In this document: piece by piece, positions 1 to 44,222 of the stretch
How the letters are laid out: each line of letters begins with the position of its first letter
How positions within the stretch are numbered: the first letter of the stretch is position 1
Assembly: GCA_027491785.1 (NCBI GenBank)
Contig: JAOZGJ010000079.1
Coordinates: 1 to 44,222 of the forward strand
Length of the DNA stretch: 44,222 bases
Direction of reading: 5' to 3'
Source: Thermoproteota archaeon
Lineage (GTDB): Archaea; Korarchaeota; Korarchaeia; Korarchaeales; Korarchaeaceae
Notes under the pieces: generated by a model
The model's input: only the letters and a program-made list of their open reading frames with translations
Told to the model about the DNA's origin: nothing
The model's database searches: none
Position numbers and translations under genes: made by a program

Positions 1-1113
1 GGGCTATTGCTTGTCACAGCCGGAAATCTAGCTGCTGTAGTTCTAGGAGCCGCGATCTGGCTCATACTAGCTACGGTACTGACGGTTAGAGATTATGGAC
101 TTTCCAACTACATCCTCTCCATAGGTGCGCTCATTGCCAGCATAACTGGGCTCGGACTTCCAACCACAGTACAGACTTACATTCCTAAGGGAGAGGAGGA
201 CATACTTTCATCCTCCATTATATTAGTTCTCCTAGCCTCTCTCTTGGCAGGAATTCCGTTGGCGATCATTCACCCATCCCTTCCCTTTATAATTGTGGGC
301 ATCTCTCTCTTTACGCTAGCCATAAAGGAGAGGCTTGGAAGGAGGAGATATAGGGATTACGCCATCATACAGGGAGTCAGCCGTGCAGCCATACTTTCTT
401 TGATAATCCTGCTCGTTCCTGAGTTGGGTGTTGATGGGGTTCTATATAGCTTCGCTTCAATCTACATTCTCCTGTCGCTCTGGATATTTAAGGAGATTAA
501 CCTGAGGGTAGATCTAGGGTCTATAAGGAAGCATGTGGGGTTCGCTACAACAGCCCTTTTAATAGGGCTAACTAGCGCAATGGGAGTGAGGCTCGATAAG
601 ATAATTATAGGAGCCATTTTCGGGAATGAGGCATTAGGATACTACCAACTAGCTTTCCAGTTTTACGTCGCTATGACAGTAATACCTGTTAGCCTCTCGA
701 ACTATCTATTACCGGAGAAATCATCTGGAAGGAAAACTAGGGTAGCCGAGATAGTTGGCGTCGCTCTCTCCGTATTAGTGGCGGTCTTGGCATTCCTCCT
801 CATACCCTGGACCGTGAGAGCGCTGTTCCCAAGGTTCTACCCAATAAGCGCGACGGCAGCTCAGATAACTTCCTTTGCCATAATCTTTGATTCAATATTT
901 AGCATATGGGCTGCGGGTAAGTATAGCAGGGAAGATCCCAAGGCCATACTAATCGTGAACCTAGCGTCCGTTAGCGTCATGGTGTTATCGATTATAGCCC
1001 TTGGATCAGCTATGGGTGTGCTGGGCTTGGCTCTCTCCCTGCTAATATACAGGGGAGTAGCCTGCTTACTTGGATTGGTGGAATCACATGTCAGTATGAG
1101 AAGGGAATGGTGA
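1..1113 (+). CDS. Polysaccharide flippase (Wzx/MATE-like), 5' end missing
   Basis: Integral membrane protein read for about 370 codons. The frame is open to the first base of the window, so the true start lies upstream; the TTG at position 7 is not convincing. Long hydrophobic stretches follow one another along the whole protein (roughly ten to twelve helices), with short charged loops such as KEINLRVDLGSIRKH and MGVRLDKIIIGAIFGNEALGYYQLA. The second of these is typical of lipid-linked oligosaccharide exporters of the RfbX/MATE superfamily. Such proteins flip undecaprenyl- or dolichyl-linked glycans across the membrane for surface polysaccharide or protein glycosylation. It ends convergently with the SDR gene. 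Family is fairly sure; substrate cannot be told. Confidence 0.75.
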   Translation, partial: GLLLVTAGNLAAVVLGAAIWLILATVLTVRDYGLSNYILSIGALIASITGLGLPTTVQTYIPKGEEDILSSSIILVLLASLLAGIPLAIIHPSLPFIIVGISLFTLAIKERLGRRRYRDYAIIQGVSRAAILSLIILLVPELGVDGVLYSFASIYILLSLWIFKEINLRVDLGSIRKHVGFATTALLIGLTSAMGVRLDKIIIGAIFGNEALGYYQLAFQFYVAMTVIPVSLSNYLLPEKSSGRKTRVAEIVGVALSVLVAVLAFLLIPWTVRALFPRFYPISATAAQITSFAIIFDSIFSIWAAGKYSREDPKAILIVNLASVSVMVLSIIALGSAMGVLGLALSLLIYRGVACLLGLVESHVSMRREW

Positions 1114-1137
1114 GAGAACAATAGAGCTTACGTAAGA

Positions 1138-1200
1138 TATGATAAGAAAGGAGAAGGAAGGGAAGGGGGAGAAGGAAAGGGAGGAAGAAAGGAGAGAAAT
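1138..1200 (-). terminator. Pyrimidine-rich (minus-strand) tract after the SDR gene
   Basis: The 87-bp gap between the convergent flippase and SDR genes is almost pure purine on the plus strand. Minus-strand RNA leaving the SDR gene is therefore a continuous C/U tract. Archaeal RNA polymerase terminates at U-rich tracts. This one is C/U rather than pure U, so terminator function is inferred. Similar tracts follow other 3' ends in this window. Confidence 0.35.
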
Positions 1201-1956
1201 CTAGCCCTTAGATAAGGAGCCTGCTGTGGTTGATCTACCGGCAGTCATTCCTCCATCTACTACTAGGACCTGTCCAGTTATGTAGGAAGCTTTCGGTGAA
1301 GCCAGAAATAGTATCGCCTCCGCTACCTCTTCAGGTGATGCAATCCTCCTTAGAGGAACTAGAGAAGAGAATTCCCTCATCCTACTAACACTTCCAGCTA
1401 TGCCCCTTAGCATGGGCGTATCGGTCAGGCCGGGAGCCACAACGTTCACCCTTATTCCCCTATCTGCTAATTCTAAAGCTAAAGCCCTAGAAAAGGCTAT
1501 TATAGCTGCTTTTGCTGAGCAATAAGCTGTTCCCCTTGGGTAAGGACTTACTCCAGCCGTTGAGCTGATGTTGATTATGGCTTCGCCCATGTATGGTAGG
1601 GAAAACTTCGTCATCAGGAAGGTCCCCCTCAGGTTCACGTTTATCACGCGATCCCAGTCCTCCACAGACATTTCTCCTATAGGGGAACTGATGAAAGCGC
1701 CAGCAGCATTTACCAGTATATCTATCCTCCCATGAGCATCCACTACCTCTTTAACAACCCTCTTAGCATCTTCCTCTATGGAGACATCTCCTCTATGATA
1801 TGTCGCGTTGGGAAGGGATGAGAGAGCTGCCTTTCCCTTCGATGGATCCCTTCCCATTATCGCAACGGTAGCTCCTTCCGAGCTGAAGAGCTTGGCAGTA
1901 GCTAGACCTATGCCCGAGGTTCCCCCCGTTATCAGAGCTACCTTACCACTAAGCAT
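1201..1956 (-). CDS. SDR-family NAD(P)-dependent oxidoreductase
   Basis: Classical short-chain dehydrogenase of typical length (251 aa). The dinucleotide-binding motif TGGTSGIG is at residues 10-17, NAAG at 83-86, the catalytic Ser near 132, and the YCSAK active-site motif has Tyr145 and Lys149. The C-terminal VVDGGMTAG is the usual SDR end. Residues after the Rossmann beta-2 strand (GRDPSK) suggest NADP preference, which is an inference. It resembles 3-oxoacyl-ACP reductase or glucose/alcohol dehydrogenases, and the substrate cannot be assigned from sequence. It lies about 36 bp downstream of the MinD-ferredoxin pair on the same strand and may be cotranscribed. Start ATG at 1956 is preceded by GAGGATCCCT. 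Confidence 0.9.
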   Translation of the reverse strand: MLSGKVALITGGTSGIGLATAKLFSSEGATVAIMGRDPSKGKAALSSLPNATYHRGDVSIEEDAKRVVKEVVDAHGRIDILVNAAGAFISSPIGEMSVEDWDRVINVNLRGTFLMTKFSLPYMGEAIINISSTAGVSPYPRGTAYCSAKAAIIAFSRALALELADRGIRVNVVAPGLTDTPMLRGIAGSVSRMREFSSLVPLRRIASPEEVAEAILFLASPKASYITGQVLVVDGGMTAGRSTTAGSLSKG

Positions 1957-1992
1957 AGGGATCCTCGAATGGATAAGAAATATACTTAGCGG

Positions 1993-2967
1993 TCAGAAAC
2001 CTTCCGGTTTTATTATCACGGGCTTATAGGGCTCAGGCTTCTTAGGCCTGTATTTCATGAACCAGTTCCTCCAATCGCTCAATATGCCTTCTACTCTCTC
2101 AGCTACCTCCAATAGGGCTATCGATGCCGGACTATCAGGGAAAGCCTCTATAACGGGCTTCATGAGGGCCATGCTCTTTGGAATTGAGTCGTCATATGGT
2201 ACCTTTCCTAGGAAATCCAAGTTCTTTTCCTTAGCATATGCCTCTATTTCCTGGCTCAACCGTTGGTTCATGTCCCACTTATTTATGACCAAGGCTGCTG
2301 GCTGCATGAAATGTTTTGCCAGCGTATGAACCCTCTTTAAGGCATTGAAGCTTGCTGGTGTCGGTTCTGCCACTAGGATAGCCATGTTGGCTCCAGCTAG
2401 GCTTGAAACGACTTGGCATCCTATTCCTGCAGCCGAGTCCACCACTATGACTGTTTCCTGATCAGACATCTCCTTGGCTTTCGTCTTTTCTTCTGTTACG
2501 AGCTTCCCTGTATTGGGCCTCCCAGGATTTAGTCTTGCTGAGATTAGAGGAAATCCGTACTTCGTGCGAGCCATTCTCATGATACCTGATAGAGCTTGTT
2601 CCCTCACTATAGCTCCCTTAACTGGACAGACGAGGGAGCAGGTGAGGCATCCTTCACATATGACTGGATTTATCACGTAGTTTCCATAGGGGTCCAAGCT
2701 TATGGCCCTATATGGACAGACCTTGAGACATTCACCGCATTTAATGCATTTCTCCTGGATGATCTTAGCTATCATGGAATCGCTGTAAGGTTCCTCCCAT
2801 TCCCAATCTGATTCCTTCATCCCCAAGATTAAGTGCATGTTGGGGGCATCGGCATCGGCGTCAACAGCTATAACTTTCCTCTTCCTTGCTAGGGTTATAG
2901 CTATAGTTGCCGAAACAGTAGATTTTCCCACACCACCTTTCCCGCTGGCTATGGCCATCTCTATCAT
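1993..2967 (-). CDS. MinD/Mrp-type ATPase with inserted ferredoxin domain (2 of pair)
   Basis: P-loop ATPase of the MinD/ParA superfamily (COG1149 type). The deviant Walker A SGKGGVGKST is at residues 8-17. A two-cluster ferredoxin insert follows, with CxxCxxCxxxC sets at Cys74/77/80/84 and Cys104/107/110/114. The MinD-like VVDSAAGIG motif follows near the middle. Proteins of this kind occur in pairs in anaerobes, for example Orp3/Orp4 of Desulfovibrio, and are thought to help assemble or load metal-sulfur clusters. The start overlaps the stop of the upstream paralogue by 4 bp (ATGA), so the two are translationally coupled. The C-terminal 30 residues (KYRPKKPEPYKPVIIKPEGF) are a Lys/Pro-rich extension. 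Function in this organism is inferred. Confidence 0.88.
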   Translation of the reverse strand: MIEMAIASGKGGVGKSTVSATIAITLARKRKVIAVDADADAPNMHLILGMKESDWEWEEPYSDSMIAKIIQEKCIKCGECLKVCPYRAISLDPYGNYVINPVICEGCLTCSLVCPVKGAIVREQALSGIMRMARTKYGFPLISARLNPGRPNTGKLVTEEKTKAKEMSDQETVIVVDSAAGIGCQVVSSLAGANMAILVAEPTPASFNALKRVHTLAKHFMQPAALVINKWDMNQRLSQEIEAYAKEKNLDFLGKVPYDDSIPKSMALMKPVIEAFPDSPASIALLEVAERVEGILSDWRNWFMKYRPKKPEPYKPVIIKPEGF

Positions 2968-3845
2968 TCCATCACCTCCTTAACCATGGAGGCCAGCTCC
3001 CTAAACATGGAAGCCTCCTTGGAGCTCGGATCTAGCAGGACTATCGGTCTTCCTTTGACATAGGACTCAACAATTCTCTTTGAGTAGGGTATTCTAGCAA
3101 CTATCCTCGAGCCGTAGTTCCTCACAACTCTATCATGTTCATCCTCTGGACCTAGACCAGATCTGTTCATGATCACCCAGGTCTCTATGCCCATCTTTGA
3201 GGTAAGCTGTAATATGAGCTCTAAATCATGTAATCCTAAAGGAGTTGGCTCTGTGACAGCTAATACTAGTTTTGATCCATCCATTGCTGTAGCGACGCTA
3301 TTGCTAGTTCCTGCTGATGTATCTATCAGGTAAAAGTCCCCGTCTGTGAGCAGCGCTCTCTCCTTAGCTGCAATTACAGCTGGAGGTGTATGTTCCTCTC
3401 CCTCTCTTAGCACCCCTGTAACTAGACGGAAACTCCTTCCATCCAGCTGTACGAGAGTCTCATAGGTGTAGCCTATCGTCCTCTCTCCCCTCACTATGGC
3501 CTTCGTTGGACAAGCAAAGTAACAGGACATGCAACCACTACAAAGCCTGGGGATCACGTAAGGTAGGCCATTAGGGCTTATGAGCATAGCTCCTGTATCA
3601 CAGACCTCTCCGCAGACACCGCATTTTATACAGTCATCGTATCTGACGAAGGGAAGCATTATGTTTATTGGCTTCTCGTTCTGAAGCTGAACTCCAAGTA
3701 GTATGTGGTCATTCGGATCCTCTACATCGAGATCTGCCATTACCAGATCGTAATTTTCAGCTAGAAGGATGGCTAAATTTACAGCTACGGTAGATTTCCC
3801 CGTACCTCCCTTTCCACCCGAAATGGCTAGGATCCTTGATGCCAT
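2964..3845 (-). CDS. MinD/Mrp-type ATPase with inserted ferredoxin domain (1 of pair)
   Basis: First gene of the overlapping pair. Walker A GGKGGTGKST is at residues 10-19, followed by a ferredoxin insert with Cys72/75/78/82 and Cys102/105/108/112, expected to bind two [4Fe-4S] clusters. LIDTSAGTSNSVATA is the MinD switch II region. The two paralogues differ clearly outside the motifs, suggesting a heterodimer rather than a recent duplication. The DUF59 Fe-S assembly gene lies 86 bp upstream on the same strand, which supports a role in metal-cluster assembly. No nif genes are present, so a nitrogenase role is unlikely. Confidence 0.88.
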   Translation of the reverse strand: MASRILAISGGKGGTGKSTVAVNLAILLAENYDLVMADLDVEDPNDHILLGVQLQNEKPINIMLPFVRYDDCIKCGVCGEVCDTGAMLISPNGLPYVIPRLCSGCMSCYFACPTKAIVRGERTIGYTYETLVQLDGRSFRLVTGVLREGEEHTPPAVIAAKERALLTDGDFYLIDTSAGTSNSVATAMDGSKLVLAVTEPTPLGLHDLELILQLTSKMGIETWVIMNRSGLGPEDEHDRVVRNYGSRIVARIPYSKRIVESYVKGRPIVLLDPSSKEASMFRELASMVKEVME

Positions 3846-3931
3846 TCAATACCCTCCCGACATACACAAGGTGAGGGGTGAATACCGATGGAGCCAAAAT
3901 AGGCGAAACAGGTATTTGCAGTATTCGTTCA

Positions 3932-4321
3932 TTAAGAAACACCTCTCTGCTTCCTTATCCATTCACCGACGAAATCATACCCATATATCTCTTGGAGTTT
4001 CTTTCTACCCTCTTCTGAGACCTTATCGGGTGTCCAGAGGGGATCCCAGACCAAATTCACTGTAATTTTTCTATCTCCTCCTAACCTCTCCATTATAGAT
4101 GCTTCGGCCATACTAAGAACCATCTCGGCTACTGGACAGCCGGGAGACGTTAGGGTCATATCGACCGTAACGTTGCCCTCATCGTCCACCTCTATTCTAT
4201 AGACCAAGCCGAGATCTATCACATTCACGGGTATTTCTGGATCGTATACTGATTTTAGGGCTTCAATAACCTTCTTTTTCAGAGACTCCTTCTCCTCAGC
4301 GCTGAGCCCCGTTCTGATCAC
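3932..4321 (-). CDS. DUF59/SufT-type Fe-S cluster assembly factor
   Basis: MIP18/PaaD/SufT-family protein (DUF59) of 129 aa. Diagnostic motifs are the YDPEIPVNVIDLGLVY block (residues 26-41) and TSPGCPVAEM (58-67) with the conserved Cys62. A short C-terminal VNLVWDPLWTPDKVSEEGR block (Trp/Pro motif) is also typical. Members assist Fe-S cluster maturation. The start codon is GTG at 4319-4321; a TATA-like box at 4347-4354 on the same strand would place transcription start about 4 nt before it, so the message is probably leaderless. It lies directly upstream of the MinD-ferredoxin pair. Confidence 0.88.
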   Translation of the reverse strand: MIRTGLSAEEKESLKKKVIEALKSVYDPEIPVNVIDLGLVYRIEVDDEGNVTVDMTLTSPGCPVAEMVLSMAEASIMERLGGDRKITVNLVWDPLWTPDKVSEEGRKKLQEIYGYDFVGEWIRKQRGVS

Positions 4322-4346
4322 CCAATCTCAGCGTTTCCTCCTCACT

Positions 4347-4354
4347 ATTTATCT
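4347..4354 (-). promoter_or_regulatory. TATA-like box for the DUF59 gene
   Basis: Minus-strand GATAAATA centred about 30 bp upstream of the GTG start, in an AT-rich gap between the PfkB and DUF59 genes. The spacing fits a leaderless archaeal promoter. A GAGGAGG purine block lies between the box and the start but is too far from the GTG to be its ribosome binding site. Confidence 0.4.
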
Positions 4355-4396
4355 TATTAACTTAACCATAGTTAATTGAGGTCCAGTATTCCGAGG

Positions 4397-5278
4397 CTAA
4401 AGCCAAGTGATGGATACCCCCTTCATGAGCTTCTGTATCTCAGCCTCCGATATTGCTGATGGTCCTCTATATAGGGTAGAGGCCGATGAGGCCGCTACCG
4501 CATATCTAGAAGCATCTTCAAAAGTATCTCCCTTAGCGAGAGCAATCCCTAGAGCTGCTGTGAAGATATCTCCCGCCCCTACGTCATCTACTTGTGCTAT
4601 TTTTGGAGGTTTAGCTATTATTAGACCCTCCGGAGATGCTATCATGGCTCCCCTCATTCCCAGAGTAACGGAAGCAAGCCAGAACATATCTGATAATTTC
4701 TCAACAGCCTTTAGTGGATCCTCTTCACCTGTAACAGCTCTCGCTTCTTCCTCGTTTGCATGAACTGCCAGATCTAGGCCTGCTATTCTGTCTAGCTTTT
4801 CCCCTTCCAACACGATCTTCCCTTCAGAGCTGAATGACCTGATAATTCCCTGGAGATCCAAGAGAACTATATTACCCATGGACAGGGATCTGGATACCAC
4901 TTCCTCATTAATTTCGGAGGCTACTGGACCTAAATGCACCACATCAGCTTCCAGATAATCCAGATCATCTGGATAGATTGGTTCACACAGGGATGATAGG
5001 ATTATGTTCCTATGATCGTTCTCACCCCTTATGACGAACCTCGTCGTTGGATGATCAGACACCTTTAGGTGCAGTTCCACCCCCTCATTTCTCAATTCTT
5101 CCAAGAATTCCTCTGGGAAATCCCTCCCTATTTTAGATACGATAATAGCTTTGTATCCTAATCCAGAGGCAAAGAGCGATCCATAAGCTACGCTTCCTCC
5201 TAATCTCACCTCTTTATAACCGCCCTTCCAGATCTCATCCATCGTCACATGCCCAATGGCCATATATCTACCGTCCAT
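4397..5278 (-). CDS. PfkB-family carbohydrate/nucleoside kinase
   Basis: Ribokinase-superfamily kinase (293 aa). The PfkB signature 2 is DDVGAGDIFTAAL (residues 231-243), with Asp237 as the catalytic base. The N-terminal substrate motif RLGGSVAYGSLFASGLG (25-41) and an internal VHANEEEARAVTG element (172-184) are also typical. It phosphorylates a sugar, nucleoside or related alcohol with ATP; the substrate is not predictable. Start ATG at 5278 has a strong AGGAGGT ribosome binding site about 5 nt upstream. About 75 bp of AT-rich DNA separates it from the DUF59 gene, so it probably has its own transcript. Confidence 0.85.
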   Translation of the reverse strand: MDGRYMAIGHVTMDEIWKGGYKEVRLGGSVAYGSLFASGLGYKAIIVSKIGRDFPEEFLEELRNEGVELHLKVSDHPTTRFVIRGENDHRNIILSSLCEPIYPDDLDYLEADVVHLGPVASEINEEVVSRSLSMGNIVLLDLQGIIRSFSSEGKIVLEGEKLDRIAGLDLAVHANEEEARAVTGEEDPLKAVEKLSDMFWLASVTLGMRGAMIASPEGLIIAKPPKIAQVDDVGAGDIFTAALGIALAKGDTFEDASRYAVAASSASTLYRGPSAISEAEIQKLMKGVSITWL

Positions 5279-5426
5279 TCTTACCTCCTACGTCATTCCT
5301 CCGTAAGGGCAATCTATCTATACATGTTCCATTCTATCCAATTAATGAGGCAGGCATATAAACGAGTCCCCCATTTCGTGAGGAACCAAATTAAAGAAGG
5401 TGAGTTGCTTATTTACTTGACTTCAA

Positions 5427-6761
5427 ATGAAATTTATTGCCACGCTTCTGCTCATGTTGTTACTTGCTGGAGGAGAATGGTCCTTATTAATCGGTAGTGC
5501 TCCAATAGAAGAGGCTTTAAGCATCTCGAAGATGGGAAGCAGTTACCTAGTTCTAGTTTCGTCCCCTTATGGATCGGGTGAAAACCTCACCCTCTCATCC
5601 GTCTTAGTAGAATTGACATCGAAGGGGGAAGTTGAGGAAATGAATAGACCCCTCTTGAGGGGGGACTTGTCTCTTACCTCAGTCTCATACGATAAAGGGA
5701 GGATCCTAGCGGTAGGTAACATAGTAAATAATGGCAAAATGAAGGGCATATTGATAGAGGAGTCGCCTAAGGGATGGATTGCTCATACGCTCAACATTAG
5801 TGGAAGTAACATTCAGGAGATCAAGCCAGTTAGGGATGGATTTCTACTGGCAGGGGGAATTGTGACCAAGAGGGGAGATTGGGATATCCTCTTAGTAAAA
5901 CTCGACCACGATCTCAGGATCGAATGGGCTATTCAGGTGGGGAATAAGGGAGATAATGTTGTCTATGATATCGCAACCAACGGGAGTGAGGTATATCTCT
6001 TGGGACCTTCTCCCACAGGTATAATGGTCATCCGCCTATCTTTAGATGGTTCCATTAAATGGGCCCGATCTTTCTCCGCTGAGAAATACCTGAAAGGCCA
6101 TTCTATCGTGGTAGGAAAGTATATAGCAGTAGTTGGATCAGTGCCTTACTGGATACATAAATCTGATGCTTTCCTTCTTCTCTTAAATAATTCTGGTATT
6201 CCTGCGAAGGTAGAGGTTCTTGAGGGAAATGGAACAAATTCACTGAATGATATAGCTTGGGATGGTAAGGCCTATTGGGCGGTGGGAAGGACCAATTGCT
6301 ACACTGGAGGGGGGTGCGATGCTTGGGTTATTCAATTCTCGTCCCATGGCTCTGTAAAGGGAAGCAAGAGATATGGATGGAAGGGCATAGATGGGGCCAA
6401 TGCCCTCCTCATCGATGGAGATAGGGAGATAATAGTGGGTCAGTCGGAGGGGAGGAATAGGGAGAGCCAGTTTGGCGATGCTTTTATCATGTCACTTAAG
6501 GGATGGTCTAGCTGTGTACCATCTGGGGATAGACCCGTAGCCGTTAAGACCCTGAAGTTAAAGAGTACTTATCTGAACCTAAGTAAGGTACATGCCGAGA
6601 TCTCCTTTGAGAACAGGAAGTTAGACGTAGTGAGGGCAAACCTTAAAGCGAGAAACCCTTGTGGCTTAGATGTGGAGTATATATCTGGAATAGCTTTTGT
6701 GATGATAATTGCAGCAATCTTGATATTTCTGTTATATCTGCTCTCTAAAAGATTGAAATGA
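5427..6761 (+). CDS. Secreted, membrane-anchored beta-propeller-like protein of unknown function
   Basis: 444 aa. Residues 1-20 (KFIATLLLMLLLAGG) look like a signal peptide or anchor. A single hydrophobic helix near the C terminus (ISGIAFVMIIAAILIFLLYLL) is followed by KRLK, so most of the chain should lie outside the cell, tethered at its C terminus. The central part has loosely repeated segments of about 45-60 residues with the pattern of hydrophobic strand, polar turn and W/D (SLDGSIKWARSF, DHDLRIEWAIQVG, WVIQFSSHGSVKG, each followed by a G-rich strand). This pattern resembles delta-60 or PQQ-like beta-propeller repeats. N-glycosylation-type NxS/T sites are frequent. I do not recognise a specific family, and no enzymatic motif is visible. 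Confidence 0.65.
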   Translation: MKFIATLLLMLLLAGGEWSLLIGSAPIEEALSISKMGSSYLVLVSSPYGSGENLTLSSVLVELTSKGEVEEMNRPLLRGDLSLTSVSYDKGRILAVGNIVNNGKMKGILIEESPKGWIAHTLNISGSNIQEIKPVRDGFLLAGGIVTKRGDWDILLVKLDHDLRIEWAIQVGNKGDNVVYDIATNGSEVYLLGPSPTGIMVIRLSLDGSIKWARSFSAEKYLKGHSIVVGKYIAVVGSVPYWIHKSDAFLLLLNNSGIPAKVEVLEGNGTNSLNDIAWDGKAYWAVGRTNCYTGGGCDAWVIQFSSHGSVKGSKRYGWKGIDGANALLIDGDREIIVGQSEGRNRESQFGDAFIMSLKGWSSCVPSGDRPVAVKTLKLKSTYLNLSKVHAEISFENRKLDVVRANLKARNPCGLDVEYISGIAFVMIIAAILIFLLYLLSKRLK

Positions 6762-6821
6762 TGAAATAGCTCGTCATGAATTAAATTAGAATAACAGAAT
6801 CTATCAGAAGCCTGCCTAACT

Positions 6822-7349
6822 CTACACTTCCCCTTTAACCTTATTTTTGAGTCCCAAATACCATTCAGGGTATTCAGGATTCTCTATTCTTCTAGATGCC
6901 GTGTATGGCTTTATATCTAGTACGGGCGTCCCGTTAAATGCATCTAGGCCGGAGACAAATAGCTTGTTACCATCCATACTTTCCAGTTTTACTATGTGAA
7001 GACCAATAGGATTAGGTCTATGAGGAGAGTCAGTAGCGAATACACCTACTTTAGGCAGTTCTTCTAAGCTAAAGCCTAGCTTTACAAGCCTCCTCGGCCT
7101 CACCACTAGGACGTGCCTCTGATCTTCAGTTGTCTCGTGCAAGTAAGTTAGCAGGATTAGATGAGAAAAGCCCGCTAATCCCCTCAGTCCATCTGTATAA
7201 TCTTTAAATACCTCCACATAGCCTTTAACTCCCTCATAACTGCTCTTAACTTCCTCAACGCTGGCTTCTGTTCTAATAATTCCTATAGGCTTGAAGCAGT
7301 ATTCCATAATCTCAAGTAGGGCCTGCTTATTTATAACGAAGATCTGCAT
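6822..7349 (-). CDS. trmO: TrmO/TsaA-family tRNA methyltransferase
   Basis: TsaA/TrmO (UPF0066) protein, which methylates N6-threonylcarbamoyladenosine at position 37 of tRNA using S-adenosylmethionine through an unusual beta-barrel SAM site. Visible hallmarks are PIGIIRTEA (21-29), FSHLILLTYLH (61-71), the signature TDSPHRPNPIGLHIVKL (106-122), and DAFNGTPVLDIKPYT (136-150). The first 14 residues are not typical, and an ATG at 7307 (MEYCFKPIG) matches the family start better. Neither ATG has a clear ribosome binding site. Whether the archaeal protein acts on t6A tRNA is inferred from the family. Confidence 0.9.
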   Translation of the reverse strand: MQIFVINKQALLEIMEYCFKPIGIIRTEASVEEVKSSYEGVKGYVEVFKDYTDGLRGLAGFSHLILLTYLHETTEDQRHVLVVRPRRLVKLGFSLEELPKVGVFATDSPHRPNPIGLHIVKLESMDGNKLFVSGLDAFNGTPVLDIKPYTASRRIENPEYPEWYLGLKNKVKGEV

Positions 7350-7369
7350 GGGAGGTCTAGTTTACTATT

Positions 7370-7394
7370 AAGAAAAGAAAGGAAAAAGGAGAGT
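7370..7394 (-). terminator. U-rich tract after creatininase gene
   Basis: Minus-strand RNA downstream of the creatininase stop reads as CUUUUUCCUUUCUUUUCUU, a good archaeal U-tract terminator. It ends just before the upstream region of trmO. Confidence 0.5.
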
Positions 7395-7400
7395 GGAATC

Positions 7401-8165
7401 CTAGTATTGTTTATAATTCCAATCTTTTGCATCCATATCATTTATGAATTTTACTAAAAATTCCACTATGGCATTAAGCATCTTCTCTCCCTTCTCCTTT
7501 GTGGCCTTCGTTGGATCTCCGGTAGCACCGTAGGGTGTGAGTTCATCGAAAGTCCACTCTATCTTGATATGCTCTGGCAGCTTCGGTACTATTCCCTTGG
7601 CTGATTCCATATCAACTAGCTCAGGTGCTATTGCCAAGTTGATAGAGGTCTCTCCTTCTCCCGCATGTCCCAAACCATCCCAGACATCGAAGGTTCCTGG
7701 AGGTAGGAGCTTCCCTGCAGTAACCCACCAAGCATCCAGTACCGCTATCTTCGCATCCTTATGGGATACCTTAAACTGCCTAGCTGCGATCTCTATGGGC
7801 TCTATGTTCCCATCATGCCCATTTATTACCAAAAATTTCCTTATCCCGTGCTTGTACAGGCTCTCAAAGACGTCCTTTAGAACCGCAATGACCGTATCCG
7901 GCTTAAGAGAAACCGCTATAGGAAACATTGAGTAGTGTTCACTCATCCCGTAAGGTAGAGGAGGAACAACAAAAGCGCCTTTAACTCTCTTAGCAACTTC
8001 TTCGGCTATCTTCGTAGAAACTATTGTGTCGGAGCCGAAAGGTAGATGATCCCCATGGTTCTCGCACGATCCAACTGGTATCAAGGCCTTATCATACTTA
8101 CCCTCTCTAAACTTCTTTCCATTAAGGAAAAGGAGGTTCACATCCTTATCCAAGATAATGCCCAT
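7401..8165 (-). CDS. Creatininase-family amidohydrolase
   Basis: Creatininase/ArfB-family metal-dependent hydrolase (254 aa). Predicted metal ligands are in GSCENHGDHLPFGSDT (Glu35, His37, Asp46), INGHDGN (His117) and GHAGEGETS (His167, Glu170). The family includes creatinine amidohydrolase, the formamide hydrolase ArfB of archaeal F420/riboflavin synthesis and peptide maturases. NGHDGN replaces the more usual NGHGGN. It lies 113 bp downstream of the livGFHM operon on the same strand with its own GGTGATGA ribosome binding site before ATG 8165. This context suggests hydrolysis of an imported amide, but ArfB cannot be excluded. Confidence 0.85.
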   Translation of the reverse strand: MGIILDKDVNLLFLNGKKFREGKYDKALIPVGSCENHGDHLPFGSDTIVSTKIAEEVAKRVKGAFVVPPLPYGMSEHYSMFPIAVSLKPDTVIAVLKDVFESLYKHGIRKFLVINGHDGNIEPIEIAARQFKVSHKDAKIAVLDAWWVTAGKLLPPGTFDVWDGLGHAGEGETSINLAIAPELVDMESAKGIVPKLPEHIKIEWTFDELTPYGATGDPTKATKEKGEKMLNAIVEFLVKFINDMDAKDWNYKQY

Positions 8166-8278
8166 CTATCATCACCGGCAAGTTAGGAGGGAATAAGAAA
8201 TAACTTTATCGATTAAGATGCCTGACCAGAGACTTTACACATTCATGTCATCATGGATGGAAAAATAGGGATAAGGGG

Positions 8279-9325
8279 TCATGTTTCCAAAGAAACGGCC
8301 TCTATTCTATCTTCCTTTTTCAATCTGAGTTTTCTAGCTATATAATCGAATGTCCATTCATTTCCTCCAGACATCCCGAGGGGCCATTTTATCATCACCA
8401 GTATAAGAAGAGCTGAGTATATCAGTTCTATCAGTCCATAAAGTCTTAATCCTTCTTCTATAGGCTTTAAGGCAAATGAGAGTGCTGTGAGTATGCTCGT
8501 ACCTAAGATGGCCCCTGTCATAGTACCTGATCCTCCCACGATGAGCATTATCACAGTGGTGAAGGTTAGATCAAAGGAGAAATCGTAGGGGCTTATATTT
8601 GTCGTTAAATGGGCAAATAGTCCGCCAGCTATTCCTTGAAAGAATGCGCTAAGCACGAAAGGTATCATCTTATATTTGGTTAGATTCACTCCCATGGCCT
8701 GTGCTGCTATCTCATCTTCCCTTATAGCGAGCATCGCTCTCCCATAGGAGGATCTCATGAGCATTATGTTTATGTACAGGAATATTATGACCCATCCATA
8801 TGTCCAGAACAGGTTTGTATATGTGGGAATGGCGTTTATTCCTAGAGCGCCCCTAGTCAGTCCCCTAGCATTTATTGCTATTGTCTCAACAATGACCATG
8901 AAACCTAGAGTCATGACAGCGAAATAGTGGCCTCTAAGCCTTAGAGCCGGTATACCAACTGGTATCGCTAGGATGGCTGCCAGTATCCCGCCCATTAATA
9001 ACGCTGGTAAGAAAGGCCATTGATAATTTGGTCCTCCAAGCCAAGATGGAAGGTAGGGCAGGGCAGCGAACTTTCTGGCTGCTGCTGGGAATGTTAAGAG
9101 CACTGAGGTGTAAGCACCAACTGCCATGAAACCAGCATGTCCCAGGTTGAATAGGCCGGTATACCCATTAGTGAGGTTAAGGCTGAGGACCATTAGTATG
9201 TAGACCCCTATGAGATCTATTATGAAGACCACGTACTTGTTCAATGACTGCTGGGCTACCCAGAGCAGGATAAAGAAGATGACAACAGCTATTAAGCCTC
9301 TAAAGATGCTTCTGTTTAACTTCAT
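8279..9325 (-). CDS. livM: Branched-chain amino-acid-type ABC permease LivM
   Basis: Integral membrane permease (348 aa, eight to ten helices). The LivM signature is NGYTGLFNLGHAGFMAVGAY (residues 52-71), with GRAMLAIREDEIAAQAMGVN as the cytoplasmic coupling loop that contacts the ATPases. It is the last gene of livG-livF-livH-livM. Its ATG overlaps the livH stop (ATGA), and the GGAGGTGAGGAT ribosome binding site is formed by the last codons of livH, so translation is coupled. The system imports hydrophobic amino acids, amides or urea-like solutes depending on the binding protein. Confidence 0.93.
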   Translation of the reverse strand: MKLNRSIFRGLIAVVIFFILLWVAQQSLNKYVVFIIDLIGVYILMVLSLNLTNGYTGLFNLGHAGFMAVGAYTSVLLTFPAAARKFAALPYLPSWLGGPNYQWPFLPALLMGGILAAILAIPVGIPALRLRGHYFAVMTLGFMVIVETIAINARGLTRGALGINAIPTYTNLFWTYGWVIIFLYINIMLMRSSYGRAMLAIREDEIAAQAMGVNLTKYKMIPFVLSAFFQGIAGGLFAHLTTNISPYDFSFDLTFTTVIMLIVGGSGTMTGAILGTSILTALSFALKPIEEGLRLYGLIELIYSALLILVMIKWPLGMSGGNEWTFDYIARKLRLKKEDRIEAVSLET

Positions 9326-10221
9326 ATCCTCACCTCCTCTTTCTGGCCGAGGAGACCCGACGGTCTAGTCAGCAGTATTATAACCAGCAGGGTGAAGACA
9401 ATCCCGTCCCTGTAGGGCGCGTATCCAGGAGGAAGCAGCCCGACGGAGAGTATCTCAGCTATACCCAGTATATAACCACCGAGCATGGATCCAGCGACGC
9501 TCCCCAGTCCCCCAATAACGACGGCAATGAATGCCTTAACCCCTATCATGAAGCCAATGTTATATTGAATGGATGAGTACTTGGCACCCCACATGAAACC
9601 TGTTAGAGCTGCTATAGCCGTTCCGATAACGAAGGCTGTAAGTATAACACCGTCTATATCTATTCCCATCATTCTGGCTGCCTCTAGATCCTCCGCTGTG
9701 GCTCTCATGGCTATTCCTACCTTAGTTTTCCTCAGGAAAATCGTAAAAGCCACAACTATTATTATAGAAGAGGTTATAGTGAATATATCTATGTTGGCTA
9801 TGCTGACATTTCCAAGGTTTATCCTATCGTAAAAGTAGTCAGGAGCTGAAAATGCATAGCTCTGGGGAGAGAAGATCATTTTTGCAAGATTTTCTAGGAA
9901 TATGTAGATCCCCAAGCTTGTTATCAGTAGGGGGAGCTCTCCCCTACCTCTGAGCTTCCTAAATCCAACTGTATCGTAGAAAACTCCCATTATCCCTCCG
10001 AATATAGCGAGGGCCACGAAAGCTAAGGGAAAGGGTACACCCCACAAGGACATGAGGAAATATATGAAGAAAGCCCCTAGCATCACGAAGGCACCGTGAG
10101 CGAAGTTTATCAGCCTAAGTATTCCATACACGACCGTCATTCCTAAGGCGAGCAGGGAATACATGCTTCCCAAGACTATCCCGTTCACCAGCTGCTGGAG
10201 GACATAACTCGCGGATAGCAT
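9322..10221 (-). CDS. livH: Branched-chain amino-acid-type ABC permease LivH
   Basis: Permease of 299 aa with about eight membrane helices. Signatures are LALGMTVVYGILRLINFAHGAF near the N terminus, the coupling loop KVGIAMRATAEDLEAARMMGID, and the GGLGSVAGSMLGG turn in the C-terminal half. It pairs with LivM to form the membrane channel of the importer. It begins 2 bp after the livF stop, with GGTGGTTAGGT just upstream of the ATG. Start and family are secure; the transported solute is set by the binding protein at 12633. Confidence 0.93.
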   Translation of the reverse strand: MLSASYVLQQLVNGIVLGSMYSLLALGMTVVYGILRLINFAHGAFVMLGAFFIYFLMSLWGVPFPLAFVALAIFGGIMGVFYDTVGFRKLRGRGELPLLITSLGIYIFLENLAKMIFSPQSYAFSAPDYFYDRINLGNVSIANIDIFTITSSIIIVVAFTIFLRKTKVGIAMRATAEDLEAARMMGIDIDGVILTAFVIGTAIAALTGFMWGAKYSSIQYNIGFMIGVKAFIAVVIGGLGSVAGSMLGGYILGIAEILSVGLLPPGYAPYRDGIVFTLLVIILLTRPSGLLGQKEEVRI

Positions 10222-10223
10222 AC

Positions 10224-10925
10224 CTAACCACCCAAATAAGCTTTTCTCACTTCCTCTAAGCTAATAACCTCCTTAGGAGTACCTGACATTTTGATTGAAC
10301 CATTTTCCAGTATATATACGTAGTTTGAAACTCTCTGGGCCATCGTAATGTTCTGCTCCACTAAAAGGATAGTTACTCCCTTTTTGTTTATCTCCCTTAT
10401 TGTCTCATATATCCTAATTATCAGATTAGGCGCTAAGCCTAAAGATGGTTCATCCATCAGGAGGAGCTCTGGTTTTCCCATCAAGGCCCTAGCTATAGCG
10501 AGCATCTGTTGCTCCCCACCACTCAGCGTACCAGCGGGCTGATCCTTTCTTTCCTTGAGTATTGGAAATAGATCCATCACGAAGTTTAGATCCTCCTTGA
10601 TCCCCTCATCCTTCCTCGTATATGCCCCTATAATCAGATTTTCCAAGACACTGAGCCTAGAGAATATCCTCCTACCTTCTGGTACTATAGATATGCCCAT
10701 CTTAACCCTCTTGTGAGGAGGAAGATGAGTCACGTCTTCGTCCTTGAAGAATACCTTACCTTTCTTCGGTCTAAGCAGACCTATAACCGTTTTTAGCGTT
10801 GTTGTCTTACCTGCACCATTAGCTCCTATGAGGGCCACTATGTCTCCATCATTCACCTTAATACTTACATCTCTCAGGGCCTGAATTGCCCCGTAATATA
10901 CATCAACATTATCAAGCTTAAGCAA
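10224..10925 (-). CDS. livF: Branched-chain amino-acid-type ABC ATPase LivF
   Basis: ABC ATPase of 233 aa. Walker A is GANGAGKTT (residues 34-42), the signature is TLSGGEQQMLAIARAL, and Walker B is LLLMDEPSLGLAP, the LivF form. The start codon is TTG at 10923-10925, embedded in the last codons of livG (8-bp overlap). It is served by a GGGAGGTGAAAG ribosome binding site within livG, so it is strictly coupled to livG translation. It forms the ATPase dimer with LivG. Confidence 0.93.
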   Translation of the reverse strand: MLKLDNVDVYYGAIQALRDVSIKVNDGDIVALIGANGAGKTTTLKTVIGLLRPKKGKVFFKDEDVTHLPPHKRVKMGISIVPEGRRIFSRLSVLENLIIGAYTRKDEGIKEDLNFVMDLFPILKERKDQPAGTLSGGEQQMLAIARALMGKPELLLMDEPSLGLAPNLIIRIYETIREINKKGVTILLVEQNITMAQRVSNYVYILENGSIKMSGTPKEVISLEEVRKAYLGG

Positions 10926-11694
10926 GGGCTTTCACCTCCCCTAAATAAGCTTCGATAACCTTTGGATCCTTTCTCACCTCATCCGGTGTACCTTGAGCAA
11001 TCAGTATGCCGTGGTCTAGGACCTGAATTCTCTCTGCGAGGCCCATGACGAAGGGCATTCTATGCTCTATTATGAGGATCGTCAGAGAGAACTCTTTTTT
11101 CATCTCCTTAACGAGACCTTCTAGCTCCTTAGCCTCTGCTGGATTCATCCCTGCTGTTGGTTCATCCATCAAGAGAAGGTCTGGTTTTGAGACTAAAGCC
11201 CTTGCAATTTCGACTCTCTTCTGTATACCATAGGGTAAGCTACCAGCTTTCGTATATCTGTACCTTTTGATGTTGAGGAGATCCATTATCTCATTTACGA
11301 GGGAATTTAGCTCACTCTCTTCCTTCCTATACCTAGCGGAGCTAACGATTAGATCGTGAAAACCATAGTTTAGGTATTTATGGCCGCCTATCTTTATGTT
11401 CGTCTCGACATCAAGGTTCCTGAACAGTCTGAGGTTCTGAAATGTCCTAGCTATACCTAATCTGGCTATGAAATCAGGTTTCTTCCCGGTAATATCGACA
11501 TCCTTGAATAGTATCCTACCACCACTCGGTTTTATGAAGCCATTTATCATATTGAATATCGTCGTCTTTCCAGCCCCATTTGGCCCTATAAGGCCGTATA
11601 TTCTATCTTTAGGGAGCTCTAGACTATAAGACCTAACGGCCCAAAGCCCTCCAAAAGATTTCTTTATGTCCCTTACATCGAGTATGCTGCCCAT
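10918..11694 (-). CDS. livG: Branched-chain amino-acid-type ABC ATPase LivG
   Basis: ABC ATPase of 258 aa and first gene of the minus-strand transporter operon. It has Walker A GPNGAGKTT, the LivG-specific ARLGIARTFQNLRLF (Q-loop) and Walker B LLLMDEPTAGMNP; the signature segment reads SLPYGIQKRVEIARAL rather than the canonical LSGGQ. Here SLPYG replaces LSGG, as is common in LivG. A GGGAGGGATG purine block lies about 11 nt upstream of ATG 11694. The operon is transcribed away from livK and the two are separated by a long non-coding region. Confidence 0.93.
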   Translation of the reverse strand: MGSILDVRDIKKSFGGLWAVRSYSLELPKDRIYGLIGPNGAGKTTIFNMINGFIKPSGGRILFKDVDITGKKPDFIARLGIARTFQNLRLFRNLDVETNIKIGGHKYLNYGFHDLIVSSARYRKEESELNSLVNEIMDLLNIKRYRYTKAGSLPYGIQKRVEIARALVSKPDLLLMDEPTAGMNPAEAKELEGLVKEMKKEFSLTILIIEHRMPFVMGLAERIQVLDHGILIAQGTPDEVRKDPKVIEAYLGEVKALA

Positions 11695-12366
11695 TTGACT
11701 ACATCCCTCCCATGACTGAGTAGAACCAATTTGAGATATTCAGAGCATTACCAAGGCTATTTATCTGATTGCGCCCTAATAAAGAGATATGATAAATATT
11801 TACGCAGATAGCCCACTTATGTTGCAAGGTTAGGGATGAGAGAAGCCTTTCCTCAACAGGCAGGTTACCAAGAGAGTCTAGGTTCGGCATCATAGTAGCC
11901 ATGACCTATTTTTATAAAAATGTATAATTTTTCAATTAAATTTCCATTTAAAATGTTATAGTATAAATAAAATCCACGGATAAAGTTCTTATGAAATTGT
12001 TTTACAGTCAATATGACACATAGTTTAAATTGAGAGGCCCCCTTATTCGAGATCCCTGATGAAAAATGTTTACATTTCTTACTCTAATAAATATAATATA
12101 TAGAATGGAATAGGGAGATGTCATTTATATAAAATAGGTAATCTATAAAATATAGATAAATAATGCAATAAAAACTTTAATACGGGTTTATAGGAAAAAT
12201 AGACTAATTAGTTATCTTATTTAAAGCAAAATGACATTATTACATATTTTTAACATACGAATATCTACGATAAATCTCTGAATAGATGTGATTCTGATAA
12301 TCATATTTAATATAAACTACATTTTAGCTATATTATTTTTAGATAAGAGAGCCTATAGGATCATAT

Positions 12367-12464
12367 AGGAGCAGTATGTAGAGGCAGCGAAACCTCCCTC
12401 CTTTTAGTCCTATGCTGCTTCTACTTCGAGGAATGAACTCTCATTCTGTGGTAGGATTTTCTAC
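12367..12464 (+). ncRNA. Candidate structured RNA or hairpin cluster upstream of livK
   Basis: Three consecutive hairpins can be drawn. GTAGAGGCAGC (12378-12388) pairs with GCTGCTTCTAC (12414-12424), giving 11 bp with one G-U. GAATGA (12431-12436) pairs with TCATTC (12441-12446) over a 4-nt loop. GTAG pairs with CTAC (12451-12464). The arm GCTGCT can also pair with AGCAG at 12370-12374, giving a mutually exclusive helix. The segment stands out from the surrounding AT-rich DNA. Strand, transcription and function are unknown, and no known RNA family was recognised. Confidence 0.2.
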
Positions 12465-12524
12465 GTTAAGTGGTCATTATGGTAGTTATGCGCCTTAGAG
12501 GTCTAATTACATTATTTTATACTT

Positions 12525-12560
12525 ATGGTATATATGAAAAATATATTTGATATATACCAT
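12525..12560. repeat. Perfect 11-bp inverted repeat upstream of livK
   Basis: ATGGTATATAT at 12525-12535 is repeated inverted at 12550-12560 with a 14-bp AT-rich spacer. It ends about 40 bp upstream of the livK TATA box, a position suited to a transcription-factor site or an upstream activator. The factor is unknown; an Lrp/AsnC-type regulator would be a reasonable guess for an amino-acid transporter. Confidence 0.5.
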
Positions 12561-12599
12561 TTATTAGTAACTTTCTTCACCTAAAGCGGCTGGATAGAT

Positions 12600-12610
12600 A
12601 TATTTATAAG
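12600..12610 (+). promoter_or_regulatory. TATA box of livK
   Basis: ATATTTATAAG centred about 28 bp upstream of the livK ATG, predicting a transcript with almost no leader. A GTGATC sequence just before the ATG could still act as a weak ribosome binding site. Confidence 0.6.
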
Positions 12611-12632
12611 CTTTTCATAGCACAGTGATCAT

Positions 12633-13922
12633 ATGGATTCTAGAACTTGGGCTGCTATCTCTATTATCCTCCTACTCATAGGGTTAGTTATCGGATACTA
12701 CGCAGGTGGAGCTGGAGCTGGCGGTGTTAAGACTGTAACTAAGACAGTAAGTGGAGGGGCTCAGACAGTAACAGTGACTTTAACTAAGACGGCAGGAGCC
12801 CCAGCTACAACGACTACAGCGGCATCTAAGAAGCCCATAAAGATAGGTGTGCTTATGGGGTTAACTGGCCCTTGGGCCTCCATAGATGGTCCTGCGTGGA
12901 ATGGTATCCAGCTGGCTATAAAGCAGATCAATGACCAAGGAGGCTTACTAGGAAGGAAGGTTGAGGCTATAGTTATAGATACCAAGGGAAACGAAGCTGA
13001 GACTACAGCTGCCGCACATAGGCTAGTAGATGTTGAGCATGTAGTTGCCGTTTTGGGCTATACCGATACCCACTGGGTCCTAACTGCTGGGCCCATCATA
13101 CAGAAGGCAGGTATCCCCTTCATAACACCCGGAGCCACTTACCCACTGATCCCCAAGAGAGTTGGTGCTTTCCTAGCATGCTTTGGAGATAACGTACAAG
13201 CTGCGGCGATGGCAGAATACGCCTATAATGACCTAGGATTAAGGAATATAGCTATCTGGCAAGATATAAAGGTAGATTACAGTGTAGCTGTAACTAAATA
13301 CTTCAAGAACGCTTTTGAGCACTTAGGTGGTAAGATAGCTTACATAGACACATTCCAGACGGAGGATAAGGACTTCTCCGCGCTAATAGCTAGGTTGAAG
13401 AGTACTAAGGGTGTGGATGGCGTCTACATAGGAGCCATACCTGACAACGCTGGACTCATAGTGAAGCAGATAAGGCAGGCGGGAGTCAAGATACCGATTC
13501 TAGGAGAGGATGGATTCGATACCCCATTATTGGTTCAAGTAGCTGGTAAGTATGCTGAAGGCGTGCTCTTCACAACACACACCAGCTTGGAGAGTAAAGA
13601 TCCTAGGATAGTTAAGTTCGTAAACGATTATAAGGCCATGTTCGGACACCCGCCTGAGAACGCCTTCGCAGCTTTAGGCTACGATGCTATGATGGTCCTA
13701 GCTGAAGCTATAAAGAAGGCCGGGACAGATAATCCAGCCAAGATAACTGAAGCTCTGGAACACATACATGGATTCCAGGGAGTTACCGGGGAGATAAGCT
13801 ACGCTCCTGGGCAGAGAGTTCCACAGAAAGGTGTGGCCATAATAAAGATAGTGAATGGGAAATACAAGCTCGTGAAGATGGTCGTTCCCAAGTACATACC
13901 TCCACCTGAGGTAGGAGCCTGA
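12633..13922 (+). CDS. livK: Branched-chain amino-acid-type substrate-binding protein LivK
   Basis: Extracellular solute-binding protein (429 aa). One N-terminal hydrophobic helix (residues 9-25) serves as signal or anchor, followed by a Thr/Ala/Gly-rich stalk (to about 66) of the kind glycosylated in archaea. A Peripla_BP_6 domain follows (IGVLMGLTGPWASIDGPAWNG, VVAVLGYTDTHWVLTAGPI, PIDG-like hinge segments). It delivers its ligand to LivHMGF, encoded divergently across the AT-rich region. A strong TATA box immediately upstream and a T-rich tract downstream mark it as a separate transcript, which would allow higher expression than the membrane parts. Ligand is not predictable; leucine-type amino acids, amides or urea are all possible. 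Confidence 0.92.
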   Translation: MDSRTWAAISIILLLIGLVIGYYAGGAGAGGVKTVTKTVSGGAQTVTVTLTKTAGAPATTTTAASKKPIKIGVLMGLTGPWASIDGPAWNGIQLAIKQINDQGGLLGRKVEAIVIDTKGNEAETTAAAHRLVDVEHVVAVLGYTDTHWVLTAGPIIQKAGIPFITPGATYPLIPKRVGAFLACFGDNVQAAAMAEYAYNDLGLRNIAIWQDIKVDYSVAVTKYFKNAFEHLGGKIAYIDTFQTEDKDFSALIARLKSTKGVDGVYIGAIPDNAGLIVKQIRQAGVKIPILGEDGFDTPLLVQVAGKYAEGVLFTTHTSLESKDPRIVKFVNDYKAMFGHPPENAFAALGYDAMMVLAEAIKKAGTDNPAKITEALEHIHGFQGVTGEISYAPGQRVPQKGVAIIKIVNGKYKLVKMVVPKYIPPPEVGA

Positions 13923-13927
13923 GCTAC

Positions 13928-13957
13928 CTCATTTCCTTTCTCTCCCTTCTTTTTACT
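13928..13957 (+). terminator. Pyrimidine/U-rich tract after livK
   Basis: Directly after the livK stop the RNA is a C/U tract ending in CUUCUUUUUACU. This fits archaeal U-tract termination of a highly expressed monocistronic binding-protein gene. Confidence 0.5.
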
Positions 13958-14110
13958 TCGATAGGAAGAGAAGCCTAAGGGACATATTTTATTGAGGAAG
14001 TATGGAATTATGGCTTCGACGGTAATACATTTAGGTCAATATTCCCACAATCTGCCTTTAATATGGGCATTAATTCTCTTAATCTGGCAATAAAGATCTG
14101 ATTAGACAAA

Positions 14111-14120
14111 TTATTTATAA
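14111..14120 (+). promoter_or_regulatory. TATA box of the asparaginase gene
   Basis: TTATTTATAA only 5 bp before the first ATG at 14126. With the usual 26-bp spacing, transcription would begin near 14142, downstream of that ATG. This points to the TTG at 14150 as the working start codon. Confidence 0.45.
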
Positions 14121-14125
14121 GATTA

Positions 14126-15097
14126 ATGGGTGTATTGACCGGGGGTAACTTGAATTCTCTTCTCTCTAGGAGACATAATGAGAAGGTAAGGATCATTGTA
14201 CACGGTGGTGCTGGTAATATTCCGCAGGATATCTCGGAATCATACTCTATTGGTGTAAGGAAGGCAGCAAAGGCTGGACTCGATGTATTGGAGTCAGGAG
14301 GTAGAGCCCTAGATGCCGTCGAGGCAGCCGTTGAGTATATGGAGGACGATCCTACCTTCGATGCTGGTAGAGGATCTGTGTTAAATAGGGAAGGATTCGT
14401 CGAAATGGATGCTATAATCGTGGATGGAGCTAGTTTGGGGATAGGATCTATCGCTGGAGTTAGAAAGGTTAAAAATCCGATAAAACTTGCTCGCATTATC
14501 ATGGAGAAAACAGATCACAATATGTTCATAGGGGAATATGCGGATAACCTCGCAGAGAAGTTTGGTTTGCAGTTAGAAGACCTGGCTTACTTCCTTACTG
14601 AACGAAGGAAGTCGGAATGGGAGAAGATGAAAGAAGGAAAGGTAGATCCAATAAAGAAGGCCCTTTACTCTACTGTTGGGGCAGTAGCCTTGGATTTGGA
14701 CGGAAACTTGGCTGCAGCCACATCCACAGGAGGCATACCCTTTAAGATGCCGGGTAGGGTAGGAGATACCCCGCTTGTGGGATGCGGGGCATATGCAGAT
14801 AATGAGCTAGGTGCAGCGAGTGCTACGGGTCTCGGAGAAGCGATCATGAAGGTTGTTCTATCGAAGACTGCGCTGGAGTATATAGGATTGGAGGGTGACC
14901 CTATGAAAGCCGCTGTGAGGGCAATAAAGCTGATGGAAAGCAGAGTAGGAGGAGGGGCTGGCCTCATAGTATTAGATCCGGGAGGAGATGTGGGAATAGC
15001 ATACAATACTCCAAGAATGGCTTTTGCATATAATGAAGGTGACAGGATAATCCATGGGGTGGATATCTCAGATAGGAGATCCTATGTGATACATTAG
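14126..15097 (+). CDS. Isoaspartyl peptidase / plant-type L-asparaginase
   Basis: Ntn-hydrolase of the Asparaginase_2 (T2) family. VRIIVHGGAGNIP lies near the N terminus and DPTFDAGRGSVLNREGFVEMDA is the family core. The autocleavage site is STVGAVALDLDGNLAAATSTGG, where Thr of TVGAVA becomes the N-terminal nucleophile of the beta subunit. GVGCGAY-like and GLGEAI elements are present downstream. It hydrolyses asparagine and beta-aspartyl dipeptides. Length is 323 aa from ATG 14126, but a TATA box at 14111-14120 suggests a shorter protein starting at TTG 14150, which follows GGGGGT. The frame is not in doubt. It lies downstream of livK on the same strand, so it may degrade imported amides or repair isoaspartyl damage at high temperature. 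Confidence 0.9.
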   Translation: MGVLTGGNLNSLLSRRHNEKVRIIVHGGAGNIPQDISESYSIGVRKAAKAGLDVLESGGRALDAVEAAVEYMEDDPTFDAGRGSVLNREGFVEMDAIIVDGASLGIGSIAGVRKVKNPIKLARIIMEKTDHNMFIGEYADNLAEKFGLQLEDLAYFLTERRKSEWEKMKEGKVDPIKKALYSTVGAVALDLDGNLAAATSTGGIPFKMPGRVGDTPLVGCGAYADNELGAASATGLGEAIMKVVLSKTALEYIGLEGDPMKAAVRAIKLMESRVGGGAGLIVLDPGGDVGIAYNTPRMAFAYNEGDRIIHGVDISDRRSYVIH

Positions 15098-15217
15098 CTG
15101 GAAAGTTTAGCGGCTTATGAAGCGCTTTCTCTACGTCTACATCTCTGTTATAGCTATATACATCATAACATAGTTAGATGGGTGGGATAGTTAGTATCTA
15201 TCTCTTTAGCAGTTGGA

Positions 15218-15991
15218 TCAAATATCAAACAAAGCTACAAGCACTGTATGATCTGAGGGCTTTTCCATAAGCCTAGGCTCCATATCTATGTAACTTTCAG
15301 TGGATTTCTCGGCTAAAGGTTTGGTAGCCAAGATATGATCCACCCTCCAGCCCAGCATCCTTCCTATAGCATCCTTAACCCTGTAGTCATAGAAAGTGTA
15401 CTGGTTGGGCTCGTTTGGGTGATGCTTCCGGAATACATCGATGAAGCCCCATGAGAGGATTTCCTTGAACGCCTTCCTAGCCTCTATATGGAAGTCCACA
15501 TGATTCTTGAGCCTCTTGGGATTGTGAACGTCTATGGGCTCAGGAGCGACGTTCATATCGCCGCACCAGAGCACAGGCCAGTTTGGATCATATTCCTTCT
15601 CAAAGAGCTTCTTTAGATCCCTAAGCCATTGCAGCTTGTATTGGTAACGAGGATCGTCTATTTTATATCCCTGAGGCACGTAGGTATTTATCACATGAAT
15701 CTCGTTATAGATACCCCTCACCAGTCTATCGGGATCTCTACCAAAGAGGCCAAATCTCACATCTCTAAGTTCCTCCTTAGAGGCTATAGCTACACCGTTA
15801 TACCTCCCGGAACCATGGAATACCACGTGGTATCCTATGTCATTAAAAGCTCCAACTGGAAATTTTGGATCATCTACCTTAGTTTCCTGCATGCAGAATA
15901 AGTCTGCTTTATTCTCTTTGAGCCAAGAGGTCACTATATGTAGCCTAGATCTTATGGAATTTACATTGAAGGTGGCTACTTTTAGCCCCAT
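15218..15991 (-). CDS. xth: Exodeoxyribonuclease III / AP endonuclease
   Basis: ExoIII-family (endonuclease/exonuclease/phosphatase fold) enzyme of 257 aa. Active-site residues are visible: Asn9 (FNVNSIRSR), Glu36 (MQETK), Tyr104 (NTYVPQG), Asp145 and Asn147 (WCGDMNVAP), Asp218 (WRVDHI), and Asp247-His248 (PSDH). It incises DNA at abasic sites and removes 3' blocks in base excision repair, needing Mg2+. The start ATG at 15991 follows a G-rich segment (GAGGGAAGGGGG) and a TATA-like GTTATAAG at about 16037. It is the first of three consecutive DNA-repair-related genes. Confidence 0.95.
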   Translation of the reverse strand: MGLKVATFNVNSIRSRLHIVTSWLKENKADLFCMQETKVDDPKFPVGAFNDIGYHVVFHGSGRYNGVAIASKEELRDVRFGLFGRDPDRLVRGIYNEIHVINTYVPQGYKIDDPRYQYKLQWLRDLKKLFEKEYDPNWPVLWCGDMNVAPEPIDVHNPKRLKNHVDFHIEARKAFKEILSWGFIDVFRKHHPNEPNQYTFYDYRVKDAIGRMLGWRVDHILATKPLAEKSTESYIDMEPRLMEKPSDHTVLVALFDI

Positions 15992-16061
15992 GATTATGCC
16001 CCCTTCCCTCTACATTTAGGGAAGGTGAAAGCTTATAACGTAGTATCCAACTGAGAGAGCA

Positions 16062-17246
16062 TTAAACTAGGAGATCACTGAGAGTCGTCTGTACCAAGTG
16101 ATTCCTCAGCATTATGGAACTGCTTATCCAAGTATTTATAGGAAGCTCGAGCCTCTTTTTAATAAGGGAGAGGCACTCCTCCAAGCTATCGCATGTAAAG
16201 GGCCTCTTCCTTAATGCGTTTCTCACAGTCTCCCTTACATTCCATACCCCAATGGGTATATAGCCCGGATGTATCTCCCTGAGTATAAGCACGGATGCCT
16301 GCCTTCTCTCCTCAAATAGTTTTTCGGTAACTGCTAGCCTACCCGAGTAGTAGCATCCTCCCATACTCGCATACTCTCTCCTTCCATTGAATGGCTCGTA
16401 ATCTCCAGCTATCCCTAGCCAATTAGTGAGGGTACCGGGGAACCAAGCTTCTATGGATTCATAGCTCCATTTATCCGGTATGAACAATATGGCCCATTTA
16501 TTCCTCAGGTACTCTATGTAATAGACCCTGTACTCGTTTATCGGTGGAAATACCTTTATCTTTTCTATCAAAAACTTGGATATAAGATCATCTACGGCTG
16601 TTATGGACCATCTAGTTGGTACAAATTTTCTCCTCCTAGCTATGCCAAACAATCCGGCACTGAAGCCCTGTTGTATCTTCGATACCGGCAGCCCTCTCCT
16701 ATAGAGGTCAATTACCGCTTCTCTCGCACTCATATCTCGATCATAATACACTCTTTCTATCCTGTGATCCGATCTCCCAGGCTCTACCTTCAATTCCTCG
16801 AGCTGAGCAGATGGGCCGAATGGTTGGTGATCTTCAGATATCACGATACCCCTCGGTGGATGCCTTAGCTTCGCCTCCATATCAACTGAGAGATCGGAGA
16901 GCATGGATTCTCTCAATTCTCTCGCGTACTTATCATCTAATTGGGTTACTTTAAGCTTCTTCTTTCCCCTCAATAGTTGAATCCTCATTCTAAGTATCTC
17001 CTCAAGCTCCTTCCCGAACCACCTCTCGGTCAATCCCAAATACTCGGTTCTACCTAGGAAGGGAGGGATCAGAGGACCTACATACACTTTCGGATAGCCA
17101 TATCTCCCAACGAATATTTCGGGAGGAGAGGAACCTGCTATCTCTTCACCCTTGATTAAGGGGATGAATCTGAGTACTGATTTTAATTCTACCTTTTCCA
17201 GCTTCTTGATCCTGTAATCCCCAGTCAAGAGCTTGAGCTTCTTCAT
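16062..17246 (-). CDS. Nre-family archaeal DNA-repair protein
   Basis: Archaeal Nre family protein (DUF650/DUF651), 394 aa. The diagnostic segment SPPEIFVGRYGYPKVYVGPLI is near the N terminus, followed by DMEAKLRHPPRG and the C-terminal block GGCYYSGRLAV. Haloferax NreA is linked to repair of mitomycin-C damage and binds PCNA through a C-terminal PIP motif. Here the last nine residues, QTTLSDLLV (386-394), look like a PIP motif with the aromatic pair replaced by Leu-Leu. The Cys-rich N-terminal finger seen in many members is absent. A minus-strand TATA sequence at 17271-17276 predicts leaderless transcription from ATG 17246. Confidence 0.85.
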   Translation of the reverse strand: MKKLKLLTGDYRIKKLEKVELKSVLRFIPLIKGEEIAGSSPPEIFVGRYGYPKVYVGPLIPPFLGRTEYLGLTERWFGKELEEILRMRIQLLRGKKKLKVTQLDDKYARELRESMLSDLSVDMEAKLRHPPRGIVISEDHQPFGPSAQLEELKVEPGRSDHRIERVYYDRDMSAREAVIDLYRRGLPVSKIQQGFSAGLFGIARRRKFVPTRWSITAVDDLISKFLIEKIKVFPPINEYRVYYIEYLRNKWAILFIPDKWSYESIEAWFPGTLTNWLGIAGDYEPFNGRREYASMGGCYYSGRLAVTEKLFEERRQASVLILREIHPGYIPIGVWNVRETVRNALRKRPFTCDSLEECLSLIKKRLELPINTWISSSIMLRNHLVQTTLSDLLV

Positions 17247-17281
17247 CCAATATTTTTAGGATGGCCCCCATATAAATTAAT
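17247..17281. promoter_or_regulatory. Interlocked divergent promoters of the Nre and SPL-like genes
   Basis: Only 35 bp separate the two start codons. The minus-strand box TTTATA (17271-17276) lies about 26 bp before the Nre ATG. The plus-strand box ATATTTTT (17250-17257) lies about 26 bp before the GTG at 17282. Each core promoter overlaps the other transcript's start region, so both messages should be leaderless and the two polymerases should compete. Confidence 0.5.
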
Positions 17282-18055
17282 GTGATAAGGGAGATAAGGG
17301 TCAAGAGCATTTTAAACAGGAGCTACATAGGAGATTATTGCATAAACCCATATATCGGATGCTCACATGCTTGTGTTTACTGTTATGCCCATTATTATAC
17401 AAAGCTTAGGGGATATTCTGAGCCATGGGGGAGCTATGTTTACGTTAAGGTGAATGCGCCTGAACTCCTCTCAAGGGAGATAAGAAGGAGGAAGAAGGGA
17501 GTTGTATATCTTTCATCCCTAACCGATCCTTACCAACAGGTTGAGTCGAGATATGGGATAACCAGGAAGGTACTGGAGATCCTATTGAGGAATAGATGGC
17601 CCGTGATAGTCCAGACCAAATCTCCCCTCGTCTTAAGGGACATAGACCTCCTGAGTAACATGGAAGCTAACGTGGGATTTACCATAATTACGCTAGATGA
17701 GAAATTGAGGAGGACCTTCGAGCCACACGCTCCTCCTGTTTCAGATAGGATAAACGCTCTTTCGAGAATTAAGAGGAGAGGTATAAGGACCTTCGCCTTT
17801 ATTGGCCCCATACTCCCAAAAACTAGCTTGAACGAGCTAATACAGATCATAGAAGCGGTTAGAGATTACGTTGATGTAATATATTTCGACAGGTTAAACT
17901 TTAAACCTGGCCTTCGTGACAGGATGGATCACGTATTTTCAAGTATGGGGCTACCTGACTGGTCGACTGGTTTAAGTTCATATTATGTTAAGATAAAGAG
18001 ATCGCTCAAGGAGTACTTAAGGAAAGAGGACATTTCTGGCGTATTTGTTTACTAA
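17282..18055 (+). CDS. SPL-like radical SAM protein (COG1533)
   Basis: Radical SAM protein of 257 aa resembling the spore-photoproduct-lyase-like group (COG1533). The cluster motif GCSHACVYCYAHYY has Cys27, Cys31 and Cys34 in CX3CX2C spacing, after INPYIGC. VNAPELLSREIRRRKKGVVYLSSLTDPYQQVE matches the COG1533 core. The enzyme should cleave S-adenosylmethionine to start a radical reaction. Whether it repairs DNA photoproducts is not known for this group. The GTG at 17282 fits a leaderless start given the upstream TATA sequence. It is divergent from the Nre repair gene, which strengthens a DNA-damage link by context only. Confidence 0.82.
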   Translation: MIREIRVKSILNRSYIGDYCINPYIGCSHACVYCYAHYYTKLRGYSEPWGSYVYVKVNAPELLSREIRRRKKGVVYLSSLTDPYQQVESRYGITRKVLEILLRNRWPVIVQTKSPLVLRDIDLLSNMEANVGFTIITLDEKLRRTFEPHAPPVSDRINALSRIKRRGIRTFAFIGPILPKTSLNELIQIIEAVRDYVDVIYFDRLNFKPGLRDRMDHVFSSMGLPDWSTGLSSYYVKIKRSLKEYLRKEDISGVFVY

Positions 18056-18115
18056 ATTGCCTTCATTACCGCAGGTTCCTTAGTATATATCTAATTTTAC
18101 CATCACTTGCCTATC

Positions 18116-18121
18116 TTTTTT
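18116..18121 (+). terminator. T6 tract after the SPL-like gene
   Basis: A run of six T about 60 bp after the stop codon, in an AT-rich gap with no gene. It is a plausible archaeal terminator. Confidence 0.35.
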
Positions 18122-18218
18122 GAGACAATTTAAGATTTATCCCGAGAACCTTTAAATTAAATGCCTATTCCTCCCCTAGGCTAGATGAAAACCCAGCAAT
18201 ATATGAGGTGATGTTGAC

Positions 18219-18965
18219 ATGGCCTTCTATGGTGGAGGTGAGTTCGATTCCCTAACTAGCGGGTTGAGAGATTTGAGGTCAGGATCCCTATTTGAGATAC
18301 TCTCCATTGTGATCCTCCTTATAGCATTCATCCCTCTATTCACAATGGTTCCCTTAGCTGGTCCAATGGCTCCTAGGATGATGCCCCTAGCTGGCCTCAT
18401 GATAACTCAGATATTCTTCATACTTGGAATCGCTTTAATAGCGGTCATTCTAGCAATACTTTCGTTTTACAAATTTTATAAGGCTGCAAGCCATTTCAAG
18501 GAGTACGATCCAAGTAGACTTGGCATAGGGAAAACTGGTGTCTTGCTCATCATAATAGCTATAATTCTCATAATAGTGGCTGGAGCAGTTCTTGCAGGAT
18601 CTGTTGCTACCTCCTTCAGTAGTTCTTTAATTACAGGGCCATCCCATACTCCTATGGGTCCTGCTAATATAGGAGGAATGGGTATGGGTCTTATCGGAGC
18701 TGCCATTTCCCTACTCCTCATAGTGATCATTGCCGGCATTCTAGCTTTGATAGGCTCGATATTCTTCGGAATAATGGTAATGAGACTCGGGGAAATAGAA
18801 AATGTGGAACCGGGATTTAAGACCGCAGGCATAATATATATAATAAGCGTGGTACTTTCGTTGATTCCTTACATAGCCATAGTCGGGTTCATACTATCAA
18901 TAATATCCTTGGTAATGATGTACTCCTATTCAGGCAAGAGCTTAGAAAAGCTCGGAGTTCCTTAG
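18219..18965 (+). CDS. DUF996-like multi-spanning membrane protein
   Basis: 248 aa, five or six hydrophobic helices separated by short loops. A soluble N-terminal stretch (MAFYGGGEFDSLTSGLRDLRSG) comes first. The end, RLGEIENVEPGFKTAGIIYIISVVLSLIPYIAIVGFILSI with a final SYSGKSLEKLG, resembles the archaeal DUF996 pattern of a Gly/Ile-rich helix pair. One loop (about residues 135-150) is rich in Gly, Met and Pro. No catalytic motif is visible and the function is unknown. The ATG at 18219 has a clear GGTGAT ribosome binding site 5 nt upstream. Confidence 0.6.
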   Translation: MAFYGGGEFDSLTSGLRDLRSGSLFEILSIVILLIAFIPLFTMVPLAGPMAPRMMPLAGLMITQIFFILGIALIAVILAILSFYKFYKAASHFKEYDPSRLGIGKTGVLLIIIAIILIIVAGAVLAGSVATSFSSSLITGPSHTPMGPANIGGMGMGLIGAAISLLLIVIIAGILALIGSIFFGIMVMRLGEIENVEPGFKTAGIIYIISVVLSLIPYIAIVGFILSIISLVMMYSYSGKSLEKLGVP

Positions 18966-19006
18966 ACAAGACGAGTTAGCTAGAAAGAAAGAGGGAGAGA
19001 GTGGCC
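18966..19006 (-). terminator. Pyrimidine-rich tract after the NifX-like gene
   Basis: Between convergent genes. Minus-strand RNA reads as CUCUCUCCCUCUUUCUUUC. It is a C/U-rich 3' tract like those after other genes here; termination is inferred. Confidence 0.3.
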
Positions 19007-19486
19007 CTAAGATATCTCTTTTAACCTTTTCTCTATTTCCTCTATCCTCTTTTTAATCCAATCTCTTCTCTCCTTCAGCCACCTTATTTCTTCTTCTCTA
19101 CTGAGGGGATACGGGGGTGGAGCTATTGGAGGAGGTAACGCTTGAGGTTGAGGCAGGGGACCTCTTAGGTATGTCTCAATCGCCTCTCTCACGGTTATTC
19201 CAGCTGGGACAGGTATCCATGATATTCCAGATGCTGATAGAACCGATGCTGCATTTGGACCTACGTCGCTGGCAAGCACGACCTGAACCCCTAACTCCCT
19301 GAGATATTGGGCTAAGGAGGGCCCTGCCCCTCCTGGGATTTGAGCATAGGGGTTGCTCTCTACTCTCACATCAACCAACTTCTGGTCCTGAACCTCAGCT
19401 ATGGCTATGAAGGGGGCTCGACCGAATAGATAGGATATCCTCGAATTGGGCCCCTCCGATGTATCAGAGGGAATTGCTACCTTCAT
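19007..19486 (-). CDS. NifX/ORP-like protein with C-terminal coiled coil
   Basis: Dinitrogenase iron-molybdenum cofactor family domain (COG1433) in residues 1-110: MKVAIPSDTSEG, YLFGRAPFIAI, the G-rich PGGAGPSLAQYLRELGVQVVLASDVG and VREAIETYLRG. A Pro/Gln-rich linker (113-130) and a charged helix (about 132-159) follow. Related proteins such as the orange protein of Desulfovibrio gigas bind a Mo-Cu-S cluster; binding here is not shown. Its ATG overlaps the stop of the DUF5320-like gene (4 bp). The coiled-coil tail matches the tail of that neighbour, suggesting the two proteins bind each other through it. Confidence 0.85.
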   Translation of the reverse strand: MKVAIPSDTSEGPNSRISYLFGRAPFIAIAEVQDQKLVDVRVESNPYAQIPGGAGPSLAQYLRELGVQVVLASDVGPNAASVLSASGISWIPVPAGITVREAIETYLRGPLPQPQALPPPIAPPPYPLSREEEIRWLKERRDWIKKRIEEIEKRLKEIS

Positions 19487-19938
19487 GTTTTCTCCTCTCC
19501 CAGTTCACGTAGCCTCCTCTCTATCTCCTGGAGCTCTCTCTTCAGGTATTCTCTCTCATTCTCAAGCATATCCTTCTCGCTTATTGCCGGAGTATAGGGA
19601 GTTATTGGCGTCGGTGAAGTGGAAGGAGTTACTGATGTAGAACTTCCGGTCCAAGGCCAAGCTGTCCATGGCGAGGTCCAAGGCCAAGGTGGTATAGCAG
19701 AACCGAAGACTTGCCAAGCATGAACTACTTGCCCGCTAGGTGATATATAGAACGCCCAAGGACCTATGCCGCTCCTGCAGGGTCCTATGTATCTATAGCC
19801 ACGTGCTGCTGCACTAGATATATATTGGGGACCGATCCACCAAGCCCAACCTCTACCCCATCCACCTCCAAAACCCCAGCCTCTCCTCCATCCTCCTCTC
19901 CGACCTCTACCCCACCATCCACCGAACCACCAACTCAT
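19483..19938 (-). CDS. DUF5320-like Gly/Trp/Arg-rich protein with coiled-coil tail
   Basis: About 151 aa from ATG 19938. The N terminus is Gly-Trp-Arg-rich (WWFGGWWGRGRRGGWRRGW), the middle is Trp/Pro/Ser/Thr-rich, and the last 32 residues (EKDMLENEREYLKRELQEI onward) are a coiled coil typical of DUF5320 proteins. DUF5320 genes commonly sit next to COG1433 NifX-like genes in archaea, as here. The start at 19938 is chosen because GGTGAT precedes it by 4 nt and a TATA box at 19971-19977 puts the transcript start near 19948, downstream of an earlier in-frame ATG at 19962. Function unknown. Confidence 0.75.
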   Translation of the reverse strand: MSWWFGGWWGRGRRGGWRRGWGFGGGWGRGWAWWIGPQYISSAAARGYRYIGPCRSGIGPWAFYISPSGQVVHAWQVFGSAIPPWPWTSPWTAWPWTGSSTSVTPSTSPTPITPYTPAISEKDMLENEREYLKRELQEIERRLRELGEEKT

Positions 19939-19968
19939 ATATATCACCAAGATAGATATCATAGTAAT

Positions 19969-19979
19969 CTATAAAAAGG
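19969..19979. promoter_or_regulatory. Single TATA element between PadR and DUF5320-like genes
   Basis: CTATAAAAAGG lies 26-36 bp from both divergent starts. Read on plus it sets a start near 20000 (PadR ATG 20005); read on minus it sets one near 19948 (DUF5320 ATG 19938). No second equally good box exists for either gene, so the element may be used in both directions. The PadR protein may control it. Confidence 0.45.
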
Positions 19980-20004
19980 TAACCCTTCTATATACGCGAT
20001 AGAT

Positions 20005-20358
20005 ATGAGGAAGAGGTGGAGGAGGGGAATAGGTGGAGGCCCAAGTCTAGGGGTATCTGGGCTTTACCCTCTGCTTGTGCTCCTTATGATACATAAAGGC
20101 GCCTTGCATGGCTATGAGATAAGGAGAAGGATAGAGGAGCTAACTAATATACCAATGCCAGCCGGATTCGTCTACGTTACCTTAGATAGGCTGGAGACCT
20201 CTGGCTTAGTTACATCCTCTCCTCTACCAGGGGATCCAAGGGGGAAGAGAATTTATAGGCTAACTCCTCTAGGCTTTCAGGTCCTGATATCAAGGATAAA
20301 TGAATTAAAGGCCTTAAAGTCACTGATAGATAAGATACTCAATCTATATGAGGAATGA
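20005..20358 (+). CDS. PadR-family transcriptional regulator
   Basis: PadR winged-helix regulator of 117 aa. The family core is LYPLLVLLMIHKGALHGYEI (residues 20-39), then the recognition helix segment MPAGFVYVTLDRLETSGLV and the wing (GDPRGKRIYRLTPLG). The N terminus is very basic (RKRWRRG). The long C-terminal helical domain of PadR-s1 proteins is missing, as in PadR-s2. It is divergent from the DUF5320/NifX-like operon with a shared TATA region, so autoregulation and control of that operon is the likely job. Confidence 0.88.
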   Translation: MRKRWRRGIGGGPSLGVSGLYPLLVLLMIHKGALHGYEIRRRIEELTNIPMPAGFVYVTLDRLETSGLVTSSPLPGDPRGKRIYRLTPLGFQVLISRINELKALKSLIDKILNLYEE

Positions 20359-20402
20359 AATCCCTGTGGTGACGGGTGGTATGCAGGGTAGGGAGGAGGC
20401 AT

Positions 20403-20684
20403 ATGGAAGAGAAGGCTAGGGCATACCTAAGGATATACGGCAGAGTTCAGGGGGTATTCTTCAGATCTAGCATGAGGGAAGTAGCGAGAAAGTATGGAGT
20501 AACTGGATGGGTAAGAAATTTGAGGGATGGCAGCGTAGAAGCTGTTATAGAGGGAGATAGGCATGCCCTAGAGAGAATCATAGAGTGGGCGCATAGAGGG
20601 CCTCCTCTAGCTAGAGTGGATGACTTAAAGGTTAGGTGGGGCGAATATAAGGGAGAATTCGAGGATTTCAGTATACTTAGGTAG
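20403..20684 (+). CDS. acyP: Acylphosphatase
   Basis: Small acylphosphatase of 93 aa, normal length. The signature [13 protein letters not shown] contains catalytic Arg21, and [13 protein letters not shown] contains catalytic Asn39. It hydrolyses carboxyl-phosphate bonds. The start at 20403 is preferred over an upstream in-frame ATG (20376) because the GGGAGGAGG ribosome binding site lies directly before it and the protein then begins [10 protein letters not shown] as in relatives. It follows the PadR gene by 45 bp and may share its transcript. Confidence 0.93.
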
Positions 20685-20798
20685 CAGCCGAATAGGGCAG
20701 AAGTAAAAGAGGAGCAGTAGATAATACGCTTACTACCAATTAATCATCAACCATCAGAATCAAGGGAAGATCCTTCGATATGGAAGCCGCACCGCATC

Positions 20799-20808
20799 AT
20801 TTATATGT
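20799..20808 (+). promoter_or_regulatory. TATA box of the htpX-like gene
   Basis: ATTTATATGT about 46 bp upstream of ATG 20850. It predicts a leader of about 20 nt that carries the GAGAGGGAT ribosome binding site. Confidence 0.45.
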
Positions 20809-20849
20809 TTATTACCTCTACCTCCTAATTAATTGAGAGAGGGATTGAA

Positions 20850-21791
20850 ATGAGTATGAGGGGAGGCCTCTCTCTATTAGGCCTCAAGATAGATATGATG
20901 CTTACCCTTTCCTTCATAATAGCAGTCTCTGGTTTTGTTTTTGTATTCCTGCTAGGATCCAGCCTCGGGTTAGTAGGCGGCTTAGCGGTAGCTCTAGCTT
21001 TTAACTTCCTCATGTGGCTGGCCTCACCATATCTCCTCACTACCATGTACAGATTGAAGCCCGTGGAAAGGGGTGATATGCCTTGGCTCTATTCCACTAT
21101 TGAGATGCTTGCGATGAAAAGTGGACTTAAGAGGATGCCCAAGGTATATATAGCTCCAACTAATGTACCAAACGCATTTGCATTTGGCAGTCCCTTATTC
21201 GGATATGGAGTCGCTGTGACTGAGGGACTGCTACATACGCTGAATGAGGACGAGATAGAAGCGGTTCTAGGCCACGAGATAGGTCATATAAGGCATGGTG
21301 ATATGCATGTAATGATGATCGCTACTTCCCTCCCAGCTATTTTCCTTTACATAGGTAGATGGCTCATTTGGGGATCCGTGCTTGGATATGGCTCAAGGGA
21401 TAGGGATGAAGCCGGTTACACTTACATGATAGGAATTTCCCTTATGGTTATAGGATGGCTCCTTTACCTGCTAGCCCTGCACCTGAGCAGGTTAAGGGAG
21501 TTCTATGCGGATGCCCATTCAGCCACTACCGTCGAGAGAGGAGCTGAAAAGCTCCAGAGAGCTCTTGTTAAGATAGTTGAGAACACGGATCCTAAGCAGG
21601 GAGCTAAACTGGCCAGTGCAAAAGCCCTGATGATCACTGACCCGACCCAGAGGGAAATTGCTGAGGAGGACATAAGATCAATTATGGAGAGGGAAGTGTC
21701 CTTCTCCGAGAGGATCATGAGCCTCTTCTCCACACATCCAAGAATAGAGGAAAGGCTCAGAAAGCTGGAGGAGCTAAAGAGAGTAAGCTGA
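20850..21791 (+). CDS. htpX: HtpX-like M48 zinc metalloprotease
   Basis: Membrane-bound M48B protease (313 aa). Two N-terminal helices (about 17-60) are followed by the catalytic motif LGHEIGHIRHGD (His142, Glu143, His146). A second hydrophobic pair (about 155-212) comes next, and the third zinc ligand Glu217 is in LREFYADAHSA. A C-terminal SERIMSLFSTHPRIEERLRKLEEL segment matches HtpX. It takes part in quality control of membrane proteins with an active site facing the cytoplasm. Its ATG is preceded by GAGAGGGATTGAA. Confidence 0.93.
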   Translation: MSMRGGLSLLGLKIDMMLTLSFIIAVSGFVFVFLLGSSLGLVGGLAVALAFNFLMWLASPYLLTTMYRLKPVERGDMPWLYSTIEMLAMKSGLKRMPKVYIAPTNVPNAFAFGSPLFGYGVAVTEGLLHTLNEDEIEAVLGHEIGHIRHGDMHVMMIATSLPAIFLYIGRWLIWGSVLGYGSRDRDEAGYTYMIGISLMVIGWLLYLLALHLSRLREFYADAHSATTVERGAEKLQRALVKIVENTDPKQGAKLASAKALMITDPTQREIAEEDIRSIMEREVSFSERIMSLFSTHPRIEERLRKLEELKRVS

Positions 21792-21858
21792 GATGGGTTC
21801 ATATGATTATTCATCTCTGTCCTAGATCATCGATTAATAAAATCGATTCAATTAAATT

Positions 21859-21876
21859 CAATTTTTATTTTTATCC
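21859..21876 (+). promoter_or_regulatory. T-rich element between htpX and NifX-like genes (terminator and/or TATA)
   Basis: CAATTTTTATTTTTATCC lies 68 bp after the htpX stop and about 40 bp before the next gene. It could end the htpX message (two T5 runs) or act as the TATA box of the NifX-like gene, with a start near 21895. Sequence alone does not separate these. Confidence 0.35.
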
Positions 21877-21908
21877 TTGGGAAAAACAAAATAGAGGGTG
21901 CATCCCTA

Positions 21909-22298
21909 TTGGAGATGATGAAGGTAGCAATCCCCGCTAAAGGTCCTGAAGGTTTGGATGCCATAGCCTTTGGTCAGCCTTCTTACGCTCCCTTCTTCGT
22001 GATAATTACCGTGGAGGATTCAGAAGTAAAAAAGGTCGATGTGATAAGGAATCCAGCCTCTGGTCTCCTCTCTTACAGGGGACCTAGCTTGGCATCTTGG
22101 CTTAAGCATATGGGAGTTAATGTGCTAGTTTCCATATCACTTCCTGAAGATGTCATGAGGAGTCTGACCTCTTGGGGAATAAAAGCCGTCTTTGCGATGG
22201 GCAGAACTGTTAAGGAGGTATTGGATGCATATCTCTCTGGAACCTACAGGCCCCCTATGGAAAATAAAGGTGATAATAAGGGCCTGCTTCGTGGATAA
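21909..22298 (+). CDS. NifX/ORP-like protein (second copy)
   Basis: COG1433 dinitrogenase iron-molybdenum cofactor family domain covering nearly the whole protein (129 aa): MMKVAIPAKGPEGLDAIAFG, APFFVIITVEDSEVKKVDV, GPSLASWLKHMGVNVLVSI and TVKEVLDAYLSG. Unlike the copy at 19007 it has no coiled-coil tail, only a short polar end. TTG at 21909 is taken as the start since GAGGGTG lies 8 nt upstream; ATG codons at 21915 and 21918 are alternatives. It probably binds a metal or metal-sulfur cluster, but no ligands can be named. Confidence 0.82.
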   Translation: MEMMKVAIPAKGPEGLDAIAFGQPSYAPFFVIITVEDSEVKKVDVIRNPASGLLSYRGPSLASWLKHMGVNVLVSISLPEDVMRSLTSWGIKAVFAMGRTVKEVLDAYLSGTYRPPMENKGDNKGLLRG

Positions 22299-22321
22299 CC
22301 GATTATGTCTCTAATTCCACT

Positions 22322-23647
22322 TCACAGTATGGGATCGGCCTTCCTGCCAACTACTATTATGGGATCCCACACAGGAGCTAGAGGAGGAGCATAACCGACA
22401 TCTGTAAATATGAGATCGCTGCTCTTGGGTTTATATGGAAGAAGAGCTGCAGCAACATTTATTCTAGCCAAAGCTCCTTCACCTATGGCTTGAACCCCTA
22501 ATATTGTACCATCTTCATTTATCACGGCTTTTATCCAGATATCTCCCGGGTTTGGCATGTAATGAGCCTTGTTCTTTCCTTTTATCATTTCTCCCCTGAT
22601 GTTGTATCCCATTTTTCTAGCTTCAGCCTCAGTTAAGCCAGTTCCTGCTACTTCCACTCCGAAGATCCTAGCTGTCCAAGTCTTGACGGCACCCGGAAAC
22701 TCCACATTCTTTCCAGCTGCATTAGCTCCGGCTACTAATCCCATTTTATTGGCTACTTGAGCAAAGGGCATCCAGTCGGGCTTTCCAGTGACCCTGTTTA
22801 TGACTTCAGCGTTATCTCCTGCAGCATAAATGGAATCCAAGCTTGTCTGCATTCTAGAATTAACCTTAACTCCACCAGTCTCTCCTATCTTAGCCCCGGC
22901 ATCCTTCAGGAGGTCGACTGATGGCGCTATACCCGTGAAGACTAACACAAGATCTGCTTCTGTTGAAGTATCTCCTGATACTATCCTGAGACTGCTACCT
23001 GATCTCCTTATTTCCTCTACAGGCGTGCCAAAATGAAATTTCACCTCCTTTGCCAATAAATCCTTCAATATGAGACCCATATCTTCATCTAGGCTCCTTG
23101 GAAGGGGCCACTCGAAGTATTCAAAGACATGCACTTCTTTGCCAAGTCTAGCGATATTCTCAGCGAACTCTAAACCATTAAGCCCTGCTCCTATCACCGC
23201 AACTCTCTTAGCTTTAGTTAACCTCTTTTTGATCTCCTCTCCATCATCCAGGTGATGGGCAGTTAGAACACCGTCCTCATCGATCCCTGGTATTGGAAGC
23301 ATTTTCGACTTGGCGCCCGTAGCGACCACTAGGACGTCGTAGCTCAGCTCTTTAACCTCATCTCCCTTCCTGTATATTACCATCTTCTCTCTTGGATTGA
23401 TGCGCTCAGCAACAGCTTGAAGCTCCAAATTAATCCTTCTCTTCTCAATGAAGAAATTCGGAGGATAGTACATTAGATCGTCCAGTGATTTAACAACACC
23501 TCCCACATAGTAAGGAATGCCGCATAGGGCGAAACTGACATATTTCGTTCGTTCTATCACTGTTATCTCACTTTCAGGCTTATGCTTCCTTATCCTACTA
23601 GCAGCGGCCATGCCGGCAGGTCCAGCACCTATGATAACGGCCCTCAA
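22322..23647 (-). CDS. CoA-disulfide reductase / NAD(P)H-dependent flavoprotein
   Basis: Pyridine-nucleotide disulfide oxidoreductase of the CoA-disulfide reductase, NADH oxidase and NAD(P)H sulfur oxidoreductase group, 441 aa. It has FAD motif IIGAGPAGMAAA (5-16), the single redox cysteine SFALCGIPYYVGG (Cys42) in place of the CxxxxC pair, NAD(P) motif VAVIGAGLNGLEFAENIARLG, and the second FAD motif SIYAAGDNAEV. In archaeal thermophiles such enzymes reduce CoA disulfide, elemental sulfur or polysulfide. No rhodanese tail is fused. The start is TTG at 23645-23647, supported by a full GAGGTGAT ribosome binding site 3 nt upstream. Confidence 0.88.
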   Translation of the reverse strand: MRAVIIGAGPAGMAAASRIRKHKPESEITVIERTKYVSFALCGIPYYVGGVVKSLDDLMYYPPNFFIEKRRINLELQAVAERINPREKMVIYRKGDEVKELSYDVLVVATGAKSKMLPIPGIDEDGVLTAHHLDDGEEIKKRLTKAKRVAVIGAGLNGLEFAENIARLGKEVHVFEYFEWPLPRSLDEDMGLILKDLLAKEVKFHFGTPVEEIRRSGSSLRIVSGDTSTEADLVLVFTGIAPSVDLLKDAGAKIGETGGVKVNSRMQTSLDSIYAAGDNAEVINRVTGKPDWMPFAQVANKMGLVAGANAAGKNVEFPGAVKTWTARIFGVEVAGTGLTEAEARKMGYNIRGEMIKGKNKAHYMPNPGDIWIKAVINEDGTILGVQAIGEGALARINVAAALLPYKPKSSDLIFTDVGYAPPLAPVWDPIIVVGRKADPIL

Positions 23648-23747
23648 TCTATCACCTCACCTAAGAGCAGGAGGAAATTTTAACATATGCGCATGGCATG
23701 AGCCGGTCTACATTACACTAACTAAAGACGTACCAAAATCATATATG

Positions 23748-23766
23748 GGTCTTTACAACTAAGACC
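23748..23766. repeat. Inverted repeat upstream of the CoA-disulfide reductase gene
   Basis: GGTCTT and AAGACC separated by 7 bp, followed at once by the 10-bp palindrome CCTTTAAAGG (23764-23773). They lie about 100 bp upstream of the flavoprotein start in a 270-bp gap that holds no gene. A regulatory site is possible but unproven; I see nothing else in the gap apart from the U-rich tract near 23900. Confidence 0.25.
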
Positions 23767-23887
23767 TTTAAAGGACTTCTCATCTCATAAGCCAATTCAG
23801 ATCCATGATCTCCGAGTTGAAGAGTCCATTCCACCATAATGGGTGTAGCATAGCTGGATTTCATTTACGATAAAATATTGATAAGAT

Positions 23888-23908
23888 AGGAAAAGAAAAA
23901 GAAAATAA
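23888..23908 (-). terminator. U-rich tract after the prenyltransferase gene
   Basis: Minus-strand RNA after the stop contains UUAUUUUCUUUUUCUUUUCC, a good archaeal U-tract terminator. Confidence 0.5.
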
Positions 23909-23920
23909 TTCTTTGGCTCC

Positions 23921-24817
23921 TCACTTCAGTAATATTCCTAGAAGGAGACCAACTCCCAAAGCTGTTATTGTGGTCAATACCATAAGTAAGTTATTCGCCA
24001 TTGCTGGTACTATATCTGGAACCTCACCTTTAGATCTCAGAGATCCCTTAGCAGCTCTATAACCGAATGGTAATGATATCAGGGAGACGAGGCACGTTAA
24101 GGGGAGTATGTCCATCAGGGAGAACAGAACTATTAGTGCATAGTTTATCGCGACAAATGCCGCATATACCTTGGAAGCAGTTTCCCTTCCCAACATTATA
24201 ACCGTATGCCTTCTCCCGGCCTCCTTATCAACTTCCGCATCAGGAAATTCGTTTATGAAGAGAAGCAGCCCTACCAGAATTGATACGATTACAAAGGAGG
24301 GCCAAGCCGATCCGGCGATGGTACCAGCTTCGACTGCATACATCCCTAGCACCATTAGCCCGAACCCTATGCCTGCAGATGGCTCTGATGTGAAGGGGAC
24401 TTTCGATAGAAGGGGGGTATAGAGGATCACGAGTGATAAGCCAGCCAGTCCTATGAGGAATACCAGAGGTATCTCTATAAGGAAGTATACGGCAATTAGC
24501 AGAACTAAGACAGAGGATATAGATCCAACGAAGATTGCCATGTGTGGATCCGCTCTTCCTTCAACTAAAGCCATTATTCCTCCACTAAATGGGGTCTTGG
24601 GAGTCTTTGCATCGATACCGGATTTGTAATCAAAGTAATTGTTCAGAGAATTTACCGCTATGTGGGCGAGCAGCGCACCAGTTAAAGCTATCAATGTATC
24701 GATCACTCTGAGACTGTAGCCATCATACATGGCCGCAGCCATCCCAACAAATATCGTTATAGGAGTTAGAAGTAGGAAGTTTAACCTGACTATCTCAGAT
24801 AGTTCCTTGAGACTCAT
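23921..24817 (-). CDS. menA: UbiA-family prenyltransferase, MenA-like
   Basis: Membrane prenyltransferase (298 aa, eight to nine helices). It has both Asp-rich Mg-prenyl-PP motifs: NNYFDYKSGID (residues 59-69) and FPDAEVDKEAGRRHT (192-205). Sequence around the first motif, with KTPFSGGIMALVEG, fits 1,4-dihydroxy-2-naphthoate prenyltransferase, which makes demethylmenaquinone. Other UbiA roles in archaea (geranylgeranylglyceryl phosphate side-chain transfer) cannot be excluded but fit the motifs less well. A menaquinone would feed the membrane-bound Mo oxidoreductase at the end of the window. The ribosome binding site GGGTGAGG lies before ATG 24817. Confidence 0.82.
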   Translation of the reverse strand: MSLKELSEIVRLNFLLLTPITIFVGMAAAMYDGYSLRVIDTLIALTGALLAHIAVNSLNNYFDYKSGIDAKTPKTPFSGGIMALVEGRADPHMAIFVGSISSVLVLLIAVYFLIEIPLVFLIGLAGLSLVILYTPLLSKVPFTSEPSAGIGFGLMVLGMYAVEAGTIAGSAWPSFVIVSILVGLLLFINEFPDAEVDKEAGRRHTVIMLGRETASKVYAAFVAINYALIVLFSLMDILPLTCLVSLISLPFGYRAAKGSLRSKGEVPDIVPAMANNLLMVLTTITALGVGLLLGILLK

Positions 24818-24933
24818 GAATCCTCACCCTCGCCAACTACGTGGATTACTTGCTAGGAGGGAATTTAAGAGTATAGTTATAAAATATAAGAAAAAAGAAT
24901 ATATCCAAATCATGTGCCGACTATCTGGTGCTG

Positions 24934-25224
24934 TTACTTACTCTTGATCCTATTTCTCCAGCTCATACTGGCTTCTATTATCTCATCTAAAGTGACTTTT
25001 TCTTCCTTGACTATCTCGGGAGAGTAATCCGCTAAAGAATCGATAAGTTCTCCTTTGCTCATTTTGCTCTCATCCAATATTATTGTTGCCCTTCGAGTGA
25101 AGCCGTTGACGAAAACTCTGTATACTGCTAGGTTACTTGCCAAGTTGTACTGCAGCTTGGATCCCTCCTCCGAAGTTAAGGCAGGAAGTTTAAGCTCTAA
25201 TCTTAGGAGCTCCTTTTTCTCCAT
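24934..25224 (-). CDS. Small protein downstream of the tetraether synthase, unknown function
   Basis: 96 aa, not recognised. Hydrophobic and charged patches suggest a compact beta-alpha-beta-beta-alpha-beta fold like heavy-metal-associated or ferredoxin-like domains: strand LRLELKLP, helix SEEGSKLQYNLASNL, strands VYRVFVNGFTRRATIILDES, helix KGELIDSLADYS, then a basic helix ending SWRNRIKSK. There is no CxxC metal motif, so metal binding is unlikely. It follows the radical SAM gene by 62 bp on the same strand and has its own GGGAGAGAG ribosome binding site, so it is probably cotranscribed and may act with it. Confidence 0.6.
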   Translation of the reverse strand: MEKKELLRLELKLPALTSEEGSKLQYNLASNLAVYRVFVNGFTRRATIILDESKMSKGELIDSLADYSPEIVKEEKVTLDEIIEASMSWRNRIKSK

Positions 25225-25286
25225 ATTTCTCTCTCCCTTTCTCTACTCCAACATCCTTTCCTTTCCTTCTCTTCTCCTTCCCTTCT

Positions 25287-28200
25287 CTAACTACTCTCAA
25301 AGTAGTTCTTTAGCTCCAAGTAAGTCTTCCTATACAGCTCGCTTTCCCTTATTTTCTCAATGAATTCCTTGCTTCTGAAGTATTTGTCCTTTCTATAATC
25401 CCAGTCAGGATGTAGCTTCTTCCATTCATCCCAAGAGTAGCTAAACTGAGCTTGAACCTTATCCCTATACAGCTCAGGTATCACGTTAAATGCGCAGAAG
25501 GGGACTATCCTTCCATCGGGCATGGAATAGTGAATAACGCACCTCTCAACCCTCTCAACGTCGTAGTTGTACTCGTCTTGGAAATGCATCATTCCTATGA
25601 AGAGGGTTTTCCTGTGAAACTCTCCTAAGGCTTCATATGTACCTCTGGCGAAGGCGTTCTCCACAAGCCTGAGAACGCTTAAACTCTTGGGAGCGTATTT
25701 GGGATCGTAGAAGCTCCTGAATTTAAGAAATATCTCGCTTCCGACTTTTAACTTGCTCAGCTTACCCAAACGCTTCCATTTCTTGAGCTCATCTGCCTTC
25801 TTATCGAGGAACTCAGCGAACCCATCGACGTCTATGAACCTCGTAATCGGAATCACCCTACTGCCATCCAAGAAGACATATGTAGCAGCCCCGCAAGCGA
25901 AGTGTGAGGTCATGTAGTACCTCTTATCAGCGAAGGCCTCGAAGAATCTAGCTATATGACCAGCTATAGGCACTGGGTACCAATCATCCCTCGCAATAGC
26001 TCCATTCGTCTGTTCTTCTATCTTCTTAATAGCTCCAGCTATTGTTATCCTGAACATCTGCCTCTCCCTCTTAGGAACCCTTCCCACCATGGACAGGGGT
26101 TGTATGTTGACCCCCCTGACGATGTCCAGGTGATTCAATCCAAAGTTTATTATCGCACCCAGTTCATGGTCGTTGACATTTCTAACGGCAGTAGGAACGA
26201 GAACTATGCCTGGACCACCGGCCTTTCTCACATTCTCGAATATTAGAGGGATTTCCCAATGGTTCTTCCAGTTGGTCTGGGGGGTCATGCCATCGTAGCT
26301 TAGGTAAAGGGTGTTCACCCCTACTTCCCTTATCTTTCTCGCAAGTTCGGGGTCAAACGCTAATTTTATCCCATCAGTATTCAGCTGCACATGGTCATAG
26401 CCCTCTTCCTTAGCGATCTTCAATATCTCTATGAGATCATCCCTTAATGTTGGCTCGCCTCCAGTGAACTGTATCGCGTTCGCTCCTATATCTTGCTCCC
26501 TCTTAGCGTTTCTCAACATCATCCTTATTTGATCTAGAGTGGGTTCGTAGATGGGTTGCCCCTCCTTGGCATAGAAGAAGCAGTTGCTCACGAGAAATCC
26601 ATCTCCGGCTATAAAGGAGTGCCCATCGTTTTCTACCTCGAGGTCATAGACGTAACCATCATAATCCTCTTCTGATATCTCTTCAACTACGTCGACGTAA
26701 AAGTCATTGATCCTCTTTATCCTTGGGTTCTTCCTCGTGTCAAGATCGCCAAGCCTCTCCTCATGCTCTTTCCTCAGCTCAAGCATTTCAGTTAATCTCA
26801 ACATATCGTTACCAGATATGTAGAGCTTGTATAGATCGTGGTTTGCCCCCTTCATTTTCTCTTTTTTAACCTCGTAAACCCTCGTAAACACTCCAAGTGA
26901 AGCTAGGAGGTATATCATGTCCCTGATGAGACTCCTTGAGACACTTGCATATCCTATGTTCAGATGCCTCTTCCCCCTGACCACGTATCCATCACCATTA
27001 AAGAGACCACTAAGAAGGGCAAGCTTCACATCAGGCGGGAAGTTCAAGAACTGTCTTGGGTTCCTCTTGTTCTCCGCTTTCTCTGGAATTCCTAAGACGT
27101 ACTTGAATACAGCTCTCATAAGCCTGCTACCGATCACTATCTGCCTCGCTTTCCCCTCCCATTCAAGTAAGCTGTAGGGGAGATTGAGGTTCTCAAGAAT
27201 CGAGACTATCTCATCCTCCACATCATCATGGGAAACTGTTATCCTAAGATCCTTGTCCGTATAGTTCCCATCGGCAATAAAGTATCCAATGAGCTTAGCG
27301 AGTTCCGGTGTTATTTTCAATTTTGAAGGTATCTCATGACTAGTTGCATCTCTACCAAGCCTGAAGTTTCCTTCAGCGTCCCCTTTAGCATCTAGCTCGT
27401 AGAATGCCTTGAGGGGCATCGAATCCCTGTGCTTCCATTGATAGATCAAGTCTCCATATCTTCCCTTCAATGGACCTAGATCAAGATCACTTATTCCTCT
27501 AACATAAATTTTCTCTTTCTCATCATCGGGAATTTCTTTAAATGCCTCGAGGAGATCTATCTCGTCAAGGGAGCCATCATGTTTAAAGTTCCACAGGAGA
27601 ACGAGTTCATTCCCGACTTTAATCTCATCGGCCCTCCTCTTCACAAGTTCTCCGTTCTCATATACGAAGAACTTGTGTTCCGGAGTTGTCTGTATCTCCC
27701 TTCCCGTATGGGTCTTAATCCTGAGGATCTTGCCTTTATGCCTCCTGCGCAGGAATTTCGTGACCTTCGTCCATTTGGCCTCTCCGTCATTGAACGTGAG
27801 GACGTAAAGGTCGTGAGGTATCGAGTATTCCCCTTTGAATCCCCCTATCTCAACTTTATTCTCAAAAGCAAAGCCCCCTGCAATCTCCTCAAACTTGGCA
27901 ATCATCGTGGATGTGCCGAGTTTAAATAAAGCCTCCTCATTTCCGGGGAAGCAGTACCAACAGGAGAGGTTACATCTATTCGTCAGAACTATATTAAGGA
28001 GGCTGGTATGAGAGCGGTGCCTAAGGCAGAGGCCGCAGTCGAATGGGCAGTTAACTCCTGTGTTCTCAACGTTATAGCTAGAGAGTTTCCATTCATATGC
28101 CCATTTCATGAATTTCTTGAATAAATAGGCGTCTTCGTAGTAGACCTCGGTTATTAGTCCTTCAGGACACTTCTTAGCGAGCCATATTTTGCCTTTCTCC

Positions 28201-28412
28201 TCCCAAACCAGTGATTGAACGATCTTCCTGCTCTCTGGACAGAGTGAGAAGGTCTTGTAAGGTAAACCAGATTTATAACCATAGTTAACGTTCTTAAGCC
28301 TCTCCTCCAATTCCTCTTCAGTCATTTTGGGATATTCTATTACCTCGCGAACGTGTTTTGATGCCTGAGCGAACTCCTTCTCGCCAGTGGGTATCTCTTC
28401 AAGAGCTTCCAT
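25287..28412 (-). CDS. tes: Radical SAM tetraether lipid synthase-like protein, interrupted by an intein
   Basis: Precursor of about 1041 aa; the mature protein after splicing is about 584 aa. The exteins match the COG1964 (MJ0619/Tes) group. An extra cysteine set is in CPFDCGLCLRHRSHT, followed by TNRCNLSCWY, the intein, then CFFYAKEGQP. Splicing restores the CX3CX2C radical-SAM motif (CNLSCWYC). FTGGEPTLRDD, NTDGIKLAFDPELARKI, VRGVNIQPLSMVGRVP and Cys-containing C-terminal segments follow. Tes joins two archaeol tails to make tetraether (GDGT) membrane lipids; the related GMGT bridge-forming enzymes are an alternative. Start ATG 28412 is preferred over the GTG at 28421, because GTGAT lies 4 nt before it. 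The intein at the catalytic cysteine is the most unusual point in this window. Confidence 0.82.
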   Translation of the reverse strand: MEALEEIPTGEKEFAQASKHVREVIEYPKMTEEELEERLKNVNYGYKSGLPYKTFSLCPESRKIVQSLVWEEKGKIWLAKKCPEGLITEVYYEDAYLFKKFMKWAYEWKLSSYNVENTGVNCPFDCGLCLRHRSHTSLLNIVLTNRCNLSCWYCFPGNEEALFKLGTSTMIAKFEEIAGGFAFENKVEIGGFKGEYSIPHDLYVLTFNDGEAKWTKVTKFLRRRHKGKILRIKTHTGREIQTTPEHKFFVYENGELVKRRADEIKVGNELVLLWNFKHDGSLDEIDLLEAFKEIPDDEKEKIYVRGISDLDLGPLKGRYGDLIYQWKHRDSMPLKAFYELDAKGDAEGNFRLGRDATSHEIPSKLKITPELAKLIGYFIADGNYTDKDLRITVSHDDVEDEIVSILENLNLPYSLLEWEGKARQIVIGSRLMRAVFKYVLGIPEKAENKRNPRQFLNFPPDVKLALLSGLFNGDGYVVRGKRHLNIGYASVSRSLIRDMIYLLASLGVFTRVYEVKKEKMKGANHDLYKLYISGNDMLRLTEMLELRKEHEERLGDLDTRKNPRIKRINDFYVDVVEEISEEDYDGYVYDLEVENDGHSFIAGDGFLVSNCFFYAKEGQPIYEPTLDQIRMMLRNAKREQDIGANAIQFTGGEPTLRDDLIEILKIAKEEGYDHVQLNTDGIKLAFDPELARKIREVGVNTLYLSYDGMTPQTNWKNHWEIPLIFENVRKAGGPGIVLVPTAVRNVNDHELGAIINFGLNHLDIVRGVNIQPLSMVGRVPKRERQMFRITIAGAIKKIEEQTNGAIARDDWYPVPIAGHIARFFEAFADKRYYMTSHFACGAATYVFLDGSRVIPITRFIDVDGFAEFLDKKADELKKWKRLGKLSKLKVGSEIFLKFRSFYDPKYAPKSLSVLRLVENAFARGTYEALGEFHRKTLFIGMMHFQDEYNYDVERVERCVIHYSMPDGRIVPFCAFNVIPELYRDKVQAQFSYSWDEWKKLHPDWDYRKDKYFRSKEFIEKIRESELYRKTYLELKNYFESS
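26583..27953 (-). mobile_element. LAGLIDADG intein in the tetraether synthase gene
   Basis: In-frame 457-aa insertion. It begins with Cys (CFPGNEEALFK, block A). Block B is TTPEHKFF (Thr90, His93 of the intein). It has two dodecapeptide endonuclease motifs, LIGYFIADGNY (220-231) and LLSGLFNGDGYV (313-324), with their acidic residues intact. It ends with block F/G VYDLEVENDGHSFIAG followed by FLVSN; the next residue is extein Cys. The penultimate residue is Ser rather than the usual His, a known variant. Both splice-junction cysteines and the terminal Asn are present, so splicing should be possible, and the endonuclease looks intact, suggesting recent homing. Confidence 0.93.
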
Positions 28413-28535
28413 TTTTATCACTACCTATAGGATAACTAGGAATGTAAAAAATCTAATGGTTGCGTAAGATGTACATTATGATGAGTTCATGAAAGAGATG
28501 AGGAGAATAGCGATGCATGGGATACCATTATCGAT

Positions 28536-29648
28536 TCAAAGGTTGGGAAGGAAGGGAGACTTCAGCCCATGACCTGTGAGTATCACAACCGTGCGGTCAT
28601 GTCTCTCCAGTCTTCCCTCTCTTGACCATTTTTTATAAGCAGCATAAGCTACCGCTGAGCTGGGTTCAACATAAAACCCAGATAGGGCAAGTTCGCGATA
28701 GGCATTTAGTATCTCATTCTCTGTTACTACTTCGGCATCTCCACTGGATCTCAGTTCTTTGATCATGAGGTCTAAGAGAGGAGGGTTAGTACTTATCAGA
28801 GCATCAGCTATGCTCCTAGTAGTTTCAGGAGGCGAGTAAGATGTCCCCCTAAGTTTATGATAGACAGGTGATACAATCTCCGACTGGCAAGCCACAATCT
28901 TGGGCATTTCATTTATCTCTCCAGAGGAGAGCAGGTGTTTGAACCCCTTTATAACTCCTAGTAATAGGGTACCCGCTGATACAGGAAGGAAGATATGATC
29001 TGGAGCTGACCAATTCAGCTGCTCATAGATCTCATAGGCCAATGTCCTCATGCCGTCCCTGAAGGCAGGATGGTAAACATGCCCTACATAGAACTTCCCC
29101 TCTTCCTCTTTCATCGCCGTTTCTGTTAATTTTTGCCTATTGCCTTCGATTTTTACGATTTCAGCGCCATAGGCTTCTATCTGTTGCACTTTAGAGCCAC
29201 TCGCGCTGGCTGGCACGTATATTCTAGCTTTAATACCAGCCCGGGCGGAGTAAGCAGCGATGGAAGCTCCTGCATTCCCCGATGAATCTTCAGCCACAAA
29301 TCCTTCCCTAGATAAAACCTCATCTCGAATAGCTGAGATTAGAGAGGAAGCACCTCTATCCTTAAACGAACCCGTAGGGTTAAGGAATTCGAGTTTAAAC
29401 ATGACCCCCTCCTTAAACTTGACAAGGGGTGTCCATCCTTCACCTAGGGTTACCAGATCCTTCCCTCTCAAGTACGGATATGCCTCTACATAGCGCCACA
29501 TACCCATCTCGTGGTGCGCTATCTTCTCCCTCCTGAATGGCTCCTCTATAACAAGCTCCAAGACCGAATCGCATGGGCATCTAAAATCGAGGGGATTGCT
29601 TGTCTCATAATCGCACTCTTGGCATACTGCCCTATACCCAAGGACCAT
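28536..29648 (-). CDS. thrC: Threonine synthase
   Basis: PLP-dependent fold-type II enzyme of 370 aa. The PLP lysine is in NPTGSFKDRGASS (Lys96), the substrate-phosphate loop in EDSSGNAGAS, and the glycine-rich end in VVILTGHG. The N-terminal CQECDYETSNPLDFRCPC segment has four Cys (9, 12, 24, 26) of zinc-ribbon type, common in archaeal ThrC. It converts O-phosphohomoserine to threonine in the cytoplasm. A TATA box at 29682-29690 and a GGAGAGGT ribosome binding site precede ATG 29648. It is divergent from the NifX-TetR-ABC operon. Confidence 0.93.
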   Translation of the reverse strand: MVLGYRAVCQECDYETSNPLDFRCPCDSVLELVIEEPFRREKIAHHEMGMWRYVEAYPYLRGKDLVTLGEGWTPLVKFKEGVMFKLEFLNPTGSFKDRGASSLISAIRDEVLSREGFVAEDSSGNAGASIAAYSARAGIKARIYVPASASGSKVQQIEAYGAEIVKIEGNRQKLTETAMKEEEGKFYVGHVYHPAFRDGMRTLAYEIYEQLNWSAPDHIFLPVSAGTLLLGVIKGFKHLLSSGEINEMPKIVACQSEIVSPVYHKLRGTSYSPPETTRSIADALISTNPPLLDLMIKELRSSGDAEVVTENEILNAYRELALSGFYVEPSSAVAYAAYKKWSREGRLERHDRTVVILTGHGLKSPFLPNL

Positions 29649-29681
29649 ATCGCAATGACCTCTCCTAAATCATCTGTGCCC

Positions 29682-29690
29682 CTTTTATAA
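29682..29690 (-). promoter_or_regulatory. TATA box of thrC
   Basis: Minus-strand TTATAAAAG about 38 bp upstream of the thrC ATG. It predicts a short leader containing GGAGAGGT. Confidence 0.5.
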
Positions 29691-29832
29691 TTATCCTCCA
29701 TTATCATTATCAGAGGATCCCTAATCTGGGCCTGAGTAGATGTTAGTTAATTTGGTATAGGGGAAAGCTAATCATTAGTTTGAGCTCTTTCCAACGAGGA
29801 GGCTCCCAGCTAGCCTAGCTATAATGCCACGT

Positions 29833-29849
29833 TACACTGCGGGAGTGTA
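29833..29849. repeat. Perfect 6-bp inverted repeat in the thrC / NifX-TetR intergenic region
   Basis: TACACT and AGTGTA separated by GCGGG. It is followed by a short tandem AACGAT repeat near 29866-29878. It lies in the middle of a 297-bp non-coding gap between divergent promoters, which otherwise holds only the two promoters. An operator-like element is possible. Confidence 0.35.
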
Positions 29850-29903
29850 TTGCGATTTATTGCCGTAACGATAACGATTAAATGACTAAAGAGGGAGATT
29901 AGC

Positions 29904-29930
29904 TTTATATTTATTGACCAGGTAGTCAAT
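29904..29930 (+). promoter_or_regulatory. TATA box with overlapping operator-like palindrome for the NifX-TetR-ABC operon
   Basis: TATA-like TTTATATT (29904-29911) is followed at once by the imperfect palindrome ATTGACCAGGTAGTCAAT (29913-29930; 14 of 18 positions symmetric). The palindrome lies between the TATA box and the expected transcript start near 29934. Its size and position suit a TetR-family repressor site, and a TetR gene is the second gene of the operon. Confidence 0.5.
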
Positions 29931-29945
29931 TAATAAGGGACCCAT

Positions 29946-30407
29946 ATGAGCGTAGTAGAGGAAGAGGTAACTCATCAAGAAAAATCAGTTAGGAAAGAGA
30001 GGATTGCCTTTCCAGTCCATGATCATATGGACTTGAATGATGAACTATTTGAACATTTCGGTCATGCTCCAGCTTATCTATTGGTAGATGTATCGGAAGA
30101 CGGCAAGGTGATACGCACAGAGACTCTCGATAATATCTACCGAGAGGAGCATGGACCAGGCGTTGTCCCATCTCTACTCGCCAATGCAGGGGTTAACACC
30201 TTGATATGTAGAGGTATGGGGAGGAAAGCTGTGGATTACTTCCAGCAATATGGCATATCTGTGATAATGGGGGCCTATGGGAAGGTGAAGGATGTGTTGG
30301 ACTTATATCTATCCGGCCGCTTAACTTCTATAGAGTATAGGCCCAGAGATAGGTGGAAGGAGGAACATGAATTTAGAGGGGAAGGAGAGTACGAGGAGGA
30401 AGGCTGA
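29946..30407 (+). CDS. NifX/ORP-like protein (third copy), operon leader
   Basis: COG1433 domain of 153 aa. After a charged N-terminal tail (about 18 residues) come RIAFPVHDHMDLNDELFEHFGHAPAYLLVD, the G-rich GPGVVPSLLANAGVNTLICRGMGRKAVDYF, and KVKDVLDLYLSGRL, ending in an acidic tail (EFRGEGEYEEEG). It contains more His than the other two copies (HDH, FGH), which could bind metal. It is the first gene of a tight operon with a TetR regulator and an ABC transporter, an unusual setting for this family. It may be a metal or metal-sulfur binding or sensing partner of that system; this is inferred from context only. Confidence 0.82.
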   Translation: MSVVEEEVTHQEKSVRKERIAFPVHDHMDLNDELFEHFGHAPAYLLVDVSEDGKVIRTETLDNIYREEHGPGVVPSLLANAGVNTLICRGMGRKAVDYFQQYGISVIMGAYGKVKDVLDLYLSGRLTSIEYRPRDRWKEEHEFRGEGEYEEEG

Positions 30408-30951
30408 GTCTCCTCATGAAGTGAGGGAAAGGATAATAAGGGGGGCTATGAAGATATTCGCCAAGCAGGGATTCTTCAAGACCCCAGTTCATCTCATAGC
30501 TATGGAGTCTGGAGTCTCGAAGGGTTTGATCTTCTGGTACTTCTCATCAAAAGATGAGCTGATTCTGGAAGTAGCTAGAAGGAGCCTCCCTCTAGATCTG
30601 ATGAAAGAATGCCTAGGAAGGGAGCTTGAAGGGAGGAGGCTCCTAAAATGCATTGGAGAGAAATACCTAGATAAGTATGAAAGCGATGAAATGAGACAGC
30701 TTCTTATACATACGATGGCCATCGAGGCGTTATATCCGGAGGTTAGGAGGAACATTAAGGAGTTATGTGAGAACCTCCTGAAGGAGGCGGCTAAGAGGGC
30801 ATTCGGTGACGAGTCAAAGGAATCCGTAATCAGGATGAGAGGTTTCTTCGGTTCCCTACTTTGCTATGTTTTGAGGCCACCGAGCGATATAAGCAGCGAT
30901 GAGTATTTGAATGGAGCCATAGATCTAGTATGGAGAAGCGAGGCTGCATGA
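30367..30951 (+). CDS. TetR-family transcriptional regulator
   Basis: TetR/AcrR repressor of 194 aa. It has a typical helix-turn-helix: RERIIRGAMKIFAKQGFFKTPVHLIAMESGVSKGLIFWYFSSKDEL (residues about 20-65), then an all-helical ligand-binding domain without recognisable specificity. Its start overlaps the end of the NifX-like gene by 41 bp, supported by a strong AAGGAGGAAC ribosome binding site inside that gene. It probably represses its own operon through the palindrome at 29913-29930 and releases it on binding a small ligand exported by the ABC transporter. Confidence 0.9.
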   Translation: MNLEGKESTRRKAESPHEVRERIIRGAMKIFAKQGFFKTPVHLIAMESGVSKGLIFWYFSSKDELILEVARRSLPLDLMKECLGRELEGRRLLKCIGEKYLDKYESDEMRQLLIHTMAIEALYPEVRRNIKELCENLLKEAAKRAFGDESKESVIRMRGFFGSLLCYVLRPPSDISSDEYLNGAIDLVWRSEAA

Positions 30952-31865
30952 AACCGATAGAAGCTCGTGATTTAGAGAAGAGCTTTGGGAAAGTAAGAGC
31001 CGTAAATGGTGTGAGCTTGTACGTAGATAAGGAGGAGATATTCGGCCTACTCGGACCTAATGGTGCCGGAAAAACAACCACCATTAGGATGATAACTGGT
31101 ATAATACCTCCTGACAGGGGGAGTGCCCTCATTATGGGGCATGATGTCCTTAGGGAGCCTATGAAAGCTAAAGCCCATATAGGAGTAGTCCCTGAAATAG
31201 CAGCTCCTTATGTAGATTTGAGTGCTTGGGATAATCTAATGCTCGCTGGGAGGATATATCACGTTAGCGATCGTGAAAGGAAAACTAGAGCCAAGGAATT
31301 GCTGGAGGTATTGGGTTTAAGCGAAGCTGCACACAGGAAGGTCAAGGGATTTTCTAAGGGAATGAGGCAGAGGCTCCTGTTAGCGATGGCCCTCATCAGC
31401 GACCCCGATATACTAATCTTGGATGAGCCTACCTCAGGACTAGACGTAATAAGTGCTAGGATGGTTAGATCAATCATCCTAGCTCTTAGAAGGGAGGGCA
31501 AATCCCTCCTCCTCACGACCCATAATATAGAGGAAGCTGGTATGCTATGCGACCGCATAGCGATAATCAATAAGGGCAAAATAATAGCTGAGGGAAGCCC
31601 AGAAGATCTGAAGATAAGCTTTGAAGAATTCAGAAATATTAGAGTAGTTTTGGAGGAGGATCTGGGCGGTATAGAGAGGGCTTTGGAGGGCTTTGATGTG
31701 CTAATTCAGGGAAGGAAGGTATCCATCATGTGCAGGCAGGACGAGGTCGATGAAGCCATTCGCAAGATTGTAAAGCTGGCTGAGTCCTCAGGAGTGAGGA
31801 TAAAGGAAATCCAGACAGCAGGTCCAAGCTTTGAGGATATATTCATGAAGATTATAGGGAAGTGA
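30948..31865 (+). CDS. ABC-2 type transporter ATP-binding protein
   Basis: ABC exporter ATPase of 305 aa. It has Walker A GPNGAGKTTT, signature KGFSKGMRQRLLLAMAL, Walker B ILILDEPTSGLD and the H-loop LTTHNIEEA, then a C-terminal regulatory domain (about 215-305) as in DrrA/NatA-type ATPases. The start at 30948 is chosen since its ATG overlaps the TetR stop (ATGA); an in-frame ATG at 30930 lies 18 nt earlier. It works with the permease encoded next, also overlapping. Confidence 0.92.
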   Translation: MKPIEARDLEKSFGKVRAVNGVSLYVDKEEIFGLLGPNGAGKTTTIRMITGIIPPDRGSALIMGHDVLREPMKAKAHIGVVPEIAAPYVDLSAWDNLMLAGRIYHVSDRERKTRAKELLEVLGLSEAAHRKVKGFSKGMRQRLLLAMALISDPDILILDEPTSGLDVISARMVRSIILALRREGKSLLLTTHNIEEAGMLCDRIAIINKGKIIAEGSPEDLKISFEEFRNIRVVLEEDLGGIERALEGFDVLIQGRKVSIMCRQDEVDEAIRKIVKLAESSGVRIKEIQTAGPSFEDIFMKIIGK

Positions 31866-32617
31866 GGGATGTGAGGACAGGTAATTGGAAGCCTTACCTC
31901 GAGAGCGTCCTAGCATTATCAGTGAAAGATGCCAAGATTTATTTCCTGAAGGGACCTGTAGTCATATTAGGTTTGTTGATGCCATTTTTCCTCTGGCTCG
32001 CCTTCGCGGTGGGAAATAGAGTCACTACGAGCGGCATTCCTACACTAATATCGATCACCGCTTTCTTCACAGCTTCAGCAGTTACTCCAGTTGTGATACC
32101 TTGGGAAACCAGACAAAGATCACTTGAAATGCTCTTAACTGGACCAGTAACCATGGGGATGATCATACTAGGGGACTCTATAGCCTCTTCTCTCTTAGGG
32201 ATCTTGATCTCCCTTGTATTGATTGCGATAGGATTTCTGCTAGGAGTTGGAGCCAACATGCTTGTTTTGATACCAGCCCTCGTGATAGCTTCCTTCTGCT
32301 ATTCCTTCCTAGGACTGATCTTCTCTTCAGTTCCCTCTGACGTTCCCGCAGATGCCATAATGCTAGCAAGCGCTGTAAGGCTACCCTTGATCTTCATTAG
32401 CGGCATATTCATTCCCCTCGGCAACTTACCTTCTCCCCTCTTATGGATAGCCCTTTTATCTCCTCTGACCTACTTCGCAGATGTGGTTAATCTATCATAC
32501 TATGGGACTTCCTTCCTACCTCCGATCCTAGATATGGCTGCGTTGACTTCCTTCGCCCTGCTATTCCTCTACCTTTCTATATGGCTGAACAGAAAGGCTA
32601 TGCTTAGAAGACTATAG
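31862..32617 (+). CDS. ABC-2 type transporter permease
   Basis: Integral membrane protein of 251 aa with six helices and the ABC-2 layout: a cytosolic N-terminal amphipathic segment (WKPYLESVLALSVKDAKIYF), helices 1-2, the loop ITAFFTASAVTPVVIPWETRQRSLEMLLTGPVT as cytoplasmic coupling element, then four helices with ISGIFIPLGNLPSPLLWIALLSPLTYFADVV. It starts with GTG overlapping the ATPase stop (GTGA). The substrate is unknown; drugs, lipids or sodium are typical of this group, and TetR control favours a toxic small molecule. Confidence 0.88.
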   Translation: MRDVRTGNWKPYLESVLALSVKDAKIYFLKGPVVILGLLMPFFLWLAFAVGNRVTTSGIPTLISITAFFTASAVTPVVIPWETRQRSLEMLLTGPVTMGMIILGDSIASSLLGILISLVLIAIGFLLGVGANMLVLIPALVIASFCYSFLGLIFSSVPSDVPADAIMLASAVRLPLIFISGIFIPLGNLPSPLLWIALLSPLTYFADVVNLSYYGTSFLPPILDMAALTSFALLFLYLSIWLNRKAMLRRL

Positions 32618-32628
32618 GATGGGGTAGG

Positions 32629-32653
32629 TAAGGTAGGTGGGGTTATCCCCTAC
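32629..32653. terminator. Hairpin at the convergent ends of the ABC exporter and dpp operons
   Basis: GTGGGGTTATCCCCTACC forms a short G/C stem (GGGG/CCCC over TTAT) between two convergent stops 26 bp apart and overlaps the last codons of the 180-aa gene. It could slow both polymerases. There is no long U-run, so confidence is low. Confidence 0.25.
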
Positions 32654-33185
32654 CCATCTTGGAGATGCATTCCCTAACTTGGCTTATTATCCTAGCTCCC
32701 TCATCACCGGATCTCCCTACTCCGGCTTCTATTACCCAGTTACCTGAATACCACATTTCCCATCTAAGTCCCGGATAATCGAAGTAAGCATATCCAGATT
32801 TCCTGCCTATATCGTACTTCCAAGAGGTATAGTTCTCTTTGAATTTCTCTGCATAATTTACGATCTCTCTAGCAACCTCTTTAGCCAACGCATCATTAGG
32901 CATCTTCATAAAGGCGACATAAACGAGTATCTTTGATGGTGGCTTATATTCAGCAAGCAACTGTACTCCTGTACCACCTCTCAACGATAGTCCTTCAGGT
33001 GTTGTATGAATGAGCATTGGTCCCCTTATACTAAGCACATCACATTTGAACTCATAGGGGATTTCGCTTATGCTCATCGTTCTTGGTGGAACTGGCATAG
33101 CTTTACTTCTTTGAACTATATAAAGGGCTAATAGCCCGATTACTACAATAATAACTATTATCGCTACTATTGTTCTCCTATCCAT
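32643..33185 (-). CDS. Membrane-anchored protein at the end of the dpp operon, unknown function
   Basis: 180 aa. One N-terminal helix (VAIIVIIVVIGLLALYIV, residues 7-24) follows MDRRT, giving an outward-facing domain of about 155 residues. This domain is rich in beta-type segments (PPRTMSISEIPYEFKCDVL, PSKILVYVAFMKMP, YAYFDYPGLRWEMWYSGNWVIEAGVG) and has two Cys (in FKCDVL and VRECISKM) that could form a disulfide. I recognise no family. Its ribosome binding site GGTGATTCG overlaps the dppF stop, so it is translationally coupled as the sixth gene and likely assists peptide binding or import. Confidence 0.7.
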   Translation of the reverse strand: MDRRTIVAIIVIIVVIGLLALYIVQRSKAMPVPPRTMSISEIPYEFKCDVLSIRGPMLIHTTPEGLSLRGGTGVQLLAEYKPPSKILVYVAFMKMPNDALAKEVAREIVNYAEKFKENYTSWKYDIGRKSGYAYFDYPGLRWEMWYSGNWVIEAGVGRSGDEGARIISQVRECISKMGRG

Positions 33186-33189
33186 CGAA

Positions 33190-34284
33190 TCACCGATATA
33201 GATGGCACGCCACCCAGTGGCCTGGCTTCACTTCTATCAAAGGTGGTTCCTCTTTATCACACGGTTCAAATCTCCTGAAGCACCTAGGATGGAATCTACA
33301 ACCTGTAGGCGGGTTCACCGGGCTGGGAACATCCCCATGAAGCACTATTCTCCTCTTCTTAACGGTAGGGTCAGGCACAGGTTTTGCTGAGAACAGAGCC
33401 TGAGTATAAGGATGCATCGGATTTTCAAATATCTCCTCGGTATCTGCAAGTTCTACTATCTTGCCTAAGTACATGACAGCTACCCTGTCGCTTATAGTCT
33501 CCACCTGAGATAGATCATGGCTTATGAAGAGATACGTAAGGTTGTATTTCTCTTGAAGCTCTTTGAAGAGCAGGAGAAGCCTTGCCCTAACGGAGACATC
33601 GACGGCTGATGTAGGCTCGTCCAGAACCAGAAATTCTGGCTTGAGAACTATTGCCCTAGCTATTGCTATCCTCTGCCTCTGACCTCCCGAGAACTCATGA
33701 GGATATCTTCTAAGATGTTCCCTGCCGAGACCAACCTCCTCCAAAGCTTCTATTACTTTATTGTAGGCCTCTTCCCCTTTAGCAATCTTTTGAACGATTA
33801 AAGGTTCAGCTACAATATCTTTCACCATCATTCTTGGGTTAAGAGCCGTTAAAGGGTTCTGGAAGACTATCTGCATCCTCTTTTTATATTCCCTCAATCT
33901 CTTTCCCTTCATGTAAGCTAGATCGTATTTTGGAAGTAGCTCCTTCAGCTTCTTTTTATCTTCATCTCTCTCAAGCCTAACTATTTCCCTTACCACCTCA
34001 TTGGGGACGTCGAAGAATATATGGCCTGATGTCGGATCAAGAAGCCTTATTAGGGTCTTACCCAAGGTAGTCTTTCCGCAACCAGATTCTCCGACCAGAC
34101 CCAAGGTCTCTCCCTTATTGATCCATAAATCGACCCCATCTACTGCTTTAACCCAAGCTACTGGTCTTTTAAGGACACCTCCCAAGACTGGATAATGCTT
34201 TTTCAAGTTTAAAGTTCTAATGAAAGCTCCTTTCGTCTTCGTTAGCCATTCATCATAATCAACGGTCAAGATCTCTTCACTCAT
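33190..34284 (-). CDS. dppF: Oligopeptide/dipeptide ABC ATPase DppF
   Basis: ABC ATPase of 364 aa. It has Walker [14 protein letters not shown], signature [16 protein letters not shown], Walker [15 protein letters not shown] and a C-terminal oligo_HPY domain ([17 protein letters not shown]). The C-terminal [17 protein letters not shown] ... CHLY pattern has four Cys of the kind reported to hold an Fe-S cluster in Dpp ATPases. About 40 charged residues ([19 protein letters not shown] onward) are inserted between Walker A and the Q-loop IVFQNP, common in archaeal homologues. Its ATG overlaps the dppD stop. Confidence 0.93.
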
Positions 34285-35438
34285 TCCTCATCCACCTCCT
34301 TACTATAGAGAAAACAGGCTACTCGATGGCCTGGCTCAATCTCAACAAGCTTTGGCTTCTTCTCCTTACATATATCCATGGCATGAGGACAACGTGGGTG
34401 AAAGCGGCATCCTGAAGGTGGATTTATTAGGTTAGGTACCGTGCCAGGTATGTATTTCAGGGGCCTCCCTGGCATGGGTATTGCTTCAAGCAGTCCCTTT
34501 GTGTAAGGATGCATGGGTTTCTTGAATATTGTGTAAACGTCTCCAAATTCCACAATGCGGCCAGCATACATAACTGCAACGAAGTTGGACATCTCAGCGA
34601 TTACACCCATATCGTGAGTTATGTAGACGAGGGTGGATCCAAATTTCTTCTTCATATCCTTCATAAGCTCGAGTATTTGGGCTTCAACAGTTACATCTAG
34701 GTTTGTTGTCGGCTCGTCCGCTATCAGTAGGTTAGGATTACAGGATAATGCCGTGGCTATGACGATCCTCTGCTGCATTCCTCCACTAAGCTCATGGGGA
34801 TACATGTCGTAAACCCTATCTGGATCGGAAATGCCCATCATACCCAACAGCTTCACCACTTCCTTCCTAGCTTCCTCCTGTACCGGTCTCCAATAAAGCC
34901 TCTTAGCAATAGGCATCTTCTTAATGAATCTAACGAGAATATCCCTCTCATTTTTCCTAGCTCTCTTCAATATGCTAAGCTTCCAGGAGTTGATGAGCCC
35001 TTCCTTCTTCTCCAGGCCCTTTATCGCCCTATCTATCATCTCATCGAATCTGTGTATAAGTATGGCTTCGGCCACTTGATCCCCTACCTTATATACGGGA
35101 TTCAATGCAGCTTTAGGTTCTTGAAATATCCTAGATATTTCGGATCCTCTCAATTTCCTTAATTCTTCCTCAGGCATTTCAGTCAGTACCAAGGCATCTC
35201 CATCCTTGTAGTAGATCACCCTGCCCTTCACTATCTTCCCCGGCGGTGGTACCAAGTTCATCATGGCATACGTAGTAACGGACTTTCCACTTCCAGTTTC
35301 ACCCACTATTCCTAACGTCTTTCCCCTAGGTACATCCAAGTCAACTCCATCTATTGCTTTAACAATGCCCTCATAGGTGAAGAATCTCACTTTCAGGTTC
35401 CTTACCTCCATTATATTCTCAGATTTCTCCGTACTCAT
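34281..35438 (-). CDS. dppD: Oligopeptide/dipeptide ABC ATPase DppD
   Basis: ABC ATPase of 385 aa, longer than the usual 330. It has Walker A GETGSGKSVTTYA, Q-loop ISRIFQEP, signature ELSGGMQQRIVIATAL, Walker B LLIADEPTTNLDVT and an oligo_HPY C-terminus (MHPYTKGLLEAIPMPG). Four cysteines lie in CRFHPRCPHAMDICKE ... CFLY. The extra length is a basic helical insertion of about 60 residues in the helical subdomain (LIHRFDEMIDRAIKGLEKK onward). It pairs with DppF to power the permease. Confidence 0.93.
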   Translation of the reverse strand: MSTEKSENIMEVRNLKVRFFTYEGIVKAIDGVDLDVPRGKTLGIVGETGSGKSVTTYAMMNLVPPPGKIVKGRVIYYKDGDALVLTEMPEEELRKLRGSEISRIFQEPKAALNPVYKVGDQVAEAILIHRFDEMIDRAIKGLEKKEGLINSWKLSILKRARKNERDILVRFIKKMPIAKRLYWRPVQEEARKEVVKLLGMMGISDPDRVYDMYPHELSGGMQQRIVIATALSCNPNLLIADEPTTNLDVTVEAQILELMKDMKKKFGSTLVYITHDMGVIAEMSNFVAVMYAGRIVEFGDVYTIFKKPMHPYTKGLLEAIPMPGRPLKYIPGTVPNLINPPSGCRFHPRCPHAMDICKEKKPKLVEIEPGHRVACFLYSKEVDEE

Positions 35439-35444
35439 ATCACC

Positions 35445-36386
35445 TTACCTCCTCCTCAAAGTCGGATCCAATATGTCGCGGAAAGCATCTCCCAGCAAGT
35501 TCCAACCGAGAACGAATGTGAAGATGAATATACCCGGATAAGTGTACGTATACCAGTAGGCGAATGGATTACCTGTCGTGCCGAGAAGCCAGTTCCTGGA
35601 CATCGCAATTAGCTGCCCCCAATCAGCGTATCCCACTGGAGCTCCAACTCCAAGAAAGCTCAAAGCAGCTGCTGTTAAAACCATGGATCCCATATCGAGC
35701 GTTGATAGTATTATGACCGGATAGATGCTATTGGGAAGTATGTGCTTCAGTAGTATTCTAACACTAGAAGCTCCTATTGCCCTAGCGGATTCCACATAGT
35801 CCTCCTGCTTTATTTGGAGCACGCCTGCTCTCGTTAACCTTGCATAGGTGGGCCATCCAACGAGGACTAGTGCCTTTATCACATTGTCAAGACTTACTCC
35901 AAAGGCTACAACGAATGCCATAGCTAAAATGAGGCCGGGAACCGCATACACTATGTCTACTATCCTCATGAGTATATCATCGAGTGTCCCACCGAAATAT
36001 CCAGAGATAGCTCCGACTGTTATCCCTATGGCTAATGCTCCAGCTACACCAATGAGTCCCACTCTAAAGGCTGTTATAGTTCCCCATATACACCCATAAA
36101 AGAGATCATATTGACCTCCAGTAAGCCCGAAGGGATGCTCAGGCGATGGAGGCGATGGAGTTGGGTAGTAGCCGAATCTGGGAATCATGAAGGGATCTCT
36201 TCCAGGCCTTGGTGGAGCCAGCACAGGAGCTAATATTGCCAAAATTGTGAAGAAGAGTATTATTGCTAGGCCAGCTATTGAAAGAGGACTCTCCCTTATC
36301 CTCCTGATCGTAAACTTGAGCTCCTTGTACCAAGCTCTTTCCCTAAGCGGAACCTTGTACGCTCCTCTCGATACAGTCTCACTCAT
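35445..36386 (-). CDS. dppC: Peptide ABC permease DppC
   Basis: Permease of 313 aa. A cytosolic N-terminal segment leads to a first helix (PLSIAGLAIILFFTILAILAPVL), a periplasmic stretch and a five-helix BPD core. The EAA coupling loop is YVESARAIGASSVRILLKHILPNSIYPV, and the typical DppC ending is GWNLLGDAFRDILDPTLRRR. GAGAGGTGATAG precedes ATG 36386. It sits between dppB (16 bp upstream) and dppD (6 bp downstream). Confidence 0.94.
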   Translation of the reverse strand: MSETVSRGAYKVPLRERAWYKELKFTIRRIRESPLSIAGLAIILFFTILAILAPVLAPPRPGRDPFMIPRFGYYPTPSPPSPEHPFGLTGGQYDLFYGCIWGTITAFRVGLIGVAGALAIGITVGAISGYFGGTLDDILMRIVDIVYAVPGLILAMAFVVAFGVSLDNVIKALVLVGWPTYARLTRAGVLQIKQEDYVESARAIGASSVRILLKHILPNSIYPVIILSTLDMGSMVLTAAALSFLGVGAPVGYADWGQLIAMSRNWLLGTTGNPFAYWYTYTYPGIFIFTFVLGWNLLGDAFRDILDPTLRRR

Positions 36387-36402
36387 TTCTATCTATCACC
36401 TC

Positions 36403-37437
36403 TCACTCAAGTCTCACCCTAGGATCTATGTAGGCATACAGTACGTCGACGATCAAGTTGGCGAACACGAAAACAGTGCCCGCGAATAGAGCAAATGCGA
36501 GAACTGCTGGAAAGTCAAGTTGGGTTGCCGCATGAGCTGCCCAGTAACCCAATCCCTTGAATTCAAATACCGTTTCCGTTATCACAAGTCCTGTTAAGAG
36601 CCCAGCCACCAGAACACCAGCCATGGTAACCACAGGAATTAGAGCGTTCCTTGTTACATGCTTATCTATGACTACCTTCTCCGATACGCCCTTGGATCTA
36701 GCAGCTAAGACATATTCTTTATTTAACTCCTCAAGCATACTTGATCTCATGACCCTCATTATTCCAGCATTCCCCACGATCACCAAGTTTATCACTGGAA
36801 GGAAGAGATGCCTCGCTGCATCCACGAATACGTAGAGATTACCATTGAGGATTGCATCTATCGTGTAAAGGCCAGTATACGTTCTCCAGCTGGGAGACAT
36901 GACTATTGCCTGGGCCTTTATGCCCAACCTGCCTGGTGGGAATATCCCTAGGGCGCCATAAAATATGGCTAGGAGGACTATTGCTGACCAGAAGGTTGGA
37001 AGTGACCAGCCAATTATAGCGATAACTCTGGCGAGATGATCTGCGAGTTGATCCCTCTTGATAGCTGATATCTTCCCTAACTTCATACCAACTAAGACTA
37101 TTAAAGGAGCTGCATATATCGCAATCTCAGCAGTAGCTGGCCATAATTCAATAAACGCCCTTATAACAGGTATATTCAAGGATTTACTGTAACCTAAATT
37201 TCCCTTGAGGACATTTGAAAGCCAATTGAAGTATTGGATGTAGGCCGGCTGATCTAATCCATACTTATGAATGATCTCTTGGATTCTAGAGGCGGCTTTT
37301 GGAGATGTTATATATAAAGCAGCCCTTTCTTGAGGAGAAAATACCATAGATATTCCGAATATGAGTATAGAGACACCCAGTAAGGTTGGTATGATCAGAA
37401 GAAGCCGCCTAGCTACATAGTTGGCCATACTACCCAA
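36403..37437 (-). CDS. dppB: Peptide ABC permease DppB
   Basis: Permease of 344 aa with six helices. The DppB opening is YVARRLLLIIPTLLGVSILIF, with YGLDQPAYIQYFNWLSNVLKGNLG, the EAA loop EYVLAARSKGVSEKVVIDKHVTRNALIPV and the end VDVLYAYIDPRVRLE. The start is TTG at 37435-37437 with GGAGGTG 6 nt upstream; an ATG three codons later has less suitable spacing. It forms the translocation path with DppC. Confidence 0.93.
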   Translation of the reverse strand: MGSMANYVARRLLLIIPTLLGVSILIFGISMVFSPQERAALYITSPKAASRIQEIIHKYGLDQPAYIQYFNWLSNVLKGNLGYSKSLNIPVIRAFIELWPATAEIAIYAAPLIVLVGMKLGKISAIKRDQLADHLARVIAIIGWSLPTFWSAIVLLAIFYGALGIFPPGRLGIKAQAIVMSPSWRTYTGLYTIDAILNGNLYVFVDAARHLFLPVINLVIVGNAGIMRVMRSSMLEELNKEYVLAARSKGVSEKVVIDKHVTRNALIPVVTMAGVLVAGLLTGLVITETVFEFKGLGYWAAHAATQLDFPAVLAFALFAGTVFVFANLIVDVLYAYIDPRVRLE

Positions 37438-37469
37438 CTAATACACCTCCAAGAAAACGAGGAAATAGT

Positions 37470-37496
37470 ATAAAAAATTGAAAAAGGAGGGAGAGA
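37470..37496 (-). terminator. U-rich tract between dppA and dppB
   Basis: Minus-strand RNA after the dppA stop reads CUCCCUCCUUUUUCAAUUUUUUAU, with U5 and U6 runs. It may be a partial terminator that lets the binding protein be made in excess over the permease. Confidence 0.45.
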
Positions 37497-39356
37497 TCAG
37501 CCCTTCCAGAGAGGCCAGGCGTATATCCCTGGATATATCGGATTGTAATACCATCCGTGGACCCATGTTCTCTCATAATGCCTGCCTAGAGGCTGGTATA
37601 TTATGAAGCTCGGTACCTCCTCGTAGTAAATCTTAGTCAGTTCTTTGCATATCTCGATCCTCTTCTGCTGATCCGTGGTTGTTATCAGCTCCTCAACTAG
37701 CTTATCTACCTTCGGATTCTTATATCCCTGCCATGCTGCGAACGTTCCAGAGGAATGCATATACGGGAACACGAAGTTATATGGATCAGGATAATCAGCG
37801 AGCCACCCTATTATGAACATGGGTAGCTGCATCTTGACCATGGCTTTAAGGTACTCTGGCCACTCAACTGCTCTAACATATATCTTGAACTTAGGATTGA
37901 GACCCTCCACGTTATCCTTTATCATCTCAGCTGCAGTCTTTCTCTGGACGTTCCCAGTATTATATAGAAGCTCGAAGTAGAAGCCTTTCTTCCATACTTC
38001 ACCATTCCAGGCCTTCTGGAAGTACTCCTTGGCCTTGGTCAGGTTGAAGTGATACATTGGCATGTTCGGGTCATATCCGGGCAATCCCTTGGGTATAGGC
38101 CCTGGTGTCCTCAGAGCTTCGCCGAACCAAGCCTGTTTTATGTAAGTATCATAGTCAAATGAGTAGGCAAATGCCTTTCTCAGGTTTATGTCGCTGAAGA
38201 AGTTTGGCGGTACACCATGACCATCGAGCTTGCCGCTACCTATGTAGGGAGAGTCCTTGCTCACGTTGAATGTGAAGAATACAGCAGCATTGGATAATGT
38301 CGGCAGATCCTTGTATACTCTTATACCTTCAGCTCCTTCAAGCTCCTTCATGTGTTGCCTTGGCACATATACGATGTCAGCATCTCCTCTTTCGAATAAT
38401 AGCTTCCTAGTTGACCATTCATCGACCTTCATTATTATAAACTCAGTAAAGTTAGCCTTTCCACGCCAGTAATCATCGAAACGCTTCAGAACTACTTGCT
38501 TACCGTGTTCCCATCTCTCTAGCATAAATGGACCTGAGCCACAGTCGACCTCTTGAAGTGGTGGATTGTCCGGGTTATTGTACTTCTTCCAAGTTGCAGC
38601 CTTTCCATCCCAAGCTCCGTGCTGTATGGCGCACTGCTTATCTACGATGCTACTCCAAGTCTGAGATAATATCTGTAGTAGCGTGGTTAGAGGATAAGGT
38701 TTAGCTAAATGTAGGACTACATTATTGCCTTGAACCTCAACAGCCTTATCTATTTGATCGAAGGTGACCACTATGTTACCTTTACTGTCTCTAGTGCTCT
38801 CAACTCCAAGTAAGGGATCTAGGAGCATCCAAGAGGGACCACCATCTCTATCCATTACCAGCACTCTTTCTATAGAATATTCAACATCTTCTGGTGTTAG
38901 CTCTCTGCCAGAATGGAACTTAATGCCCTTTCTTATTGGAAATATTATGGTCTTTCCTCCATCCTTTACTAATCCATTACTTACAGATGGTACCTTAGTG
39001 GCCACCATGGGTATGAACTGATCGACCTTATCCCTCTTGAAGAATACCAATGTGTCATACATATTAAATATGGCCTCGCCACTAGCAGTATCATAGGCCC
39101 ATGCCGGATCTAGTGTCTCAGGTTCGCCGATAGTAGCTTCTATCAATTTATCTGGGTTTTTAACCTTCATTGCTGGAGCTGTAGTAGTCTTCGTCGGGGA
39201 TGGTGAAGTTGCTTTAGTTGTTGTAACTACAGAAGTAGTTGTTTTAACTACTGTCGTGGTTGTGGGTGCCGGTTTCTGCATCATATAATAACCCAATGCC
39301 GCGAGGAGTATTATGATAATAACAACTAGAATACCAATTGCGGTCTTCGTACTCAT
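37497..39356 (-). CDS. dppA: Peptide-binding protein DppA (SBP family 5)
   Basis: Extracellular solute-binding protein of 619 aa. One N-terminal helix (TAIGILVVIIIILLAALGYYM) acts as anchor, followed by a Thr/Pro-rich stalk (about 30-64) likely to be glycosylated, then the SBP_bac_5 fold: EPETLDPAWAYDTASGEAIFNMYDTLVFF, IKFHSGRELTPEDVEYSIERV and the C-terminal lobe segments. It presents peptides or oligosaccharides to DppBC; family 5 also includes sugar binders in archaea. It is the first gene of dppABCDF plus one, with a TATA box at 39390-39397. Confidence 0.93.
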   Translation of the reverse strand: MSTKTAIGILVVIIIILLAALGYYMMQKPAPTTTTVVKTTTSVVTTTKATSPSPTKTTTAPAMKVKNPDKLIEATIGEPETLDPAWAYDTASGEAIFNMYDTLVFFKRDKVDQFIPMVATKVPSVSNGLVKDGGKTIIFPIRKGIKFHSGRELTPEDVEYSIERVLVMDRDGGPSWMLLDPLLGVESTRDSKGNIVVTFDQIDKAVEVQGNNVVLHLAKPYPLTTLLQILSQTWSSIVDKQCAIQHGAWDGKAATWKKYNNPDNPPLQEVDCGSGPFMLERWEHGKQVVLKRFDDYWRGKANFTEFIIMKVDEWSTRKLLFERGDADIVYVPRQHMKELEGAEGIRVYKDLPTLSNAAVFFTFNVSKDSPYIGSGKLDGHGVPPNFFSDINLRKAFAYSFDYDTYIKQAWFGEALRTPGPIPKGLPGYDPNMPMYHFNLTKAKEYFQKAWNGEVWKKGFYFELLYNTGNVQRKTAAEMIKDNVEGLNPKFKIYVRAVEWPEYLKAMVKMQLPMFIIGWLADYPDPYNFVFPYMHSSGTFAAWQGYKNPKVDKLVEELITTTDQQKRIEICKELTKIYYEEVPSFIIYQPLGRHYERTWVHGWYYNPIYPGIYAWPLWKG

Positions 39357-39397
39357 AGGGGTAACCCCTTTAAGGATAACTACCTCTTACTTATAAA
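39357..39397 (-). promoter_or_regulatory. dppA promoter with palindrome at the start codon
   Basis: TATA sequence TTTATAAG (minus, 39390-39397) predicts a start near 39368. The remaining 11-12 nt leader is almost exactly the palindrome AGGGGTAACCCCT (39357-39369), which touches the ATG. A repressor bound there, or a small hairpin, would block initiation. Confidence 0.45.
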
Positions 39398-39617
39398 CCA
39401 AATCGTTTATCTCTAGCCATGTTGTATCAAAAATAAGACGATTAACATTAAAATAATGAATAATATTTTCATACAGGATCCTAGTTTAATAGCATTTTAA
39501 GGGATAGATCGTGATGAAATATATAACAAATACTTGGTTTTGAATTATGTTTTTCAAGCAATACGCCTATTTTCAGTGCTAGGATCATCACCAAATTGAG
39601 AGAGCCAGATTTACTTC

Positions 39618-39626
39618 ATTTTTATT
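39618..39626 (+). promoter_or_regulatory. TATA box of the MFS transporter gene
   Basis: ATTTTTATT centred about 33 bp upstream of ATG 39655. The rest of the 298-bp gap to dppA is AT-rich and shows no gene. Confidence 0.4.
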
Positions 39627-39654
39627 CTTCATACTACAGATCCTCAGCGAGAAC

Positions 39655-40824
39655 ATGAAAGCCAGCAAAGGACTGATGATCAGCATGGCCTCCGTACTAG
39701 CTTACTTCCTAGCTTTATGGCTCATAGCCTCCGTACTCGCTAGGTACTCGAGAGACTTAGGATTTGGAATAGCTGAGACGAGCCTCGTATGGTCCTCCAT
39801 ATCGCTGGTTTCCTTCGTACTGAGGCCCATAGCTGGACATCTAGCTGATAGAACCAATAGTCATTATTCAATGGCGGTAGGAGGAATACTTATAGCTCTC
39901 TCCTCCATGTTATATCTGATCGCCGGTGATTTCTCTCACCTCCTTTTGGGTAGGGTAATTCAAGGATTTGGGAACGCTTTTTTCATAAGTCCATCAGTAG
40001 CAGCAGTTGCCGTAGCTGCTGGTGACCTAGCAAGCATAGCTATAGGTATAAGGTCAATGCTCATATCTCTAGGGGGTATAATAGCCCCTCCCCTAGCCGG
40101 CCTCATCGTCGACAATTGGGGATATCCCCTCGTGTTTCTGCTGGCCCTCCTTTTAGGTATATTCATATTCTCCTTAAACGTACCCGAGGCAAGGCATCAG
40201 GAGGCGAGGAGGGTAGAGGAGAAAGCCGGATGGAGGGATGCTATTAACCTGATTGTAGTCTTGATGATAGTCCTGTCTGCATTGTCAGGCGCCGTATTCA
40301 TGACGATCAGTGGCTTGCTCCAGTCTCAGTACAGGGACCTTGGTTATGGGGCCAGCATTTACGGATACTTTGCCATGTTCTCATCAATAAGCGGCGTTTT
40401 CTCTAGATATTTAGCAGGTAAGTTTTCAGTAAGGAGTAATCCAATGAAGATAATGGTAGCGGGTTACTTACTTGTTCTTCTATCAACTTTAGGGCTAGAA
40501 TTCATGTATAAGGTACCCGGGAGCTTCCTAGTTGCCGTTATCTACGGCTTCGGTATAGGATTGACGATACCTCCCCAGCAGTATGTGACGCTGGAATCCG
40601 TACCTAGTTCCGTTAAGAACAGAGCGATAGCTCTATACTCAATGGGTGGCGATGCCGGGCGCTTCGCCGGTCCCATGATATTTGGCCTGATAGCATCGAT
40701 CAGCGGTTATCTAACTAGCTATTTATACCTCTCAATAGTTCCCCTGCTTGCTGTAGCAATAAGCTGCGCCGGTATGCTGAAGTTAGATTATAGTAGTGCT
40801 TTAGCTAGCCCGGATAAGCTTTAA
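39655..40824 (+). CDS. MFS transporter
   Basis: Major facilitator of 389 aa with twelve predicted helices. The loop 2-3 motif A variant is RPIAGHLADRTNSHYS (about residues 58-73), and a central cytosolic loop (about 175-195, EARHQEARRVEEKAG) separates the halves. The motif repeats weakly as YLAGKFSVRSNPMK. It resembles proton-driven drug or metabolite transporters of the DHA/YfcJ type. Direction and substrate are unknown. The gene is monocistronic, divergent from dppA and convergent with the Mo oxidoreductase operon. Confidence 0.88.
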   Translation: MKASKGLMISMASVLAYFLALWLIASVLARYSRDLGFGIAETSLVWSSISLVSFVLRPIAGHLADRTNSHYSMAVGGILIALSSMLYLIAGDFSHLLLGRVIQGFGNAFFISPSVAAVAVAAGDLASIAIGIRSMLISLGGIIAPPLAGLIVDNWGYPLVFLLALLLGIFIFSLNVPEARHQEARRVEEKAGWRDAINLIVVLMIVLSALSGAVFMTISGLLQSQYRDLGYGASIYGYFAMFSSISGVFSRYLAGKFSVRSNPMKIMVAGYLLVLLSTLGLEFMYKVPGSFLVAVIYGFGIGLTIPPQQYVTLESVPSSVKNRAIALYSMGGDAGRFAGPMIFGLIASISGYLTSYLYLSIVPLLAVAISCAGMLKLDYSSALASPDKL

Positions 40825-40841
40825 AGGAAAGCTACTAACAA

Positions 40842-40867
40842 CCAAAATCAAAACGAAAATAAAAGTA
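40842..40867 (-). terminator. U-rich tract after the Mo oxidoreductase operon
   Basis: Minus-strand RNA about 50 nt after the cytochrome b stop reads CUACUUUUAUUUUCGUUUUGAUUUUGG, preceded by a C/U-rich stretch. It fits an operon terminator. Confidence 0.5.
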
Positions 40868-40916
40868 GAGAGGAGTAGGGAAGGAAGGATCGATATGTAG
40901 AGAACGTAGCCGTAAA

Positions 40917-41633
40917 CTAGCTTCTTTTCATAACCTTCTCATACCACTTGGGGTGATGCTCTTTAACGAAATCCTCAGGTAATTCCCCGCTATCAAACAT
41001 CGCTTCTATCATAGGTCTATGCTCCGGAAGCAGTGTAGCTAGGTAAACATGTATTGTGAGACCTATAACGGCTATGTAAAAGCCTATATCATGCAGGATA
41101 TGGGCTATGAGAACCGTGTTTATATCGAAAAAGTCCTTAAACCATAGTACTATGCCTGTAGAGAACATCCAGATCATCCCGATTATAACAACCCAAGTCC
41201 AGAGCTTCTGACCTAGATTATATTTACCGAAACTCCTTCTCCTCTTATGGAGATAGTAGTCTATAAGGTCCCTAACCCCCCCACTAAAGCAACTCCAGCT
41301 CCAGCATTCTGGCCATATTTCCCAAGTCCTTATCCTAAATAGCTCTAATATAGCGTAAGGGATTAAAACTGAAGCTAAGCCAAAGGCAGATAACCTGTGA
41401 ATCCACCTCGCTATTTCAAGTCCCATAGAGAAGGGTTCGTAGGCTCCTTTAAACAGCACGGAGAATGGATATTCCAAAGCCAAGGCTATCCACCCGAAAA
41501 GCTCCTTGTGAATCAGAGGAAGACCTGTTATTACAAACGCCGCAGTGAAATGAACTAGGTGTATATGGACCCATCTCTGAGCCTTCGAGAACGCTTTAAT
41601 CATCCTCTCCTTACTAATAACCACCAGACTCAT
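40917..41633 (-). CDS. Cytochrome b subunit of membrane-bound Mo oxidoreductase (FdnI-like)
   Basis: Membrane cytochrome b of 238 aa, four helices, as in formate dehydrogenase-N gamma subunits. Candidate heme-ligand histidines lie in RWVHIHLVHF (helix 1), ARWIHRLSAFG and HILHDIGFYIAVIGLTIHVYLA. The end DSGELPEDFVKEHHPKWYE is the C-terminal tail seen in FdnI proteins. It transfers electrons between the Fe-S subunit and the quinone pool. Its ATG overlaps the Fe-S subunit stop (ATGA). Confidence 0.9.
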   Translation of the reverse strand: MSLVVISKERMIKAFSKAQRWVHIHLVHFTAAFVITGLPLIHKELFGWIALALEYPFSVLFKGAYEPFSMGLEIARWIHRLSAFGLASVLIPYAILELFRIRTWEIWPECWSWSCFSGGVRDLIDYYLHKRRRSFGKYNLGQKLWTWVVIIGMIWMFSTGIVLWFKDFFDINTVLIAHILHDIGFYIAVIGLTIHVYLATLLPEHRPMIEAMFDSGELPEDFVKEHHPKWYEKVMKRS

Positions 41634-42496
41634 TGTTCAACCACCTCCTCAGCCTTTTCATGTTTTCCCTTCTCCTTGCTCTTAGAATGCCAGAACACCA
41701 AGTGACCTAGAACTCCTAAAACTGTGATGCCAGACAAAGCAAGTCCTATCTCCTTTATATAGCTCCTTACTTGAATCAAGAATATTGATTTACGCTTCGG
41801 GAATCCTAGCTCTTGTGGGCTAACTTCTTTGGGGAATACGTATATCCAAGAAGTTCCCCCAAGCTCATTTAAGCCAAATACAGGGTAACCTTCTTCCTTC
41901 AACTTTAAAGCCTTTGTCTTAATCTCAGGAAGAGTTCCAAACTGGAGTGCATTGGTTGGGCATGTTGAGACGCATGCGGGCTCAAGCCCTGCATCTATCC
42001 TATCGTAACAGAACCAGCATTTCGTTATCTCCTTAGTGTCCATATCGAAGACCGGGACTCCATAGGGACATGCTTCGATGCAGTACCTACAACCTATACA
42101 CTTAGCCGAATCCCATAGAACTCTACCTTTTTCATCCTTATACATGGCGCCAGTAGGACAGACAGCAACGCATGCAGGGTCTTCGCAGTGCATGCATTGT
42201 TTCTTAACGTTAAGGAGGAAACCATTGGGATACTGCCCTATCTCGTAGTTGGATATATATGTGAATGTATTGGCATCGAAGTCCGTCTTCCACGTATACG
42301 GCTCAGGCTTATTGCCCCACCATTCCTTGCATGCTATCTGGCAAGCCTTACAATCGACACATCTTCTAGTATCTACGAGAACTCCGTGGTGAACCGGTTC
42401 TCCAGCAGCCTTAGCTCCACTAGATTTACCTAGAATTGGAAGCAAAAGCACGGAAAAACTTGATTTCTTTAGGAATTCTCTCCTACTCAAATTCAT
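41630..42496 (-). CDS. Tat-exported four-cluster Fe-S subunit of Mo oxidoreductase
   Basis: 288 aa. The Tat signal SRREFLKKSSFSVLLLPILG begins at residue 4. The ferredoxin domain carries four cysteine groups (CVDCKACQIACKEW, CMHCEDPACVAVCPTG, CIGCRYCIEACPYG, CWFCYDRI ... CVSTCPTNAL), expected to bind four [4Fe-4S] clusters. One C-terminal helix (EIGLALSGITVLGVLGHLVFW) anchors it, as in FdnH. The Tat signal puts the complex outside the cytoplasm. GAGGTGAT lies 4 nt before ATG 42496. Confidence 0.93.
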   Translation of the reverse strand: MNLSRREFLKKSSFSVLLLPILGKSSGAKAAGEPVHHGVLVDTRRCVDCKACQIACKEWWGNKPEPYTWKTDFDANTFTYISNYEIGQYPNGFLLNVKKQCMHCEDPACVAVCPTGAMYKDEKGRVLWDSAKCIGCRYCIEACPYGVPVFDMDTKEITKCWFCYDRIDAGLEPACVSTCPTNALQFGTLPEIKTKALKLKEEGYPVFGLNELGGTSWIYVFPKEVSPQELGFPKRKSIFLIQVRSYIKEIGLALSGITVLGVLGHLVFWHSKSKEKGKHEKAEEVVEQ

Positions 42497-42505
42497 ACTA
42501 TCACC

Positions 42506-44222
42506 TCATGCCTTCACAACCCTAACCGTGGTCTCAAGCATCCAAGCGCCTGCTGACCAGTCCTTATTCTCTTTAACCAATTTTTCTGGTCTGGATGGCA
42601 GTAAGTAGCTCTCACTAGGCCACTTACCTCCATACCTGAGCATGGGGAACGTATGCCCGAAGTCGTGTTCAACAATAACGCAGTCAGGTCTCAAGATCTT
42701 AGTAAGCTTAGCCCTTATCTTTATCTTCCCATGGGGAGATTCCACATAGACCCAATCTCCATCTCTTATCCCCAGCTTCCTAGCTGTACCGTCATTGATC
42801 CAGCAGAATGGGCTTGGGAAAGCATCAAGTGAATAGGGGTTATCGCTCGTTACCGGACCGCTGTGCTTGTGTCCGGCCCACCTTCTCGTTAAGATGTAGA
42901 ACGGATAATCCTTTGAAGGTTTAGCATATCTTTCCTTCCATTTTGGAAGTGGATTGTAACCATACTTCTCGAAGACATTACTGTATATCTCTATCTTCCC
43001 AGATGGGGTGTTATATTTCTTCTTAGGTTTGTAAGGTACTTCTTTAACCCATATGCCATTGGGTATCTTCTCAAGCTCCTCTGAAGTTAGGCCTGCAGCT
43101 TTAGCGAAGGCTTCGTGGTAGTCATCGACCGTTACTGGCCTAAGCGGATTTCCATTCTCATCAGCGAGCCACCAGTATTTGGTGCCAAGCTTCTCGTCTA
43201 GCCTCTTTCCTAGTTCCATCAGGATATAAAGCCAGCCTCTAGTATCGTACAGCGGTGGAACTGGCTGTCTGGCCTTTAGTACATTATAACCAGGTTCGCC
43301 TAATTTACAGAAAGCTAATTCGGTATGTTTTTTCTCGAAGAATGTAGGGGTGGGTAGAACCAAATCAGCAAACCACATAAGCTCCTTAGGCATAGAATCT
43401 ACAAACACTATAAATTCAAGCTTCTTCAGGGCCTTAGCAACTTTCTGTGGATTAGGAAATGAGAGCAGGCCGTATCTCCTGAATATTGCCATTTTCAGGG
43501 GATAGGGATTTCCCTGAGTACCCTATCGGCTATGTTTGAGAATATGCCCACCTGCATCTTATTTACTAGGGGAAATTCATGTTTTCCGTCTATTGCACCT
43601 TTCTCCTCAGCTAACTTTGCTGTACTCGGAGGATCTTCAACAAACTTCAACTTTGGCTTTGGAGTCCATCCGAACGAGAAGGATGCTTCACCCCTCTCTA
43701 TCAATGGCTCCAACTAGAGCATTCAGGATCAACAAAGCTTGGGCTGTATAAAACCCGTTCGCATAGTTAGGACCTGTAGCATCCCTCTTATGGAAGGGAG
43801 CTATAGCTGGTTGATTATTGGGGTCACTAAACTCCCTAGCAATTCTCCTTATGGTATCAGCCGGTACACCGCTTATCTTTTCGGCCCATTTCGGTGTATA
43901 CTGGGAGAAATGCTTCCTGATTTCCCCTTCATGATCCTTGAAGTTAGTCCTGCTGTAAACATAGTCCCTATTAAACCTGTTCTCGCTGATTATGACATTT
44001 ATCATTGCTAGTATCACTGCTAAATCTGTTCCTGGCTTTATTGGAATCCATTCATGGGCTAAAGATCCAATCTTCCCTCTGAATGGATTGAAGACAACTA
44101 CCTTGGCATTATTATCGAATATGGAGCTTATTGCGTCCTGTGTCATGTTATTCTTGGCTCTATCAAGCTGATCCCAGCCGAAGGTAAGTATATATTTAGC
44201 TCCTTTAAGGTTAGCCCAAGGA
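42506..44222 (-). pseudogene. Molybdopterin oxidoreductase catalytic subunit, 5' partial, with two compensating frameshifts
   Basis: The C-terminal part of a CISM-type Mo/W-bis-MGD enzyme (formate dehydrogenase, polysulfide or thiosulfate reductase-like). The frame is open to the window edge (PWANLKGAKYILTFGWDQLD upstream of the ATG at 44146). It continues with VVVFNPFRGKIGSLAHEWIPIKPGTDLA to a TGA in GGGGTGA near 43688. The next 190 nt continue the homology in another frame (43690-43495), ending at CCCCTGA. The original frame then resumes (42506-43492) with YGLLSFPNPQKV, the substrate-funnel region and the C-terminal MopB domain (PFYILTRRWAGHKHSG, DGDWVYVESPHGKIK). Both shifts fall in runs of four G or four C (one extra G, one missing C), so a sequencing error is as likely as inactivation. 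The Mo-ligand region lies outside the window. Confidence 0.8.

Follow-up and report, generated by a model that had tools for sequence, protein, structure and literature searches.

A class 1 intein at a cluster-cysteine codon of a predicted tetraether lipid synthase in a probable Korarchaeum-genus archaeon

In this study we describe an intein that interrupts the gene of a predicted tetraether lipid synthase (Tes) in a 44,222-nucleotide stretch of archaeal DNA (hereafter the window, meaning the whole stretch). The observation of an intein in this gene is correct and known in kind. Taking the explanation as a whole, we consider it highly likely that a class 1 LAGLIDADG intein occupies the codon of the third cysteine of the CX3CX2C motif in a Thermococcales-type Tes, that homing is mainly what keeps it there, that the redox trap formed at this site is a side effect, and that tes was transferred together with a DUF3213 gene. 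Our analysis adds two things: the host of the redox-trapped intein of Pyrococcus abyssi is re-identified, very probably, as Tes, and tes, DUF3213 and the intein appear to have been transferred beyond the Thermococcales. The anatomy, family, distribution and xenology of the element were read from sequence. Genomes are cited by our own numbers, G000 being that of the window.

Structure of the precursor

The features of the precursor and of its downstream neighbour are the following:

25287..28421, minus strand: tes precursor gene, a 1044-aa ORF with a GTG start as listed (an ATG three codons later is an alternative start); NF045703, 1934.7 bits (cut-off 1700)
27954..28421, minus strand: N-extein, aa 1-156, ending in CNLSCWY (spliced extein aligned to 7TOL)
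27972..27974, minus strand: Cys150 (Cys-7), first ligand of the radical-SAM cluster (computed from the ORF; aligned to 7TOL)
27960..27962, minus strand: Cys154 (Cys-3), second cluster ligand, at the position of the redox-trap cysteine of the P. abyssi allele (computed from the ORF; excerpts of PMC3922620)
26583..27953, minus strand: intein, 457 aa, Cys1 to Asn457, precursor aa 157-613
27951..27953, minus strand: intein Cys1 (aa 157), a splicing nucleophile that stands where the third ligand belongs (invariant in 17 aligned inteins)
27675..27686, minus strand: block B, TPEH (alignment)
27261..27293, minus strand: LAGLIDADG motif 1, LIGYFIADGNY (alignment)
26982..27017, minus strand: LAGLIDADG motif 2, LLSGLFNGDGYV (alignment)
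26583..26621, minus strand: blocks F/G, HSFIAGDGFLVSN, with Ser penultimate and Asn terminal (alignment)
26580..26582, minus strand: Cys+1 (aa 614), second splicing nucleophile and, after splicing, third cluster ligand (alignment to 7TOL)
25287..26582, minus strand: C-extein, beginning with CFFYAKEG (7TOL match, E=1e-98)
24934..25224, minus strand: DUF3213 gene, 62 bp downstream of tes (neighbourhood comparison)

A preliminary description of this DNA had placed a 457-aa intein at 26583-27953, between CNLSCWY and CFFYAKEG, with both LAGLIDADG motifs present, intact splice residues and a CX3CX2C motif restored by splicing. The coordinates proved exact, as judged from the translated ORF and from the Pfam and NCBIfam matches. 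In the precursor, Pfam detects Intein_splicing (2.8e-23) and LAGLIDADG_3 (1.6e-19), its Radical_SAM match starts at profile position 14, directly past the intein, and the NCBIfam intein_Nterm match begins at aa 157. Joining the exteins in silico gives CNLSCWYCFFYAKEG, in which CNLSCWYC, with its CX3CX2C spacing, is restored. The intein alignment bears out the two LAGLIDADG motifs, both of which have acidic residues (ADG and GDG).

The features of a class 1 intein (Cys1, the TxxH of block B, the Asp and His of block F, the terminal Asn and Cys+1) are all present in the window protein, and D437 and H445 of block F are invariant across 17 aligned inteins. The description of the splice residues as intact therefore holds for Cys1, TPEH, the block-F His, the Asn and Cys+1, but not for the penultimate position, where the His that is typical, although not universal, in class 1 inteins is replaced by Ser. 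Judged from the alignment, Ser is the normal residue of this allele, since it occurs in 19/19 full-length precursors, the window included. The junction is likewise not a product of chance, as 18 other full-length precursors share it. That the penultimate Ser prevents splicing and leaves Tes inactive, a reading that draws on the missing His, is hardly credible: the same Ser is found in all 19 full-length precursors, among them that of P. abyssi, whose 'MoaA' intein splices when reduced according to excerpts of PMC10663303, and no second Tes was found in the window's assembly, which is 95.5% complete.

The host enzyme

The family model and the alignment to PDB 7TOL predict that the host protein is the tetraether synthase Tes, in agreement with the earlier proposal of a Tes-type enzyme. 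The Tes equivalog model NF045702 scores 661.1 bits against the whole window protein (cut-off 450; as a control, 3/14 named genomes were above the cut-off). Aligning the spliced extein to a characterised enzyme, 7TOL (GDGT-MAS), gave 7e-130 over query residues 53-548 (496 residues). Because CNLSCWYC of the window lies opposite the 7TOL cluster motif CNLNCPIC, Cys+1 is predicted to be the third cluster ligand, and the claim that the splicing +1 nucleophile is itself the third cluster cysteine is upheld by this alignment.

Besides the radical-SAM CX3CX2C, the window Tes has an auxiliary CX3CX2C motif (CPFDCGLC), and both the cluster and the auxiliary cysteine motifs are shared with Tes/MJ0619 (GDGT-MAS, PDB 7TOL/7TOM) over the 496 residues. 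The 7TOL chain differs in having no intein, and its N-terminal CPIC...CPEHG reads CPES...CPEG in the window. The GMGT synthase Gms, compared here through its description only, is also a radical-SAM lipid-bridging enzyme, present in some Thermococcales and others according to excerpts of PMC11186832, but the window protein exceeds the cut-off of the equivalog model for Tes. MoaA was considered as the host and rejected, since none of the three MoaA models listed reaches its cut-off (63-68 bits, with cut-offs of 231-325).

Some variation was seen at the N-terminus of Tes. Pfam Zn_ribbon_HMPTM matches window aa 55-95 (28137-28259). In Thermococcales-type Tes (window; L093, L098, L099), the CPxC and CxxHG of other Tes are replaced by CPES or CPET followed by CPEG (CPES in G282), and in this zinc-ribbon-like site one Cys and the His are altered in the 11 Thermococcales-type Tes printed and retained in the 13 others printed. 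The Tes of G084 (L097) has ~440 extra N-terminal residues in a single 976-aa ORF with an intact cluster motif, and the region G082:C63:26110-27510 is a match to Tes with an in-frame TGA.

Distribution of the intein

The Tes intein is not new in kind, as NCBIfam already holds an exception model, NF045703 ('tetraether lipid synthase Tes, intein-containing'), which the window protein passes with a match of aa 5-1041 to model positions 3-1040. The P. abyssi protein scores 2149.1 bits with this model and the G035 protein 1819.8, and 2/24 genomes of the window's family pass it (0/14 control genomes above the cut-off). The window intein is an established allele in the class 1 LAGLIDADG group, known in kind; by its full-length match the window protein belongs to the NF045703 family, with a host that we infer to be a Korarchaeum-genus archaeon.

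Among 198 archaeal genomes sampled, 135 had a Tes match (E <= 1e-80) and five of these (G000, G007, G075, G153 and G035) had the sign of the intein, that is, a match cut at position 102 together with an ORF of 1035-1054 aa. Tes matches were found in 86/94 genomes of the Thermococcales order (the order of G075), with the intein cut in 16/94, and in 54/57 genomes of the Archaeoglobales-like order (the order of G035), with the cut in 2/57; these order counts are lower bounds, since some contig-end fragments stop short of the site (e.g. G252, G254; G285, G288, G290). The name Thermococcales for the first of these orders follows from the identification of G075 as P. abyssi, described below. Taking as full-length precursors every ORF of at least 1035 aa, window included and truncated G277 excluded (n=19), the upstream junction is CNL[S/N/A]CWY followed by C and the downstream junction SN followed by CFFYA in all of them, so that Cys-7, Cys-3, Cys1, the penultimate Ser and Cys+1 occur in 19/19. 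The first LAGLIDADG acid is kept in 19/19 precursors and the second in 18/19 (G035 has GNG).

A decayed intein, with both LAGLIDADG motifs eroded and the C-terminal splice end retained, was found in G277 (L119), one of the 16 Thermococcales carriers, where tes lies near a contig end and its N-terminal part is absent from the ORF. A viral vehicle was considered and rejected, as a single scan of viral_contigs with the intein yielded no relative, and a scan of genome_contigs returned 8 distant relatives only (24-37% identity), Thermococcales inteins not being among them. When the alignment of 17/19 full-length inteins was searched against 150 genomes (E <= 1e-40), the sole non-Tes match was to a protein of G130 (5.9e-42) that is TFB-like in our reading.

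The intein of Pyrococcus abyssi and the redox trap

G075 consists of two contigs (1,765,118 and 3,444 bp), and 3,400 bases of the smaller one match NC_001773 of Pyrococcus abyssi GE5, which is plasmid pGT5, at 100% identity. This genome has 26 Radical_SAM matches, and the 1052-aa Tes ORF, whose halves account for two of them, is the only one that an intein splits; the other Radical_SAM ORFs do not exceed 605 aa, and the 605-aa ORF was inspected and has no intein. In the P. abyssi Tes precursor the junction is CNLNCWY followed by C, and Cys-3 is the second cluster ligand. Since no other intein-split radical-SAM gene was found in the P. abyssi genome and Cys-3 matches, the published 'Pab MoaA' intein is almost certainly the P. 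abyssi Tes intein, an identification based on this uniqueness and on the matching Cys-3 rather than on accession numbers. The window and P. abyssi inteins share the insertion site, Cys-3, Cys1 and the end SN followed by C, with 70% identity between the inteins and 74% between the exteins. They differ in that the P. abyssi host is named MoaA in the excerpted reviews and inferred to be Tes here, and in that the window copy is known from its sequence alone. No statement linking the MoaA intein to Tes was found in the open literature searched for tetraether/GDGT and intein, a scope outside which most subscription papers fall, and the word 'intein' is absent from the paper that identified Tes (PMC8941075).

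According to excerpts of a 2023 review (PMC10663303), a disulfide with an N-extein cysteine stops the first splicing step of the P. abyssi 'MoaA' intein when oxidised, and the intein splices when reduced. The native Cys-3/Cys1 trap is credited there, and in excerpts of PMC3922620, to Callahan et al. 2011. Both cysteines of this pair, Cys154 (-3) and Cys157 (Cys1), are predicted in the window precursor. The earlier suggestion of redox-sensitive splicing is sustained in so far as the phenomenon has been published for the P. abyssi intein, very probably the same allele, but it is not new, the trap being credited to the 2011 paper. As to its role, excerpts of a 2014 review (PMC4031507) state that conditional splicing of physiological relevance had yet to be demonstrated, and those of the 2023 review lean to protection as the role of the P. 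abyssi intein. If the 'Pab MoaA' intein is the Tes intein, then a native intein with a redox trap, known from reviews, affects the enzyme that makes membrane-spanning lipids and not molybdenum-cofactor synthesis, and the relation of splicing state to the tetraether:diether ratio is directly testable in genetically tractable Thermococcales.

The splicing chemistry is expected to be that of a canonical class 1 intein. In the window precursor, Cys1 would form a thioester at Tyr-1, Cys+1 would take over this thioester, and Asn457 would cyclise, with Ser standing in for the penultimate His. Ligation of the exteins would then re-form CNLSCWYC, and only at this point could the normal catalytic [4Fe-4S] cluster assemble. 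It is reasonable to expect that the unspliced precursor is inactive, because the third ligand is missing from the catalytic cluster before splicing. In an oxidised cell, a Cys-3/Cys1 disulfide, made possible by the location of the second cluster ligand at -3 to Cys1, would halt the first step, an effect reported for the homologue in P. abyssi. In this scheme, splicing and the redox trap are taken from the literature on that homologue; splicing in the window protein, homing activity and a physiological role are extrapolated.

The site could also act as an iron-sulfur gate, with Cys-7, Cys-3 and the intein Cys1 binding a cluster in the precursor and splicing waiting on the state of iron or of the cluster. 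The CX3CX2C spacing with Cys1 as its third cysteine, preserved in 19/19 full-length precursors, is what such a gate would use, but Cys1 is expected inside the intein fold and not in the Tes barrel, and the inhibition reported in the excerpted literature is a disulfide, which makes this explanation improbable. We give as little credence to a wider proposal, in which the surrogate CX3CX2C (Cys-7, Cys-3, Cys1) either binds [4Fe-4S] or oxidises to a disulfide, splicing senses the cofactor state of Tes, and the spread of the intein across Thermococcales, Archaeoglobales-like and Korarchaeum-genus archaea is that of a portable redox/iron gate on tetraether formation.

Mobility of the intein

Synonymous divergence suggests that the histories of intein and extein are partly decoupled. 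The extein dS of 0.41 contrasts with an intein dS of 0.03 in the pair G266/G270, and the same extein value with an intein dS of 1.15 in G207/G216. Near-identical inteins lie inside more divergent exteins in G270, G266 and G265 (L116, L117, L120), which can be taken as a sign of recent intein transfer. Three pairs are roughly concordant (extein/intein dS of 1.49/1.00 in G203/G075, 0.79/0.91 in G208/G227 and 0.10/0.11 in G246/G241), suggesting that inteins are often co-inherited with their exteins; the remaining intein-bearing pairs in this comparison, G000/G007 included, are saturated.

On a tree of 38 exteins that we chose (19 with and 19 without intein, comprising all full-length carriers and part of the rest), the intein state changes at least 13 times. 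No intein was seen in G198, which has the nearest extein outside the genus, or in its two congeners. The intein-free copy of G009 is the sister of the intein-bearing G007 (100/95), and therefore loss or repeated gain has occurred.

In the intein tree, G000 and G007 are weak sisters (65/65). The distance between their inteins, relative to their mean distance to 13 Thermococcales inteins, is 0.99 (95% interval 0.87-1.11), and the same ratio for their exteins is 0.47 (0.38-0.57). Separate gain or fast change may underlie this discord. We do not press the case for independent gain in G000 and G007, given the saturated dS, the weak sister relationship, an intein:extein tree-distance ratio (2.38) inside the 0.32-5.72 spread of the 23 pairs listed, and the similar decoupling found between Thermococcales clades.

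The patchy occurrence and the mobility of the intein favour a selfish element, and where the intein is present, absent or transferred is what a mobile one would show, its redox trap arising as a by-product of the insertion site. Such an element would persist chiefly by homing into a conserved site, and its redox trap would be a side effect that the cell may or may not use. It has to be weighed against an adaptive switch, in which the intein persists for its effect on Tes: it would keep this oxygen-labile enzyme inactive as long as the cell is not reduced, coupling tetraether formation to redox. The Cys-3/Cys1 disulfide of the P. abyssi allele, described in excerpts of PMC10663303 and PMC3922620, is in keeping with a switch, as is the purifying selection on the intein (dN 0.033/dS 1.0 in G203/G075 and 0.079/0.91 in G208/G227), although the need to splice would also yield such selection. 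Nevertheless, no intein split was seen in 70 of the 86 Thermococcales-order genomes that match Tes (a few of the 70 being uninformative fragments), and both the repeated gains or losses on the 38 chosen exteins and the intein-free close copy in G009 speak against a switch, which we consider unlikely.

Origin of the tes gene

The window Tes is 86.7% identical to that of G007 and 88.1% to the intein-free copy of G009, 71-79% to sampled Thermococcales, 68-69% to G035 and G297, and only 42-48% to the native Tes of sampled genomes of its family. A tree of 74 exteins nests it in the Thermococcales-type clade beside G198 (99/99), far from the native Tes of its genus, and the grouping with G198 has a support of 92/97 in the 38-row tree. 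Among 16 genomes of the same genus, G000 and G007 have only the Thermococcales type, G009 has both types and 12 have only the native one (six placed on the 74-extein tree and six assigned from their scores and ORF lengths); in G015 (70% complete) no Tes was found at E <= 1e-60. The window gene is the only Tes found in its assembly (95.5% complete, 6.96% estimated contamination). On these trees and identities, the window tes is a Thermococcales-type xenolog, unlike the native Tes of its genus.

The DUF3213 gene adjoins tes in the window, in G007, in G009 and in 3/3 Thermococcales loci tested (G075, G153, G266); it was not found beside tes in the two Archaeoglobales-like loci tested (G035, G297). 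In the window's family it occurs in 3/24 genomes, exactly the three with a Thermococcales-type Tes, and apparently it was transferred along with tes. The pair would have passed from a Thermococcales-type donor to an ancestor within the Korarchaeum genus.

Contamination of a Korarchaeum-genus bin by a Thermococcales contig might be suspected from the 71-79% identity of the Tes to sampled Thermococcales, from the contamination estimate of the assembly, and from a neighbour gene (22322-23647) whose best match is only 31% identical in G004, a genome of the window's genus, and 32% in G020. However, this gene is 85% identical in G007, 75% in G010, 69% in G009, 63% in G003 and 58% in G014, against 41-43% in four Thermococcales tested. 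Most genes of the window flank are common to G007, the direct neighbours compared being mostly 68-88% identical, and the tes copy of G009 adjoins a Korarchaeal gene (93% identical in G011, with no match in five Thermococcales tested). Because most of the flank is shared with G007, the neighbour gene is Korarchaeal and the G009 copy also has a Korarchaeal neighbour, contamination is extremely improbable, and transfer of tes with DUF3213 remains our preferred explanation. The flanks of the window and G007 are not identical: no counterpart of the 28536-29648 gene was found next to the G007 tes, and relative to the window G007 has ~5 kb extra between DUF3213 and the UbiA gene.

The window is a further example of a gene for a lipid enzyme that has passed, together with its intein, from one deep archaeal lineage to another. 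One Archaeoglobales-like genus (G297, G035; L130, L096) also carries an intein-bearing Tes of Thermococcales type, with 68-69% identity to that of the window, and eight other sampled Archaeoglobales-like genomes have a different Tes, 48-53% identical to the window. The Tes of G297 and G035 perhaps represents a second transfer. At 29946-32617, the window encodes a Nitro_FeMo-Co domain protein, a TetR-type regulator and an ABC transporter pair, as overlapping genes whose order is also found in G007.
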